64,000 bases of DNA from positions 1 to 64,000 of the forward strand of contig NZ_BAKI01000001.1 of assembly GCF_000583655.1 (NCBI RefSeq). The letters are read 5' to 3'. The stretch is from Lentilactobacillus farraginis DSM 18382 = JCM 14108. Its GTDB lineage: Bacteria > Bacillota > Bacilli > Lactobacillales > Lactobacillaceae. This document shows positions 1 to 64,000 of this stretch, one piece after another. The first letter of the stretch is position 1, and each line of letters starts with the position of its first letter. Under the pieces are notes generated by a model. The model was not told the origin of the DNA. It did no database searches and saw only the letters and a program-made list of their open reading frames with translations. A program made the translations under genes and the position numbers.

Positions 1-1785
1 TTGCGGAATATCAACCTTTCCAACTGCTTTCATCCGTTTCTTACCCGCTTTTTGCTTTTCAAGCAGCTTCATTCGCCGGGTTCGATCACCACCATACAAC
101 TTGGCAGTTACATCTTTCCGGTAAGCTTTAATGTTCGTTCTGGCAATAATCTTGGCACCAATTGCAGCCTGAACCGGTATTTCAAAGTTTTGTCTTGGAA
201 TGATGTTCTTTAATCGGCCAACAATATCTCTGGCCCTGGTTGCAGCAAACTGACGATGGGAAATAAAGCTTAATGCGTCCACTTTATCACCATTTAGCAG
301 AATATCAATCTTAACTAAATCACTTGGCCGATAGTCTTCCAATTCATAATCCAAGGAAGCATAGCCATGGGTTGCCGATTTCAGCTTATCAAAAAAGTCA
401 AAAATAATTTCAGAAAGCGGCATGTGATAGACCACGTTAACCCGGTATTCATCCAAGTATTCCATTGTCTCAAAAATCCCCCGCCGATGCTGACAAAGTT
501 CCATCACGGGGCCAACATAGTCGTTTGGCACCATAATGGTAGCCTTGACGTAGGGTTCGGAAATCTGCTTAATTGATGAACTGTCAGGCATTTCCGAAGG
601 GTTCTCAACGGTTTTAACCGTCCCATCCGTTAACTGGGCTCTGTAAGTAACTGACGGGGCTGTGGTAATCAATTCAAGGTTAAATTCCCGCTCCAAGCGT
701 TCCTGCACAACATCCATATGAAGCAGGCCCAAGAAGCCACAACGAAAGCCAAATCCCAGTGCTTGAGAAACTTCAGGTTCAAATTCCAAAGCCGCATCGT
801 TCAACTTTAATTTTTCAAGTGCTTCCCGCAGATCATCAAACTTGGCATTATCCGTTGGGTAAAGACCGGCATAAACCATCGGGTGCATTTCACGATAGCC
901 CGGCAATTCTTTTTCGGCCGGCTCATCTGCGTTGGTTACTGTATCACCGACTCGCGTGGTTGTGATGTCTTTAATGCTGGCTGTAATGTAACCAACATCC
1001 CCAGACATTAAATAATCTCGTTTAACCGGTTTGGGCGAATTCACGCCAACTTCAGTTACTTCGTATTCACTACCGCTATTCATCATGCGAATCCGATCAC
1101 CTGGTTTGACCGTGCCTTCAAATAAGCGAACACTCAGGACAACCCCACGATAATCATCGTAAACCGAATCAAAAACCAGCGCTTTTAACGGTCCCTGAAC
1201 GTCACCACTTGGGGCGGGTACTTTATGGACAATCTGCTCAAGCAGCTCTTCAATCCCGACCCCTTTCTTGGCACTGGCTAAAACAGCATCCGAGGCGTCA
1301 ATGCCAATCACGTTTTCAATTTCTTGGCGAACTTTTTCCGGTTCGGCAGATGGTAAATCAATCTTATTGATAACCGGTACAATTTCCAAATTATCATCAA
1401 TTGCCAAATAAACGTTTGCCAGTGTCTGAGCCTCAACACCTTGGGCAGCATCAACAACCAGCACTGCGCCCTCACAGGCAGCCAAACTTCTTGAAACTTC
1501 ATAAGAAAAATCAACGTGGCCCGGCGTATCAATCAAGTGAAATTCATAATCATGACCATCCTTGGCATGATAGGTTAATTCAACCGCATTCAGCTTTATG
1601 GTAATGCCCCGCTCACGTTCCAGGTCCATGTTGTCCAACAACTGATTTTTCATATCCCTTTTAGCCACAGTATCGGTCATTTCGAGGATTCGATCGGCAA
1701 GTGTCGACTTCCCATGGTCAATGTGAGCAACAATTGAAAAATTCCGAATATATTTTTGATGCTCTTTCATTTTTTTTAAATCCAT
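1..1785 (-). CDS. lepA: Elongation factor 4 (LepA), 3' end cut by window edge
   Basis: Ribosome-associated GTPase that back-translocates stalled ribosomes. The frame runs open from an ATG at 1785 to base 1, giving 595 residues of a protein normally about 610 long, so only the last ~16 residues are missing. The G domain shows the P-loop AHIDHGKST near residue 20, the switch I sequence RERGIT, DTPGH and NKID. The LepA-typical segment [15 protein letters not shown] lies near residues 350-365, and the lysine-rich C-terminal region is present, ending at the edge with GKVDIPQ. The frame is continuous at the start, middle and end where I checked it. It is separated from dnaJ by about 190 bases containing a terminator. 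Identity is secure. Confidence 0.96.
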
Positions 1786-1878
1786 GTTGTTCTCTCGCTT
1801 TCATTATCTAACAAATTTAACTTATCCATTCCAGTGTAATGAAAAAATGGTGTGGGCGCAACACATTACTTAACCCGA

Positions 1879-1923
1879 AAAAACGGACCATGACAAAGTT
1901 GATGTTTGCCAACAGTCCGTTTC
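1879..1923 (-). terminator. Intrinsic terminator after dnaJ
   Basis: Read on the minus strand, an 8-bp stem (AAACGGAC with GTCCGTTT) closes a loop of about 26 nt and runs directly into a T tract. It lies 55 bases past the dnaJ stop and about 95 bases before lepA, so it should end the heat-shock operon transcript. The long loop makes it weaker than a classic terminator. Confidence 0.6.
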
Positions 1924-1977
1924 CAACGCTATTCAAATAGGTTATTTGCGCAATCCACAGGTTCGGGAAACCAGCCG

Positions 1978-3126
1978 CTATTTTTTATCAAAAGCATCCT
2001 TTACTTTATCAAAAAAATTGCTGGCACCTTTACCACTGCCGATATTTTCACCACTTGCCTTTGCAAAGGCCTCCATTGCGATTCGCTGCTCCTTATTCAA
2101 GGTCTTAGGTGTTGTAACGGTAACAGTTACCCGTTCATCACCATTGCCGTTACCACGCAATCTGGGAGCACCTTTGCCTTTTAGTCGAAAAGTCGTCCCG
2201 GTTTGCGTGCCGGCAGGAATTTTCAGTTCAACGTCACCATGGACCGTCTTAACCTTAATTTTACCGCCAAGTGCAGCTCTGGCAAAGCTGATTTTTTGAT
2301 CCACATAAATGGTTGACCCATCACGGGTATAAACCTTACTTGGTTTAACCCGGAAAACAATATATAAATCACCATAAGGGCCACCATTAGCACCGGCTTC
2401 TCCTTGTCCCTGCAGCCGCATTTGCTGACCATCGTCAATTCCAGCAGGAACCTTAACTTCAACTTCATGACGCTCGTCGACGTGACCACTACCACCACAG
2501 GTTGGGCACTTTTCTTTGATCTCTTTACCCGTACCATGACAAACTGGGCAGGTTTGACGCGACTGCATCCGGCCCAGTGGTGTATTGGTTTCCGTCACAA
2601 CAAAGCCACGACCGCCACAACGAGAACAAGTAACCGGCGAAGTCCCCGGCTTAGCACCGGATCCGCCGCAAGTTTGACACTCAGCCTCACGATTATACTT
2701 AATTCGGGTTGTTTTGCCAAAGATTGCTTCTTCAAATTCCAACGTCATTTGATACTGTAGATCACGGCCCTGCCGGGGTGCAGACGGATCAGCACTTTGC
2801 TGCCGGTTGCCAAAGAATTGACTGAAAATATCATCAAAACCAAAGCCACCGCTATCAAAATTACCGAAGCCGCCAGCACCGGCGCCACCACCAAAGCCAC
2901 CGGCAGCCCCTTCTGCAGATCCATATTGGTCATAGTTAGCCCGCTTCTGCGGATCGCTTAACGTTTCATATGCTTCATTAATTTCCTTGAACTTTTCTTC
3001 AGCGTCCGGGGCCTTATTAATATCCGGATGCCATTTCTTGGACAATTTACGATAGGCATGTTTGATTTCATCGTCGCTGGCATCCTTAGAGACCCCGAGG
3101 ACATCATAATAATCTTTTTTTGCCAT
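1978..3126 (-). CDS. dnaJ: Chaperone protein DnaJ (Hsp40)
   Basis: Co-chaperone that delivers unfolded clients to DnaK and stimulates its ATPase. The 382-residue length is normal for type I DnaJ. The J domain fills residues 1-70 with the HPD motif at 33-35. A Gly/Phe-rich linker follows at about 75-110. Four zinc-binding CxxCxGxG repeats come next ([32 protein letters not shown]), then the client-binding domain. The ATG at 3126 is preceded by GGGAG. It is the last gene of hrcA-grpE-dnaK-dnaJ, about 108 bases after dnaK, and that gap holds a hairpin that may reduce its expression relative to dnaK. Heat-shock control via HrcA/CIRCE upstream of hrcA is expected. Confidence 0.98.
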
Positions 3127-3181
3127 TAGAAACTCCCATCTTCAATCAAATCTATACCATGTTAGAATACCATATTTTAAC

Positions 3182-3213
3182 AAAAAGCCAAAGCCAGTTG
3201 GCCTTGACTTTTT
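3182..3213 (-). terminator. Hairpin with T tract between dnaK and dnaJ
   Basis: On the minus strand a 14-bp stem (AAAAAGTCAAGGCC with GGCTTTGGCTTTTT, two G-U pairs) closes a 4-nt loop and ends in a T run, 22 bases past the dnaK stop. It has the shape of an intrinsic terminator but sits inside the operon. It could be a partial terminator or an mRNA processing and stability element that sets the dnaK:dnaJ ratio. Confidence 0.6.
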
Positions 3214-3234
3214 GTCCTAACAAGTTTCTAAAGA

Positions 3235-5108
3235 TTACTTTTTGTCGTCGTCATCATTATGAACTTCGTGGAAGTCACCATTGACCGTTCCATCATCATT
3301 GCCCTTATCAGAAGAGCCGGCATTTCCGCCTTGGGCTTGTTGACTACCTTGAGCCTGGTCACCCTTTGGGGCCTGCTGTTGATAAAGTTTAACAGCCAAA
3401 TCCTGAACAATCTTGTTCAAATCGTCTTTTTTGGCTTTCATGTCATCAACATTATTATCTTCCTTGGCTTTCTTCAAAGCATCACGAGCATCTTCAGCTT
3501 TCTTGATTTCGTCATCGGAAACCTTGCCCTTTACTTCTTTAAGTGTCTTATCAGTTTGGAAGATTAATTGATCAACTTCATTGTTCAAATCGGCTGATTC
3601 CTTACGCTTCTTATCAGCTTCCTCGTTTTCCTTGGCTTCCTTCATCATCTTTTGAATTTCTTCATCAGAAAGTCCCGAGGAATCTTTGATCGTAATCTTT
3701 TGCTGCTTACCGGTTCCCTTATCCTTAGCCGAAACGTTAACGATACCGTTTTTATCAATATCAAACGTTACTTCAATTTGAGGAACACCTCTTGGTGCAG
3801 GCGGAATATCCGTTAATTGGAATTGGCCAAGCGTCTTATCATCAGCTGCCATTGGTCGTTCACCTTGGAGAACGTGAATATCAACGGCTGGTTGATTATC
3901 AGCAGCGGTTGAAAAGACCTGTGACTTGGAAGTTGGAATTGTCGTGTTTCGATCAATTAACTTCGTGAAGACACCACCCATGGTTTCAATTCCGAGTGAC
4001 AACGGCGTTACATCAAGTAAAACAACGTCCTTAACATCACCGGTGATAACCCCACCTTGAACGGCAGCACCCAAAGCAACCGCTTCATCAGGTTGATTGA
4101 ATGATTGGATTCCTTACCAGTCCATGACTTAACTGCTTCCTGGACGGCTGGAATTCGAGTTGAACCACCGTTTAGGATAACCTGATCAATATCGGAAACT
4201 TGTAAACCGGCATCCTTTAAAGCATTATCAAACGGTGTCTTGGTCTTGGCAACCAAGTCAGAAGTCAATTCGTTGAATTTAGCCCGGGTCAAAGTTGTTT
4301 GCAAATGCAACGGGCCGTTTTCACCAGCTGAAATAAATGGCAGACTGATTTCGGATTCGGTTACACCGGAAAGATCCTTTTTGGCTTTTTCAGCAGCATC
4401 CTTCAATCGTTGCAGTGCCATCTTGTCCTTTGAAAGGTCAACCCCGTTTTCCTTCTTGAAACCATCGATTAACCAATCCATGATTCGTTGATCGAAATCG
4501 TCACCACCAAGATGGGTGTCACCATTTGTCGAAAGTACTTGGAAAACACCGTCACCTAATTCAAGGATGGAAACATCAAACGTGCCACCACCCAAGTCAT
4601 AAACCAGGATTTTTTCATCCTTATCCTGCTTATCAAGGCCGTAAGCCAAAGCAGCGGCAGTTGGTTCGTTAATGATTCGCTTAACGGTTAAACCGGCAAT
4701 TTTACCGGCATCCTTGGTGGCTTGACGTTGCGCATCGTTAAAGTAGGCCGGAACCGTAATAACTGCATTTTCAACTTTATCACCAATATAATCTTCAGCG
4801 AACTCCTTAATGTACTGTAAGATCATTGCCGAAATCTGCTGTGGCGTATACTTTTTACCATCAATATCTACTGTGTAACCTTGTTCACCCATATGACTCT
4901 TAATTGAATGAACTGTGTTCGGATTGGTAATTTCCTGACGTTTTGCCACTTCACCAACCGAAGGCTTACCATCTTTAAACGCAACAACGGATGGCGTTGT
5001 TCTTGAGCCTTCCGGGTTTGGAATAATTTTTGGATCGCTGCCTTCCAATACGGCAACTGCAGAGTTGGTTGTTCCTAAATCAATACCAATAATTTTATTA
5101 CTTGCCAT
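3235..5108 (-). CDS. dnaK: Chaperone protein DnaK (Hsp70), apparent frameshift
   Basis: ATP-dependent Hsp70 chaperone. The start ATG at 5108 follows AGAGGATTATCT. The N-terminal ATPase domain shows [12 protein letters not shown] at residues 5-16 and the phosphate-2 motif [12 protein letters not shown] near 169-180. The C-terminal part contains the substrate-binding domain, an alanine/glutamine-rich lid and a tail ending in DDDDKK. The frame breaks at 4091-4092: one C appears lost from what should be CCC. The upstream frame goes off after KESNHSIN, while the expected continuation [14 protein letters not shown] is present one frame over. Adding one base gives 624 residues, the normal length. 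I read this as a sequence error. It sits between grpE (26-base gap) and dnaJ. Confidence 0.95.
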
Positions 5109-5134
5109 AGATAATCCTCTTTTTCTTTCAAGAT

Positions 5135-5776
5135 TTATTTTGCAACGACTACCATTGCCGGTCGAAGTACCCGGTCTTTCATACGGTAGCCATCCTGCAA
5201 GACTTTTGTCACAGTATCAGCCGGATGTTCATCATCCGCGGCTTCTGTCTGAATTGCCTGTTGAAACTTCGGATCAAACGGTTTGTTCAATGCCTCGATC
5301 TTTTCAACACCGTTATCCGCCAACGCCTTCGTTAAATGTTCGAAGACCATCGAAACCCCTTTTTTCAGTTGCTTGCCGTTTTCGTCAGTTGCTTCAACGG
5401 CTAAAGCCCGCTGAAGATTGTCAACGATCGGCAATACATCATGAGCAAGCTGTTGACCATCATATTTAATCAAATCGGCCTGCTCTTTTTTCGCATGGGT
5501 CTGAATGTTCTTCATATCCGCTTCAGCTCTCAAATATCGATTTTCCATATCATCCAGCTTTTTCTGCAGATCAACGACCGTTTGTTTCAACTTAACGACT
5601 TCCGCGGATTCGGCATGTTCAGCCTTGGATGCTGTTTTTGCCTTTTTAGCTGATTTATTTTCTTTAGTGTTGGCATCCTTGGCTTTCTTGCTTTGATCGT
5701 CAGCCGTTTGTGATGTTTGATCATCCGTTGATTTTTCACGTTTCGACTTCAATGAATCATCTTTTTTATCTGCCAA
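5135..5776 (-). CDS. grpE: Nucleotide exchange factor GrpE
   Basis: Releases ADP from DnaK as part of the DnaK-DnaJ-GrpE cycle. The 213-residue protein has an N-terminal ~70-residue segment rich in Lys, Asp, Ser and Ala, a long coiled coil (about 75-115), and the C-terminal beta domain ending [18 protein letters not shown]. The start is a TTG at 5776, supported by an AAGGAGG site 7 bases upstream; no ATG in the region has such a site. It begins 18 bases after the hrcA stop, so it is cotranscribed with hrcA and controlled by CIRCE. Confidence 0.97.
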
Positions 5777-5794
5777 ACAATCGCCTCCTTAAAA

Positions 5795-6829
5795 TCAGTT
5801 TTCATCATCGTAGTACCCCAAAAGTTTTTTGGTTAACTCTTCTCTTAGCGCACCAACAATGCCAATGATTTTTGAGTAAGGCATTCTCGTTGGGCCAATA
5901 ACAGCGATCACACCATGTCCATACTCATTTAAATCATACGTTCCGGTAATAATGCTATAGTCTTTTAACAAATCGTTTCTCAGCTCACTGCCGATTCGAA
6001 CCTGGACATCTTGTGAACTTGGATTAATAATCTTTTGAACCGTATCTTCCGTATCCAGCAAGTTGTAAAGCGGCTTTAGCCGATCAATATTCTGCCGCTC
6101 AGCAAACTTCAACAGATTAAGCTTGCCATCGACATGAACTCGATCGCGACCGGCTTCATTCAGCATTTCACCAAAAATCTTTAAAAAGCCTTCCGGTGTC
6201 TGAATATACTTGGTCATGAGCATCGGAATATCAAGCCGCAGCTTATCAGCAACCTGAGAAATCGGCTTACCAACCAGCTCGGAATTGATGATATTCACGA
6301 TTGTCTCCAATTGTTCAGAAGAAACATTTGTCAATCGAAAAATTTTGTCAACAACATGACCGGTATTGGTAACGATAATCGCCATTACCTGCCGATCATC
6401 CAACTTGACCAGCCGAAAACCACCCAGCTTGAGATTATCTCCCGGTTCAGGATTAAACGTAACGGCCATGTAACTGGTCAAGTCCGAAAGCACCTTTGCC
6501 GATTCCTGAATGATTTCGTCAATTCGATTGAACTCACTGTTAAAAGAACTTTTAATTAAGTCTTCCGCACTGTCATCCAAAGGATCCGGCTGAACCAAGT
6601 TGTCAACATAGTACCGATAACCTTGCATCGACGGCACCCGTCCTGATGAAAAATGCGTTTTTGTAATTAAGCCCTTTGATTCAAGTGCAGCCATGTCATT
6701 TCTAACCGTCGCGGAACTCACGTGGGTTGGAAACTCGGAAGCTAATGCCTTGGAACCAACTGGCATTCCTGTCCTTGTATAATCGCGAATGATTATTTTA
6801 AGAATATCCTTTTGCCTATCCGTCAGCAC
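5795..6829 (-). CDS. hrcA: Heat-inducible transcription repressor HrcA
   Basis: Represses class I heat-shock genes by binding CIRCE inverted repeats; its activity depends on GroEL. The protein has an N-terminal winged helix (residues ~1-70, with VRNDMAALE in the recognition region) and a central/C-terminal GAF-like domain. I place the start at GTG 6829, giving MLTDRQ as in other HrcA proteins. It is the right distance from the AGAGGTG site, whereas the ATG at 6835 and GTG at 6838 overlap that site. The gene is first in the operon and is preceded by a promoter flanked by two CIRCE elements, which implies autoregulation. Confidence 0.95.
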   Translation of the reverse strand: MLTDRQKDILKIIIRDYTRTGMPVGSKALASEFPTHVSSATVRNDMAALESKGLITKTHFSSGRVPSMQGYRYYVDNLVQPDPLDDSAEDLIKSSFNSEFNRIDEIIQESAKVLSDLTSYMAVTFNPEPGDNLKLGGFRLVKLDDRQVMAIIVTNTGHVVDKIFRLTNVSSEQLETIVNIINSELVGKPISQVADKLRLDIPMLMTKYIQTPEGFLKIFGEMLNEAGRDRVHVDGKLNLLKFAERQNIDRLKPLYNLLDTEDTVQKIINPSSQDVQVRIGSELRNDLLKDYSIITGTYDLNEYGHGVIAVIGPTRMPYSKIIGIVGALREELTKKLLGYYDDEN

Positions 6830-6844
6830 TAACATCACCTCTTT

Positions 6845-6871
6845 TTAGCACTCGAAGTACCTGAGTGCTAA
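6845..6871. promoter_or_regulatory. CIRCE operator, perfect copy
   Basis: TTAGCACTC, a 9-base spacer, then GAGTGCTAA: an exact match to the CIRCE consensus. It lies between the predicted -10 and the hrcA ribosome-binding site, so it falls at the start of the transcript where HrcA would block transcription. Confidence 0.97.
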
Positions 6872-6882
6872 GGCACATTTAT

Positions 6883-6911
6883 AATTTAACAAACCCTATG
6901 TTATAAGTCAA
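6883..6911 (-). promoter_or_regulatory. SigA-type promoter of hrcA-grpE-dnaK-dnaJ
   Basis: On the minus strand TTGACT (6906-6911) is followed after exactly 17 bases by TAAATT (6883-6888). One CIRCE lies upstream and one downstream, the arrangement expected for a heat-shock operon promoter. Confidence 0.75.
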
Positions 6912-6928
6912 GGGAATACGGGCGCTTT

Positions 6929-6955
6929 TTAGCAATAAATTCATTTGAGTGCTAA
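6929..6955. promoter_or_regulatory. CIRCE operator, second copy with a degenerate arm
   Basis: TTAGCAATA, a 9-base spacer, then GAGTGCTAA. One arm is perfect; the other differs at three positions. It lies just upstream of the -35 element and abuts the ribF stop codon at 6961. Confidence 0.85.
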
Positions 6956-6960
6956 TGGTG

Positions 6961-7916
6961 CTAATCCAAAATATCAGGATGAACGCTTAAATAGTTTCGG
7001 GTGAGCTGTTCATCCCGATCCAACTGCTCAATTAATTCATCCGCTGTTTGAAATTTAATTTCACCACGGACATGCGCCAACCAATTAACTCGAACCACTT
7101 CACCATATATATTTTGTTTAAAATCGATCAGATTGATTTCAACGGTCATCGGCCCATCCTCGGAAAATGTCACGTTTTTTCCGATGGAAGCCATTCCCAA
7201 GTATTTCTTACCGCCAAATGCCACTGTCACCACATAAACACCGATCGTCGGCAGCCACTGATACTCCGAATGCTCAACGTTAGCAGTGGGATACCCCAAC
7301 AGTCGCCCCCGCTCTTCACCGTGAACAATGACACCTTTTGTTTGAAACGGCCGCCCCAGTAATTTATTGACCGTTTCAATATTACCGTTATCCAATTCTT
7401 GGCGAATTTTTGTTGAGCTGATTTTTTGATCATTGCTTTTTTGGGCGGGTACTGTAATAACATCAAATGTATCGCCGACGTATTTTGGCAGATTTGCCAT
7501 ATTGTCATCGGAAGCGCCCCCATAAGTGTGATCAAAGCCAGCAACTACCGCGACCGGATTAAAGCGGCTTAAAAATTTTTTCACAAAATCACTAGGCGTT
7601 TGGCTTTGAAAAAGATAAGAATAATTTACTAATAAAACCACATCTACACCGAACTTTTTGAATAACGCCAGTTATAGTCCAGCAAAGTCAGATACCTTTT
7701 TTCATGCGACGTCATTTTTTTATAAACCAGCGCTGGATGATGATCATAGGTCAGAACTGCCAGCTTGGCACCACGTTGGGCTGCTTCATCTTTAGCCCGC
7801 TGTAAAACAGCCTGGTGGCCTTTATGAAAGCCGTCAAAAAACCCCATTGCAATAACCGTCTTCTCCGGATAACCGGTATCGGCAGCAAGTGGATAGTGAA
7901 GCCTTAGAATCTTCAT
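6961..7916 (-). CDS. ribF: Bifunctional riboflavin kinase / FAD synthetase, apparent frameshift
   Basis: Phosphorylates riboflavin to FMN and adenylates FMN to FAD. The N-terminal adenylyltransferase domain shows GFFDGFHKGH (nucleotidyltransferase motif) near residue 26, and the C-terminal flavokinase domain shows GYPTANV. The start is ATG 7916, about 10 bases after AAGGAG; the longer frame begins on a TTG inside that site and is rejected. The frame breaks at 7672-7673, where AAA appears as AA: the sequence should read DYKLALFKKFGVDVV but shifts after LLDY. One added base gives 318 residues, the family length. It follows truB by 17 bases, a common pairing in lactobacilli. I saw no FMN riboswitch here. 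Confidence 0.94.
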
Positions 7917-7933
7917 GATTTGAATTCTCCTTA

Positions 7934-8844
7934 TCAATTATTTGCTAAAAACATTTTAAATGGTCGATAAACCTGTTTTTGATCGTCAAGTTGATAAAGT
8001 GCTTTGGTTTGCTGTTGATAATCCAACCTGACAATCGGCGCCTTGACGGGGAAAGTTCTTGATCCAAGAAACCACCGTTTGACACAATCTGCCAATGACG
8101 ATCGTCCAGTTGATACACTGGATACTGGTCCAGCGCCGTTGTTAAAGATTCAACAATTTCTTTAAGCTGACCATCAGCAGCTGCCTGAGCCACTTGAGAC
8201 AACGTTACACATTGTGAAATATCAAAGCCACCGCTTTTCGTTCGGGTTAAAGACGACATAACAGCCGGCATATTAATTAATTTGCCAAAATCGACAGCCA
8301 ATGTCCGCACATAAGTCCCCTTTGAACAAGCTACCTCAAAATAAATTGTTTGGGTTTGCGCCTGTGTATCAAACACAGCCGGCTTAATCTGTTTGAAAGA
8401 TTTTATATGAATCGGACGGGGATCCCGATGGACTGTTTCACCCTTCCGCGCATATTCATATAATTTGTGGCCATTTACCTTTACTGCTGAATACATTGGC
8501 GGGGTTTGCATAATGTCGCCCGTCAGTTTTGCCAATAATTCATCGATTTTTTCTGCCGACAATGGTTCATTAAGCGGCCGTTTCGCAATTAGCCGGCCAT
8601 CCAAGTCCTCCGTATCATAAGCAACGCCAAGCGTGATTGAACCACGATAGACCTTACCGGATCCCATCAACAATTCACTAATTTTAGTGGCTTGGCCGAT
8701 ACATATCGGTAAAACGCCATCAACACCGGGGTCAAGCGTCCCGGTATGACCAATTTTTTTCATGTGCAAAATTTTTCGCAGTTGACTAATGCAATCGTGA
8801 CTTGTCATCCCACGTTCTTTATACAGTGCAATTACGCCATCCAT
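7934..8844 (-). CDS. truB: tRNA pseudouridine(55) synthase TruB, apparent frameshift near the 3' end
   Basis: Converts U55 of tRNA to pseudouridine. The catalytic motif GHTGTLDPGVDG has the nucleophile at Asp38, and the YSAVKVNGHKLYEYAR and CSKGTYVRTL motifs are present. The start is ATG 8844 after TTAGGAG; the upstream in-frame TTG precedes that site and is rejected. Near the C terminus the frame breaks at 8052-8054 (TTTT read as TTT after FLDQEL). The alternative frame continues FPVKAPIVRLDYQQQTKALYQ and ends at 7934 with FLANN, giving 303 residues. It is separated from rbfA by a terminator-like hairpin and runs into ribF. Confidence 0.93.
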
Positions 8845-8886
8845 TTTTAATTCTCCTAAAAAGTTCAATTGTTCAAATTATATCAC

Positions 8887-8926
8887 AAAAAACTGCCCAA
8901 CTATTAACGGCTGAGACAGTTTTTTT
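8887..8926. terminator. Intrinsic terminator between rbfA and truB
   Basis: AAAAAACTG (8887-8895) pairs with CAGTTTTTT (8918-8926), with A and T runs on both sides. On the minus strand it follows the rbfA stop by about 10 bases and ends in a T tract. The stem is mostly A-T, so termination may be partial. Confidence 0.6.
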
Positions 8927-8934
8927 CGAATTTC

Positions 8935-9288
8935 CTATTGGTCTTCACGCTTTAATTTATTAATCAAGCGGTCGATCTTATCACCATATTGAACAGACGT
9001 ATCTAATTCAAATTTTATTTCAGGCGTTTTGTAAATACTTAAACGGGAACCAAGTTCGCCCCGGATTAAACCGGTTGCTTTTGTCAATCCCTGCGCAGTT
9101 TTTTCTTCATCGGCTTTATCATCCGAAAGAATACTATAATAAATCGTTGCCTGCTGTAAGTCACCGGTTACTTCAACCCCAGTTAAAGTAACACCCTGAA
9201 CTCTGGGATCCCGAACCCGCTTGAGTAAAATGTCATTAACTTCCCGCTGGATTTCCTGTTCCAAGCGGCCAACGCGATAATGAGCCAT
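8935..9288 (-). CDS. rbfA: 30S ribosome-binding factor RbfA
   Basis: Cold-shock and 30S maturation factor that binds 16S rRNA near the 5' helix. The 117-residue length and single KH-like domain fit the family; recognisable segments are RVGRLEQEIQREVNDIL at the N terminus and VTLTGVEVTGDLQQA in the middle. The ATG at 9288 is preceded by a GGAGGTG site. It is the last gene of rimP-nusA-ylxR-ylxQ-infB-rbfA, 88 bases after infB, and is followed by a terminator-like hairpin. Confidence 0.96.
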   Translation of the reverse strand: MAHYRVGRLEQEIQREVNDILLKRVRDPRVQGVTLTGVEVTGDLQQATIYYSILSDDKADEEKTAQGLTKATGLIRGELGSRLSIYKTPEIKFELDTSVQYGDKIDRLINKLKREDQ

Positions 9289-9376
9289 CTAAACACCTCC
9301 ATCATCCCAAAATAGATTGCTTAATCATCCGTATTCATCAAATGATTAAATCAACTTCTTTCAGTTAATCGTTGGC

Positions 9377-11860
9377 TTACTTAACAGGTACTTCTTTCAT
9401 TACGTAAGCCTCAATCACATCGCCGACTTTGACGTCGTTATAGTCTTTGATTGTTAAACCAAGCTCAAAGCCCTGCTTAACCTGATTAACATCGTCCTTA
9501 AACCGTTTTAAACTGTTTAATTCGCCGGTATATACAACGACACCGTCACGAATCAACCGGACTTTACTGTTTTTATTGACGACACCACTGACAACCATCC
9601 CACCGGCAATTGTGCCGACTTTGGATGCCTTATAAATTTGGCGAACTTCAACTTCACCGGTAACTTCTTCTTTATAAGTCGGTGCCAACATACCTTTCAT
9701 CGCGGACTCAACCTCATCGATTGCGTTATAGATAACCTGATGAAGCCGAATATCAACATGATCGCTATCAGCTTGAGATTTGGCCTGTGGCGTTGGCCGA
9801 ACGTTAAAGCCAATAATAATCGCGTTACTTGCCTCGGCTAACGCAACATCACTTTCATTAATAGCACCAACTCCGGAATGGATAATGTTAACCTTAACAC
9901 CCTTAACCTCAATTTTCTTGAGACTGTTTGCCAATGCCTCAACAGACCCCTGAACATCTGCTTTGATAACGATGTCAACTTCCTTCATTTCACCTTCTTC
10001 AAGTGAATCAAACAAGTTATCCAACGTAACTCGGTTCGTCTTTCGGCGTTCTTCGATCTGGGCTTCCTCAGCTCGTTCTTCACCGACCGAACGGGCTGTC
10101 TTTTCATCTGAGAAGACAACGAACCGGTCACCGGCTTCTGGAACATCGTTTAAGCCGGTAATGGAGACAGGCATTGATGGCGTAACCTTTTTAAGATCGC
10201 GGCCACGTTCATTGGTCATTGTCCGCACTCGGCCAAAGGTGTTCCCAACAACGATCGGATCACCAACCCGCAGTGTCCCCTGCTGAACAAGCAAAGTAGC
10301 GACTGGTCCCTGACCTTGATCAAGCCGGGCTTCAATAACGGAGCCAACGGCTGGCTGATCCGGATCAGCCTTTAATTCGAGCATTTCAGACTCCAGAATA
10401 ATCATATCCAGCAGCTCATCAATATTTTTACCAAATTTAGCAGAAATATCAACAAAAATGGTATCGCCGCCCCAATCCTCCGGAATTAAATTATACTTGC
10501 TTAACTGTTCCGTAACGTGATCCGGATTGGCATCGGGCTTATCAATTTTATTAATTGCGACAATAATTGGTGTCTTTGCTGCCCGAGCATGATTGATTGC
10601 TTCGATTGTTTGTGGCATAACACCATCGTCGGCTGCAACCACCAAAACCGTAATATCCGTAATGTTGGCACCACGGGCTCGCATTTCAGTAAAGGCAGCA
10701 TGCCCCGGAGTATCAAGAAATGTGATGACATTATCACCGTGACGAACCTGATAAGCACCAATTGCCTGGGTAATCCCGCCAGCTTCACCGGCAGTAATGT
10801 GAGAATGGCGCAAATGATCCAACAGCGTAGTCTTACCATGATCAACGTGACCCATGATTGTTACAACCGGTGGTCGTGGTACCAAATGCTTGGCATTCTT
10901 CATTTCCTTTTCAAAAATTTCATCCAAATTGGAAAGATCTTCATGAACCTTTTCTTTGGCATCAATCCCATAATCAGCAGCTAAAATTTCAATCGTATCC
11001 TTATCAAGGGATTGATTTTGATTAACCATCACGCCAAGCATAAACAGCTTTTTAACAATTTCAGCCGGCTCCCGGTGCAAAATCTTTCCGAGATCCTGAG
11101 CATTCATACCATCTTCATATTCCAACACAGATGGCAGTGGTCGGGATTTTCGTTCCGGTGCACCATGATGTTCAACCTGGCGAAGTCGTTGATTCTGTTG
11201 CTTACGCTGCTTCTTGTTTCGCTTTTTATTGGCCTTGCGTGAGCCACCACGTCGATTTAGGCTGCCGCCAAATCGGCCGCTGCCGGTATTTCGATTATTA
11301 TTACTGCGATTTTCATTACTGGTATTTGAATGATTCTGACGGTTTGGCTGGCTGCTGTTACCAGTCCGGTTTGTTGATTGACTTTGTGAAGTCGAATTGT
11401 TGGTTTGGACATTACCAGTCCGCGAGCGATTATCATTGTTTCTTTGGGAATGGTTGTTTCGATTTTGATGATTTCGCTCATTGGCAGTCCCTTGATTATT
11501 AGTGTGACGCCCCTGCGAGGAACTGTTCCGATTTTCAAAGCGACCGTTTGAATGTTGATTACGGCTTTCGCTTCGAGAATGATTGGATTGCTCGTTATGT
11601 TGTTTTTGATGATCGCCCTGACGATTCGTTTGCGAACCATGTTGAGAACTTGACTGATTATTATGATTATTTCGAGGCCGATTGGTTGAAGTAGATTGAT
11701 GACGCTTCTGAAAAATTTGTCGAATTTGTTTTTCTTGATTTTCATCAACTGTCGACATATGATTCTTCACATCAATTCCACGTCTACTAGCTTCGTCGAT
11801 CATCTTTTTGCTGGAGATATTGAGTTCTTTGGCTAATTCATAAATTCGCTTTTTCCCCAT
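9377..11860 (-). CDS. infB: Translation initiation factor IF-2
   Basis: GTPase that positions initiator tRNA on the 30S subunit. The protein is 827 residues. An IF2N domain (about 1-50) is followed by a ~170-residue low-complexity stretch of Asn, Ser, Gln, Arg and His, then a second IF2N domain, then the G domain with GHVDHGKTT near residue 337, DTPGH and NKID, and then domains II-IV ending in [11 protein letters not shown]. The ATG at 11860 has a GGGAG site and starts 4 bases after ylxQ ends, so the two are likely translationally coupled. Confidence 0.98.
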
Positions 11861-11864
11861 ATCA

Positions 11865-12182
11865 TCACTCTCCCTTTATCCTATTTGTTAATTCAATCAT
11901 TTTTTTTGAAATACCAGGATCCTTGATCCCAATAATTGTTCTTTTCATACCAATAGCGTTACTTAACACTTCTTTAGTGTACATTGAATTGACAGGTACA
12001 TGATAGTAATTTGACTTGTCCAAGAATTTCTTACGAGTTGCCGCACCGGCATCGGCCGCAATAAACAAGAAATGGACCTTTCCGCTTCTAATTTCGGTCA
12101 AAAGGGTGTCTTCACCCGAAACCAGTTGATTCGCTCTGCGGGAAATTCCCAGAAAGTTTAAAACGGCTTGTTTACTTTCCAT
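11865..12182 (-). CDS. ylxQ: YlxQ, L7Ae-family RNA-binding protein
   Basis: Small ribosomal L7Ae/L30e-like protein with a kink-turn-binding fold, encoded between nusA/ylxR and infB in most Firmicutes; its exact role is not settled. I chose ATG 12182 ([18 protein letters not shown]), giving 105 residues; the longer frame lies inside ylxR. Visible family features are the N-terminal [16 protein letters not shown] and the [13 protein letters not shown] segment. It overlaps the restored 3' end of ylxR by 11 bases and ends 4 bases before infB. Confidence 0.9.
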
Positions 12183-12470
12183 TCTCAAACAACTCTTTTC
12201 GAGCCTGTTTATGATCAACGTAAGCAATTAAGTCATCATAAAAGTTATCTGCTAATTCCGTTGAAAAGACCTTTTCAAAAACATGTTCTGCTTTGGCTTT
12301 TTTGGCGACCTCCACATTAATGGAGATATAGCCCCACGGCCCGATTTTTTCCCGGTTTCATCAATTGAAACCTGGCCTTCAGCGTCACGGACAATTCTAA
12401 TCAGTTCCTTTTTAGGAGCCATTTCACCCGTCACAATATCTTTTCGCATCGGAATTTTTCGTTTTTTCAT
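12172..12470 (-). CDS. ylxR: YlxR family RNA-binding protein, apparent frameshift
   Basis: Small nucleic-acid-binding protein encoded in the nusA-infB operon. The N terminus MKKRKIPMRKDIVTGEM carries the conserved R-K-C/D region and is followed by KKSGRGA. Family members read GRGAY, and the next frame gives YISINVEVAKKAKAEHVFEKVF and continues to a stop at 12172. The break is at about 12330, where one T is missing. With that base restored the protein is 99 residues, as expected, and overlaps the ylxQ start. The ATG at 12470 follows AGGAGGCGATC, 20 bases after nusA. Confidence 0.88.
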
Positions 12471-12489
12471 AATGATCGCCTCCTAAGAG

Positions 12490-13770
12490 TTAATCTTGAT
12501 CCGATGACGAATCTTCATTTGATGAATCATTACTTGTCTCACTGGATGAGTTCTCATCCGTTGTTGACTCATCATCTTGAACATCGTCTTGAAGATCTTC
12601 ATCGGATTCAGTTTGCACTTCTTGGTTGCTACTGTCAACATCATTGTTATCATTCTCAGTAGGCTCGGCATCAACCGAAGAATCATCCGCTGCTACCGTT
12701 TCTTGCGCCTTTTGGGCTTTTTCAGCCAAAAATTCTTTGGCTTCAGTTTCTGATTTGATATCAATTTTAAAGCCGGTCAATTTTGCAGCCAACCGCGCGT
12801 TTTGACCTCGTTTACCAATTGCAAGTGATAATTGATAATCCGGAACGATAACCGTGCATGCCCGTTCATTATCATCGTCAAAGATAACATCAATTACTTC
12901 AGCAGGATTCAAAGCATTGGCGATGTAGCGGGCATCATCTTCATCCCACTCAACAATATCCATATTTTCACCGTGAAGTTCATTCACAATTGTTTGGACT
13001 CGTTGACCCTTGGGACCAACTGCTGTTCCCACCGGATCAATATCCGAATTGTTGGAGCGAACAGCTACTTTGGCACGGTCGCCGGCTTCCCGGGCAATTG
13101 AAACAATTTCAACAGTGCCATCATAGATTTCAGGAATTTCCTGTTCAAACAAGCGTTTCAACATGCCGGGATCCGTTCGGCTCACAAACACCTGAGGACC
13201 CTTTGTCGCATTTTCAACCCGAGTTACATAAACCTTTAGACGCTCCTGTGGCCGATAAACTTCATTTGGCATCTGATCTCGGGGACCCATAACGGCTTCG
13301 ACTTTATCCAAATTAATATAAACAAATCTGGTATCCTGACGCTCGACGGTCCCGGTTACCAAGTCATCCTCATACTTTGAATACTCATCAAAAATGTTTT
13401 CCCGTTCGGCTTCTCGGACTCGCTGCATGATCACCTGCTTGGCCGTTTGGGCAGCAATTCGGCCGAAATTCTTAGGGGTCACTTCAAATTTAATTTCATC
13501 ACCAATTTCATAACCCTTATTAATCTGCAGGGCATCATCCAAAGATACCTGCATTTGATCATCGGTAACCGTTTCAACAACTGTTTTAACTGCATAAACG
13601 TGCATCTCACCCTTTGTACCGTCAAAGGAAACCTCAACGTTTTGGGCCTGACCATAGTTTCGCTTGTAGGCAGAAACCAGCGCCGCCTGCAATGCCTCTA
13701 TAACGACTTCTTTTTTAATTCCTTTTTCTTCTTCAAGGGCCGACAGGGCACCTAAAAGTTCTTTACTCAT
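12490..13770 (-). CDS. nusA: Transcription termination/antitermination protein NusA
   Basis: Binds RNA polymerase and modulates pausing, termination and antitermination. The protein is 426 residues: an N-terminal polymerase-binding domain (MSKELLGALSALEEEKGI), an S1 domain (about 130-200, with LVTGTVERQD), two KH domains (AVGPKGQRVQ near 250 and IGKRGQNARLA near 320), then a ~80-residue tail dominated by Asp, Glu, Ser and Asn ending SSSDQD. The acidic tail replaces the acidic repeats of proteobacterial NusA. The ATG at 13770 follows GGAGGAGAC, 14 bases after rimP. Confidence 0.97.
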   Translation of the reverse strand: MSKELLGALSALEEEKGIKKEVVIEALQAALVSAYKRNYGQAQNVEVSFDGTKGEMHVYAVKTVVETVTDDQMQVSLDDALQINKGYEIGDEIKFEVTPKNFGRIAAQTAKQVIMQRVREAERENIFDEYSKYEDDLVTGTVERQDTRFVYINLDKVEAVMGPRDQMPNEVYRPQERLKVYVTRVENATKGPQVFVSRTDPGMLKRLFEQEIPEIYDGTVEIVSIAREAGDRAKVAVRSNNSDIDPVGTAVGPKGQRVQTIVNELHGENMDIVEWDEDDARYIANALNPAEVIDVIFDDDNERACTVIVPDYQLSLAIGKRGQNARLAAKLTGFKIDIKSETEAKEFLAEKAQKAQETVAADDSSVDAEPTENDNNDVDSSNQEVQTESDEDLQDDVQDDESTTDENSSSETSNDSSNEDSSSDQD

Positions 13771-13784
13771 TATTAAGTCTCCTC

Positions 13785-14258
13785 CTAAAATTGAATTGCA
13801 AGTCGTGATTTGGCAATTAGATTTTTCGGAATAGTTACGGTATCGTTTTTACCCCACTTGTCATTCTGCAAGACAAGCTGATCTGAATCAATGGATTGAA
13901 GGAAGCCTTCAAAAACCTTCTCACCATTTAAATTTTGATACAGGGAAACGTGTACGTACTCACCCACTGCCTGCTCAAGCTCCTGATCGTTTCGCAACGG
14001 ACGCTCAGCACCCGGAGACGAAACTTCCAAAAAATACTGCTGCGGGATTGGATCCGGATCCATCTCATCAAGCTTTTCGCTCAACTCATCACTGACCAAA
14101 ACGCAGTCATCAATTGTGATGCCGCCTTTTTTATCAATGTATACCCGTAGGTACCAACTTTTGTTTTCTTTAACAAATTCAACATCAAATAAATAAAAAG
14201 CATGTTTTTCTAAAATCGGCTTCACAACTTGTTTGACCGTTTCAACGACATTGCTCAA
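13785..14258 (-). CDS. rimP: Ribosome maturation factor RimP
   Basis: Assists 30S subunit assembly. The 157-residue protein matches the family: N-terminal domain with VEFVKENKSWYLRVYIDK and the conserved DCVLVSDELSEKLDEMDP and YFLEVSSPGAERPL segments, then a C-terminal Sm-like domain. The start appears to be TTG 14258, about 8 bases after TAGGAGG. It is the first gene of the operon through rbfA. Its promoter lies at 14336-14364, and a strong hairpin with a T tract sits in the leader. Confidence 0.95.
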   Translation of the reverse strand: MSNVVETVKQVVKPILEKHAFYLFDVEFVKENKSWYLRVYIDKKGGITIDDCVLVSDELSEKLDEMDPDPIPQQYFLEVSSPGAERPLRNDQELEQAVGEYVHVSLYQNLNGEKVFEGFLQSIDSDQLVLQNDKWGKNDTVTIPKNLIAKSRLAIQF

Positions 14259-14285
14259 AAAATAGGCCTCCTAAAATTATCCATT

Positions 14286-14312
14286 AAAAAGAGCGAGCAT
14301 TTCTGCTCACTC
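14286..14312 (-). terminator. Terminator hairpin inside the rimP leader
   Basis: On the minus strand GAGTGAGCA, a GAAA tetraloop and TGCTCGCTC form a 9-bp stem followed by TTTTT. It would end polC transcripts, but it also lies downstream of the rimP promoter (-10 at 14336-14341), so transcripts starting there must pass through it within about 20-45 nt. It is therefore a candidate attenuator for the nusA operon. Confidence 0.85.
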
Positions 14313-14335
14313 CTTACAAGTTATTTAGTAAATAA

Positions 14336-14364
14336 AGTATACCATAAACCAATCACTTGTACAA
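14336..14364 (-). promoter_or_regulatory. SigA-type promoter of rimP-nusA-infB operon
   Basis: On the minus strand TTGTAC (14359-14364), a 17-base spacer, then TATACT (14336-14341). It lies between the polC stop and rimP, about 80 bases upstream of the rimP start. Confidence 0.75.
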
Positions 14365-14406
14365 CCATTATTCAATCGGTTGCCCGTTAACAGTGATTTT
14401 TACTGG

Positions 14407-17400
14407 TTACATCATGTCAAATAAGCTTAGTTGATTTTCATCCGGAAGACCATCTAATACATGATTTTCAGTCATAAAGTCAATCAGGGTCTTTGAAACT
14501 TTTCCCCGCTTGGACAAATCTTCTTTTGAAATAAACGGCTTATCTTCCCGAGCAGCCACAATCTGTTTGGCAACGTTTAAGCCAAGTCCGGGAACAGAAT
14601 TAAATGGTGCAATTAAATTCTTTCCATCAATCAACCATTCATTGGCAGCCGACTTCTTTAAATCAACCATCTTAAAATCAAAACCACGTTCCAACATTTC
14701 GTTAGCTAATTCAAGAACCGTCAATAAATTCTTCTCTTTTGCGGAAGCTTCCATACCTTTATCGTTGATTTGTCTCATCGCATTTTTAACGGCTTCTTTT
14801 CCCCGGCACATTGACACAATATCAAAATCGTCTGCCCGAACAGAGAAATAAGCGGCATAGTAAACCAATGGGAAATAAACCTTGAAGTAAGCGATTCGTA
14901 ATGCCATCAAAATATACGCAGCGGCATGGGCTCTTGGGAACATATACTTAATTTTTAAACAGGAGTCAATATACCACTCCGGGATCTTGGCTTTTCGCAT
15001 TTCTTCCTGCCAATCATCCGGAATTCCCCGGCCGTGACGAACACTTTCCATAATTTGAAACGACAGCTCAGAATCCAAGCCCCACTGAATTAAATCAGTC
15101 ATAATGTTGTCACGACAACCAATCACATTGGCAATTGTGGCAGTCCCGTTTTTAATCAACTCATCTGCATTGCCCAGCCAAACATCAGTCCCGTGAGACA
15201 AGCCGGAAATTTGCAGTAATTCTGAATAATTACTTGGATGGGTCTGTTCAAGCATTCCCCGAACAAATCGAGTCCCGAATTCCGGAACACCCAGTGTACC
15301 TGTCTTAGATTGAATCTGATCTTCTGTGACACCAAGGATTTTAGGACTTGAGAAAATTGACATAACCCCTGGGTCATCCATTGGAATTGTCTTCGGATTA
15401 ATGCCCGATAAATCCTGTAGCATCCGAATCATCGTTGGATCATCATGTCCCAAAATATCAATTTTTAAAATATTGTCGTGAATTGAATGGAAATCAAAGT
15501 GGGTCGTTTTCCAGGCTGCCGACTGATCATCGGCCGGATATTGAATTGGTGTAAAATCGTAAATATCCATATCTGCCGGGACAACAATAATTCCAGCCGG
15601 GTGTTGCCCGGTCGTTCGTTTGACGCCCGTGGCACCCTTGGCTAACCGGTCTTCTTCCGCCTGGCGGTAAGTTCTGCCCTTGTCACGTTCATAGGCCTTA
15701 ACATAGCCATACGCCGTTTTATCGGCAACTGTTCCAATTGTTCCGGCCCGAAAAACATTTTTCTCACCAAACAACACTTTTGTGTAGTTATGGGCAATTG
15801 GTTGATAGTCACCGGAAAAGTTTAAATCAATATCCGGTACCTTATTACCGGTAAAGCCCAAGAAGGTTTCAAACGGAATGTTGTGGCCGTCACCAATCAT
15901 TTGCGTGCCGCATTCCGGGCATTTTTTCCTTGGTAAATCGTATCCGGAACTGTATTCACCCTTGGTAAAGAATTCCGTATGACGGCAGTGCGGGCAACGA
16001 TAGTGCGGCGGTAACGGGTTAACTTCTGTAATCCCCGTTAGCGTGGCAACCAAGCTGGACCCAACCGAACCTCGGGAACCAACCAAATAACCGTCTTTAT
16101 TACTTTTAGCTACCAACCGTTGCGCAATCAAATAAATTACCGAGAACCCATTTCCAATAATACTTTTAAGTTCCGTTTTTAAACGATCGTCAACAATTTT
16201 AGGCAATGGATCGCCATACCATTGGTGGGCAGTTGTCATTGTTCGTTCTCGAATTTCGTCTTCGGCGCCTGCCATTTTCGGTGTATAAAGACGGTCCTTC
16301 AATGGATGAACATCTTCGATTGCATCAGCAATCTTATTTGTGTTTGCAACGACAATTTCCTTTGCCTTTTCAGGCCCCAAAAATGAAAAATCATCAAGCA
16401 TTTCATTGGTAGTTAAAAAGTGTAAATCCGGTAATTCCTGACGATTTAGCGGGTTGGCACCCCCCTGCGAATTAATTAAAATCTTTCGATAGATATAATC
16501 TTCCGGATTAAGATAGTGAACATCACCAGTAGCAACCACCGGCTTTTGAAGTTCCTCTCCCAGTTTCACAATATTGCTCAAAATTTCTTCCAAATTAGTT
16601 TCATCGGAAATTAAGTGACTTTCAATCAATGGCGCATAAGCCGTCTTGGCTGGACTTCTAAATAATCGTAAAAACCGGCTTTTTGCCGGGCTTCATCCAT
16701 GCCTTTTTGCATCATCGCCGTAAAGACTTCGCCAGAGGCGCAGGCTGAACCGACAATGATACCTTCCCGATACTTTTCCAGTTGGGTTCGTGGCACTCGC
16801 GGCACCCTGAAAAAGTAATCAACATTAGATAAGGAAACAATCTTAAACATGTTTTTCAGCCCAGTCTGAGTCTTCGCTAAAATAATTGCGTGAGACGGAC
16901 GGGCATGCTTATAAGCATCGTTTTCAGTCATGTGGTCATTTAACTCATCATGATAAACGATTCCGTAACGATCTTCGGCATCTTTCAAAAACAGATAGTT
17001 AAGATGCCCGGTCGTCTCGGCATCATAAATCGCCCGGTGATGATGTTCCAAATTGACATCAAATTTTTTAGCCAACGTATTCAATCGATATCCCCGCATA
17101 TTGGGATACAAGAAGCGCGCCAACGTTAATGTATCGATAATGGGATTCTTAATTTCCGACATCCCATGGCGAACATAGCCGGTATTCATAAACCCAATAT
17201 CAAAAGTAACGTTATGCCCAACAACAATTGCGTCACCACAAAATTCTCGGAATAATTTGAATACCTCTTCTTCAGATTTGGATCCCTGCACCATCTCATC
17301 AGTAATGGAAGTTAAATTCGTTGTCTGTTCGGAAAGGTGAAAACCAGGATCAATAAATTCCTCAAATTGATCAATCACGTTATTATTTTTCATTTTAACA

Positions 17401-18728
17401 GCCGATAACTCAATCACCCGATCATAGATAGCCGAAAGGCCGGTTGTTTCAGTATCAAAAACGACGTAAATGGCGTCCTTTAAGGGGATGTGCTTATCGT
17501 TATAGGTGATTGGAACCCCATCATCGACTAAGTTAATTTCAACCCCATACAGCATTTTCAAATCATTTTTTTGGCCCGCGTGAAAGGCATCCGGAAATCC
17601 TTGAACCGCTGCATGATCGGTAATTGCCAGGGCTGGATGCCCCCAGGCCTTGGCCTGCTTGGCAAAATCGGTAATATTGTTAGTAGCATCCATCTGGCTC
17701 ATTGAGGTATGAAGATGCAATTCAACCCGCTTTTCATTTTCCGGTGCGGTATCCTTGCGGGCAATTTTTTTGACCGGGTTAATGTCATATGCATTTAGGG
17801 TTAGCTCATGAGAATAGTTATCTTCCTGAACACTTCCCCGAACCTTTACCCAATCACCCTCGTTAATTTCATCAAATAACGCTTCATCTCCTCGATTGGA
17901 AAACTTCTTGACTTGAATCGAAGATGTGTAATCGGTAATTTTCATCATCAGTAATTGCCGGCCAGACCTTAGTGAACGAACTTCCTTGTTGAAAATGTAC
18001 CCTGAAACAACAATCGAACGTTCTTCTTCAACAATCTCTTCCATCTTTGTGACCGGCGCATCGTTACTGATTTTTTTACCGATAACAGCTGAACTGGATC
18101 CACCACTGGGATGGCTGGCCCGTTTTTTTGCATTTTCCTTAATTGCCTCATTGGCTTTTTTAACTAACGCAGCGTTTTGGGCCTCATTCTTCTTCTGTAA
18201 GGCTTCGATATTTTTCTGTGATGAAGTTTCATCAACAATTGTGTGAATTGAAAAATTCGGGAAACCTGCTTTTTGATACATTTCTTCGATTGGGCCAAGC
18301 GCCGTATTGGTCATAAAATTCTTTACAATTTCATTTTCCGCGATAAACTCAATTCTCGAATCGACAATCGAAGGGGCCCGATTGCCGCAAAGTTCTTGAA
18401 TGAGCGGTGACGTCACCCCGCTATTAACAACTACCCATTGCCAGTATTGCCGCAGCAGCTGTTCATTAAAATGGTCGTTTTTAGGAGTTATATTTAAAGA
18501 AACTTTGGCAATTTGCTGAAAAGCCGCTTTTAAACGAGCGTCAAAATCCTTAAAAATTTCGAAGGGTAGTATTTTAGGTACAGAGATATCAAATTGCCAG
18601 CGAAGACTCTGCTCATGAACTTCCAGACGATCAATTTTAGCGTCTTGAAAGAATGGTGAGCGCTTCGCCTCCTCCCATTGAAGTTGCTCCAATAACTTCT
18701 CAAATAAAGCCTTCTGATCCAAACTCAA
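14407..18728 (-). CDS. polC: DNA polymerase III alpha subunit, PolC type, apparent frameshift
   Basis: Main replicative polymerase of low-GC Gram-positives with built-in 3'-5' proofreading. In order: an N-terminal domain, an OB fold (about 230-325), a PHP domain ([10 protein letters not shown] near 340) interrupted by the exonuclease ([12 protein letters not shown] near 425), the polymerase core with a zinc-binding CPHCRHTEF...CPECGTQ segment and [12 protein letters not shown], and the C-terminal helix-hairpin-helix region. The start is TTG 18728 after GAGGAGG. The frame breaks at 16646-16647 (AAA read as AA): YLEVQP should continue [12 protein letters not shown]. With one base added the product is 1440 residues, exactly the family size. 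An essential gene cannot be truly broken here, so this is probably a sequence error. Confidence 0.96.
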
Positions 18729-18751
18729 AGAGCATCCTCCTCATCTAGTGC

Positions 18752-18793
18752 AAAAAGAAGCTGAGAACAAAAGTAACTTTCGATCCCACCTTC
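18752..18793 (-). terminator. Possible terminator between proS and polC
   Basis: On the minus strand GAAG-g-TGGGA pairs with TCTCA-g-CTTC (one G-U) and is followed by TTTTT. It lies about 47 bases past the proS stop and 24 bases before the polC start. The stem is interrupted, so confidence is limited. Confidence 0.45.
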
Positions 18794-18839
18794 TTGACAG
18801 CCATTATCATAACAAATAGACGGTCGATTAGTTATAAAA

Positions 18840-20552
<1,713 letters not shown>

Positions 20553-20614
20553 CTAATCAACTGCTCCTTTGCGTCAAATATCTATTTTGATTATTGTTAT
20601 TAAAAATTTAATTT

Positions 20615-21889
20615 TTAGTGTAGAAAATAACGTTCAATATCATTCCACGTCACTAAAATCATTAAAATCATTAAGAAGGCGAACCCAATCAACGTCACAA
20701 TCGTTTCAGTTCGTTGAGAAACCGGTTTTCTCCTGATAGCTTCGATGATATTTAAAACTAGTTTACCACCATCAAGTCCGGGAATTGGAATCAAATTAAT
20801 AATCGCCAGGTTCAACGACAGCCAAGCCAAAAATGTCAAGACGCCAGAAACTCCCATTGAAGCAGCTTGAGAGGTTGTTGCAAAAATTGCAACCGGCCCG
20901 CCAAGATCATTTAAGCTAAAGTGGCCGCTTACCATTGACCAAAGCGCCCCCAATAACGTCTTTGTCATTGTCCAAGTTTGGGTAAATCCGGATAAGGCCT
21001 TTGCCTTAAAGCTGGTGTCCAATGACTGGGTAATGCCAATCATCCCAATTCGCTTGCCACCCTGATTACTTGATTTGGGTGTCAGTTGAATTGTTTTGTC
21101 CTGCCCATTTCGGACAACTTTAGCAGTAATTCTTTTATTGGGATTCGATTGAATTTGGACCGCCAGTTGATCCCAGTTTGCCGTTTTATGACCGTTAACG
21201 GCAACAATTTGATCACCTGATTTTATACCAGCTTGGCGGGCGACTGAATCAGACGGCATTACATTGATTTTATTGGTATTTGACTGAACACCGCCTTGGA
21301 CAAACCCTAAAATTGTATAAACCAAAATTGCCAAGATAAAATTATTAAAAACACCGGCAAAGTTGGTAATCATCCTTTTTCCAAGTGGTGCGGCCTGAAA
21401 CTGAACGTCCTCTGGTGCGATCTGTAACTCGGTACCATCAGTTTCAATAATAATGGCATCATGATCAACAGGATATGATTTAACGTTGGATTCATCACCG
21501 TTTTCATAACCTTTAATATACAAATCATGGGCTAGGTCGGTTGCCGTTACAGTTAACGGAATCCCTTGAAACAATGAATGCTTATTACTCGTATTAATTC
21601 GGGTAACAACGCCTTGATCATTTAATTGTAATGTAACGGGCGTTCCCGGTTTGAGTTCTTCTTCGCCATCGTCAACTTCACCGGCCATTCGGACATAGCC
21701 ACCCAACGGTAACAGCCGCAAAGTAAAGGTCGTGCTGCCGCTTCTGTGAAAGAAAACCTTTGGTCCCATTCCAACAGAAAACTCACGTACCAAGATTCCA
21801 GAACGTTTGGCCATAATGTAATGACCAAATTCATGAAAGATAACCAAAATACCAAAGACGATGACAAAAACTATAATTGTAGTTATCAA
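20615..21889 (-). CDS. rseP: Site-2 intramembrane metalloprotease RseP/RasP
   Basis: Zinc protease that cleaves anti-sigma factors and remnant signal peptides within the membrane. The first transmembrane helix contains HEFGH at residues 19-23 (zinc ligands and catalytic Glu). A PDZ domain lies in the middle (IKSGDQIVAVNGHKT), and the third zinc ligand motif PIPGLDGGKL sits in a late helix. Its length, 424 residues, is normal. It follows cdsA by 26 bases with a GGAGG site before ATG 21889, forming uppS-cdsA-rseP-proS. Confidence 0.96.
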   Translation of the reverse strand: MITTIIVFVIVFGILVIFHEFGHYIMAKRSGILVREFSVGMGPKVFFHRSGSTTFTLRLLPLGGYVRMAGEVDDGEEELKPGTPVTLQLNDQGVVTRINTSNKHSLFQGIPLTVTATDLAHDLYIKGYENGDESNVKSYPVDHDAIIIETDGTELQIAPEDVQFQAAPLGKRMITNFAGVFNNFILAILVYTILGFVQGGVQSNTNKINVMPSDSVARQAGIKSGDQIVAVNGHKTANWDQLAVQIQSNPNKRITAKVVRNGQDKTIQLTPKSSNQGGKRIGMIGITQSLDTSFKAKALSGFTQTWTMTKTLLGALWSMVSGHFSLNDLGGPVAIFATTSQAASMGVSGVLTFLAWLSLNLAIINLIPIPGLDGGKLVLNIIEAIRRKPVSQRTETIVTLIGFAFLMILMILVTWNDIERYFLH

Positions 21890-21915
21890 GTGGCACTTTC
21901 CTCCTAAACTTCAGA

Positions 21916-22704
21916 CTAAATAATACCGACCAAATGCAGCATTGGCATCACTAAAAGTAAACTGTCAAATCGATCTAAAATACCACCGTGTCCAGGTAAA
22001 ACCTTCCCAGAATCTTTGACACCGTAATAGCGTTTTAATGCCGATTCAATCAAATCACCAAATTGACCGGCAATCGATAGAAAAGCTGTAATAAAAATCA
22101 TTTCAACCAATGAGTAACCGGCAATCGGATAAAAGACAACAAAAATTGAACAGAGGATAATGGCCGATAGCGACCCGCAAATGGAACCTTCCCAAGTCTT
22201 ATTCGGACTGATTCGAGGTGCCAATTTGTGCTTACCTAATAATCTACCGAAAATATAAGCACCACTGTCAGTTATCCATACAATAAACAGTGCATATAAC
22301 AATACACTTAACGACACGGCTCGTGCGGCGATGAAATAATGAAAACCTATGCCAATATATAACATTCCCAGGACGATCACGCCGGCATCATCAAACGTAA
22401 ACAGGTTTCTGCTCAAAACCGTAACCAGCAACAGCATTAGGACAAACAAGAAAAAAATAAAGGTTTGATTAACATTATTTGGTAAAAAGCCAGTCCAATT
22501 ATCCGGTAAAATCAGTGCGCTAACACCTAAATAGGCAATGATTGACTCGCCGGCAACCAGGATCCGCTTCTTCATAACCAAAATCTCCGAAACTGCAACA
22601 ATGCCCAAAGCGAGTGCAGCAATATCAAGCCATACATGGCCCAACACAATAATCGGAATAAAAATAATCAATGCAACGACTGCAGTTATTACACGCTGTT
22701 TCAC
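21916..22704 (-). CDS. cdsA: Phosphatidate cytidylyltransferase
   Basis: Makes CDP-diacylglycerol from phosphatidic acid and CTP for phospholipid synthesis. The 262-residue protein is almost entirely hydrophobic with about eight membrane helices. The CdsA signature near the C terminus is intact: ALKRYYGVKDSGKVLPGHGG followed by ILDRFDSL. It starts at ATG 22704, 12 bases after the restored end of uppS, and is followed by rseP. Confidence 0.96.
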   Translation of the reverse strand: MKQRVITAVVALIIFIPIIVLGHVWLDIAALALGIVAVSEILVMKKRILVAGESIIAYLGVSALILPDNWTGFLPNNVNQTFIFFLFVLMLLLVTVLSRNLFTFDDAGVIVLGMLYIGIGFHYFIAARAVSLSVLLYALFIVWITDSGAYIFGRLLGKHKLAPRISPNKTWEGSICGSLSAIILCSIFVVFYPIAGYSLVEMIFITAFLSIAGQFGDLIESALKRYYGVKDSGKVLPGHGGILDRFDSLLLVMPMLHLVGII

Positions 22705-22716
22705 TTGAATTTGCTC

Positions 22717-23486
22717 CTACTCTTCATTTTTTAAACCACCAAACCGCCGATTTCGATGTTGATAAGTTAAAATCATTTCCTTTAAAGTATCACCATCAAA
22801 ATCGGGCCAAAGCGTTTCCGTAAAGACCAATTCACTGTATGCGATTTGCCAAAGCAGAAAATTTGAAATCCGTTGCTCACCACTTGTTCGAATCAGTAAA
22901 TCAGGGTCAGCATTTTCCCCTAGAAACCTGTCATCAAATGGCGGGATATTAACGCATCATCAATTTCAGAAACTGTGATCGTTTTGTTTTCAACTTCTCT
23001 GGCAATCTGCTGCATCGCCGTTCGAATATCCAATCTACTGCCATAGTTTAGAGCAAAATTCAAAATCATGCCAGTACATTGGCTGGTTTGAGCAACCGCA
23101 TCCCGAACAGCTTTTTGAGTCTTCTCGGGGAGTTGGTCAATTAGTCCCATTACTGAAACTTTAACATTGTTTTCAATTAATTCCGGGACAAAATTGTTAA
23201 AAAATTTAACCGGTAAGCCCATTAAAAAATTAACTTCATCCATCGGCCGTTTCCAGTTTTCAGTTGAAAAGGCATACAGGGTTAAGACCCTAACACCTAA
23301 TTTACTTGCTGCCACGGTCACCGTTTTAACTGTTTCCATTCCCTGCTTATGGCCGGCAACTCTTGGTAAATGCCGTTTTTTTGCCCATCGACCATTACCA
23401 TCCATAATAATTGCAATATGTTTTGGAATTCGGTCAAGGTCCAATTGACTGGCTGAATCAATTTGTTTCTTATTATTGTTAAACAT
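22717..23486 (-). CDS. uppS: Undecaprenyl diphosphate synthase, apparent frameshift
   Basis: Cis-prenyltransferase making the C55 lipid carrier for peptidoglycan. The catalytic motif [15 protein letters not shown] lies near residues 25-38, followed by GHKQGMETV and [11 protein letters not shown]. The frame breaks at about 22921-22923 where one C is missing: after ISRHLMTGF the next frame reads [18 protein letters not shown] and continues to a stop at 22717 with the family's RISNFLLWQ...RRFGGL ending. One added base gives 256 residues. I chose ATG 23486 over the TTG before it because it is 6 bases after GAGGAG. The gene is essential, so the shift is probably a sequence error. Confidence 0.95.
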
Positions 23487-23520
23487 CAAATTCTCCTCTA
23501 AACAATTCAGGAAAAAATAA

Positions 23521-23544
23521 AGGATGAGAAGTTAAACTCATCCT
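23521..23544 (-). terminator. Intrinsic terminator after the 148-residue unknown gene
   Basis: AGGATGAG (23521-23528) pairs with CTCATCCT (23537-23544) around an 8-nt loop. On the minus strand the stem is followed by a T-rich run. It lies 18 bases past the stop at 23562 and 35 bases before uppS, ending the pyrH-frr transcript. Confidence 0.8.
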
Positions 23545-23561
23545 AAAAATGCACTTACTTG

Positions 23562-24008
23562 TTAATCTTCTGCACCATCCGGACGTTCAACCATTCGCCA
23601 TTCGCCACGATTTGCTTCTGCTAAAGTATTGAAGTATTTCAACAGTTTATTGGCATCGGCAGGGCTTTTTTCTCCAAGTTCATTCAAGCCCTTGCCTGTC
23701 GTCATTGGTTCAGACAAATCGGTAATCTCATGATCATTTTCAATCGTTGCGTGTGAAAAGGCAATTACCCAATCATCTTCAACCAACTGTGAAACGATAA
23801 AAAATAGATTAAAATCATCCGTAACGTATGCCGGCATCGCATAAAGGCCATCTTGAACAGCCTGTAATCGACCTTCGTTATAATCTAAATCGCCTAAATT
23901 ATCGTCGGTCACCGGTTTGTTTAATTTAAACAACATCTTTTCAAATTCCGGTGTACCCGGTACTACAGAAACTTCATCATCGTTATGATTGTTATTATTA
24001 TCTGCCAT
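23562..24008 (-). CDS. Acidic protein of unknown function downstream of frr
   Basis: I do not recognise this 148-residue protein. It starts with an Asn/Asp-rich leader (MADNNNNHNDDE), has no signal peptide or membrane segment, and is strongly acidic. The central part (residues ~45-95) reads like a compact alpha/beta domain with alternating hydrophobics (FNLFFIVSQL, DWVIAFSHATI), and it ends RGEWRMVERPDGAED. It begins 15 bases after frr with an AGCAGG site and is closed by a terminator, so it belongs to the pyrH-frr operon. That position suggests a housekeeping link but gives no function. Confidence 0.85.
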   Translation of the reverse strand: MADNNNNHNDDEVSVVPGTPEFEKMLFKLNKPVTDDNLGDLDYNEGRLQAVQDGLYAMPAYVTDDFNLFFIVSQLVEDDWVIAFSHATIENDHEITDLSEPMTTGKGLNELGEKSPADANKLLKYFNTLAEANRGEWRMVERPDGAED

Positions 24009-24023
24009 TATTGAACCTGCTTT

Positions 24024-24587
24024 CTAGCCATTCATGACTTCGTCTTCTTTGCTGGCAACAATTTTGTCAACATTTTTTATCGAATTATCCGTTAATTTTT
24101 GAACTTGTTCTTCTAAGCGATGCAACTCATCATCAGTAATTTCGTCATTTTTATGACCCTTTTTAAAGGTGTCCATCGCTTCCCGACGAACGTTTCGGAC
24201 AGCAACCTTACTCTTCTCACCGGTTGCTTTTACCTGCTTAGCGACTTCTTTTCGCCGCTCTTCGGTTAAAGCTGGGATTGCCAACCGAATTGCCGACCCG
24301 TCATTTGCCGGGCTTAAGCCGAGGTCCGCCTCATAAATTCCCTTTTCGATATCATCAAGGGAAGATTTATCATACGGTGTAATCAAGATAACTCTTGCTT
24401 CGGGAATTGAAATCGACGCAATTTGGTTCAGCGGTGTTTGCGCACCATAATAATTAACGGTAACCCCGCTTAGCAAACTTGCATTTGCCCGGCCTGCCCG
24501 GATACTACCCAATTCGTGCTCCAGAACCTCTTGGGCCTTTTTCATTTTTGACTTTGCTTCGTTTAAGACTTTCTGCGAATCTGCCAT
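24024..24587 (-). CDS. frr: Ribosome-recycling factor
   Basis: Splits post-termination ribosomes together with EF-G. The 187-residue protein has the two-domain RRF layout: a three-helix bundle broken by a beta domain. Family segments visible are [15 protein letters not shown] near 25-40, [14 protein letters not shown] near 45-58 and [12 protein letters not shown] near 130-141. It starts at ATG 24587, 3 bases after pyrH, a conserved pairing. Confidence 0.97.
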
Positions 24588-24590
24588 TTT

Positions 24591-25313
24591 CTATTTCTCC
24601 TCTACAGTTGTTCCAATGCTGTCTCCAGATACTACTTTACGAATATTTCCCGGTTTATTCAAATTAAAGACTACCAATGGAATGTGGTTATCCATGGACA
24701 ATGAACTGGCGGTCGAATCCATTACTTTAAGACCTTTTTCCAGAATATCCATATAGGTTAAAGTTTCATATTTTTTAGCATCTTTGTGAGTGCGCGGATC
24801 GGCAGTATAGATGCCGTCAACACCGTTTTTAGCCATTAGAATAGCATCGGCACCAATTTCCGCAGCCCGCAAAGCAGCTGTCGTATCAGTAGAAAAATAT
24901 GGGTTTCCCGTGCCACCCGCAAAAATAACTACGCGACCCTTTTCCAAGTGTCGAACAGCTTTACGACGGATATACGGTTCTGCAATTTGACGCATTTCAA
25001 TTGATGTCTGAACCCGAGTTGGTACATCCAAGGACTCAAGATTGTCTTGAAGTGCCAAGCCATTCATTGTTGTTCCTAACATCCCAATGTAATCAGCTTG
25101 GGCGCGCTCCATCCCCATTTCAGCGCCAGCTTCGCCACGCCACATATTTCCACCACCAACGACAATTCCGATTTGAACACCCATCTCGAAAATATCTTTG
25201 ATTTCTTTTGCGACGTCTTTTATAACCGGTGGGTTAATTCCAAAACCTCTGTCACCAGCTAAAGCTTCACCGCTTAGTTTTAAAATAATTCGGTTGTATT
25301 TTACTTTGGACAT
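24591..25313 (-). CDS. pyrH: Uridylate kinase
   Basis: Phosphorylates UMP to UDP for pyrimidine nucleotide supply; hexameric and allosterically controlled by GTP and UTP in the family. The amino-acid-kinase fold is evident from [14 protein letters not shown] near residue 7, [12 protein letters not shown] near 50, and the C-terminal GTTVEE. The start is ATG 25313, 6 bases after GGGAGGC; an upstream in-frame ATG lies before that site and is rejected, giving 240 residues. Confidence 0.97.
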
Positions 25314-25346
25314 CAAAGTGCCTCCCATAGTTAATCATTAACATCA

Positions 25347-25376
25347 ATTTTAGCATACTCAAGTTAGCTGCAACAA
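25347..25376 (-). promoter_or_regulatory. Probable promoter of pyrH-frr
   Basis: On the minus strand TTGTTG (25371-25376), an 18-base spacer, then TAAAAT (25347-25352) preceded by TGC, an extended -10. It lies about 34 bases upstream of the pyrH start and downstream of the tsf terminator. Confidence 0.55.
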
Positions 25377-25474
25377 TAAAACTGATAAATTCAGCAATTC
25401 TTAAACGGATTCTTAAAAGCTTTTAAATATAATTAGTACCAACCTGAATTATCATTTTCCAAAATTCACAAAAA

Positions 25475-25512
25475 AAGAACTGGAACAAACCACCTTCGTT
25501 GTCCCAGTTCTT
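25475..25512 (-). terminator. Intrinsic terminator after tsf
   Basis: On the minus strand AAGAACTGG pairs with CCAGTTCTT, and partly further inward, followed by a run of T. It lies about 10 bases past the tsf stop and ends the rpsB-tsf transcript before pyrH. Confidence 0.85.
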
Positions 25513-25522
25513 CAGTAATAAA

Positions 25523-26401
25523 TTAATTACCTAATTGATCGCGAACTTCATCTTCAAAGCTTTCCTGCTTCTTTTCGATGCCTTCGCCAACTTCATAGCG
25601 AATAAATTTAACAATTGAACCATTCTTGGAAGCAACGTATTGCGCAACTGTTTGATCCGGATCCTTAACAAATTCCTGATCTTCCAGGCAAATTTCTGCC
25701 AAGAACTTGTGTAAACGACCTTCAACCATCTTTTCAACAATCTTTTCCGGTTTACCCTCGTTCAAAGCTTCCTGGGTCAAAATTTCTTTTTCATGAGCCA
25801 AACGATCCGCAGGAACTTCTGCTTGGTTCAAGTACTCAGGATTAGTAGCAGCAACGTGCATCGCAACGTCTTTAGCAGTCGTCTCATCGGCGCCCTTTAA
25901 TTGAACAAGTGAAGCAATTAAGCCGCCATTGTGCAGGTATGAACCAAAGACCTCATCATCATTCTTTTCGACAATCGAAAAGCGCCGCAAACTTACCTTC
26001 TCACCAGTAACCTGGGTTGTTTCAATCAGATCGTCCTTAACCGTTCCCTTATCTGTTTTAAGTGCCATAGCTGCATCAACATCAGCTGGTTTATTTGAAA
26101 CGATCGCCTCGCTGATACGAGCAACGGCAGCCTTAAACGGATCGCTTGAAGCAACAAAGTCGGTTTCGGAGTTAACTTCAATGATTGCAGCTGTATTCCC
26201 CTTAACAACAACTGTTGCCAAACCGTTAGCAGCCACACGGTCACTCTTCTTTTCTGCCTTGGCGACACCTTTTTCACGTAAAACTTCAATTGCTTTGTCG
26301 AAATCGCCTTCAGTGGCAACAAGCGCCTTTTTGGCATCCATCATGCCGACCCCTGTTTTCTTACGTAATTTCATAACTTGTGACGCAGAAATTTTTGCCA
26401 T
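25523..26401 (-). CDS. tsf: Elongation factor Ts
   Basis: Guanine-nucleotide exchange factor for EF-Tu. The N-terminal UBA-like domain (residues 1-50) includes [19 protein letters not shown], and the conserved core segment VNSETDFVA lies near 76-84. Two alpha/beta core subdomains follow to residue 292. ATG 26401 follows AGGAGGCC. It is downstream of rpsB, the usual partner, with an 88-base gap that contains alternative hairpins. Confidence 0.97.
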
Positions 26402-26433
26402 TTTAGTGGCCTCCTTAATTCTTTACATAAAAA

Positions 26434-26486
26434 CTGACCCTACACTAAGGCCAAATAGGTCTATAGCAATAGAGTCAGCCTAAGTG
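26434..26486 (-). promoter_or_regulatory. Mutually exclusive hairpins between rpsB and tsf
   Basis: On the minus strand CTGACTCTA pairs with TAGGGTCAG (9 bp, one G-U) and is followed by TTTTT, a terminator shape. A second pair, CACTTAGGC with GCCTTAGTG (one mismatch), has arms that interleave with the first and share one base, so both hairpins cannot form together. This is the geometry of a terminator and an alternative fold that could control read-through into tsf. Confidence 0.5.
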
Positions 26487-26489
26487 CTA

Positions 26490-27296
26490 TTACTGATTAT
26501 CAGAATTGCCTTTGCCTTCTACAGCATTAGCAATGTCTTCAATTGAATCTTCTTTTGAATCTTTCTTGTTATCTTTTGAATCTTTTTCGAAAGTCTCTTC
26601 GTTAACTTCGTCTTCACCCTGACGGCCTTCGATGATTGCGTTGGCCATCGTTGAAGTAATTAAACGAACGGCCCGAATTGCATCATCGTTTGACGGAATA
26701 ACAACGTCAATTTGGTCAGGATCAGTGTTGGTATCAACCATCGCAACAATCGGAATATTCAGCTTTTGGGCTTCGTGAACCGCGATTTGTTCTTTACGAG
26801 GGTCAACAATAAACAGCACATCGGGAAGCTTAGGCATATCTTCAATTCCGCCTAAGAATCTCTCGAGTTTGTCACGTTGCTTGATAAGCAGTGAAACTTC
26901 CTTCTTTGGCAAAACATCAAATGTACCATCGGTTGCCATCTTCTTCAAATCCTTAAGTCGCTTTACACGGGATTGAATTGTATCCCAGTTGGTCAATGTA
27001 CCACCAAGCCAACGGTTGTTAACATAGTATTGACCAGCACGGGTAGCTTCTTCGGCAATTGAGTCCTGAGCTTGCTTTTTAGTACCAACAAATAAGACAA
27101 CGGCGCCCTTTGAAGCTTCTTCCTTCATGAAGTTATAGGCAACATCGATTAATTTTACAGTTTTTTGTAAATCAATGATATAAATCCCATTTCGTTCAGT
27201 AAAGATATATTGCTTCATCTTTGGGTTCCAACGACGAGTTTGGTGACCGAAATGAACTCCGGCTTCCAATAATTGTTTCATAGAAATTACAGCCAT
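26490..27296 (-). CDS. rpsB: 30S ribosomal protein S2
   Basis: Small-subunit protein needed for S1 and mRNA docking. Start ATG 27296 ([22 protein letters not shown]) follows AATGGAGGC; the longer frame upstream has no site and is rejected. Conserved segments include [32 protein letters not shown] and ALIEG-type [10 protein letters not shown] near 225. The 268-residue protein carries a C-terminal charged extension rich in Lys, Asp, Glu and Ser. Confidence 0.97.
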
Positions 27297-27408
27297 GATA
27301 TAGCCTCCATTAAGTTTTTTTCCTCCCCGACGGTCATTTGCAACTGGGACTCCAACTGCAGCAACGCCAGCCACATCACATCGGGTGTGTAATTAAAACA
27401 CCTATAAG

Positions 27409-27437
27409 AGTATAGCTAAATTTGGGCTTGAAAGCAA
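27409..27437 (-). promoter_or_regulatory. SigA-type promoter of rpsB-tsf
   Basis: On the minus strand TTGCTT (27432-27437), a 17-base spacer, then TATACT (27409-27414). The predicted start leaves a leader of about 105 nt before the rpsB ATG, long enough for translational control, though I could not assign it to a known leader family. Confidence 0.75.
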
Positions 27438-27561
27438 GCGTTAACTTAAACTTAATCCGATTAACCCCCAAAATAACCGCAAACCAATCTCAAAAAATTT
27501 GAACTTTGATCCTAATTCAGACCATTAACATTAAACCCAAACTTTATAAAACCTGGTGAAA

Positions 27562-27591
27562 TTGTTAAATTTTTTTAAAACGTGTTAAAAT
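27562..27591 (+). promoter_or_regulatory. Possible promoter of the HAD hydrolase gene
   Basis: TTGTTA (27562-27567), an 18-base spacer, then TAAAAT (27586-27591), 28 bases before the ATG at 27619. The remaining bases between 27438 and 27561 show no other feature I can support. Confidence 0.5.
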
Positions 27592-27618
27592 GTTTTATCG
27601 TGACGAGGAGGAATCGAT

Positions 27619-28337
27619 ATGCTCAAAGCCATCGTTTTTGACGTTGACGATACTTTATATGATCAAAAGCCGTCATTTGACGCCGCTTTTAAACAAGTAT
27701 TTTCAAATAACTTTGATAATAACCTGATCGCTAAAATTTTTTCCAACTACGTTCGTCAAGAACGATTAGTTGTGGCAAAAAACAATCTTGATAACCAACT
27801 TCAGCTTTCAAAAGCCGACATTAGTTTTCACTGTTTACACCATTCTTTTAAAGCTTTTTCATCAGAGAGTCTCACCCGACAAAAAGCTGCCGAATTTTGG
27901 CGTTTGTACAGTGAACTGAGCCAAAGAATCCAGTTATTTGATGGGTTGGCAACCGTTTTTAATCGCCTATTTGAAAAGTTCAAACTTGGCATTATTACGA
28001 ATGGTAAAACAGAAACCCAACTTTCAAAAATTACCCGTTTAAATCTGCATCACTGGTTTAGCCGGGAAAATATCATTACATCCGAAGAAGTGAATGCACA
28101 AAAGCCCGATCCAATGATTTTCACCCTCATGAATCGAAAATTTAAGCTTCGAGGAAGTGAAATGATGTACGTGGGGAGCTCTTATCTAAACGATATTGTT
28201 CCCGCCAAGAAAGCTGGTTGGCAAGCCGTGTGTACAACAATCATGACAGCTCAATAGTCGACCCGACCATAATCCCGGACCAAACCGTCAACAATAGTCT
28301 TCAGTTGCAGGAACTGCTGTTGGAACTGGCTGCTGAA
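27619..28337 (+). CDS. HAD-superfamily hydrolase (YjjG/YfnB-like), apparent frameshift near the 3' end
   Basis: Probable nucleotide or sugar-phosphate phosphatase. Motif I FDVDDTLYD puts the nucleophile and acid/base at Asp8 and Asp10. The cap is all-helical (residues ~15-90), motif II is IITNGK, the motif III lysine is near AQKPDP, and motif IV is MMYVGSSYLNDI. The Asp of motif IV is followed by NDI instead of the usual NDV/TDV. The annotated-looking stop at 28255 comes after AGWQAVCTTIMTAQ. The other frame from about 28228 reads VYNNHDSSIVDPTIIPDQT, which matches how this family ends, so one base is probably missing; the gene then ends at 28337 with about 239 residues. ATG follows GAGGAGG. 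Confidence 0.85.
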
Positions 28338-28366
28338 GTTTGACGGCTATTTCACTGCCATATTAA

Positions 28367-28403
28367 AAAGACTCTCAAGTCAATTTGACCTGAGAGTCTT
28401 TTG
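28367..28403. terminator. Bidirectional terminator between the HAD gene and ldhD
   Basis: AAAAGACTCTCA pairs with TGAGAGTCTTTT, extended inward by AGGTCA/TGACCT-type pairs, with A and T runs on both flanks. It sits between two convergent genes and can serve both; it is 13 bases past the ldhD stop. Confidence 0.9.
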
Positions 28404-28416
28404 TTAAAAATATATT

Positions 28417-29415
28417 TTATAGTTTAACAAGTTTATCTGATTTACCTGTTGAAATTAATGATTTGTTTGCATCCATTGCAAAGTAAACCATATTTCGAAC
28501 CGCACGTTTAGTATAGAAGGCAATGTGTGGACTAACCAAAACATTTTCACGTTTCATAAGTCCCTTTAAACGTTCGTCAGGAATCTTATCAAAACTGCCA
28601 AAATCAGTGTTGAAAATTCCAACTTCATCTTCGTAAACATCAAGGGCGGCACCGGCAACTTTTCCTGAATCCAGTGCTCGAATTAAAGCATCGGTATCAA
28701 TTAATGCACCACGAGCCGGATTCAAAATATAAACGCCATCCTTCATTTTACTGAAGGCTTCGTCATTTAACATGTGCTCATTTTCTTTGGTTGCTGGTGC
28801 ATGAATTGATAACACATCGGATTGCGCATAAAGCTCATCAGGTGTGTCAACATAAACGCCTTCCTTTTCCAGTTCAGGATTATGAAAGATATCATAGGCG
28901 ATGACTTTAGCACCGAAACCTTTATAGATCCGCATTGCAGCCCGTCCAATTCGGCCGGTAGCAAAAACACCTACTGTCAATTGATTTAATTCTTCAGCAA
29001 TATCCGGTGCCCAACGAAGGTCGCCGTTTGCTTCTTTACGATCGAAAGTGTTTGTCCGACGCAATAATCTCATTAATTGCGTTACCGTAAACTCCGCGAT
29101 GGCTTCTGGTGAATATGCCGGTACATTGGTAACTTGGATGCCGTTACGTTTAGCAGCATCAGCATCAATGTTGTCAACACCAACGTTTCTCAACGACAGG
29201 AACTTAATCCCAAACTTGCCTAGTTTATCTAAAACGGCAGCTGTATAAGGCTTTTGCTGATATGTTACAACCCCATCGGCACCTTTAGCTTGATCAACTG
29301 TCGATTCGTCCAACAATTCACCGGTTGATGCAACTTCAACATCTGGATTTTCTTCACTCCATTTGTCTAAATACGGTTTTTCATCGTCACGAATGCCATA
29401 AGCAATAATTTTCAC
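28417..29415 (-). CDS. ldhD: D-lactate dehydrogenase
   Basis: NADH-dependent reduction of pyruvate to D-lactate in fermentation. The 332-residue protein has the 2-hydroxyacid dehydrogenase layout: a split catalytic domain around a central NAD domain (TVGVFATGRIGRAAMRI near 145-160), NPARGALIDTDAL near 231 carrying the catalytic Arg, and SPHIAFYT near 296 carrying the catalytic His. The Gly-rich loop has Phe-Ala where most relatives have Ile-Gly. ATG 29415 follows TAGGAGGTA. It is a monocistronic gene with its own -10 and a strong terminator. Another 2-hydroxyacid dehydrogenase specificity (such as hydroxyisocaproate) is possible, but D-LDH fits best. Confidence 0.93.
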   Translation of the reverse strand: MKIIAYGIRDDEKPYLDKWSEENPDVEVASTGELLDESTVDQAKGADGVVTYQQKPYTAAVLDKLGKFGIKFLSLRNVGVDNIDADAAKRNGIQVTNVPAYSPEAIAEFTVTQLMRLLRRTNTFDRKEANGDLRWAPDIAEELNQLTVGVFATGRIGRAAMRIYKGFGAKVIAYDIFHNPELEKEGVYVDTPDELYAQSDVLSIHAPATKENEHMLNDEAFSKMKDGVYILNPARGALIDTDALIRALDSGKVAGAALDVYEDEVGIFNTDFGSFDKIPDERLKGLMKRENVLVSPHIAFYTKRAVRNMVYFAMDANKSLISTGKSDKLVKL

Positions 29416-29444
29416 GAATACTACCTCCTAAACATGTTACTTGT

Positions 29445-29450
29445 ATTATA
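29445..29450 (-). promoter_or_regulatory. -10 element of the ldhD promoter
   Basis: On the minus strand a perfect TATAAT lies 30 bases upstream of the ldhD ATG. No good -35 is visible at 16-18 bases, so only the -10 is marked. Confidence 0.55.
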
Positions 29451-29510
29451 ACACTTTTGGTTTTCCTTTTTAGTGAAAATCAAAAAGTTTGTGTATCAAT
29501 TCACCGATCT

Positions 29511-29783
29511 TTATTTAAATGCTTCGGGATGTTGAATATAGTACAATTTTTGCTTCCTGGATAACTGTTTAAAATGATATTCCGCACTCAAGGCATCGTG
29601 CTTTTGAGAAAACGCTTTTTGAAAAAGGACCTTAACAGGCCGATGAGAACGCGTGTATTTAGCGCCCTTTCCAGTTTGATGTGCTTGAAATCGCTTTTCA
29701 ACATCAGTTGTAAACCCTGTGTACAGGGTATTATCATTGCATAATAAAACATACATAAAGTATTTTTTAGCGGGTTTGTCCAT
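29511..29783 (-). CDS. GIY-YIG nuclease-domain protein (YhbQ/YazA-like)
   Basis: Small single-domain protein of 90 residues. The GIY-YIG core appears as YVLLCNDNTLYTGFT near residues 11-25, followed by the conserved RFQAHQTGKGAKYTRSHRP segment that supplies the catalytic Arg. It overlaps the end of the trmN6 gene by 17 bases, the same pairing seen in Bacillus (yabB-yazA), so the two are cotranscribed. The biological substrate of this branch is not firmly known. Confidence 0.93.
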   Translation of the reverse strand: MDKPAKKYFMYVLLCNDNTLYTGFTTDVEKRFQAHQTGKGAKYTRSHRPVKVLFQKAFSQKHDALSAEYHFKQLSRKQKLYYIQHPEAFK

Positions 29784-30519
29784 AAAGAATTCGCTTCACT
29801 TCGCTTGAGTATTCAGTACCGGCGTGGGTAATCAAATCACTTAATATCCGAAGGCCATCCGGCTTACCATCTTTAATCGCTTCAACCAAAACCATATTTG
29901 CTTCTGATGTCGTTTTAGACCGCACGAATTTCAACCTTTTTGGCTCTAACCGATGTTGACGCAAGCTAAGCAGCAAATCCGTCAGCCTATCGGGACGATA
30001 GACCATAAAAAGTTTAGCATTTGTCTTAAGCAGTTCACTGGCAACCCTGGTCACATCATCAAGTTTGGTTTTAATTTCGTGCCTGGCGATTGCCAAATAA
30101 CGATTGGGATTCTTTTCACTGGTGTCATAATTAATAAAATAAGGTGGATTGCATACAATCATATCGATTGAATCCTTTGGCAAATAGTCTGTCGTATTCT
30201 TTAAGTCATCATTAATAACCCGAACCCGACTTTGAAGATCATTCAGCTGAACGCTTCGACGCGCCATATCTGCCAGTTTGCTTTGAATTTCCACCAAGAC
30301 TAAATCAGCAGCCGTCTTGCTACTTAAAAAAAGGCCAACCGCCCCGTTACCCGCGCAAAGATCAACTACTTTTTTAATCTTTTTATTTCCGACCTGTGCA
30401 AAATCAGCCAATAAAACGGCATCTAGGGAAAAAGAAAACACCTGACTACTTTGGATAATCGACACTTTGTTACTGTATAATTGATCAATTCGTTCATCTT
30501 TATTCAATTTTACCTGCAT
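29767..30519 (-). CDS. tRNA1(Val) adenine(37)-N6-methyltransferase-like protein (TrmN6/YabB)
   Basis: Class I SAM-dependent methyltransferase. The N terminus LNKDERIDQLYSNKVSIIQS is typical of YfiC/YabB proteins. Motif I is VVDLCAGNGAVGLFLS near residue 50, and the adenine-N6 catalytic motif is VCNPPYFI near 123. The length of 250 residues is normal. ATG 30519 has a GAGAGG site. It is followed by an overlapping GIY-YIG gene. The tRNA target is inferred from the family. Confidence 0.9.
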   Translation of the reverse strand: MQVKLNKDERIDQLYSNKVSIIQSSQVFSFSLDAVLLADFAQVGNKKIKKVVDLCAGNGAVGLFLSSKTAADLVLVEIQSKLADMARRSVQLNDLQSRVRVINDDLKNTTDYLPKDSIDMIVCNPPYFINYDTSEKNPNRYLAIARHEIKTKLDDVTRVASELLKTNAKLFMVYRPDRLTDLLLSLRQHRLEPKRLKFVRSKTTSEANMVLVEAIKDGKPDGLRILSDLITHAGTEYSSEVKRILYGQTR

Positions 30520-30599
30520 GCTTTAAACCTCTCACAAATATGTTTGCCAAATGCTTCTGTTTTAAGTTAATATAATTCTATCAGACAAGAAAGAAGGAA

Positions 30600-31238
30600 A
30601 TGGGATTGTTTTATTCGTTCATCCGTGTACTTGTCCGGATCTTAGTCTTTATCATCAACGGAAATACACATTTTTTAAACAAGGAACGCCTTCCCAAAGG
30701 AAATTACATTTTAGTGGGACCACATCGAACCTGGTTTGACCCGATTTTTTTTGCACTGGCAGCCAGTCCAAAGAAATTCAGCTTTATGGCCAAAAAAGAA
30801 CTTTTTGCCAATCCGATTTTAAAATGGATTTTAGATCATGCCAACGCCTTTTCGGTAGATCGGAATCACCCTGGCCCATCAGCAATTAAAACGCCAGTAA
30901 AAATCCTGAGAAAATCAGATTTATCACTAATTCTCTTTCCCTCAGGAACCCGACATTCTGAACAGCTAAAAAGCGGGGCCGCGTTAATTTCCCAACTATC
31001 AAAAGTACCGCTGGTTCCCACCGTTTACCAAGGACCACTAAGTTTTAAACGCTTATTCAGTCGGCAACGGGTAACCGTGGCGTTTGGTGAACCCATTTAC
31101 ATTGACCGAAAACGCAAACTTGATGAACAATATCAAAAAGAAGTTGAACAGCAAATGCAAACGGCCTTTGATGCGTTGGACTTCGCCGTCAACCCTGATT
31201 TCAAGTATGTTGATATTTCCAAGAAAAAAGCCAATTAA
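30600..31238 (+). CDS. plsC: 1-acyl-sn-glycerol-3-phosphate acyltransferase
   Basis: Acylates lysophosphatidic acid to phosphatidic acid in the membrane. The catalytic H(X)4D motif appears as HRTWFDP near residues 43-49, and block III appears as LFPSGTRHS near 120, where most relatives have PEGTRS. An N-terminal hydrophobic helix (residues 3-20) anchors it. The start is ATG 30600, immediately after AAGAAGGAA; a TTG three codons in is a possible alternative. It is divergent from trmN6, with a TATAAT at 30571 in the shared gap. Confidence 0.9.
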   Translation: MGLFYSFIRVLVRILVFIINGNTHFLNKERLPKGNYILVGPHRTWFDPIFFALAASPKKFSFMAKKELFANPILKWILDHANAFSVDRNHPGPSAIKTPVKILRKSDLSLILFPSGTRHSEQLKSGAALISQLSKVPLVPTVYQGPLSFKRLFSRQRVTVAFGEPIYIDRKRKLDEQYQKEVEQQMQTAFDALDFAVNPDFKYVDISKKKAN

Positions 31239-31272
31239 CGACGAAATAATTGGTTGTAAAAATAAAATGAAT

Positions 31273-31315
31273 AAGGAGACCAATCAAAATGCTTTCATTT
31301 TGAGCTGGTCTCCTT
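31273..31315. terminator. Bidirectional terminator between plsC and yneF
   Basis: AAGGAGACCA pairs with TGGTCTCCTT, with a second inner pair TCAAAATG/CATTTTGA around a CTTT loop, giving a long hairpin between two convergent genes. The T tract is short on either strand. Confidence 0.75.
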
Positions 31316-31337
31316 TCATTTTGAATTCAAATGAATA

Positions 31338-31562
31338 CTATTTCTTTCCCATGTTGTTCTGCATGGTGTGCATCATCTGATTCAACTTCTTTTGAGAAGG
31401 TTTTTGTCCCATCTGTAACATTAACTGACGCAATTGATCTTCGTTAAACGGTGGGTTTTCCTTAAGATACTTTTCCATGTATTTGCGTGCACCGTAAAAG
31501 CCGCCAATTAAGCCAATGACCAGGGCCACAATAACAATCAGAATCCAAATCCAAGTTGCCAA
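31338..31562 (-). CDS. UPF0154 (YneF) membrane protein
   Basis: Small protein with one N-terminal transmembrane helix (residues ~5-25, [19 protein letters not shown]) and a basic cytoplasmic tail containing [20 protein letters not shown], the family signature. I start it at TTG 31562, 7 bases after AAGGAGG, giving 74 residues; upstream in-frame codons precede that site. Function unknown; it is conserved across Firmicutes. Confidence 0.9.
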
Positions 31563-31666
31563 AACAAGGCCTCCTTCTATAGTCTCACTGGTTAATTTTA
31601 CACAATTCTTAAGCAAAATAAAAGGTTAATCATAAAAAGGCTGCAAAAAAAGCCGCTTACAGTTGG

Positions 31667-31951
31667 CTAATCATCCCGTAATCCCTTTTTACGTTGAATC
31701 TTCCTGACCTTTTTTGGGGTCACTTCTTTACCCTTTTTGTCATAAACTTTCATCAGTTCAATTTGATTTTTAAAGTTTTCTCGAAACCGAGCAACATATT
31801 TTTTACGAAGTTCAGCCCGTTCCACTTTTTCGACTTCCGTCAAACCTTCTGTTTTAGCTTTGTGAGCTAATTCATTGATTCGCGGCACAATTTTTTTGAG
31901 CACCTGATCGCCGATTTTAGATTCCAGTGCCTTTTTTTCTTTTTCATTCAT
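31667..31951 (-). CDS. DUF896 (YnzC/UPF0291) protein
   Basis: Small, highly charged, helical protein. Family segments are RINELAHKAKTEGLTEVE and ERAELRKKYVARFRENFKNQ, forming a helical hairpin. ATG 31951 is correctly spaced from TTGGAGG; the first ATG of the frame overlaps that site. It is divergent from lexA and shares an intergenic region with an SOS box, as ynzC is SOS-linked in Bacillus, so damage-inducible expression is likely. Function is otherwise unknown. Confidence 0.9.
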   Translation of the reverse strand: MNEKEKKALESKIGDQVLKKIVPRINELAHKAKTEGLTEVEKVERAELRKKYVARFRENFKNQIELMKVYDKKGKEVTPKKVRKIQRKKGLRDD

Positions 31952-31999
31952 AAACATTCCTCCAATAAAATCATTATAACAGAAAAATTTAAAAAATCA

Positions 32000-32013
32000 C
32001 GAACACGTGTTTG
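32000..32013. promoter_or_regulatory. SOS box (LexA/DinR operator)
   Basis: CGAACACGTGTTTG matches the Gram-positive LexA consensus CGAACRNRYGTTYG at every position. It overlaps the -35 of the lexA promoter and lies 49 bases upstream of the divergent DUF896 gene, so it may control both. Confidence 0.93.
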
Positions 32014-32039
32014 AATTTTTAAACAAGTTATGTTACGAT
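32011..32039 (+). promoter_or_regulatory. Promoter of lexA
   Basis: TTGAAT (32011-32016), a 17-base spacer, then TACGAT (32034-32039). The -35 shares three bases with the SOS box, which explains repression by LexA itself. Confidence 0.65.
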
Positions 32040-32077
32040 TAAATCAACAATTAAAGTAACTAATGAGGTGTCGGACA

Positions 32078-32706
32078 ATGGCAAAAGATGCTAAAAACAA
32101 ACAGTATAAGATTTTGCACTATATTTGGGAAAGAGTCAATGAAAAAGGATACCCGCCCACAGTCAGAGAAATCGGCGAGGCGGTTAATCTCTCATCAACT
32201 TCAACAGTCCACGGCCATATCGCCAGACTGCAAAAGAAAGGTATATCGTCAAAGACCCTTCAAAGCCCCGAGCGCTTGAAGTAACACCTGCCGGAATGGA
32301 TCTATTGGGAATTGCGCCTAAACAAAAGCAGATTCCAATCTTAGGCACAGTCACCGCCGGCGAGCCAATTTTAGCTGTTGAAGACGCAACTGATTATTTC
32401 CCACTGCCGCCACAACTGGCACATGATGATCAAAGTTTGTTCATGTTACAAATTCGCGGTGAAAGTATGATTAACGCCGGTATTCTTAATGGTGACTATG
32501 TGATTGTCCGAAAACAGGCGTATGCCGATAATGGTGACATTGTGATTGCTATGACTGATGAAAACGAAGCAACCTGCAAACGATTCTTCAAAGAAAGCGA
32601 TCACTTCCGGCTCCAACCGGAAAACGATGCAATGGCGCCTATTATTCTAACAAAAGTCAGCATTCTTGGTAAAGTTGTTAGCTTATATCGTGGCGAAATC
32701 GATTAA
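32078..32706 (+). CDS. lexA: SOS regulator LexA, apparent frameshift
   Basis: Repressor of the SOS regulon that self-cleaves when bound to RecA filaments. The N-terminal winged helix includes [24 protein letters not shown] (residues ~25-48). The cleavage site Ala-Gly is in TVTAGEP, the catalytic Ser is in RGESMI, and the catalytic Lys is in EATCKRF. The frame breaks at 32242: QKKG should continue [16 protein letters not shown] but one T is missing. Restoring it gives 209 residues, the family size. Start ATG 32078 has a GAGGTG site 7 bases upstream; the earlier in-frame ATG lies before it. If the shift were real the cell would lack the cleavage domain, so error is more likely. Confidence 0.94.
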
Positions 32707-32723
32707 ACTTATTTATCGCTAAT

Positions 32724-32767
32724 AATAAAAGCTTGGGATTGGATTATGATTCCCAGGCTTTTATTTT
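32724..32767. terminator. Bidirectional terminator between lexA and mvaS
   Basis: AATAAAAGC-t-TGGGA pairs with TCCCA-g-GCTTTTATT around an ~12-nt loop, flanked by A/T runs on both sides, between two convergent genes. Confidence 0.85.
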
Positions 32768-32796
32768 GGGCTAAAAGGGCCTTCGCTTACTAAAAG

Positions 32797-33959
32797 CTAT
32801 TTTTGACTTTGATACAATCTTTGATCATCTTGACGCCCCGCCAGAACAAAATCACTCGAATCATTCGACAGATCAAATTTTTGATTTTCATTACTCAGTG
32901 ACAGAGCGGACCGGTACATATCTTGATACTGGTCAATTGTTAGTTGCTGCCGATTAGCTAGTAAATCAGTCATTTCACGCTTTAAATTCTTATTATCAAA
33001 TCGATTGCTGATTCTGGCACTATAGAATTCACCCTGAGCACCTGATCCGTAACTGAAAAGGCCGATCAAACTGCCACCTGCAAGTTGATTTGAATTTGCC
33101 AACAAGGAAATCAAACTGAGATATAGAGAACCGGTATAAAGATTGCCCACCAAAGCATTGTAGACTCGAGAAGCTTCAAATTGAGCCAACAATGTTTGGG
33201 GATGATTACTTTCATCAATAATCGATCGCAAAGCTTTCAATCCCATCTTTGTATATGGCAAATGAAAAATTAGTGAACTAAAATCGTCAAGTTGTCGATT
33301 ATACTTTTGCTGATATAGTTCCCAAGTCCGCTTAAAAAAGTCAATATAGATCTCATTTGAATAATGACCATCAACAACGGCATCTTTTCGATAAAGTGGT
33401 CGCCAAAAATCCATAATGTTATCAGAATAAAAGGTTCGCTTATCCTCAATTTCCAAAATTTGGGGGTCTGCTGCCAATAACATTGCCACCGCACCGCCTC
33501 CTTGGGTAACTTCACCTGGCGTATTAATACCATATCTGGCAATATCGGCCGCAAGAACCAAGACTTTACTGTCAGGGTGTAATCGAATATGCTCTACACC
33601 CATTTGCAGACCAGCGGTACCGCCATAACATGCCTGCTTAATTTCAAATGAACGCGCCTGATTGGAAATTCCCAGCAGTGATTGAATGTAAATCGCAGCG
33701 GACTTTGAATTGTCAATACCTGTTTCCGTACCAAAAATAATCATATCAATTTGTTGCTTGTCAGCAGTGCTTAAAATTTTTTCAGCTGCATTGGCTGCCA
33801 AGGTGACAACGTCTTGTGTCGGTGGGATAACCGACTGTTTTTTTGACCGATACCAATTAAAAATTTATTTGGCTCCTCATTTCGCGCATGTGCCAAATCA
33901 ACAATGTCAAGATAATATGGTGACGTAAAAAAACCGATTTTATCAATCCCTATAGCCAT
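32797..33959 (-). CDS. mvaS: Hydroxymethylglutaryl-CoA synthase, apparent frameshift
   Basis: Condenses acetyl-CoA with acetoacetyl-CoA to HMG-CoA, the first committed step toward isoprenoids by the mevalonate pathway used in lactobacilli. Thiolase-like fold: N terminus MAIGIDKIGFFTSPYYLD, nucleophilic Cys in KQACYGGTAGL, and His in IFHLPYTKMGLK. The frame breaks in a run of seven A at 33838-33844: eight would read IGIGQKKQSVIPPTQDVV and join the two pieces. Restored length is 387 residues. ATG 33959 follows AAAGGAGA. The isoprenoid product feeds the UppS step encoded elsewhere in this window. Confidence 0.95.
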
Positions 33960-33982
33960 CGTTAAATCTCCTTTTATAAAAG

Positions 33983-34034
33983 AATGAGACTAAAATCATA
34001 ATTTATTCGTTCAAGTTATGATCTTCGTCTCATT
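33983..34034 (-). terminator. Terminator after the 84-residue gene
   Basis: AATGAGAC (33983-33990) pairs with GTCTCATT (34027-34034), with an inner AATCATAA/TTATGATC pair. On the minus strand it follows the 34063 stop by 29 bases and leads into a T-rich stretch before mvaS. Confidence 0.7.
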
Positions 34035-34062
34035 ATGTACAGTGGCTTTTCCACCACTAACG

Positions 34063-34317
34063 TTATTCAGTAACAAAATGGATCTTGTATTGATCCTTGC
34101 CGTTAATTGAATTAATAACCAATCCTTCAGTTAAATTCCCGGCAAACACAAAACCTTCGTGCTTATGACCAGTTGACGTAAAGGTCCATTGAATAACCTG
34201 AGCACCACCAGCTGGTGTCCCAAAGACCCGGATACCGGATAATTGGCCATAAGAGTTGTCTGAAAGGACAACCTCTTGATTTCCCAAATTTGCATTGATA
34301 TTTAAAGTTAATCGCAT
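34063..34317 (-). CDS. 84-residue protein of unknown function
   Basis: I do not recognise this protein. It is short, soluble and predicted beta-rich, with alternating polar/hydrophobic strands (MRLTLNINANLG, GLVINSINGKDQYKIHFVTE) and a Gly-rich middle (FGTPAGGAQ). There is no signal peptide, Cys or metal motif beyond one HKH at about residue 51. ATG 34317 follows CTAGGAG at good spacing and the gene has its own terminator, so it is very likely real. It lies alone between mvaS and the divergent pspC-like gene. Confidence 0.8.
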   Translation of the reverse strand: MRLTLNINANLGNQEVVLSDNSYGQLSGIRVFGTPAGGAQVIQWTFTSTGHKHEGFVFAGNLTEGLVINSINGKDQYKIHFVTE

Positions 34318-34398
34318 AAAATTCTCCTAGTTAATCAATTATCTAACATAATAGTGTATCATAATTGAAATCTGTTTTCTATTTCGGTATGGTTAATT

Positions 34399-34420
34399 TA
34401 AGGGTTTATTAAAACCCTTA
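34399..34420 (+). promoter_or_regulatory. Hairpin immediately before the pspC-like ribosome-binding site
   Basis: TAAGGGTTT (34399-34407) pairs perfectly with AAACCCTTA (34412-34420) around a 4-base loop. TAAGGAGG, the ribosome-binding site, follows directly. It could be an operator or an mRNA structure that affects translation initiation. Confidence 0.5.
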
Positions 34421-34436
34421 TAAGGAGGAATCGAAG

Positions 34437-34625
34437 ATGAAAATTAATATTCATCGTTCAAAAAATAATCGTGTTATTGCCGGTGTTATTGGGGGATTGA
34501 GCGAGAAATACGACTGGAATCCATTTCTTGCCAGAGTCGTATTTGTCCTATTAGCATTCACCCCCTTTTTCCCGGGAATTATTGCTTACCTGATTTTGAT
34601 GATTTTAATGAAGGATCCTGCCTGA
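34437..34625 (+). CDS. Small PspC-domain membrane protein
   Basis: Single PspC domain of 62 residues: RSKNNRVIAGVIGGLSEKYDWNPFLAR followed by a hydrophobic stretch (residues ~33-58) that spans the membrane and ends in KDPA. In other bacteria PspC proteins sense envelope stress; small stand-alone versions are common in lactobacilli and their role is inferred only. ATG follows TAAGGAGGAATCGAAG. The last 47 bases overlap the convergent membrane-protein gene that ends at 34579. Confidence 0.88.
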   Translation: MKINIHRSKNNRVIAGVIGGLSEKYDWNPFLARVVFVLLAFTPFFPGIIAYLILMILMKDPA

Positions 34626-35247
34626 TGAGGGATTTTCTTCCCAATAAATAAACTCCGAACTGCAGCAGCAGAAAAATGGTAAAAAACAGACCAAAGCATT
34701 CAAAGAAAAATGTATCCGGCAGCATATTGATAACCGGGTCCAAATTAGGATCAAAGATCCAATCATTGTTCCTAAACAACAGTTCGTGAAAGTATACGAA
34801 GAGCTGTTCAAAATTAACGAACATAATTGAAACAATCACTAACGCTAAGATGGCGACGACTTTAACCGGTGTCATCAACAGCCATGTTAGTGATTGTTTA
34901 TTTAATTTGTGAATAAGTACCCCAGCTATCGGCGCAAAAATTAACGCCATTATATTATTAAAAATAACCAGATGACGGACGTCCTTAAAGTGCTGTAAAC
35001 CATTTGGTGAACTGATAAAATATTTCAATTTCAATTCGTGAATAAATGGATTTTGAATATAATTAACGATTCGAAGATACTCACCGTGCAACTTTCCTGC
35101 CGAAATACCGGTCACTGCCGGCAAATGCAGCAAATGAATATTTATATTAAAAAGCCAAACTGAATTAATCGTTAAAAAGATCGCCAATGATAAGGATCCC
35201 AGTAAAATAACGACCGCATATAAAATTTGTTTAATCGTTAATTTCAC
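34579..35247 (-). CDS. DUF1461/TIGR01906 integral membrane protein
   Basis: About 222 residues with four to five transmembrane helices: one near residues 10-30, then a long extracytoplasmic loop (35-95), then helices near 100-120, 130-150 and 190-212. The pattern and genome position next to the TIGR01457 HAD gene match the TIGR01906 family of lactic acid bacteria, whose function is unknown. I place the start at GTG 35247, directly after the HAD stop codon; the longer frame lies inside that gene. The 3' end overlaps the convergent pspC-like gene. Confidence 0.85.
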   Translation of the reverse strand: MKLTIKQILYAVVILLGSLSLAIFLTINSVWLFNINIHLLHLPAVTGISAGKLHGEYLRIVNYIQNPFIHELKLKYFISSPNGLQHFKDVRHLVIFNNIMALIFAPIAGVLIHKLNKQSLTWLLMTPVKVVAILALVIVSIMFVNFEQLFVYFHELLFRNNDWIFDPNLDPVINMLPDTFFFECFGLFFTIFLLLQFGVYLLGRKSLIRQDPSLKSSKSGKQ

Positions 35248-35248
35248 G

Positions 35249-36022
35249 CTACAGCCGCCATTCATCCAATGTGTCAATCTGATAAGTTGGTAAAACTTTT
35301 TCAGCCGCTACCTGCGATTTGGTCGACAAGCCGGTATAAACCAGTAGTGTATCAACGCCCGCATTAATGCCTGCTTTGATATCGGTATTATAATTATCGC
35401 CAACCATGACAACGTCATCCTTTTTCAAACCGATTTTTTGTAAAGCACTTTCGATGATCCGCGCTTTTGGTTTCCCAATCATAATCGGCTCCTGTTGAGT
35501 CGCATACTCAACAAACTTAACAACTGATCCTGCGCCCGGCATCATCCCCCGTTCCTTTGGAATATTTGTATCCGGATTCGTGCCAATAAACCGAGAACCG
35601 CTCCGAACAGCTAAAACTGCTTCTGAGAGCTTCTCATAGGTTAAATCCGAATCCAAGCCAACTACTACATAATCCGGATGGTCCGCCTCCAGTCGAAATC
35701 CATTGGCTAAAATTACCTGTTTTAAACCAATCTCGCCAACAATATAAACGGAAGGCTGCTCAGTCTTTTTATCCGCTTTCATGAAATCAACCGTTGCCAT
35801 CCCGGATGTATAGACATTTTCAGGTTTAACGTGAATATCATGATTCTCACTCAGATTTTTAACCACATCTCGCGGCAACTGCGTAGAGTTATTGGTCACA
35901 AAAAGAAAGGGGATCTTTTTTTCCTGAAGTCGCTCAATAAACCTTTTAGCGGCTGGAATTTTTTTCTTACCAGCATAAACTGTCCCGTCAAGATCAATAA
36001 AATAGCCCTTATACTGTTTCAT
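35249..36022 (-). CDS. TIGR01457 HAD-IIA phosphatase (NagD-like)
   Basis: HAD phosphatase with a type IIA cap. Motif I YFIDLDGTVYAG has nucleophile Asp9 and acid/base Asp11, motif II is FVTNNST, the motif III Lys is in IGKPKARI, and motif IV is VGDNYNTDI. Length is 257 residues from ATG 36022, which follows GAAGGGA at correct spacing. Family members dephosphorylate small phosphates such as sugar phosphates; the substrate here is unknown. It lies in the conserved run metallophosphatase-yutD-HAD-DUF1461. Confidence 0.92.
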   Translation of the reverse strand: MKQYKGYFIDLDGTVYAGKKKIPAAKRFIERLQEKKIPFLFVTNNSTQLPRDVVKNLSENHDIHVKPENVYTSGMATVDFMKADKKTEQPSVYIVGEIGLKQVILANGFRLEADHPDYVVVGLDSDLTYEKLSEAVLAVRSGSRFIGTNPDTNIPKERGMMPGAGSVVKFVEYATQQEPIMIGKPKARIIESALQKIGLKKDDVVMVGDNYNTDIKAGINAGVDTLLVYTGLSTKSQVAAEKVLPTYQIDTLDEWRL

Positions 36023-36041
36023 TTTTCTTTCCCTTCGATAA

Positions 36042-36628
36042 TCATTTTTTACTTTCACGAATAATAAAATGGTGTTTATGCGACTTTTCTTCCGTTTTAA
36101 CTACCAAATTATTTCGTTTTTTAAGCGGTGGTTTGACCGGCGCAACTTTTTGTTCGACAAATGCATGATGATTGCTTCGCCGATTATTATTCCGCGAATA
36201 ATTTTTATTTGACCGCCGATGATTACGGGAATGTGAATTCCGATTATTTCTTGACTTATGAATAATCGGTCTGGCATCGGGGTTCTGAATAACAAAATAA
36301 GCTGCCCCAAAATTAATATCTTCCAGCAAATAATCGTTTAAAGATGCAATAAAGGGGCCGTTGGCAACATCCCGATCATTGTTATAAAAACCCTTTAGTC
36401 GTAATTGCCCATATCCCCAATCACCAACAATATAATCATATTGCTTAAAGCCGGGTTATATCGACGAACAAATTCATCAAACTGAAACCCGTTTTGTGAA
36501 TTTAAGACCACTTTATACTGGTGATTATTGATTAAAAGTTCAGTCTCCGATTCGTGCTGAATCTGGGCAAGTGGATGCCGCTTTTCATCCTGTTCGGTAA
36601 TTAGAGCATCAAGTTGTTTGCGATCCAC
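36042..36628 (-). CDS. yutD: YutD family protein, apparent frameshift
   Basis: Family of unknown function found next to a HAD gene and a metallophosphatase. N-terminal part: SETELLINNHQYKVVLNSQNGFQFDEFVRRYNPA. The frame breaks at 36446-36448, where TTTT appears as TTT; the restored reading continues FKQYDYIVGDWGYGQLRLKGFY, the strongest YutD signature. The C-terminal ~75 residues are a basic low-complexity tail rich in Asn, Arg, His, Ser and Lys, longer than in Bacillus YutD (about 100 residues). Restored length is 195. I chose GTG 36628, 7 bases after AAGGAGA, because the ATG at 36646 precedes that site. Confidence 0.9.
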
Positions 36629-36642
36629 TACACATTCTCCTT

Positions 36643-38034
36643 TCATCCATTAATGGGATAATGTTTTGCTAAATAATCCCCAAAAACATCTCTTAAATTT
36701 TCATCGTACAGAATTTCATTTTGCCCAACAATCTCCAACGTCGGAAAAAACGGAATAAATAAATAATGATCGGGCATGGCAATCTGATATTTTTCAATTG
36801 GCGAAACCAATTCTTCCCGATAAAATAACCGGCCAGACTCAGAGTCATATCTAAGGCCGCTGTAATGAAGCTCGCCAAAGACCTTCCCCCGAAACCCCAT
36901 CCCCTTTTGGGGAAACTTAATCAAGAAATTACGATTCTTTTCCATCTCCTTGATTAACCGCCACAAATCGTAACCACCCAGAGTCACCCGCATGACATGC
37001 ATTGCATGTGGCAACATTTGATGCAGTTCATTTCGATCAACAATTCCTTGTGGCAGATCCCGGAGAAACAGGCCGGAGCTTAAGATGCCTGCCTGGGTCC
37101 CAGCCTTTTCCATAATGGCGTGCAAAGCCTCATTAACCAACCGCGAATTGCCAGTCAGGTTAGTGGTCATCGGCGTTTTAATTCTGGCTAATTTATTGCG
37201 GGCTAGTAATTTTTCACCAGTCTCTTCATAATTATCAATTTCTTCTCTGTCTGCCGAAAGTTCGGGCAAAGTTGCTGTCTTAACAACTTGTGCCTGACTT
37301 GCCGTCAAGTGATGGGCGTCATCAACTTCAAGCGTTATCCGTCCAACGTAATGACCCCACTTTTCAGCCGCTGCCAGCAAAGAATTATTAACCCGTTGGC
37401 CGTGCACCAATAAATGATGGGTATGCGATCCAATAATCACATTTAACTGTGGGAATTTACGAGCAAGTAATTGGTCTTCCGGCAACCCCAAATGTGACAA
37501 TAGAACCACAATGTCATATTGGCCGGCATATTTTTTCAACAATTTCGGTAAAATCTTTTCCGGTTCAATTGGTCGCCATCCTAAAATAGGATAAGTCAGT
37601 AAATAAGGTGCCGTTAGCCCCAAGATCAATACCCGGGTTTTGTTGGGCGTAGTGATAATTTTGGCAGGTTGCGCCCACTTCGGCATTAATTTTGTTTTCA
37701 TATCCAATAAATTTCCTAAAACAACGTCAAAATTGGCTTCATGGTAAAGTTCGTTGAGCTGTTCGTGCGTATTGGTCAAGCCTTCATTATTACCAATTGT
37801 CACCGCATCGTAATGAATCTGATTGAGCAATTCAACATTCGCCTGGCCGTTGGTTACCTCCGTTAAAGGGTGAACCCGATCAACAGCGTCCCCTAAATCA
37901 AACGTTAAAACGGCAGCATTTTTTTCACTTAACAATGTTTTCCGAGTTGTCTGAATATATCGTCGAATTCGCGGCCAATTTTCAAAATGTGAATGTAAAT
38001 CATTTGTGTGTAGAATCGTTATTTTTTCCGTCAT
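36643..38034 (-). CDS. Metallophosphatase / 5'-nucleotidase-like protein (YunD)
   Basis: Calcineurin-like phosphoesterase with a C-terminal 5'-nucleotidase domain, 463 residues. Metal-binding motifs are ILHTNDLHSHF near residue 7, DLGDAVDR near 47, TIGNNEG near 80, LLSHLG near 168 and IGSHTHH near 190. There is no signal peptide, so it is cytoplasmic, unlike secreted UshA types. ATG 38034 follows AGGTGGTC. Its stop codon region overlaps the site used by yutD. In Bacillus the neighbouring yunD and yutD are likewise linked. Confidence 0.93.
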   Translation of the reverse strand: MTEKITILHTNDLHSHFENWPRIRRYIQTTRKTLLSEKNAAVLTFDLGDAVDRVHPLTEVTNGQANVELLNQIHYDAVTIGNNEGLTNTHEQLNELYHEANFDVVLGNLLDMKTKLMPKWAQPAKIITTPNKTRVLILGLTAPYLLTYPILGWRPIEPEKILPKLLKKYAGQYDIVVLLSHLGLPEDQLLARKFPQLNVIIGSHTHHLLVHGQRVNNSLLAAAEKWGHYVGRITLEVDDAHHLTASQAQVVKTATLPELSADREEIDNYEETGEKLLARNKLARIKTPMTTNLTGNSRLVNEALHAIMEKAGTQAGILSSGLFLRDLPQGIVDRNELHQMLPHAMHVMRVTLGGYDLWRLIKEMEKNRNFLIKFPQKGMGFRGKVFGELHYSGLRYDSESGRLFYREELVSPIEKYQIAMPDHYLFIPFFPTLEIVGQNEILYDENLRDVFGDYLAKHYPING

Positions 38035-38046
38035 AAGACCACCTAA

Positions 38047-38655
38047 TCAATGTCGCTTTGCAAAATCAATTTGTTTTTGAACCACCATTTCTTCGATTTC
38101 CTGCTGTGAAAAAGGCGTCCCAAATGGCGGCTTGTGCTTTAAATAATCGGCTTCGGGCGTATCAACACCGACATTAATATCTTCTTTTATCGGAACCGCA
38201 TAATGGTGGATATGCCCGTGAAGATTAATAATCTGCTTAACAATTCCCATCATCATTGGATAATGCGTCATATAATACTGTCGATGATTCATTTTAATTA
38301 AAACACCGACGTCGTGAAATTCAAACTTGGGATGCCCATCAATAGTATAATTATGTTTTGCCAAATACTTAAATAAATTTCGGGAATCGTGATTTCCCTT
38401 AACCAAAATCAGCCGCCCATTTAATTGGTTCAGAATATCAAAGATTCGTTCATTAGCTTCTTTTTCCGGTCTCATATGAAGAATGGCAATGTCTCCCAAA
38501 TGATAAACAATGTCATCTCTGCCGACTCTGTCATTCCAATTTTTTATAATCGTATCGTTCATATCTTCAACCGTCAAAAAGGGGCGGGGCGCAAACTCAC
38601 TCACGCCAAGTAACCTCTCATGAAAAAAATGCGTATCAGCTGTAAAAAATTGCAT
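38047..38655 (-). CDS. Calcineurin-like metallophosphoesterase
   Basis: Protein of 202 residues with all blocks of the family: FFTADTHFFHERL near 4, YHLGDIAI near 51, KGNHDSR near 89, MTHYP near 136 and LHGHIHH near 152. This short form resembles phage- and Firmicute-type phosphoesterases whose substrate is unknown. ATG 38655 lies 12 bases upstream of the next gene's start region, and the two phosphoesterase genes likely form one transcript from the promoter at 38726-38754. Confidence 0.9.
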   Translation of the reverse strand: MQFFTADTHFFHERLLGVSEFAPRPFLTVEDMNDTIIKNWNDRVGRDDIVYHLGDIAILHMRPEKEANERIFDILNQLNGRLILVKGNHDSRNLFKYLAKHNYTIDGHPKFEFHDVGVLIKMNHRQYYMTHYPMMMGIVKQIINLHGHIHHYAVPIKEDINVGVDTPEADYLKHKPPFGTPFSQQEIEEMVVQKQIDFAKRH

Positions 38656-38713
38656 TTAACATTCTTCTTTCAAACGCGCTAGTCACTTTTTCTATGATAC
38701 CACCGCTTGATAA

Positions 38714-38754
38714 TATTTTCCCGCTATTATAGCGAAAATAACAGGGGTTGAAAA
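38714..38754 (-). promoter_or_regulatory. Promoter with the -10 inside a palindrome
   Basis: On the minus strand TTTTCA (38749-38754), a 17-base spacer, then TATAAT (38726-38731). The -10 forms the centre of an inverted repeat, TATTTTC-cc-GCTAT / ATAGC-GAAAATA (38714-38740). Such placement is typical of a repressor operator, though no regulator is identified. Confidence 0.5.
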
Positions 38755-38778
38755 CAAATCATGCTTGCTTCAACCCCT
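38743..38778 (-). terminator. Terminator after the amino-acid permease
   Basis: AGGGGTTGAA (38743-38752) pairs with TTCAACCCCT (38769-38778), a perfect 10-bp stem, 16 bases past the permease stop. The T tract after it is weak, and it overlaps the -35 of the next promoter. Confidence 0.7.
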
Positions 38779-38793
38779 ACTTTAAACCAATTC

Positions 38794-40170
38794 TTATTTT
38801 GGTGACGCAACTTTACTTGTAATTGATTTACCAATAAATAAGATCAACAGCCAAATAATCGAACCGATTAGCGCGATTAGTGTATCCGTCTTTAAGACCA
38901 AAACAACACCTACAAATGTTAAAAACGCCAAAACAAAGTAATCTGAAAAAGGATAAAATGGCATCTTAAAAGTCGATTTGTGTGTCGTCGATCCTTTCTT
39001 TAAGTTTTTTCGATATCGCAAATGTGCTAAAACGATCATTCCCCAAACAAATAGAAAACAGGTCGTTGTCACACTTGAAATAAAGCTAAACACATCGCCG
39101 GGCATTAAAATGCTCAAAACAACAATTAGTGCGATCACACAGGTTGAAAAGAGAATCGCATTAAATGGAATTTGGCGACGGGACAATCGGCCAACAGTTT
39201 GGTGAAACTTTGACTTACCATTGTAAGTCATTGAAAACATCATTCTTCCGGTGGTAAAAATCGAACTGTTGCAGGCAGAAATCGAAGCTGACAGAACAAC
39301 AAAGTTGATAATGGTTGCTGCCGAACGAATGCCGATACCGGAAAAGACCTGCACAAACGGGCTGGATGATGGTGATACATGCTGCCATGGAAAGATACTC
39401 ATTAAAGCCAAAAGGGAACCAACGTAAAATAGTAATACCCGGGTTGGCACCTCGTTAATACTTTTAGGGATTGTCACTTCCGGATCCTGAGTTTCAGAGG
39501 CCGTCATCCCGATCATTTCAATTCCGGCAAAGCCGAAAAGAACCATCTGAAAAGACAAAACAAAGCCCGAAATACCATTCGCAAAAAAGCCGCCGCTTAA
39601 AATATTACCAAGCTCAGCATGTCCGAATGGTGTTTTATAATGCACCAATACCAAAATAATCCCAATAACGATTAACGCTACAATTGCTGTAATTTTAATG
39701 ATTGAAAGCCAGAATTCAGTTTCTCCGAACGCAGAAACGGCAATAATATTGACTAAAAATAAAATCACCAAAACAACTAAGCTGGTAAGCCAAACTGGAA
39801 TTTTTGGAAACCAGAATTGAACATATAGCCCCGTTGCGGTTAAATCCGCCATCGCAATTGATATCCAACAGGTCCAGTAAGTCCACCCAATTACAAAGCC
39901 GGCTTTTTCACCCAAGTATTTTTTTATAAAAAATACAAATGAATTGCCGCCAAGGTCGGATAGAAGTAATTCCCCCAATGCACGCATTAATAAAAAGCAA
40001 GCAAAGCCTGCCAATAAGTAAGCAAGAATAATTGACGGTCCCGCAAGGTGAATTGATTGCCCGGCGCCCAAAAAGAGTCCGGTTCCGATTGTACCACCCA
40101 AAGCAATCAGTTGAACGTGACGATTTTTTAAGCCACGTGAGAGTTGGTGATCGTCATTTTGGCTTTCCAA
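38794..40170 (-). CDS. Amino-acid permease, AAT/APC family
   Basis: Proton-coupled amino-acid importer with 12 predicted membrane helices in 458 residues. The first helices carry the APC signature LGGTIGTGLFLGAGQSI near 26-42 and ALGELLLSDL. The hydrophilic N terminus MESQNDDHQLSRGLKNRHVQLIA resembles CycA/D-serine-D-alanine-glycine transporters, but substrate cannot be fixed from sequence. The start is TTG 40170, 6 bases after AAGGAGGGC. It is flanked by terminators on both sides, so it is monocistronic. Confidence 0.9.
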   Translation of the reverse strand: MESQNDDHQLSRGLKNRHVQLIALGGTIGTGLFLGAGQSIHLAGPSIILAYLLAGFACFLLMRALGELLLSDLGGNSFVFFIKKYLGEKAGFVIGWTYWTCWISIAMADLTATGLYVQFWFPKIPVWLTSLVVLVILFLVNIIAVSAFGETEFWLSIIKITAIVALIVIGIILVLVHYKTPFGHAELGNILSGGFFANGISGFVLSFQMVLFGFAGIEMIGMTASETQDPEVTIPKSINEVPTRVLLFYVGSLLALMSIFPWQHVSPSSSPFVQVFSGIGIRSAATIINFVVLSASISACNSSIFTTGRMMFSMTYNGKSKFHQTVGRLSRRQIPFNAILFSTCVIALIVVLSILMPGDVFSFISSVTTTCFLFVWGMIVLAHLRYRKNLKKGSTTHKSTFKMPFYPFSDYFVLAFLTFVGVVLVLKTDTLIALIGSIIWLLILFIGKSITSKVASPK

Positions 40171-40225
40171 AAAAAGCCCTCCTTTTTCTTAAATTAGAAA
40201 ATAGTTAAATAAACTTTTTAAACAA

Positions 40226-40267
40226 AGAGGCCGAAACAAAACACAAACCGTTTTGCAATCAGCCTCT
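40226..40267 (-). terminator. Terminator after ackA
   Basis: On the minus strand AGAGGC pairs with GCCTCT around a ~30-nt loop that itself contains CAAAAC/GTTTTG-type pairs; a T-rich stretch follows. It lies 63 bases past the ackA stop. Confidence 0.6.
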
Positions 40268-40329
40268 ACAAAAATGATTAGATTAATTAAAAAATACCAT
40301 TCTTTGTTTTGATCATAATTTTGAATTTA

Positions 40330-41523
40330 TTATTCTTTACGTAATCTTTCAATATCACGAACAATCATTAACTCTTCGTCAGTTGGAATTAAAAGCGTTT
40401 TAACAGTTGCGTCTTCTGCTGACAAGTCTCTTTCTTCGCCACGAATGTCATTCTTCTTAGGATCGACCTTAATGCCAAAATAACCCAACTTATCAGTTAC
40501 TTCTTGACGAATCATAATATCATTTTCGCCAATCCCGGCTGTAAAGACCAGCGCATCGATGCCACCCATTTCAGCAACATAGCTCCCAATGTATCGAATA
40601 ATCCGGTTCTTAAAGATTTCACGAGCCAGCATTGCTCGATGATTTTCGTGCATGACGCCTTCGATTTCACGCATATCGGCCGAAACACCCGAAACGCCAA
40701 CCAAACCGGACTTATGATTCAAAATATCAACCATATCGTCCATGTTTTTGATGTGCGCTTTTTCCATCACATACTGAAGCGCCGAAGGGTCAACATCGCC
40801 TGAACGAGTTGCCATTGTAATCCCGGCAACTGGTGAGAAGCCCATGGATGTATCGAAAGATTTGCCGTCTTTAATAGCGTCAATTGAAGCACCGGCCCCC
40901 AAATGAAGCACAACTAATTTCAGATCTGCCAATGGTTTGCCGAGCATTTTAGCAGCTCGCTGGGAAACATAACGGTAACTGGTTCCGTGAGCGCCATATT
41001 TACGTACTTTATAATTTTGGTAATATTCATAAGGCAAGCTATACATATAGTTGATTTCAGGTAATGTCGTATGGAAAGAAGTATCAAAAACCGCAATACT
41101 AATCGTGTTGGGTAAAATCTTCTTAAATGCTTTGATTCCAAGAATAGCTGCTGGTTCATGAAGCGGCGCAAATTCTGTTAAGCTTTCAATTTTCTTGATA
41201 ACATCATCATCAATAACAACTGAATCCTTAAAGTCCTCACCACCAGCCACAATTCGGTGACCAACACCGGTAATTTCATTATAATCTTTGATAATGTTTA
41301 AACTTAAAAGCTTATCAAGCACCAGTTGAATGGCCTGTTCATGATTGTCAATGTCAAGGGTATCTTTGTATTTCTTACCGTCATCATATTTAATTGAAAC
41401 AGATGATGAACCCAACCCAATCCGATCAATTGCCCCACTTGATAAAACAGTTTCCTCAGGCATTTGGAACAATTTGTACTTTAATGTGGAACTACCAGCG
41501 TTAATTGCAATCGATTTTCCCAT
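40330..41523 (-). CDS. ackA: Acetate kinase
   Basis: Interconverts acetyl phosphate plus ADP and acetate plus ATP. The 397-residue protein shows the ASKHA-fold signatures: AINAGSSTLKYKLF near residue 5, VGHRIVAGGEDF near 86 (His and Arg of the acetate site), AVFDTSFHTTLPE near 143, and VLHLGAGASID near 200. ATG 41523 follows GAGGAGT. It is the last gene after comG and the YtxK-like gene, 22 bases after the latter, an order shared by many lactobacilli. Confidence 0.97.
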   Translation of the reverse strand: MGKSIAINAGSSTLKYKLFQMPEETVLSSGAIDRIGLGSSSVSIKYDDGKKYKDTLDIDNHEQAIQLVLDKLLSLNIIKDYNEITGVGHRIVAGGEDFKDSVVIDDDVIKKIESLTEFAPLHEPAAILGIKAFKKILPNTISIAVFDTSFHTTLPEINYMYSLPYEYYQNYKVRKYGAHGTSYRYVSQRAAKMLGKPLADLKLVVLHLGAGASIDAIKDGKSFDTSMGFSPVAGITMATRSGDVDPSALQYVMEKAHIKNMDDMVDILNHKSGLVGVSGVSADMREIEGVMHENHRAMLAREIFKNRIIRYIGSYVAEMGGIDALVFTAGIGENDIMIRQEVTDKLGYFGIKVDPKKNDIRGEERDLSAEDATVKTLLIPTDEELMIVRDIERLRKE

Positions 41524-41545
41524 CGTAATATTACTCCTCTATCTA

Positions 41546-42559
41546 TTATTGTAAAAGATCCTTCTTTTGCCAATCGTCAATTTCAGTTAAGAATTTTTGG
41601 AATGCCGACCGATCCTTAAATGAAGGGAATTCTCCCAACATAATCGGACTAGCCTGTTTGGCATTGCCACCCGACTTCTGCAAAATCATAATTGCTTTTT
41701 GAGAAGCTTTATTTTGAAAAAGTTCACTTGGCAAATTTAAAAGGCCTTGTAAATATACATTACCCTGCATCCACTTAAGCAGTTGCTTGGCTTCATTCGT
41801 TTTAAACAATTGACTAGGCACGAGAAAAAAGCCAAACCCGCCATTTCTAACATGATCCATGGCAAATTCTATCAGTAAATGGTGAACATAAGAGTGGCCG
41901 TTACTGGAACGCGTACGGAATCCCTTGGTGTTTTCATCAATTGGATAATACCCAATCGGTAAATCGCTGATGACAACGTCCACTACTGGTGCCAAAACAT
42001 TTTGAATGGTGTCTTCATGGAATAATTCCGCATGAATATGCTGAATGTCAAAAGAACTGGCAGCCAGCTCAAACATCGCATCGTCATTTTCAATTCCGGA
42101 AACCGCGGGCTTGATATGAAGATTATTATCAAGTTGATTATAAACCGCAGTTAATAAATTACCCGTTCCCATTGCCGGATCCAGCAGAGATAATTGTTTT
42201 TGCCCACTGAAAATTCCAGAAATGATGTAACCGATGATATCAGCTATTGTGTCCGGAGTTATCTGATAATTTGCCTGAATCTTATCAACTCGGGTCGCTT
42301 TCAATACAGCCATTTGAATTGATTTGCGCAATGTTTCGGCATCATAATCATCCCGTTTGAACTCGGCATATTTATGGTCAACCTTTTTTGCATCAGCACT
42401 AGTCAATCCTAAAGCATCAACATCGCCACTTTGAACTGTATCCAACACCTCGATTAGCGAATCCAAGTATGACTGATCCTTTTGTTTCTGAACAATCTCG
42501 GTGACTTCGTTAAGGATATTAAAGAAGCGTTCGATTTGTCCTTCTGCCAGAACACTCAA
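41546..42559 (-). CDS. Class I SAM-dependent methyltransferase (YtxK-like), no AUG start
   Basis: N6-adenine-type methyltransferase fold with motif I LSLLDPAMGTGNLL near 145 and catalytic motif ISDLPIGYYP, where the usual NPPY is DLPIGYY. An N-terminal helical domain of ~100 residues precedes it. This gene sits between comG and ackA in lactobacilli and in Bacillus (ytxK); target unknown. The start is unclear: the AAAAGGAG site (42560-42567) is followed immediately by an in-frame TTG (42559) and, 9 bases on, by CTG (42550), with no ATG or GTG in reach. I mark TTG, but CTG is better spaced. A sequence error is possible. Confidence 0.88.
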   Translation of the reverse strand: MSVLAEGQIERFFNILNEVTEIVQKQKDQSYLDSLIEVLDTVQSGDVDALGLTSADAKKVDHKYAEFKRDDYDAETLRKSIQMAVLKATRVDKIQANYQITPDTIADIIGYIISGIFSGQKQLSLLDPAMGTGNLLTAVYNQLDNNLHIKPAVSGIENDDAMFELAASSFDIQHIHAELFHEDTIQNVLAPVVDVVISDLPIGYYPIDENTKGFRTRSSNGHSYVHHLLIEFAMDHVRNGGFGFFLVPSQLFKTNEAKQLLKWMQGNVYLQGLLNLPSELFQNKASQKAIMILQKSGGNAKQASPIMLGEFPSFKDRSAFQKFLTEIDDWQKKDLLQ

Positions 42560-42642
42560 CTCCTTTTCACAAATTACTATAATACTACTAAATACTACCA
42601 GAAAAGGCTTCATTAATTCAAGTGGCTTTATCATAATATTAA

Positions 42643-42924
42643 CTAACGATGTGCTTTTGTGATTTGATTCACGACTTGATTTGAGCTATTTTTTAACGAC
42701 TTCCTATTAATTTTAACGACCTGCCGATATTTTTTCTGGTAAATTTGAGTCATTGTATCGATAGTCTCAATTTTTTGTTTGTAGGAAACACACTGAAAAA
42801 CCAAGCAGGTAAAAATAACACTGATAAAAATAATTGCAACCACCGTCAATGAACCATTTCGGTGGTTATTTAACCGCCAGCCTGGAATACGCCTGATGTT
42901 TTTCACCGTTTTTAAAGACCACAC
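42643..42924 (-). CDS. comGG: ComGG-like competence pilus protein
   Basis: Last gene of the comG operon. It has one N-terminal membrane helix (residues ~25-45, LTVVAIIFISVIFTCLVF) after a short basic segment, then a helical, Lys/Gln-rich tail. It lacks a clear prepilin peptidase site, as ComGG proteins often do. The exact start is uncertain (GTG 42924 or a GTG six codons later), and it overlaps comGF by up to 59 bases. The assignment rests on position and topology. Confidence 0.7.
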   Translation of the reverse strand: MWSLKTVKNIRRIPGWRLNNHRNGSLTVVAIIFISVIFTCLVFQCVSYKQKIETIDTMTQIYQKKYRQVVKINRKSLKNSSNQVVNQITKAHR

Positions 42925-43300
42925 TGGTTATTAGCCCCCTTCCACTTCTCTGCCAGTGTACTTCCCGGACATTGGTCAGAGTTGGTACATGACCAAGATT
43001 ATCCCCTGTAAACCGTAGCATATCCTGATATTTCTGCATGTGGTAACGTTTCTTAGTAGCTAAACTGTACAATAGCACATCATCATTTCGAAGCCGCAAA
43101 ACTTTAAAATCAAAGTGATCGGATTCAAGTAAATTAATGGCAGCATAAAAATCAGTCGTTTGTGAACTAAATGTGCGAACCATAAAGTTTGTCATCGTGA
43201 TAATCGTCCAAATTGCCAAGACGCAAACAAATAGATTGATCATACTTTCCACTAATAGATAACCAGGTCGGCGGTTATTTTTGATGAAGCTGATCTTCAT
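42866..43300 (-). CDS. comGF: ComGF-like minor pseudopilin
   Basis: Protein of 144 residues with an N-terminal helix (RPGYLLVESMINLFVCVLAIW) of pseudopilin type, then a globular part containing the family segment DDVLLYSLATKKRYHMQKYQDMLRF and the ending SVVFKNGEKHQAYSRLAVK. It is a minor pseudopilin of the competence transformation pilus. It overlaps comGE by 26 bases. Confidence 0.85.
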   Translation of the reverse strand: MKISFIKNNRRPGYLLVESMINLFVCVLAIWTIITMTNFMVRTFSSQTTDFYAAINLLESDHFDFKVLRLRNDDVLLYSLATKKRYHMQKYQDMLRFTGDNLGHVPTLTNVREVHWQRSGRGLITSVVFKNGEKHQAYSRLAVK

Positions 43301-43469
43301 AACGATTCCTTTCTGTCATCATCGTTTGCTGATGATTATCAATTTGCCGATTCATTTGTCGAGTTATGCCAATATAAAAAATACTGAACAGCGAAATGAT
43401 TGTTAAACCGATGATTGAATCAACCAGTGCAAAACCGTCGTGATTATTTTTGCTCAACTTTAAAGCCAC
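43275..43469 (-). CDS. comGE: ComGE-like minor pseudopilin
   Basis: Short protein with a prepilin-type signature NNHDGFALVDSIIGLTIISLF, i.e. GFALVD before the hydrophobic helix. The start is either GTG 43469 or TTG 43457; both lie within the 3' end of comGD, giving 60-64 residues, shorter than Bacillus ComGE. It lies between comGD and comGF. Assignment is by signature and gene order. Confidence 0.72.
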   Translation of the reverse strand: MALKLSKNNHDGFALVDSIIGLTIISLFSIFYIGITRQMNRQIDNHQQTMMTERNRYEDQLHQK

Positions 43470-43878
43470 TCCATCCCAATTGAATTTTTTGTAAGTAGAT
43501 TCGCTTGCCACCGTCAGCCTGCCAATAAACCGTCGTCGGAGAGGAATAGCCATCCGGATTTATAAATAACCGTCTGGTATTATGCGGCCGTATCTGACGC
43601 GGGCATTGCAAAATCTGTTTTTTTAAAGATGCTTGATAAGGAATAAACGCTATCTGACCCTGCCCCGCTTCTATCAACACTTCGTACTTGCAGTGCTTGG
43701 CAATCGCCTGCTGTTGTGTCCGGGACCAACATGTTTGAAACGAACGCCAAAAGAGCGCTTCATCCGGATGCTTCTGATTAATTATTGAAATCAGCATTAA
43801 ATTAATTAGAAGGGCGCTCGCTAAAATCCCCAAATAAATAATCAGCTCCAGAACGGTAAACCCCTTTCTATTTGCCAT
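43444..43878 (-). CDS. comGD: ComGD-like minor pseudopilin
   Basis: Protein of 144 residues from ATG 43878, which overlaps the end of comGC (…SDGK) by 11 bases. Prepilin cleavage motif KGFTVLELIIYLGILA at residues 5-20 is followed by a globular domain rich in basic residues with several Cys (WCSR/CKYE/QCPRQ-type). It is processed by ComC in the family and assembled in the competence pilus. Confidence 0.85.
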   Translation of the reverse strand: MANRKGFTVLELIIYLGILASALLINLMLISIINQKHPDEALFWRSFQTCWSRTQQQAIAKHCKYEVLIEAGQGQIAFIPYQASLKKQILQCPRQIRPHNTRRLFINPDGYSSPTTVYWQADGGKRIYLQKIQLGWSGFKVEQK

Positions 43879-44182
43879 CGCTTTTTGAAATTTTAATGCC
43901 CGCTTTTTTGGCCTGAGCAACCTGTTTGGCTGTCAAATAACCATCTTTTGCCAACGCTTCGTATGAGATATGGTCATTATTCGGATGTTGACTTTGATAC
44001 GCATCAACTTGGGCCTTGACCATTGACTTCATAGCTGAAGTGTGAATGGTTTGCGCGTGGTTTCTTTGATTTGCTAAATTAGGGATAACAATCATGATTA
44101 ATAACGAAATAATAAACAACACAATCGTCATTTCAATTAAAGTAAAACCGGACCGAACGTTCTTGTTACTTTTTTTAACCAT
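43868..44182 (-). CDS. comGC: Major competence pseudopilin ComGC
   Basis: Main subunit of the DNA-uptake pilus. The 104-residue protein has the type IV prepilin motif RSGFTLIEMTIVLFIISLLIMIVIP at residues 11-35, with cleavage expected after Gly12, then a soluble domain ending in KKAGIKISKSDGK. It starts 2 bases after comGB. All the other comG genes lie alongside, so the pilus locus appears complete. Confidence 0.94.
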   Translation of the reverse strand: MVKKSNKNVRSGFTLIEMTIVLFIISLLIMIVIPNLANQRNHAQTIHTSAMKSMVKAQVDAYQSQHPNNDHISYEALAKDGYLTAKQVAQAKKAGIKISKSDGK

Positions 44183-44184
44183 AT

Positions 44185-45246
44185 TTAATAAAGTCCTTTC
44201 ACTGAGTTATAAATTGGCAACAACAGTTGAAAATAAGTCGTAATAATGGTAATCCCAATAATTAAAAACATCGTTGGTTGAATAACGGCAATCAGCTTAT
44301 TTGTTGTCATAATCATCTCATCAAACATCAATCTTGAATATGCCGTCATCGAATTGGCCATCTCCTCAATCGTGTCGCCGGAATTTAGAAATTTGATAAT
44401 CTCCCGAGGAATAAACGGATGGGTATCAATAACTTTCTTAAGGGAATTTCCCTTAGTCAAAGCGCTGTTTAACTGTTTTCCCAATGCGTAAATAATTGAC
44501 GCCTGTTTTTGGCTCGACAAGGTTTCATAAATTTCTTTAACACTAAGACCGTTTTTTAAAAGCGTAGCTAAATTACTCGCCAAGTAGTAGGCTAGATAAT
44601 TCTTAAACAATCTACCAAATATCGGTATCTTAACCGCAATTGATGCTCTGACCAAAGGTGGCTGTTTAAGCAAATAGGTAACTGCCACAATGAGCAGACC
44701 GGATACTCCCATTGCTCCCCATTTAAGTAACGACAAATTAAAAAAGTTGGAACGGTTTGCCGAAACACTGGGAAGCAGCGTTTCAATTTGTGGAAAGACA
44801 ACCACATGAATCAAAACAATGAGAATCAAAAGAATCAAGCAAAGAAATAACGGGTAAACCATCATCGTTTTTATTTTGCGGATTTGTTTGATCTTAAGGC
44901 GGTTAAACATCGCCAACTCCTGTAAAACGTTTTGAAGCTGGCCGTGTTTTTCGGCGATTAGAATTTGATAGTATGCCTGCGGCGCAATCAGTGGCTGAAG
45001 ACATTGCGAAAAGTCCAAACCGGTTTGCAACCCGTGGATGATTTTTTCCGTTCCTTTTTTCAAAGATTGATCGGTCTGACAAATAAATTTCAATGCAGCT
45101 GTCAATGAAAAACCGATTTTCAGTAAATTTGCCAACGTGCTAAAAAATTCTGCCTGGGTTGCCGTATTCCACCGATTATCCGAATTGAAAGTCAATCGCA
45201 GTTTTTCGGGAAATTTGTTGCTTGATAACTGCTTCTTCGAGTTCAT
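44185..45246 (-). CDS. comGB: Competence pilus membrane platform protein ComGB
   Basis: Type II secretion F-domain protein that anchors pilus assembly. The protein has two GspF-like halves with membrane helices near residues 130-155, 180-200 and 325-350, and includes GFSLTAALKF and a NGLSVKEIYETL-type repeat. I chose ATG 45246 (353 residues), overlapping comGA by 71 bases; a longer start at 45267 is possible. It is followed directly by comGC. Confidence 0.92.
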   Translation of the reverse strand: MNSKKQLSSNKFPEKLRLTFNSDNRWNTATQAEFFSTLANLLKIGFSLTAALKFICQTDQSLKKGTEKIIHGLQTGLDFSQCLQPLIAPQAYYQILIAEKHGQLQNVLQELAMFNRLKIKQIRKIKTMMVYPLFLCLILLILIVLIHVVVFPQIETLLPSVSANRSNFFNLSLLKWGAMGVSGLLIVAVTYLLKQPPLVRASIAVKIPIFGRLFKNYLAYYLASNLATLLKNGLSVKEIYETLSSQKQASIIYALGKQLNSALTKGNSLKKVIDTHPFIPREIIKFLNSGDTIEEMANSMTAYSRLMFDEMIMTTNKLIAVIQPTMFLIIGITIITTYFQLLLPIYNSVKGLY

Positions 45247-46147
45247 TCTGCCATTCGCTCCAATCATAAGAAGTTTTAGCCATCAGTTCGGCCAATAAAT
45301 GGCATTTTAATAATGCCTTTCGTTCACCGCTCTTTACCGGAATTAAACGCTGATAGCAAATCGCCGTTACGGCCTGCAGGATAAATGATTCTGCAACGCC
45401 TAATTGCAACAGCCTGTTAATAACACCTTTGGGGCTTTGCGCATGAATTGTCGAATAAACCAAATGGCCACTCAAAGCCGCCCTAACAGCTGCTTTGGCT
45501 GTCAAGACATCCCTAATTTCGCCGATAATAAAGATATCCGGTCGGTGACGCAAACCAACTTTAATCAAATCCGAATAATCCATTCCGGCCTCATGGTTTA
45601 CCTGGAGCTGTAAATAATCAGGCTGCTTAATTTCAACTGGATCTTCAATGGTCATCACAACTTTGTCAGCCTTAATTTGATTTACCAAATTATAGATACT
45701 GGTTGTCTTACCGGAATCGGTTGGCCCGGAAAAAATAATTAATCCCCGCCGTTTGGATACTTGATGAACCTTCCATAAATCTTCCTGTGTAAGAAATGCG
45801 GTTTTAATCTCTTGCAGATCATAAATAATCCGAATAACCATTGATTCGGTTCCTGAAAAGTCACCAACTGAAGATAATCTTAACGAATAATGTCTATCTG
45901 CCAATTGCCACGCCATCGCGCCAACTTGCGGCCGTCGATTCTCGCTTATCGCCATGTCAGCCATATACTTGCAGTAATTAATCATTCGCCGGGCTCTCGT
46001 TTCTGAAACAGTTGCCCAGGTTGTCAATGTTTGAGCATCTCGAATTTTAATTTGATACTGATTACCAAATGGTAAGAAGTAAATATCGCTGGCACGACGT
46101 TTAATCGCCTCACCATATAATTTAGCAATTTGTGCATCTATTTCCAT
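45176..46147 (-). CDS. comGA: Competence pilus assembly ATPase ComGA
   Basis: GspE/PilB-type traffic ATPase powering pilus assembly. The Walker A is FSGPTDSGKTTSIYN near residue 135, the Asp box region is MTIEDPVEI, the Walker B segment is IFIIGEIRD near 205, and the His box is LSGHLVYSTIHAQSP. Length is 323 residues, typical of lactobacilli, with no zinc-binding C-terminal motif. ATG 46147 follows GAGGTG. It is the first gene of the operon; no standard promoter or ComX-type box could be supported upstream. Confidence 0.95.
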   Translation of the reverse strand: MEIDAQIAKLYGEAIKRRASDIYFLPFGNQYQIKIRDAQTLTTWATVSETRARRMINYCKYMADMAISENRRPQVGAMAWQLADRHYSLRLSSVGDFSGTESMVIRIIYDLQEIKTAFLTQEDLWKVHQVSKRRGLIIFSGPTDSGKTTSIYNLVNQIKADKVVMTIEDPVEIKQPDYLQLQVNHEAGMDYSDLIKVGLRHRPDIFIIGEIRDVLTAKAAVRAALSGHLVYSTIHAQSPKGVINRLLQLGVAESFILQAVTAICYQRLIPVKSGERKALLKCHLLAELMAKTSYDWSEWQNELEEAVIKQQISRKTAIDFQFG

Positions 46148-46199
46148 TAGCTTTCACCTCACAGTAAATAAATACGATTAAGTGAATGCTTTTTTTCGA

Positions 46200-46245
46200 A
46201 AAAAAGTCAACCAAAAGTTTTTACTTTTGGTTGACTTTCTTTTTT
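46200..46245. terminator. Terminator between yebC and comGA
   Basis: AAAGTCAACCAAAAG (46203-46217) pairs perfectly with CTTTTGGTTGACTTT (46224-46238), a 15-bp stem with A and T runs on both sides. It ends the yebC transcript upstream of the comG operon. Confidence 0.92.
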
Positions 46246-46270
46246 TAGCTACAAGTTATTATTCTGATCT

Positions 46271-47005
46271 TTAACTGTTTTCCGGCAATACAGCAGCTTC
46301 ATAGACGTCTTGAACATCATCATTGTTTTCAAGCTCGTCAATCAAGCCGGTATATTGGGAAATCTTTTCTTCCGGAACTTCGGTTGTCGTTTCTGGAAAC
46401 AACCTGACTTCGGCGGTATCCAAATCATACCCCTTCTTTTGCAATTCATCACGAACAGACGTCATTGCCGAAGGATCGGTATAAATCTGAAAAGTCTCGT
46501 CAGTTGTCTTCATATCGTCAGCACCGGCATCCAGCGCATCCATCAATACGTCGTCTTCGCTCTTGTCCAAGCCTTCGCGAAGAATTTCAATAAATCCCTT
46601 GCGGTCAAACATATATGAAACCGATCCACTGGCCCCTAATGAACCGCCATGGTGTGTAAAAGCGGAACGAATTGCGGCAGCAGTCCGGTTTTTATTGTCT
46701 GTTAAAGCAGAAACCATAATTGCCGTGCCACCGGGTCCATAACCTTCATAGGTGATTTCTTCGAATTTGGCGCCACCGATTCCCGAAGCCTTGTCAATTG
46801 CGCGTTGAACGTTATCTTTCGGCATGTTGGCAGCTCGAGCTTTTTCCATTACCAACCGTAATTGAGGATTGTTTTCTGGATCAGGATCACCTGCTTTAGC
46901 GGCTTGATACAAGTCACGTGATATTTTTTGGAAAATCTTTCCACGTTTAGCATCCTGGGCGTTTTTACGTCCCTGAATGTTATGCCATTTTGAATGTCCT
47001 GACAT
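46271..47005 (-). CDS. yebC: YebC/PmpR family regulator or translation factor (TACO1-like)
   Basis: Protein of 244 residues with the invariant start [22 protein letters not shown] and the segments [16 protein letters not shown] and [13 protein letters not shown]. It is described as a transcription regulator in some bacteria and as a factor that rescues translation at proline stretches in others. ATG 47005 follows AGAGGAG. It lies between comG and ccpA with its own promoter and terminator. Confidence 0.96.
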
Positions 47006-47027
47006 AATGACTCCTCTTTTCTAAAGT

Positions 47028-47055
47028 TTATTAGCTAGTTTCAAACATACGACAA
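47028..47055 (-). promoter_or_regulatory. Possible promoter of yebC
   Basis: On the minus strand TTGTCG (47050-47055), a 16-base spacer, then TAATAA (47028-47033). It lies immediately after the hairpin that ends ccpA. Confidence 0.4.
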
Positions 47056-47066
47056 TATCTTACCAG

Positions 47067-47098
47067 ATAAGAAGACCGGTTTCAAGCGTCCTTCTTAT
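47067..47098 (-). terminator. Hairpin overlapping the ccpA stop codon
   Basis: ATAAGAAG (47067-47074) pairs with CTTCTTAT (47091-47098), extended inward by GAC/GTC-type pairs. The 5' arm on the minus strand contains the ccpA stop codon. The T tract is short, so it may stabilise the mRNA end as much as terminate. Confidence 0.5.
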
Positions 47099-48097
47099 TT
47101 GGTTGATTCCCGTTTCATCAATCCATATGGTAATAAAACGTTCTTTTCGTCGACTTCTTCATTATTCATTAATTTTGTCAGTAATCTCATGGCTACCGCA
47201 CCAATATCATAAAGCGGCTGTGTGATCGAAGACATCTTTGGTCGAACCATTTCGGTCAGCTTGGTATCATTACTGGTAATAACTTCAAATTGATCAGGTA
47301 CTTTAACCCCGGCATCGGACATCCCGTTCATAATCCCGGCAGCCAATTCATCATCGGTGACCATGGCAGCAGTAGCGTTTACCGACATCAAAGCAGGCTG
47401 CAGCAGCGTACCGGTCTTGTATGTATCATCCGTTTCAAAGACCAGCTTGTCATCATAAGGAATTCCCGCACTCTTAAGCGCTTTTTTATATCCCTCAAGT
47501 CGAAACTTACTGTTGATAGCCTGTTCCAATGGACCGCAGACAAAAGCAACCCGCTTGTTGCCGCGATCAATCAAGTTTTTGACCTCTTCCTGTACTGCCG
47601 CAACATAATCAATATTGACACTTGGCTTTAGATTCTGTTCATCAACCGAGCCGGCAAGCACAATCGGCGTTTTGGTTCGTTTAAATTCTTCACGTAATTT
47701 ATCGGTAATTTCATTTCCCATAAAGACAATTCCGTCAACCTGTTTAGACAGTAAGGTATTCAAAACCTTAATTTCTTTCTCACTGTCAGCATCCGAATTG
47801 GTTAAGATGATATTGTATTTATACATCGTTGCGACATCGTCAATTCCCCGAGCCAAAGATGAAAAGTACATGTTTGTAACATCAGGCACGATAACGCCAA
47901 CGGTCGTTGTTTTTTTACTGGCAAGTCCCCGGGCAACCGCGTTGGGCCGATAATCCAACTTTTCGATAACGTCCAGCACTTTTTTTTCGCGTGGCCGGTT
48001 TTACATTTGCATTTCCATTAACCACTCTTGAAACTGTTGCCATTGAAACGTCTGCTTCTCTGGCAACATCGTAAATTGTAATTGTTTGTTTGTCCAT
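47095..48097 (-). CDS. ccpA: Catabolite control protein A, apparent frameshift (one extra base)
   Basis: LacI-family master regulator of carbon catabolite repression; binds cre sites with HPr-Ser-P. The N-terminal HTH reads [25 protein letters not shown] (residues ~6-30), followed by the hinge helix segment [14 protein letters not shown] and the periplasmic-binding-like core. The frame breaks at a run of eight A (47980-47987): seven would give [16 protein letters not shown] and join the pieces. It is the only insertion among the frameshifts here. Corrected length is 333 residues. ATG 48097 follows AAAGGGCT. It is divergent from pepQ with a cre site between, implying autoregulation. Confidence 0.96.
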
Positions 48098-48155
48098 TTT
48101 AATAGCCCTTTCTTTCAAATATAGTAAGTTTTCATATATTTTCAAAACATCATTC

Positions 48156-48184
48156 AATATACCAAATAAAAGCAGTTACGGCAA
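48156..48184 (-). promoter_or_regulatory. Promoter of ccpA
   Basis: On the minus strand TTGCCG (48179-48184), a 17-base spacer, then TATATT (48156-48161). The cre site lies 2 bases upstream of the -35. Confidence 0.7.
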
Positions 48185-48186
48185 AC

Positions 48187-48200
48187 TGAAAACGTTTTCA
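48187..48200. promoter_or_regulatory. cre site (CcpA operator)
   Basis: TGAAAACGTTTTCA is a perfect palindrome matching the cre consensus at all conserved positions. Position next to the ccpA -35 and about 80 bases upstream of the pepQ -10 fits control of both divergent genes. A weaker partial match, TGAAAACGGTAAAT, occurs at 48236-48249. Confidence 0.92.
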
Positions 48201-48274
48201 AGTAAATCATAAACTAAGATCTGTGAAAATTCAAGTGAAAACGGTAAATTAAGGCAAAATGCGTTATTTATGTA

Positions 48275-48283
48275 TGCTATACT
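48275..48283 (+). promoter_or_regulatory. Extended -10 promoter of pepQ
   Basis: TGCTATACT, an extended -10, lies 32 bases upstream of the pepQ ATG. No convincing -35 is present at 17 bases, consistent with an extended -10 promoter. Confidence 0.55.
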
Positions 48284-48314
48284 GTTGATATTCTACAAAG
48301 GAGTTGCATTATAA

Positions 48315-49411
48315 ATGAACAAAATTGAAAAGGTACAGCGCTGGCTTGCTGATAATAACCGCGATATCGCATTGATTAGCGATCCCAAAACCATTCAATA
48401 CCTCACAGGATTTTTCAGTGACCCAAACGAACGGGTTTTAGTGTTGGTTGTTTTCAAGAATAAGGAACCCTTTCTCTTCGGCCCGGCGCTTGAAACCGAG
48501 GCAATTAAAGAATCGGGCTGGTCGCAGCCGGTGTATGGCTATTTAGATCATGAGGATCCTTGGCAGATGATTGCCGACCAGATTCGCACTCGGCAAACCG
48601 ACCAAACGGCTTTCGCAATTGAAAAAGCCAATTTGTCCGTGGCGTGGCTTGAACAAGCTAAATCTCAATTCCCAAATGGTGATTTTTCGGCAAATCTAAC
48701 GCCAATGATTGATCAAATGAGAATGATTAAAACTCCCGACGAAATTGAAAAATTAAAGATTGCCGGTAAATGGGATGATTTCGCTTTTAAAACTTGTTTT
48801 GAAGCTGTTAAAGCAGGCCTTCCCGAATCACGGGTCGCAGCCGAAATGTCTTACGCCTAATGAAAAACGGGATTATGGAACTTAGTTTCCCGGCGCTTAT
48901 TCAATCTGCCACTCACGCTGCCGAACCACACGGGGCTACCAGTGATAAAAAAATTGAAAACAACGCCCTGGTCCTGTTTGATTTGGGAACGGTTTGGGAC
49001 GGTTACATCAGTGATGCAACCAGAACCATTGCTGTCGGTAAGCCGGATGCAAAATCGCTCGATATTTATAAAGTCTGTTTAGAGGCCCAGCTGGCCGCTC
49101 AAAATGCTGCCAAACCCGGAATTACAGCTGCGGAGCTTGATAAGGTTGCCCGGGATATTATCACCAAAGCCGGCTATGGCGAATACTTTAACCATCGTCT
49201 AGGCCACGGAATGGGGATGAGTGAACACGAATTTCCATCAATCATGGCGGGAAACGATCTTGTTTTGCAGCCGGGGATGTGCTTCTCAATTGAACCTGGT
49301 ATTTATATTCCAGATGTTGCCGGCGTTCGAATTGAAGACTGCATTCACATTACTGAGAACGGCAACGAGCCATTTACGCATACAACTAAAGAGCTTCAAT
49401 ATTTTGGCTAA
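48315..49411 (+). CDS. pepQ: Xaa-Pro dipeptidase PepQ, apparent frameshift
   Basis: Cytoplasmic metallopeptidase (M24) releasing proline from dipeptides. N-terminal creatinase-like domain (residues 1-125) precedes the pita-bread domain. Metal ligands are visible: Asp in [11 protein letters not shown] and SDATRT, His in HRLGHGMG, Glu in FSIEPGIYI and VRIEDC. The frame breaks at 48856-48857, where CCC appears as CC: SYA should continue [14 protein letters not shown]. Restored length is 365 residues. ATG 48315 follows AAAGGAGTTG. It is divergent from ccpA and probably under cre control, an arrangement known in lactobacilli. Confidence 0.95.
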
Positions 49412-49446
49412 ACTTTAACCATTTTTCCAGAACATTTTTCCAGAAC

Positions 49447-49499
49447 AAAAAACGTGGGTCCCTGCCGTATGTAAATTTGCCGACAGTCCCACGTTTTTA
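49447..49499. terminator. Bidirectional terminator between pepQ and the ytxH-like gene
   Basis: AAAAACGTGGG pairs with CCCACGTTTTT, with an inner GTCCCTGCCG/CGACAGTCCC-type region. A and T runs flank both sides between convergent genes. Confidence 0.88.
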
Positions 49500-49519
49500 T
49501 TGTTTTGATTACCTGAATG

Positions 49520-50020
49520 TTAATCAGAAGTTGGCTTATCCGAATTGTCAGAATCTGTCTGACCGTTTGAATCAGTGGGAGCCACCGAATCATTTTCACT
49601 CGAGTGCTCAGCCGCGTTTTTTCCATCGGTCGATGCCTTGGCATAGTCCGAGTCCCCAAAAGCATCCCGGGCATCAACAATAATATCATCCTGGTCAGCT
49701 TTCTCTTCAGCTGCATGATCAACGTCATCTGCTTCTTTAGCTGACTTAAAGTTCTTGGCTTTTTCGGCAAAGTCGGAAGAAGCATCTTTAACAGTGCTCT
49801 TGGTATGGTCAAATTCATCCTTAAAAGCGTCTTTAAAGTCGCTAACCGCGTCGTTAGCATAGAAAGCATAGTCTACCGCCCGGTCACGCAATTCATCCGT
49901 CTTCTCTTTTAGGTCCCGTTTTAGCTGATGTTTTCGGTTTTCATCTAATTTCTGATAAGCCGCATATAAACCGGCACCTAAAAGTCCTGCAAACAAACCA
50001 CCTACTAATTTTTTACCCAT
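49520..50020 (-). CDS. YtxH-like membrane-anchored acidic protein
   Basis: Protein of 166 residues. A short N-terminal hydrophobic helix (LVGGLFAGLLGAGLYAAYQKL) is followed by a helical region and a long tail dominated by Asp, Ala, Ser, Lys and Asn. This layout matches YtxH-domain general-stress proteins in Gram-positives. It is next to the DUF948 gene, its usual partner, with a 29-base gap. Function unknown; stress link inferred from the family. Confidence 0.82.
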   Translation of the reverse strand: MGKKLVGGLFAGLLGAGLYAAYQKLDENRKHQLKRDLKEKTDELRDRAVDYAFYANDAVSDFKDAFKDEFDHTKSTVKDASSDFAEKAKNFKSAKEADDVDHAAEEKADQDDIIVDARDAFGDSDYAKASTDGKNAAEHSSENDSVAPTDSNGQTDSDNSDKPTSD

Positions 50021-50049
50021 TATTAACCATCCCTTTCAAATTTTTGAAA

Positions 50050-50460
50050 TTATTTTTTCTTTGAATGTCGATGCTTGGAAAACATCTTCCAAGCCGTTTT
50101 GCCAACAGTTCCGGCAACACCGGCGGCAGCCCCCTTCTTGCCGGTATTTTTTACCTTGTCAGTCAGGTGATGAGTTGCCTCGTTCAAATCCGAAACACTC
50201 TCACCAAGGTCGGCGGCAGCTTGAAATACGGGGGTTACGATATTTAATTTCTCATCGACATCTTTTACCAATGTATTTGAAGTTGCCATAATCTTGTCAG
50301 TTTGTTTGGCAATCACATCAATATTACTCGTCATCGAACGAATTGATGAATTAACCTCACTAATTGTTCGACTTATCTTTAAAAGAAACATTCCGATAAA
50401 AATGACTAAAAGTAAGAATGCAATTGCCGCAATCAGTCCCGCAATTTGTCCAGCTGTCAT
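50050..50460 (-). CDS. DUF948 membrane protein
   Basis: Protein of 136 residues with an N-terminal transmembrane helix (residues ~5-27) and a long amphipathic helical segment (28-105, VNSSIRSMTSNIDVIAKQTDKI), then a basic Ala/Gly tail. This is the DUF948 (YtxG) pattern. It is upstream of the YtxH-like gene and ATG 50460 follows GGAGGAAG. In Bacillus these two are part of the ytxGHJ general stress operon. Confidence 0.88.
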   Translation of the reverse strand: MTAGQIAGLIAAIAFLLLVIFIGMFLLKISRTISEVNSSIRSMTSNIDVIAKQTDKIMATSNTLVKDVDEKLNIVTPVFQAAADLGESVSDLNEATHHLTDKVKNTGKKGAAAGVAGTVGKTAWKMFSKHRHSKKK

Positions 50461-50584
50461 GTTCTTCCTCCTTGTGCAACGATTTACTTTAGAATAGCAT
50501 TATAGCAAGGCTTTGACAATGAAATTGTTTATTTTACCAACAAGATTTCAAAGCGACTTGTGTTATATATTAGATTTTTGATAG

Positions 50585-50607
50585 TATTGAATGAAATAGA
50601 TTCAATA
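50585..50607 (+). promoter_or_regulatory. Hairpin just upstream of the mscS ribosome-binding site
   Basis: TATTGAAT (50585-50592) pairs with ATTCAATA (50600-50607) around a 7-base loop, directly followed by TAAGGACAGG. A similar hairpin-then-TAAGGA layout precedes the pspC-like gene. Confidence 0.4.
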
Positions 50608-50622
50608 TAAGGACAGGTAAAA

Positions 50623-51497
50623 ATGCAACTATATGAATTAATCCTAGGCGCCATTAACTGGCAAAAATACGTAAACTTTATTGATTGGCAAAAACTGCTG
50701 ATCACCGTTGGTGAAAAGGTTGGCATTATTTTTCTCTTTTCCGTTCTCATGCTTCTCTTGAGAAGAATCGGCAAGGCTTTAATCAATCACTTTTTCAAAC
50801 GCTATCGGGCAAAGTATCAAGATACCGTTACTGAAAAACGAATTCGAACTTTTCACACGTTATCTATCAATATTTTAAGTTATATTTTATGGTTTTTCTG
50901 GCTGTATTCGGTTCTTTCAACACTGGGCGTCCCAGTAGGCACACTGATTGCCAGTGCCGGTGTCTTCAGCTTGGCCATTGGACTTGGTGCCCAAAGTTTC
51001 GTTACTGATATTGTCAGTGGCTTTTTCATTTTATTGGAAAAGCAGGTTGAAGTTGGTGAATATGTTCAAATTAACAATATTCGGGGAACAATTGCCGCCG
51101 TCGGTTTAAGAACCACACAAATTGTCTCTGACGACGGAACACTTAATTTTATCCCAAACCGATCAGTTACGATGATCGCTAACATGTCACGTAATAATAT
51201 GACTGCCATGGTTCAGATCAGTATCTTACCGGAAACACCAATCACCAAACTAATTAAAATTATTGAACAGGTAAACCAACGGGAAGTTAAAAACTATCCG
51301 GATATTATTGGCGAGCCAAAAATCATCGGCACAATGAACCTTCCTGATGGTAGCTGGTTTTTCAAGTCAACATCACAACTAAAAACGGCGCTCAAGCCGA
51401 AATATCACACCAATTTTTAGCCCTCTATCTTTCAGAACTTAATCAAAAGGGAATCCAACTTCCTTCCAGTCCGGTTGTTTTTCAAAAACAATCGTGA
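50623..51497 (+). CDS. Small-conductance mechanosensitive channel (MscS family), apparent frameshift
   Basis: Protects against hypoosmotic shock. Three membrane helices lie near residues 30-50, 78-100 and 108-135 (the pore helix GTLIASAGVFSLAIGLGAQSFVTD), followed by the beta domain GEYVQINNIRGTIAAVGLRTTQI. The frame breaks at 51364-51365, where AAA appears as AA: SWFFK should continue VNITTKNGAQAEI, ending at 51497 with VVFQKQS. Restored length is 291 residues. A TTGACA at 50513 has no partner -10 at usual spacing. It resembles Bacillus YkuT. Confidence 0.9.
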
Positions 51498-51520
51498 TAT
51501 AGAATGAAATTATTACCATT

Positions 51521-51559
51521 TTAAAAGCCCAAACCAGGCGGCCTGGTTTGGGCTTTTAA
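51521..51559. terminator. Strong bidirectional terminator between mscS and the CBS gene
   Basis: A perfect 16-bp stem (AAAAGCCCAAACCAGG with CCTGGTTTGGGCTTTT) closes a 3-nt CGG loop. It lies between convergent genes and is the clearest terminator in the window. Confidence 0.97.
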
Positions 51560-51578
51560 AATACTTAATCAATCCAAC

Positions 51579-52079
51579 TTATTGAACAGCTGTCTGCTGA
51601 ACACTCTTTTCATGATAGGCCGACAAAGCAACATATCGTTTAGAAAAGTTATGAGCTAGATAATTAATCTCCTTAAACAACTCACGTCGGGTAATAATTC
51701 CCAAAAATTTATTGTTGTGATCAACGTATGGAATGAAATTTTCATTTACCAAATGCCGCAAAATCACTTCCAGATTATCACGCTCATAAATAGTCGGTAC
51801 ATCTTTTTGCATAACTTCTTTAATCTTCATGCTATCCAAGGGCCGGGTTGTAATCCCGGTGTCCAATAGCATCTGTTCGGTAATCATAGATAAAGAAATC
51901 AATCCCTTAAAATGATTATCATTATCAAGTACTGGAATTTTAGCATATTTAACTTTTGTCAAGACAAGAAACGCGTGTTGTAAATTGTTATCTTCATTCA
52001 CGGTTGCAACCAAATCAGCCGGAATTAAAATATCCCGGTTGCTTTGCCGCATCACCGCTTCAATTGGTTTGTCAATCAT
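51579..52079 (-). CDS. CBS-domain protein (CbpB/YkuL-like)
   Basis: Protein of 166 residues formed of two CBS domains (about 12-65 and 80-140, with DVPTIYERDNLEVILRHL), a Bateman module that binds adenosine or c-di-AMP nucleotides in related proteins. CbpB in Gram-positives links c-di-AMP to (p)ppGpp control; that role is inferred. It is the last gene after murI-rdgB-yfcE, 27 bases downstream. Confidence 0.87.
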   Translation of the reverse strand: MIDKPIEAVMRQSNRDILIPADLVATVNEDNNLQHAFLVLTKVKYAKIPVLDNDNHFKGLISLSMITEQMLLDTGITTRPLDSMKIKEVMQKDVPTIYERDNLEVILRHLVNENFIPYVDHNNKFLGIITRRELFKEINYLAHNFSKRYVALSAYHEKSVQQTAVQ

Positions 52080-52106
52080 CTAAAAAATGACCTGCCTTTC
52101 AACCGA

Positions 52107-52616
52107 TTAGAAGCTGAACTTCAACTTATTAAGCGCATTAAACTGTCGATCATAATACTGAACGGTCAGTTGCTGCCCCGCCGAACTAATAATCGCATAA
52201 GTACCGCCAATCGCCGCATATTGGCCCCGAGGAAACGAAATGCTGCCGGGGTTTACAAATAATATCCCCTGATCCAGGGCGACACCAAGTTGATGCGTAT
52301 GTCCAAATAAGACAATGTCAGCAGCCTTACTTTTTGCGTATAGTTTCAAATTTAGTAACCCATCATTTACTCCCTGTAAATGACCATGAGTTAATAAAAT
52401 TCGATGATTATCAACTTCCTCAACCTCAGCCGGCGCAAAATCTGCCAAGTCCATATTCCCCTTGACAATGTGCAAATGTGAAATTAACGGATCATCAAGT
52501 TTTAATTCTGAATCACCACAATGAAAGATGCCGTCAACCTGTTGTTCATACCGTTTCACCAACGAGGCAATTATCTGGCGGTCACCATGGCTGTCACTGA
52601 CAACAAGTATTTTCAA
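52107..52616 (-). CDS. Metallophosphoesterase YfcE/YsnB-like
   Basis: Small calcineurin-like phosphodiesterase of 169 residues with motifs VVSDSHGD at 5-12, HCGDSE near 37, VKGNMD near 55, LTHGHLQG near 76 and FGHTHQ near 98. It starts at TTG 52616, overlapping the rdgB stop as TTGA. The same gene order rdgB-ysnB occurs in Bacillus. Confidence 0.92.
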   Translation of the reverse strand: MKILVVSDSHGDRQIIASLVKRYEQQVDGIFHCGDSELKLDDPLISHLHIVKGNMDLADFAPAEVEEVDNHRILLTHGHLQGVNDGLLNLKLYAKSKAADIVLFGHTHQLGVALDQGILFVNPGSISFPRGQYAAIGGTYAIISSAGQQLTVQYYDRQFNALNKLKFSF

Positions 52617-53212
52617 CTATCCCACCGCTCACGTAATTTTAAAATTAATTGCCGAATTGCCCGTCCACGATGACTGATCGCATTTTTCTCATGGGTTGAC
52701 ATTTCAGCTAACGTCAATTGCTTTTCTGGAACGTAAAATAAGGGATCGTAGCCAAAATTATTAGTTCCCCGCTTAGCTCGCAAGATCTGACCAGCTACAC
52801 GACCATTGGCGGTAATCTTGTCTCCCTCTGGTGTTAAATATATCAGAACTGATTCAAAATAGGCAGTCCGATCTGATTTATTTTCCATTTCTTTAAGAAG
52901 TTTGGCATTATTGGCATCGTCGTCATGATCGCCGGCATAACGGGCCGAATGAACACCCGGTCGGCCATTCAAAGCCGGGACCACCAACCCGGAATCATCT
53001 GCAATTATCGGTAATTTGGTAAAGGCCATAATAGCAGCCGCTTTTAACATGGCATTTTCCGCAAACGTCTGACCGGTTTCATCAACATCCGGGACGTTTT
53101 CAAAAGCGTTCAGAGACTCAACTTTAATTGCGCTTTTCTTAAAGGCCTCTTCAAATTCTTTTACTTTATTGGCGTTTTTCGAGGCAATAACAATCACTGA
53201 TGGCTTTTTCAA
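52613..53212 (-). CDS. rdgB: XTP/dITP diphosphatase (RdgB/HAM1)
   Basis: Removes non-canonical purine nucleotides (dITP, XTP) before they enter DNA. The 199-residue protein shows ASKNANKVKEFEEAF near residue 10, ADDSGLVVPALNGRPGVHSARYAG near 70-93, NNFGYDPLFY near 153 and SHRGRAI near 182. It starts on TTG 53212, overlapping the murI stop as TTGA, so translation is coupled. Confidence 0.96.
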   Translation of the reverse strand: MKKPSVIVIASKNANKVKEFEEAFKKSAIKVESLNAFENVPDVDETGQTFAENAMLKAAAIMAFTKLPIIADDSGLVVPALNGRPGVHSARYAGDHDDDANNAKLLKEMENKSDRTAYFESVLIYLTPEGDKITANGRVAGQILRAKRGTNNFGYDPLFYVPEKQLTLAEMSTHEKNAISHRGRAIRQLILKLRERWDS

Positions 53213-54027
53213 CTGATAACATCTTCCCTTCCCAAACTAAGATGCTTGGCATGAATCTGCTTGCCAAGCAATTGATCGGCAATTTGTGTAAATTCTTTCT
53301 GATTTCCCGTTGTATAAAATTCTTTAATTTGAGAATCAACGTTGGGATCTCTAAGCTGATCATGCGACCTTAAATAAGCAGCTACATTTTGAGCTGTTGA
53401 GATGCCGGGATCAATTAATTGAACGTTTGCATTCACAGCCTGACGAATTTCATTTTCCAGCACTGGAAAATGTGTGCAACCCAAAACCAGGGTATCAACC
53501 GGCTTCCCTTTAAAATAAGCCAACTGCTGACGCACCTTTTCCAGAGCAATTTGACTGCCAGCCTCGCCGTGCTCAACCATCGTTACAAAATCCGGACACC
53601 CAAGGGAATAAACATTTGTATGCGGATTCAACCCTTTAATGATCCGCTGATAGTCACCGGACTTAACCGTTCCATTTGTTGCGATAACACCTATTTGATT
53701 GTTTTTAGTAGCCGCAACCGCCGACTCTGCACCGGGTGTAATCACACCAATTACAGGTATTGGCAATTGCGCCGTCAGATAGTCTAATGAAGCAGCAGTT
53801 GATGTATTACAAGCAATGACAAACATTTTAACATTCTGCCGCATCATAAAATCAGCAATTCGCTTTGTTAGTCTTCTGACAGTCGCTGGGCTTTTTTGGC
53901 CATATGGTAGGTTAGCTTGGTCTCCAACAAAAATATATGATTCACTGGGGAGAACCTTAACAATCTCTTTTAAGACCGTTAAACCGCCAACTCCTGAATC
54001 CATTACGCCAATTGGCCGATTATCCAC
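53209..54027 (-). CDS. murI: Glutamate racemase
   Basis: Makes D-glutamate for peptidoglycan. Both catalytic Cys are visible: VIACNTSTAASL near residue 75 and LVLGCTHFPVLE near 185. Substrate motifs are MDSGVGGLTV near 8 and VGDQANLPYG near 33. The start is GTG 54027 after GAAGGA, giving 272 residues; the longer ATG frame has no site. It heads murI-rdgB-yfcE-CBS. Confidence 0.96.
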   Translation of the reverse strand: MDNRPIGVMDSGVGGLTVLKEIVKVLPSESYIFVGDQANLPYGQKSPATVRRLTKRIADFMMRQNVKMFVIACNTSTAASLDYLTAQLPIPVIGVITPGAESAVAATKNNQIGVIATNGTVKSGDYQRIIKGLNPHTNVYSLGCPDFVTMVEHGEAGSQIALEKVRQQLAYFKGKPVDTLVLGCTHFPVLENEIRQAVNANVQLIDPGISTAQNVAAYLRSHDQLRDPNVDSQIKEFYTTGNQKEFTQIADQLLGKQIHAKHLSLGREDVIS

Positions 54028-54081
54028 GTTAATTCCTTCTTCCTTCTTGCCAATTATCAAGTTAATTATTCTTTGCGATAT

Positions 54082-54120
54082 TTGACAAACAAAACAGATT
54101 TGCTGAATATATTGTATAAT
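54082..54120 (+). promoter_or_regulatory. Promoter region of yslB
   Basis: A consensus TTGACA (54082-54087) and a consensus TATAAT (54115-54120) occur, but 27 bases apart. A weaker GAATAT lies at the ideal 17-base spacing (54105-54110). Which pair is used cannot be told from sequence. Confidence 0.4.
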
Positions 54121-54156
54121 AAATTTATGACAATTTACATTGATGGAGATTAAAAA

Positions 54157-54669
54157 ATGGATAATGAATCATACAAAGCAATCGTAAACAACCCGCGAAT
54201 GACTGATCTGTTGGGCCAGGAACTGATCCGAGACGAGCTTTTACCCAGTATTCTTGGTTCGGACAATCATGAAATTTCATACTGGGCCGGTAAACATCTG
54301 GCCCGCAATCATCGATTGGCAACATTTGATGATTTAGCAACCTTTTTCACCCAATTTAAACTGGGAAATTTAAAGCTGGTCAAAAAAGTCGGCCGACAAA
54401 TTAACTGGCAGCTAAGTGGTGAAATCGTTAAAAACCGACTGGATTTATTTGATGATCCGGACTTTTACCTCGAAAGCGGCTTTATCGCGCAAAGCTGCCA
54501 ATATATATCTGATCAAACAGCAGAAGCTGAAATTACAAAGACCAACCCATCGAAAGGGATTGTTTTAATAAGTACCTTTCTTGGCAAGGATAAACCCAGT
54601 GAAGATCAGGAAGCAACTGATATTTTTAAACTAATATCGGCGACTCCTGATGAAACATCGGATAAATAA
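54157..54669 (+). CDS. yslB: DUF2507 protein (YslB)
   Basis: Protein of 170 residues. The YslB/DUF2507 pattern is seen in LLGQELIRDELLPSILGSDNHEISYWAGKHLAR near the N terminus and the C-terminal FYLESGFIAQSCQYI. Members are distantly related to V4R-type ligand-binding domains; function unknown, though yslB is encoded near the division and wall genes here and in Bacillus. Divergent from murI; closed by a terminator. Confidence 0.88.
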   Translation: MDNESYKAIVNNPRMTDLLGQELIRDELLPSILGSDNHEISYWAGKHLARNHRLATFDDLATFFTQFKLGNLKLVKKVGRQINWQLSGEIVKNRLDLFDDPDFYLESGFIAQSCQYISDQTAEAEITKTNPSKGIVLISTFLGKDKPSEDQEATDIFKLISATPDETSDK

Positions 54670-54686
54670 GTTCCAAATATAAAAAA

Positions 54687-54717
54687 AGCGGTACGAAAAA
54701 ATCGTACCGCTCTTTTT
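54687..54717 (+). terminator. Terminator after yslB
   Basis: AGCGGTACGA pairs with TCGTACCGCT (10 bp) around a 5-base A loop, followed by CTTTTT. It is 18 bases past the yslB stop; the flanking A run also allows use by trxA from the other strand. Confidence 0.92.
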
Positions 54718-54741
54718 ACATATTGCCAAAAACCATTAGCA

Positions 54742-55053
54742 TTAGTCAGTATACTGAGCTAAAACCTTTTTCAATTGTTCCTTAGGATGATAACCAACAA
54801 CCGTGTCGACTACCTTACCGTCTTTTTTGATTAAGAGGGTTGGAATACTCATAATTCCAAACTTGGAAGCTGTCTCTGGGTTCTTATCGACATCCATTTT
54901 GTTGAAAGTCACATTGTCCAATTCATCGGCCAATTCTTCAACAACTGGTGACTGCATCCGGCAGGGACCACACCAAGTTGCCCAAAAGTCAGTCAGTGTA
55001 ACACCATTGGCAGTATCATTTTCAAAAGTTTGATCTGTTGTTTCTTTTACCAT
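54742..55053 (-). CDS. trxA: Thioredoxin
   Basis: Protein-disulfide reductase of 103 residues. The active site WATWCGPCRMQ lies near 25-35, and the cis-Pro loop SIPTLL near 72. ATG 55053 follows TTGGAGTG at the right spacing; the longer GTG frame overlaps that site. It follows mutS2 at about 115 bases, the order seen in Bacillus and lactobacilli, and has a TATAAT-like -10 in the gap. Confidence 0.96.
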   Translation of the reverse strand: MVKETTDQTFENDTANGVTLTDFWATWCGPCRMQSPVVEELADELDNVTFNKMDVDKNPETASKFGIMSIPTLLIKKDGKVVDTVVGYHPKEQLKKVLAQYTD

Positions 55054-55167
55054 TTCAAACACTCCAATCTTTCAATATTATTATACTAACAATTTTATAG
55101 TAAAAAGCAACCAAATTGCACGATATCTTTTTGCTCTTGCCAATTAATATCAAAGACAAGCTGCTGA

Positions 55168-57533
55168 TTACTTAAATTTAACCACAGTTGAACCGTCGCC
55201 CCCAGCGTTTGGTGCAGAGTAACCAAAGCTCTTTACCCGCGGGTTTGATTTAAGATACTCATTGACGCCTTTTCGTAAAGCGCCTGTGCCTTTCCCATGA
55301 ATAATTGTAACAGATGGATACCCTGCCAGCAAAGCCGAATCAATATATCTGTCAAGCTCATACATCGCTTCCTCGTAACGATGGCCCCTCAGGTCAAGCG
55401 TTGGTGACATGCCGCTGGAACGGGTCCGTGAAACCCGTGTCTGGTAAGTTTGCTTGGCTTTCTTTTCCGGAGCAGCTTTTTCCAAATCGTTTTCATCAAT
55501 TTGCATCTTCAAGATCCCAAGCTGCACTTCCCAACTGCCGTTTTTTTCTTGACGAATGAGGGTTCCCTGCTGACCATATGATTTAACCATTACGTCATCA
55601 CCGGGATGAAAATCATGTTTGGCTTTTTCTTTTCTGAGAACTTTGTTTTTCTTCAGACTTGGCGCTACTTCAAGCTGATTTAGTGCCCCCTTGGCATCAA
55701 TCAACTCATTTTCTTTAATCGTGCTTTTACCAACCAGTCGCTGCTTCTTGTGCAGATCAGCAATAATCTGGTCGGCACGTTTTTTAGCTTCCGCCACCAC
55801 TTGGTTGGCCTGCTCGCGAGCCCGCTCCAATAATCGATCTTTTTGATTTTGATATTGATCAAATTTATCTTGAAGGGCCGTGTGCAATTTCGTTGACTCC
55901 GTTAATTCCTGGTCGAGTTGATCAGCCTCATCATGAGCCCGCTTAGTCTGCGCAGTTAATTCGGCGATCATGTTATTAATATCTTGATTTTCGGAGTCCG
56001 TAAAGGCGCGTGCCTGCTCGATAATTTTTGGAGAAAGGCCCAATTTGCTGGCAATGTTAAGCGCATTACTTTGCCCGGGAATCCCCATTAAGAAGCGATA
56101 GGTAGGCTGTAACGTTTCAACGTCAAACTCCATAGAAGCATTGATGATGCCTGGACGATTATAAGCATAGGCTTTCAGTTCCGGATAATGGGTCGTCGCA
56201 ATTAATTCACATTTTCGTTGATGAATTGCGTCAATGATTGCCATTGCCAAAGCAGCCCCTTCTTTCGGGTCGTACCGGCACCCAATTCATCCAATAATAC
56301 TAAGCTTCGCGAAGTCAGTTTGTTTAAAATCGAAATGATATTGTCCATATGGGATGAAAAAGTACTTAAATTAGCTTCGATGGATTGATCATCACCAATG
56401 TCGGCAAAGACGTCATCAAATACACCAATTTGACTTTCTTCATTTGCGGTAATAAACAAACCAGACTGGCCCATCAGCTGCAGTAGGCCAACTGTTTTCA
56501 GTGTGATCGTTTTACCACCCGTATTGGGCCCGGTAATGATGATGGTGTTGTAATCCTTACCAAGTTGAATATCGTTGGCAACAACTTTCTCCCGAGCAAT
56601 CAAAGGATGCCTGGCCTGCCGCAGATTTACAATATTTTCTTGAGATACTTCCGGTAAAACCGCACCAAGTTGATGAGCCAATTTTGCTTTGGCATTTACA
56701 AAATCGAGTCGCCCTACCAAATTCATGTTTGCCAACAGTTCATGGCGGGACGGCCGGAGAAGATCCGTTAATTCAGCCAGAATTCGGCGTTCTTCTGCCC
56801 GTTCAGCCAATTGATCACGCCTTAGTTGGTTATTCATTTCAACAACATTACTCGGCTCAACGTACAGCGTCTGTCCCGAGGCACTCTGATCATGAACAAT
56901 GCCACCAAAATGCTGTTTGTATTCTGCTCGAATCGGAATCACAAAGCGATCATCGCGCATGGTAATAATCGATTCAGTCAAATACTTGGCATCAGCGCCT
57001 TTCAAGTACTTCCCCATTCGTGAACGGATATCATTTTGTGTTCGGACAATTGTCCGTCGAATTGCCCGCAATTCAGCAGAGGCATCGTCCAAAATCCGGC
57101 CGTCATCATCAATCGACTGCATCATCCGTTTGGTAATTTCCGGCATCAGCGTCAACTGATCAACCGTTTGGGAAACAACCGTCAATGTGACTGATTCCTC
57201 CTGAAAATCTTCAAAAAAGTCATGAATCGTTTTGACAGCTCTTAAAAGCTTGGTAATATGTGCTAATTCTGTACCACTTAAAGAGGCATTTTCGATCCGT
57301 AACCGTTTCATATAGGGCGCGATTTCCGTTAATTTTGGAACAGGAATTTCACCTCTTAAACGCACAATATTGGCACCGTCTTCAGTTTCTGCAAGTCGAC
57401 GGCTTACTTCATTGAAATCGGCACTGGGTGTCAACTGGTCAACAACCGCTTGACCGCGATCAGTTGTTAGAAATGCGCTCAGTTGTTCTTTAATTTTATT
57501 ATATTCAAGTGTTTCTAAAACTTTTTTATTCAT
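55168..57533 (-). CDS. mutS2: Endonuclease MutS2 (recombination/collision factor), apparent frameshift
   Basis: MutS-family protein without mismatch-binding domains; in Gram-positives it inhibits recombination and acts on stalled ribosomes through its Smr domain. The ATPase part has Walker A ITGPNTGGKTITLK near 330 and Walker B LVLLDELGAGT near 408. A long coiled coil follows (about 510-620), then a KOW-like segment and the Smr domain (LDLRGHRYEEA, IIHGKGTGALRKGV). The frame breaks at 56271: GAGT should continue DPKEGAALAMA but one G is missing. Restored length is 788 residues. ATG 57533 overlaps cvpA by 4 bases. Confidence 0.95.
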
Positions 57534-58051
57534 AAACCTTCCTCATTTGAATTTGAAATCCAAAAGTTTGTCAATTTTTCTGACAAAACCGGCGTCTGCC
57601 GAACAATCCATTGTGAAATGACTGATTGATCATAAACCTGCTGCAGCTTTTGATTTGGCAGCAGAATTAAAAAACTTAGCAAAACAAAAATAAGCAAATA
57701 GTGGGTCACCAAGTTAATACCACCACCCGCAAGCGAATTTGCCTGGCTAATAACCGGCAGTTTGACTATCGGCGAAAGCAGCCTGCGGATCAGTCTAATG
57801 ACCTGCCATCCCAAAGTAAACAAGGCTATAAACACAATCAGTTTGACAAGTGGCAATTGCCCTTGGTCACCGTTAATCCGTGCCAACAGCCAATTTTTAA
57901 GAAAAGCCGTTATCGGTGCAGTGTATAACAGTCCGGCAGTTATTGAAATAATTACGCCAGCTAAGTTCAACAGCTCATTTAAAGCACCTTTTTTCATTCC
58001 CCGCCAAAAAGCAGCTATCAGAATCAGTAGTATAGCAATGTTTAACAGCAC
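57530..58051 (-). CDS. CvpA/YshB family membrane protein
   Basis: Protein of 173 residues with four predicted transmembrane helices and the CvpA-type start ILLILIAAFWRGMKKGALNEL. The family was named from colicin V production but is broadly a membrane protein of unknown housekeeping role. It lies between zapA (7 bases) and mutS2 (4-base overlap), as in Bacillus zapA-yshB-polX-mutS2 without polX. Confidence 0.88.
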   Translation of the reverse strand: MLLNIAILLILIAAFWRGMKKGALNELLNLAGVIISITAGLLYTAPITAFLKNWLLARINGDQGQLPLVKLIVFIALFTLGWQVIRLIRRLLSPIVKLPVISQANSLAGGGINLVTHYLLIFVLLSFLILLPNQKLQQVYDQSVISQWIVRQTPVLSEKLTNFWISNSNEEGL

Positions 58052-58058
58052 GTCAGTT

Positions 58059-58325
58059 TCACTTCACTTCCCGTGGGTCGATGTTTTTCGACCGTTGTGT
58101 CAACTGATCTGCCAGTTCAAACTGTTTGGAAATTGCGTTAAACGCAACTAAAATGGCCCGCTGTTCATCAGAAGCTTCCGGGATTGTCTGACGAAGTTGC
58201 GTTAACTGCTCGTTTAACAAATCGGAAACCGACTGCAAATGCTCATCTGATCCCTTACCAACCAAAATATATTTTTTACCACCAATTGTTGTTTTAAATC
58301 GTCGTTTTTCATCTTTTTCCGACAT
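58059..58325 (-). CDS. zapA: Cell division protein ZapA
   Basis: FtsZ-bundling protein of 88 residues. The N-terminal domain carries RRFKTTIGGKKYILVG, and the C-terminal helix forms the coiled coil through which ZapA dimerises (about 35-80). ATG 58325 follows AGGATGTG. First of the zapA-cvpA-mutS2 run. Confidence 0.9.
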   Translation of the reverse strand: MSEKDEKRRFKTTIGGKKYILVGKGSDEHLQSVSDLLNEQLTQLRQTIPEASDEQRAILVAFNAISKQFELADQLTQRSKNIDPREVK

Positions 58326-58352
58326 TAAATCACATCCTAAAAATATTCAACT

Positions 58353-58387
58353 AAAAAGGACTGAGCCCAAATCTTTGTACTCAATCC
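58353..58387 (-). terminator. Terminator after yrzB
   Basis: On the minus strand GGATTGAG pairs with CTCAGTCC (one G-U) around a ~14-nt loop and is followed by TTTTT. It lies 32 bases past the stop at 58419 and separates this operon from zapA. Confidence 0.8.
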
Positions 58388-58418
58388 CTGCATAAAAATG
58401 ATATTTCCAAATCCTTAA

Positions 58419-58751
58419 TTACTGATTATCACCGGCATTGCTGTCAGCATCGCTTTGATCGTCACCATCTTTGCCTAAGAAGGTATTCAAAACAGATTCG
58501 ATCATATCCCACTCTTTATCAGTTTGAATCGGCTGAAGTTCGCCACCTTGTGGGTCACTTGGATCATCACCGGCAGGAAGCGCATATGCCTGAATTTCAA
58601 CTTCTTCGTCATCCTTCTTACCTGCTGGGTAAATTAAGATGTATGAGCGATTGAAGTCTTCTGATTTGAAAGTGAATAAAACGTCGTAGAGTGTTTCCTC
58701 ACCGTTATCATCAACTAACGTAATTTGTTGTTGTGTTGGATCTTCTGCCAT
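58419..58751 (-). CDS. DUF1292 protein (YrzB)
   Basis: Acidic protein of 110 residues. DUF1292 motif: [33 protein letters not shown] near the N terminus, then a Gly/Asp-rich tail. ATG 58751 follows GAGGTATG; an earlier in-frame start overlaps it. Function unknown, but the set ireB-ruvX-yrzB is highly conserved in Firmicutes, with only 12 bases between this gene and ruvX. Confidence 0.92.
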
Positions 58752-58763
58752 ATTTTGCATACC

Positions 58764-59198
58764 TCATATCCTAGTTAATTTTCCTTTACGGTCCAAGTAG
58801 TTCTGCAGGATCAGTCCTGCAGCCAACTTGTCAATGACCTTTTTACGTTTCTTACGTGAAATGTCTGCTTCCTCGGTAAGCATTCGCTGTACCTCAACCG
58901 TTGTCAGTCGTTCATCTTCAAAATCCACAGGAAGGTTGAATTTCTCTTTCAACCGATTGCCATACTGTTCGGAAGCTTCTGCCCGGGGGCCCAAAGAATT
59001 GTTCATATTCTTCGGCAATCCGACAACAAACCCATCGACTTCGTATTTTTTAACCAATTGGGTTACTCGTTCTAGCCCAAATTCACCGGCTTCTTCATCG
59101 ATCGGGATAATCTCGACTCCCTGAGAAGTCCACCCCAATGCATCACTTACCGCGACTCCAACTGTTTTAGAGCCGACGTCTAATCCCATTAATCTCAT
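58764..59198 (-). CDS. ruvX: Holliday junction resolvase-like RuvX (YqgF)
   Basis: RNase H-fold protein implicated in 16S rRNA 5' maturation and possibly in junction resolution. The first strand [16 protein letters not shown] (residues 3-18) holds the first catalytic Asp, and the others lie in [17 protein letters not shown] and [16 protein letters not shown]. Length 144 residues. Its ATG overlaps the ireB stop by 4 bases. Confidence 0.95.
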
Positions 59199-59476
59199 TC
59201 TTCACCTTTTTTTGAATCATTTGGATGGTTATCAAGATAAAACCGAACCAATTCTTCGATTATTTCATCACGTTCATGTCTTCTAATCAAGTTCCGAGCA
59301 TCCAAGTTACGTGGAATATAGGCAGGGTCACCGGAAATTAAATATCCGACAATTTGATTATATGGATTGTAACCCTTCTCTTCCAATGCTTTATAAACCG
59401 TCAACAATGTATCTCGAACATCTTTGGGCTGATCTTCATTGAAATTAAAAAACATGGTTTTATCTAACGAACTCAT
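59195..59476 (-). CDS. ireB: IreB family regulatory phosphoprotein (YrzL)
   Basis: Small phosphoprotein that in Enterococcus is phosphorylated on N-terminal Thr by the PASTA kinase IreK and lowers cephalosporin resistance. Here [26 protein letters not shown] keeps the Thr at about residue 6, and [34 protein letters not shown] is the family core. ATG 59476 follows AGAGGTG. It is the first gene of ireB-ruvX-yrzB and lies directly after alaS, the standard order. Confidence 0.93.
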
Positions 59477-59584
59477 ACAATTCACCTCTATGACGTAAGG
59501 TCATTTGTATTAATTTTAACTGATTATCGTTGAAACTACAATCAAGTGAACGAATGTAACCGACATGTAATCCTGATGTAATAA

Positions 59585-62227
59585 TTACTTATTTTCCAAC
59601 CACTCAATCGCTGCCTGTAATGCGGTTTGCAGACCGGCAGGATTTTTCCCACCAGCTTGGGCCATATTCGGGCGACCACCGCCGCCACCATTAATGTTTG
59701 GCGCAATGGCTTTAATCAAGTCACCGGCTTTAAGACCGAACTTCACCTTTTCGTCAGCCACGGCAACCACCAAGTTGGCTTTTTGACCGCTACCCGTCCC
59801 TAATACTAAAACATCGGACAAATTATTACTTCTCCAAGTATCTGCCAACTGACGCAATTGCTGCATGCCGGCATCCTTGATATTACCCGTAATAATCGTA
59901 AATTGACCAGCAGTTTGTTTATTATCAAAGACAGCTTCAGCCTGTTGCCCAGCCAATTTGGCTTCCAGTGAATCCTGCTTGGCTTTTAGGTCTTTGATTT
60001 CTTCCTGCAGCTGTTCAACTCGGGTTGGCACGTCTTTTAGTTGCGTAACTTTTAAGCGATTCGAAATCTGCTTTAACTCATTTGATTGATTGTTGAGCAG
60101 CCTAAAGGCATCTTTTGACGTAACTGCTTCAATCCGGCGAACCCCGGCACCCACACCGGACTCTGAAACAATCTTGAACAAACCGATATCCCGGGTGTTG
60201 GCAACGTGGGTCCCACCACAAAATTCAACCGAAAAATCACCAATGCTGACAACTCGGACCTTATCACCGTATTTTTCGCTGAAAAGCGCAATTGCGCCCA
60301 TTTTCTTACCAGTCTTCGGATCGGTTACCACCGTTTTGACATCAGTTTCTTTAAAGATTTGTTGATTGACCATTTGTTCAACTTTTTGTAAATCTTCATC
60401 CGTTACTTGACCAAAGTGATTAAAGTCAAAGCGCAAATAACCGGGTTCAACCAGTGAACCAGCTTGTTGGGTGTGGCCACCCAGCACATTTCTCAAGGAC
60501 TGATCAAGCAAATGCGTAGCAGTATGGTTCTTTTCTACCCGACTGTGGAACAATCGATCAACTACCAAGTGATAAGTCTGCCCTTGGACCAATGATTCCT
60601 CAGTTTTGACCGTGTGCAGGTTTTGACCGTTTGGTGCATGTTGAACGTCAATCACATCAGCAACCTTATCGCCATTGTCGTCTAAAATAACGCCTCTGTC
60701 GGCTACTTGACCACCCATCTCAGCATAGAACGGCGTCTTATCAAAAATCAATTCCACCGTCTCTGCTTTTGATTCGGAAACCAACTTTTCATCTTCAACA
60801 ATTTCAAGCAACTTGGCATCCTTGACATCCAAAGTATCATAGCCGACGTATTGACTATCGTCCTTCACTTTAACCAACAAGTCACGTTGAATCTTCATTG
60901 ATTTGGCACCGCTTCGAGCATTTCGAGCCCGTTGCTTTTGCTTTTGCATTTCAGCTTGGAAACCTTTTTTATCAACACCCAATCCGGCATCAGCGGCTTC
61001 TTCTTTAGTTAATTCATATGGAAAACCATAAGTATCATAAAGTTTAAAAGCGGTTGCCCCGTCAATATCTTTTTTGGCTGCTGCTTTAGTGCTATTAATA
61101 ACATCTTGAAGCAACTTCAACCCATCATTTAAGGTCTCATTAAACCGGTCTTCTTCTGAATGAATAACTTTTTCAATATAATTACGCTGTTCAAGGACTT
61201 CAGGATAATAGGATTTGAGCGTTTCACCAACAACCGGTGCCAGCTTGTAAAGAAAGGCCGACTTAATCCCAAGTCGTTGACCATTGACGATTGCTCGTCT
61301 GATTAAGCGACGAATAACGTACCCGCGACCCACATTTGAAGGAAGGGCGCCATCACCGATCGCAACCGTAATTGCTCGGGCATGATCGGCGATAATCCGA
61401 AACGCAACGTCATCCTGCTTGCTGACACCATATTTTTTATGATCACTAAATGATTCTGTCTGTCTAATCATCGGTAAAAACAAATCTGTTTCAAAGTTAG
61501 TTCGCGCATTTTGAAAAATGGAAACCACTCGTTCCAATCCCATTCCCGTATCAATATTTTTCCGGGGCAATGGTTCATAAGTCCCCTGAGGGGTGTGGTT
61601 ATATTGTGAAAAGACGATATTCCAGACTTCTAACCAACGATCGTTTTCACCACCGGGATAGTTTTCCGGATCGTCTGGTGCCAATTCATCGAAATCAGCG
61701 CCGCGATCATAAAAGATTTCAGAATCCGGTCCTGAAGGGCCCTGGCCGATATCCCAAAAGTTATCTTCAATTTCAATGATGTGATCCGGAGCAACCCCAA
61801 CGGCTTCCCAATACTTTTTAGCATCTGTATCTTTTGGATAAACAGTCATATATAATTTATCTTTATCCCAACCAAACCACTTTGGAGAAGTTAAGAGCTC
61901 AAAGGCCCACGTAATCGCTTCTTTTTTGAAGTAATCACCAACGGAGAAATTCCCCAGCATTTCAAATAACGTATGGTGGCGAGGTGTTTTCCCGACATTT
62001 TCAATATCATTTGTTCGAATACTCTTTTGAGAACTTGTCATCCGTGGATTTTTTGGCACAACTGTCCCATCAAAATACTTTTTCATTGTGGCAACCCCAG
62101 AATTAATCCATAGTAAAGTTGGATCATCAACTGGAATTAGTGAAGCGCTGGGCTCAATGGTGTGCCCTTTTTCTTGAAAAAAGTCCAAAAACATCTGTCT
62201 GATTTGACCACTGCTCAAATTCTTCAT
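59585..62227 (-). CDS. alaS: Alanyl-tRNA synthetase
   Basis: Class II synthetase with an editing domain. The 880-residue protein has the catalytic core (SSGQIRQMFLDFFQEKGHT at the N terminus, PRHHTLFEMLGNFSVGDYF near 85), the editing domain with zinc ligands HTATHLLDQSL near 567 and CGGTHV near 668, and the C-terminal oligomerisation domain ending AAIEWLENK. ATG 62227 follows AAGGAGA; the longer frame runs into the T-box. It is regulated by the alanine T-box just upstream. Confidence 0.97.
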   Translation of the reverse strand: MKNLSSGQIRQMFLDFFQEKGHTIEPSASLIPVDDPTLLWINSGVATMKKYFDGTVVPKNPRMTSSQKSIRTNDIENVGKTPRHHTLFEMLGNFSVGDYFKKEAITWAFELLTSPKWFGWDKDKLYMTVYPKDTDAKKYWEAVGVAPDHIIEIEDNFWDIGQGPSGPDSEIFYDRGADFDELAPDDPENYPGGENDRWLEVWNIVFSQYNHTPQGTYEPLPRKNIDTGMGLERVVSIFQNARTNFETDLFLPMIRQTESFSDHKKYGVSKQDDVAFRIIADHARAITVAIGDGALPSNVGRGYVIRRLIRRAIVNGQRLGIKSAFLYKLAPVVGETLKSYYPEVLEQRNYIEKVIHSEEDRFNETLNDGLKLLQDVINSTKAAAKKDIDGATAFKLYDTYGFPYELTKEEAADAGLGVDKKGFQAEMQKQKQRARNARSGAKSMKIQRDLLVKVKDDSQYVGYDTLDVKDAKLLEIVEDEKLVSESKAETVELIFDKTPFYAEMGGQVADRGVILDDNGDKVADVIDVQHAPNGQNLHTVKTEESLVQGQTYHLVVDRLFHSRVEKNHTATHLLDQSLRNVLGGHTQQAGSLVEPGYLRFDFNHFGQVTDEDLQKVEQMVNQQIFKETDVKTVVTDPKTGKKMGAIALFSEKYGDKVRVVSIGDFSVEFCGGTHVANTRDIGLFKIVSESGVGAGVRRIEAVTSKDAFRLLNNQSNELKQISNRLKVTQLKDVPTRVEQLQEEIKDLKAKQDSLEAKLAGQQAEAVFDNKQTAGQFTIITGNIKDAGMQQLRQLADTWRSNNLSDVLVLGTGSGQKANLVVAVADEKVKFGLKAGDLIKAIAPNINGGGGGRPNMAQAGGKNPAGLQTALQAAIEWLENK

Positions 62228-62244
62228 TTCCCATTTCTCCTTTA

Positions 62245-62454
62245 AACAAAATAAAACACCGTTGCTAACAGAGACGCCGATTGACGCGGTACCACTCTGA
62301 TTGCAACGATGTTTGATCGTAACCACTTTATCTCTAAAATTAGAGTTTGTGTTTAATTGTATAACGGTTAAGAGAGCACCAAATCGATTAAATCGTTTTT
62401 CACATCAGCCAAAACGTTTCTGAAAATTAATCTAACCTGGCATATTCTTAAGAC
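62245..62454 (-). ncRNA. T-box leader of alaS
   Basis: The leader holds the T-box core AGAGTGGTACCGCG at 62285-62298. Downstream, CATCGTTGC and GCAACGGTG form a terminator stem (one G-U) followed by TTTTATTTTG, alternative to the antiterminator. A GCT in the proximal part (minus strand near 62378) is a candidate alanine specifier. Uncharged tRNA-Ala would favour read-through into alaS. Confidence 0.93.
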
Positions 62455-62460
62455 ATTCAA

Positions 62461-62489
62461 AGTATACGTTTTTGTGAATTTAATGTCAA
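62461..62489 (-). promoter_or_regulatory. Consensus promoter of alaS leader
   Basis: On the minus strand TTGACA (62484-62489), a 17-base spacer, then TATACT (62461-62466). It begins 7 bases after the helicase stop, so the alaS T-box has its own promoter. Confidence 0.88.
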
Positions 62490-62496
62490 TTGAATT

Positions 62497-63858
62497 TTAT
62501 TTATATCGCTTGGAACTCTGCTTGCGCTGCTTTCGTTTTGCGCGGGACTCTTCCCGCTTGGAAACGCGACGATCCATTTCTTCCTTGCGGGCAATTGACA
62601 TCTTAATTTGACGTTTGTACCCTGGCTTGATTTTTTTCTTCTTTTTCTTAATCAAACCAATCATCGTCGGATCAAGTTTATCTTTCTTCTTACGATGCGT
62701 TTGCCGACGCCGACGATCATAAGTGTCAATAATTTCATGATCCTTTAACGCTTTGGGTTTGAAATGAATCCCCATACTTTCCAGTTCTGCAACTTCCTTT
62801 TCCTCATCTGGGGAGTAAAGTGTAATCGACGTTCCCGGCATACCGTTTCGACCGGTCCGCCCAACTCGGTGAATGAAGAATTCTAAGTCATCAGTAGGAA
62901 TATCGTCATTAATGACATGAGAAACCCCTTCAATATCAATTCCCCTGGCTGCCAAGTCGGTTGCCACCACAAATTGAAAATCCAGATTTTTTATCCGTTT
63001 CATAATCTGCTTTCGTTCCCGAGGTTTTACACCGCCATGAACCATGGCCACTTTCAACCCTTGATCGCGCAAATATTCAGTTAGTTCTTCGACCCGCTTT
63101 CGAGTATTGGCAAAAATCAAAACCAGATACGGTTCACCAATTGTTAACAGTTTATAAATAAGCTGATTTTTATCCTGCCCCTTCGTTGAAATCAGCCAGT
63201 TATCAATTGTTGGGCTGATAATTGAAGAAACCGGGATTTCCTCAATAACCGGGTTATCCAAATACTTTTTCAAGAAAACCGTGATCTTTTGTGGCATTGT
63301 TGCTGAAAAAACCATCATTTGAACATGTTTGCCAAAACTAGCCGCAATATGATCAACAACGTCCAAAAAGCCCATGTCCAAGGTCATATCCGCCTCATCA
63401 ATCACCAGCTTGGAAGCCGTATGAACATCCAAACCACCGTTTTGAATCAGATCCCAAACCCGGCCAGGTGTCCCGACAATCAGTTGTGGCTGGTCCTTTT
63501 TCAAACGATCTTCCTGGCGCTTTTTATCAGTTCCGCCCACGTAACTGCCAATTGAAATTGGTTTTGGACTAAACTTGGCAATTTGTTTGGCCGCTTCTAA
63601 AATCTGATAAGCCAATTCCCGACTGGGCGTGGTAATAACTGCCTGCACCTCATCAATATCAGGATCCAGTTCATTAAAAATTGGCAATAAAAAAGCGTGG
63701 GTTTTCCCGCTGCCGGTTGCCGATTGGCCAACCACATCCCGGTGCTGCAAAATAACCGGAATTAGTTTTTCCTGAATTGGCGTTGGTTCTTTAAAGTTTA
63801 AGTCATTTAACGCATTTAAAATAAATGGCTGTAAATTAAATTCTGAAAATTTGGTCAT
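62497..63858 (-). CDS. cshB: DEAD-box RNA helicase (CshB-like)
   Basis: ATP-dependent RNA helicase of 453 residues. Motifs in order: Q motif EPTPIQEKLIP near 26, Walker A GQSATGSGKTHA near 45, TPSRELAYQ near 93, DEAD in VIDEADMTLDM near 150, SAT in VFSATMP near 180, and HRVGRTGRNG near 334. The C-terminal tail is very basic with a run of six Lys and ends KRKQRKQSSKRYK. This layout and its place between nrnA and alaS fit CshB of low-GC Gram-positives. Confidence 0.93.
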   Translation of the reverse strand: MTKFSEFNLQPFILNALNDLNFKEPTPIQEKLIPVILQHRDVVGQSATGSGKTHAFLLPIFNELDPDIDEVQAVITTPSRELAYQILEAAKQIAKFSPKPISIGSYVGGTDKKRQEDRLKKDQPQLIVGTPGRVWDLIQNGGLDVHTASKLVIDEADMTLDMGFLDVVDHIAASFGKHVQMMVFSATMPQKITVFLKKYLDNPVIEEIPVSSIISPTIDNWLISTKGQDKNQLIYKLLTIGEPYLVLIFANTRKRVEELTEYLRDQGLKVAMVHGGVKPRERKQIMKRIKNLDFQFVVATDLAARGIDIEGVSHVINDDIPTDDLEFFIHRVGRTGRNGMPGTSITLYSPDEEKEVAELESMGIHFKPKALKDHEIIDTYDRRRRQTHRKKKDKLDPTMIGLIKKKKKKIKPGYKRQIKMSIARKEEMDRRVSKREESRAKRKQRKQSSKRYK

Positions 63859-63866
63859 AAATTCTC

Positions 63867-64000
63867 CTATTTGTTTTTCTTAACTAAATTATCCAAATCA
63901 CGGACAAAATCCTTAATCTGGTCATCACTCTCAATTACCGCGCCGCTGGCCAATGGGTGACCACCACCGCCATAAGCTTTGGCAAGTTCGTTAATGGCAG
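63867..64000 (-). CDS. nrnA: DHH/DHHA1 phosphoesterase NrnA, 3' end only
   Basis: Only the last ~44 codons are inside the window. They encode LAKAYGGGGHPLASGAVI, the DHHA1 substrate motif, and end DFVRDLDNLVKKNK before a TAG at 63867. NrnA degrades nano-RNA and pAp. It starts upstream of the helicase gene, 8 bases from it. Confidence 0.85.
   Translation of the reverse strand, partial: AINELAKAYGGGGHPLASGAVIESDDQIKDFVRDLDNLVKKNK

Follow-up and report, generated by a model that had tools for sequence, protein, structure and literature searches.

A putative leader terminator of the rimP-nusA-infB operon in Lentilactobacillus farraginis, with probable feedback by NusA

Results

The stretch of DNA analyzed here, referred to below as the window, comprises the first 64,000 nucleotides of contig NZ_BAKI01000001.1 from L. 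farraginis DSM 18382 = JCM 14108. Its minus strand carries polC (present as two ORFs), rimP, nusA, a ylxQ-like gene, infB, rbfA, and truB, wherein the names polC, ylxQ-like, infB (IF2), rbfA, and truB are our assignments, presumed from sequence likeness. The first gene of the operon, rimP (13785–14258, minus strand), begins with a TTG start codon and encodes a 157-amino-acid protein that was checked against Pfam. On the same strand lie nusA (12490–13770; 426 amino acids), whose product gives Pfam matches to the NusA_N, S1, and KH domains and has an acidic tail, and three genes taken from the ORF list, namely the ylxQ-like gene of the L7Ae family (11865–12227), infB (9377–11860), and rbfA (8935–9288). 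A NusA similarity search placed L. hilgardii, L. raoultii, and L. parafarraginis nearest among the matches listed. The NusA tail beyond approximately residue 350 (12490–12720) is long, acidic, and rich in Ser and Asn, and the alignments of many relatives end there. The two polC ORFs (18728–16626 and 16629–14407) are in different frames, with the break at 16626–16660, and we judge this by eye to be a frameshift inside one gene; it is probably a sequence error, given that the gene is essential and that the assembly consists of 129 contigs.

The gap of 148 nt between polC and rimP holds a promoter, a hairpin, a T-run, the sequence AATGG, and an AGGAGG element. An earlier note on this DNA had proposed a consensus promoter (TTGTAC-17-TATACT) for rimP-nusA-infB, and these elements are indeed present on the minus strand. 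The −35 element TTGTAC (14364–14359), recognized from its sequence and from its near-constant distance to the hairpin in relatives, is separated by a 17-nt spacer from TATACT (14341–14336), which together with the TG at 14344–14343 forms an extended −10 element (TGG-TATACT, 14336–14344) that is evident from the sequence, a promoter scan, and relatives. Transcription is predicted to start at the A at 14329, 7 nt past the −10 element. A generic scan found 29 promoter-like sites where 22.3 ± 5.1 were expected, which is barely over chance, and therefore the promoter by itself is weak evidence; it is because promoter and hairpin are conserved among relatives that they rise above chance. In the 27-nt interval between the T-run and rimP, the top promoter-like score is 7.8, which is under the shuffle mean of 8.7 and gives little indication of a second start there.

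Reading from the promoter (14364–14336), there follow 23 nt, the hairpin (14312–14291), the T-run, 27 nt, and rimP. The 5′ arm GAGTGAGCA (14304–14312) and the 3′ arm TGCTCGCTC (14291–14299) were identified by sequence, by folding, and by a match to the covariance model R2 described below. They enclose a GAAA loop (14300–14303; seen by folding and leader comparison), which we take to be a GNRA-type tetraloop. Past the T-run (14286–14290) comes AATGG (14281–14285), in which T14283 and G14282 occupy positions 8 and 9 past the stem. The rimP Shine-Dalgarno sequence AGGAGG (14267–14272) is not within the hairpin. The stem has nine pairs, one being U-G, and the hairpin alone folds with −15.2 kcal/mol (z −5.3), a value that 0 of 200 shuffles match; the 48-nt stretch 14328–14281 gives −18.2 kcal/mol (z −5.6). 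Thus, the observation of a promoter, a 9-bp hairpin, and a T tract ahead of rimP is confirmed. The RNA 3′ end would be expected at about 14282–14284. The stem can lengthen into the T-run via U-G and A-U pairs, and a generic terminator scan did not list the window hairpin, probably because that scan lengthens the stem into the T-run. No riboswitch, T-box, or other known RNA matched Rfam at the gathering score in the window, and a subthreshold hit to the L20-leader (17.9 bits versus 58.7 needed) was taken as generic terminator likeness.

We then compared leaders from 80 loci picked solely by NusA similarity, which together with the window make 81, using the exact pattern GAGTGAGCA-N2-8-TGCTCRCTC-TTTTT at most 400 nt upstream of rimP. 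The motif, which demands the T-run, is present upstream of rimP in 79 of the 81 leaders, and the two that lack it are Enterococcus leaders with close variants. The spacing from T-run to rimP is 25 to 35 nt in 78 of the 79 and 153 nt in L. fungorum. In the latter (L011, 2235–2507), approximately 125 extra nt lie between the hairpin and the rimP ribosome-binding site, and a second possible hairpin can be seen there by eye.

The best promoter precedes the hairpin by 23 to 30 nt in 72 of 75 leaders from four groups, to which three Lactobacillus loci (L029, L042, and L059) were assigned by resemblance. This distance is 23 to 25 nt in Lentilactobacillus (18/18), 24 to 25 nt in Secundilactobacillus (13/13), 26 to 27 nt in Lactiplantibacillus-type leaders (15/15), and 29 to 30 nt in 26 of 29 Levilactobacillus leaders, with 61 nt in the other 3. 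Promoter scores average 11.5 over the 18 Lentilactobacillus leaders (shuffles 8.7 ± 1.2), and the Lactiplantibacillus-type score of 9.8 is less than 1 SD from its shuffles (8.8 ± 1.1). Promoter, hairpin, and rimP move as one unit. A promoter located upstream of the terminator is what would be expected of a NusA-autoregulated attenuator, and the conserved order of promoter, hairpin, and rimP bears out the suggestion that transcripts from this promoter would have to cross a terminator before reaching the genes.

The earlier note had also allowed that the hairpin might be the polC terminator only, in which case the rimP operon would be set by promoter strength and a constant, unregulated read-through. 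Scanning up to 260 nt past polC, we saw no other terminator-like hairpin before the promoter in any of the 18 Lentilactobacillus and 15 Lactiplantibacillus-type loci, nor in 23 of 29 Levilactobacillus and 11 of 13 Secundilactobacillus loci; the window hairpin itself begins 94 nt past polC. Because the scan found no other such hairpin in Lentilactobacillus, the window hairpin probably ends polC transcripts too, and this part of the proposal is plausible as a second job. As a sole role, it sits poorly with the leader comparison that the earlier note had called for, wherein the spacing between hairpin and rimP is nearly fixed but the hairpin lies anywhere from 58 to 2387 nt past the polC stop (the top value belonging to L037, whose polC end is provisional). 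This distance is 450 to 1414 nt in the 29 Levilactobacillus loci, and the L. brevis locus (L062) has a polC terminator and an extra ORF ahead of the promoter, hairpin, and rimP. The hairpin thus keeps to rimP even where as much as 1.4 kb separates it from polC or an ORF intervenes, which marks it as a leader element. Moreover, 6 of the 29 Levilactobacillus loci have a separate polC terminator-like hairpin and still retain the one at rimP, and eight polC hairpins have little sequence in common apart from two that are near-identical; the hairpin beside rimP is conserved across the phylum. We consider it unlikely, although not negligibly so, that ending polC transcripts is the only role; the leader-attenuator and polC-terminator roles are compatible, and both can hold. 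The extra ORF of L. brevis (L062, 1901–2400) has about 90 codons and appears hydrophobic by eye, and L021 has what looks by eye like a similar one.

Among the Lactobacillaceae, we found the exact pattern in 288 of 397 genomes, which represent 28 of 40 genera and include 23 of 24 from the genus of the window with its own genome counted; the remaining 109 genomes lack it, and 12 of the 40 genera have no genome with it. A reversed-pattern control gave none among the matches listed for Lactobacillaceae genomes. For 30 loci picked by the exact pattern only, rimP lies within about 90 nt downstream in all 30. Some hairpin was found by scanning in 127 of 130 loci, of which a few (e.g., L175 and L176) sit far upstream and are not the leader hairpin. 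An anchored comparison covered 211 loci, with 11 lacking the anchor dropped (L162, L172–L176, L183, L185–L187, and L202) and 79 of 86 genus labels remaining; the dropped loci have hairpins of different letters or none picked up by the scan. Because the anchor pattern presets most stem letters, the stem columns of this comparison are not independent. Independent support comes from the genome count of 288/397, the 79/81 leaders, and the phylum-wide placement beside rimP.

Intrinsic terminators free the RNA around the eighth base, and the pause consensus includes a pyrimidine-G step. At positions 8 and 9 past the stem, all 79 motif-bearing lactobacillar leaders have T and G, which the pattern did not demand. 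The post-stem sequence there is TTTTT-A-A/T-TG, with the single exception form TTTTTCTTG, and in other Lactobacillales the T/G is not universal (e.g., TTTTTCGGCA). This invariance suggests that a pause may be built in at the release point.

In other Bacilli, the same site mostly carries GAGTGGG...CCC[AG]CTC followed by TTT, a pattern found in 117 of 151 genomes of the class and in 0 of 12 of the order to which the window belongs (own genome counted). A broader pattern (GAGTGRG...CYCRCTCTT) occurs at 99 places in 87 of 119 Bacillota genomes and is missing from 32. RimP was found in 114 of the 119 genomes and in 85 of the 87 with the broader pattern; in 82 of these 85, one place precedes the RimP domain by 60 to 358 nt and shares its strand. 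There are 17 further places, two of which (G709 and G710) adjoin rimP with only an opposite-strand match, and 29 rimP-bearing genomes are without the pattern. The GAGTG/CACTC stem is usually single-copy and adjoins rimP in most sampled Bacillota. In the loci of one genus (g3, which we guess to be streptococci) and in a few others, the scan picked up either hairpins of different letters or none.

To relate the two forms, we used covariance models. The first (R1), constructed from 40 Bacilli leaders (40 of 41 class representatives, Lactobacillales excluded), missed the window hairpin; the likely reason is that the model is narrow, with 7 bp in its stem, a middle G-C pair that never varies, and mostly TTTC. 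The second (R2) comprised 35 leaders, with other Lactobacillales included and Lactobacillaceae excluded, and it found the window hairpin with 41.5 bits and an E value of 1.1e-9 in the window search. In the 2.84-Mb genome, the hairpin has an E value of 4.9e-8, the next place has 0.014, and the hairpin is the sole strong match besides its own opposite-strand mirror image (19.2 bits in the window search). Among the weaker matches in the same genome, L213–L215 look by eye like ordinary terminators. R2 matches 164 of 201 Lactobacillaceae genomes, in some at several places, and therefore its strength lies in the rank of the rimP site and not in exclusiveness. Homology to other Bacilli leaders was thus detected with R2, built without Lactobacillaceae, and not with R1.

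The R2 alignment drew on 13 of 41 class and 22 of 24 order representatives, and its pair counts hinge on that choice. With this choice, 98.0% of its cells are paired, as opposed to 93.4% for shuffles and no more than 64.8% for slid versions, and its covariation is 0.190 versus 0.110 ± 0.012 in shuffles. Pair 6 is A-U in 18, G-C in 16, and unpaired in 1 of the 35 leaders. A weak measure is the number of pairs with both partners changed (3), which 65 of 500 shuffles attain; the paired change is mostly at pair 6 and may be one event on the tree. From these sequences, we read the lactobacillar stem as a probable paired-change variant of the hairpin of other Bacilli.

Discussion

The anatomy of this leader, its conserved position, its paired changes, and its homology to the leaders of other Bacilli are observed, and with considerable though not full confidence we interpret the hairpin as an intrinsic leader terminator of rimP-nusA-infB that is subject to NusA feedback and likely stops polC transcripts as well. 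By analogy with the B. subtilis case as reviewed, the region is probably a rimP leader terminator working as a NusA feedback attenuator. For L. farraginis, we infer the following start site, termination in vivo, and NusA response. RNA polymerase would start near 14329 and transcribe approximately 17 nt before entering the hairpin. Formation of the hairpin and T-run would then either release a leader RNA approximately 47 nt long or give way to read-through into rimP. NusA made from the operon could stabilize the hairpin and the terminal pause, such that high NusA would cause more premature termination and less operon mRNA, constituting negative feedback. Since no aptamer or general alternative fold was found in the leader, it is natural to assume that sensing would fall to the elongation complex itself, and NusA is the obvious candidate factor to act with it. 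Transcripts running on from polC would probably be halted by the same hairpin. The main objection to a large NusA effect is that the hairpin looks strong (approximately −15 to −18 kcal/mol); with such a stem and T-run, it seems less NusA-dependent than the weak B. subtilis terminators.

A different possibility is that the leader terminates under another signal, such that RimP or some other reader recognizes the GAGTG/CACTC stem and the general action of NusA is not involved. The stem letters are kept beyond the needs of pairing, and Naville & Gautheret favored a specific stem reader, for which RimP is possible, in the available text of their paper (PMC2965389). Nevertheless, NusA is reported to boost termination in the B. 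subtilis leader, as described in the accessible portion of a review (PMC12288461), and some leaders, including the putatively streptococcal ones, have different stem letters. We regard control by another reader as improbable, somewhat more so than a role confined to polC. It is a tentative speculation, which we hold to be doubtful, that the GAGTG/CACTC letters are a dedicated site for NusA or another operon product within a terminator and that, in a derived version, the 9-bp stem and the invariant T/G at the release point in Lactobacillaceae replace the interrupted T-run.

An alternative fold, in which ACTC upstream of the hairpin would capture the GAGT of the 5′ arm and so block the terminator, is very improbable as a general device. 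Twelve of the 79 genus representatives have ACTC no more than 25 nt upstream, which exceeds shuffles (2.3 ± 1.5), and 35 of 79 can tie up 4 or more bases of the arm in an upstream fold that reaches −2 kcal/mol or better, but ACTC is missing from 67 of 79, and the upstream fold equals the best 5% of shuffles in just 6 of 79, where about 4 are expected. In the window, the upstream fold reaches only −1.6 kcal/mol (p 0.37). An alternative helix is therefore found in some genera, and neither generally nor in the window. Lactiplantibacillus has the palindrome ACTCGTTAACGAGT (L025, L027, L029, L031, and relatives), which shares the initial bases of the 5′ arm and might delay folding of the terminator in that genus, without being general.

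Translation-coupled attenuation through a leader peptide (MLALFNG) starting at an ATG in the hairpin can be dismissed as virtually implausible: the NTG where loop meets stem reads ATG in 68 of 79 leaders and the window has AAGGAG upstream of it, but 49 of the 68 ATGs are an automatic product of a GNRA loop and the stem TG, the codon is CTG in 3 and TTG in 8 of the 79, the peptide varies in length and is altered by common changes (GCT/ACT and AAT/ATT), Levilactobacillus leaders are without the upstream AAGGAG, and so neither a conserved start codon nor a coding pattern is seen across the 79 leaders.

Returning to NusA feedback on a leader terminator, one operon makes NusA, IF2, and two ribosome-maturation factors, and tuning of its leader would therefore couple transcription termination to translation capacity. 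The description of the hairpin across the phylum is compact, comprising the same place, mostly a single copy, and constant letters at the base of the stem. In lactobacilli, the stem letters and the T-run are separable, making this leader a test case for a stem conserved by letter.

Comparison with known leader systems

The Rfam rimP model (RF01770), scored with stricter filters for genomes, exceeded its cut-off in 0 of 61 Bacilli genomes including that of the window, with one weaker match, and among 14 controls it matches E. coli alone. Among the literature matches listed, none that we saw gave transcript data on a rimP leader from Lactobacillus, and a term search of Bacillus termination papers, in the portions available, returned no passage on the rimP leader.

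The closest published description, so far as the accessible text of Naville & Gautheret 2010 shows (PMC2965389), is the rimP-leader, which has a conserved stem and no antiterminator. Those authors argued for a specific reader of the stem, with NusA as the best candidate and RimP as possible. Both leaders have a short terminator right before rimP-nusA-infB, with a G-rich 5′ arm, a C-rich 3′ arm, and a T-stretch, and without a visible antiterminator or larger conserved element. The stem motifs differ, being GGGc(...)gCCC in the rimP-leader and GAGCa(...)tGCTC in the window, where the middle G-C has become A-U, a paired change. The window sequence nevertheless places a predicted intrinsic terminator directly upstream of rimP in rimP-nusA-infB, and the hairpin is the lactobacillar form of the rimP-leader.

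The leaders fetched from other Bacilli, a set that does not include the B. subtilis leader by name, have a 7-bp GAGTGGG core and in most cases an interrupted T-run (e.g., TTTCG), whereas the window has a 9-bp stem and TTTTT. Mondal 2016 is reportedly the primary paper on NusA autoregulation. Together with Irnov 2010 and Bylund 2011, it is cited among these leader papers in the portions available. According to the accessible part of a 2025 review (PMC12288461), B. subtilis NusA is autoregulated through NusA-stimulated termination in its own leader and is said to count most at weak terminators. The B. subtilis leader and that of the window precede the same operon and have a leader terminator, with feedback proposed for the window.

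In S. agalactiae, RNA-seq revealed termination 31 nt past the start in the gbs0413-0418 leader, and NusA feedback was proposed, as given in the available text (PMC4448216). Premature termination between start and rimP, predicted for the window, is common to the two leaders, and the termination point is at 31 nt there versus approximately 47 nt predicted here. The proposal of the earlier note that the leader might be a feedback attenuator thus agrees with the published B. subtilis and S. agalactiae leaders, from which a dependence on NusA would carry over to L. farraginis by analogy. The leader belongs to a known kind of attenuator, of which it is a lineage-specific form. Finally, the corresponding E. 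coli operon, metY-nusA-infB, is under NusA feedback as cited in the accessible parts of two papers (PMC4448216 and PMC2965389), and the operon of the window would share with it the NusA-mediated feedback that we propose.
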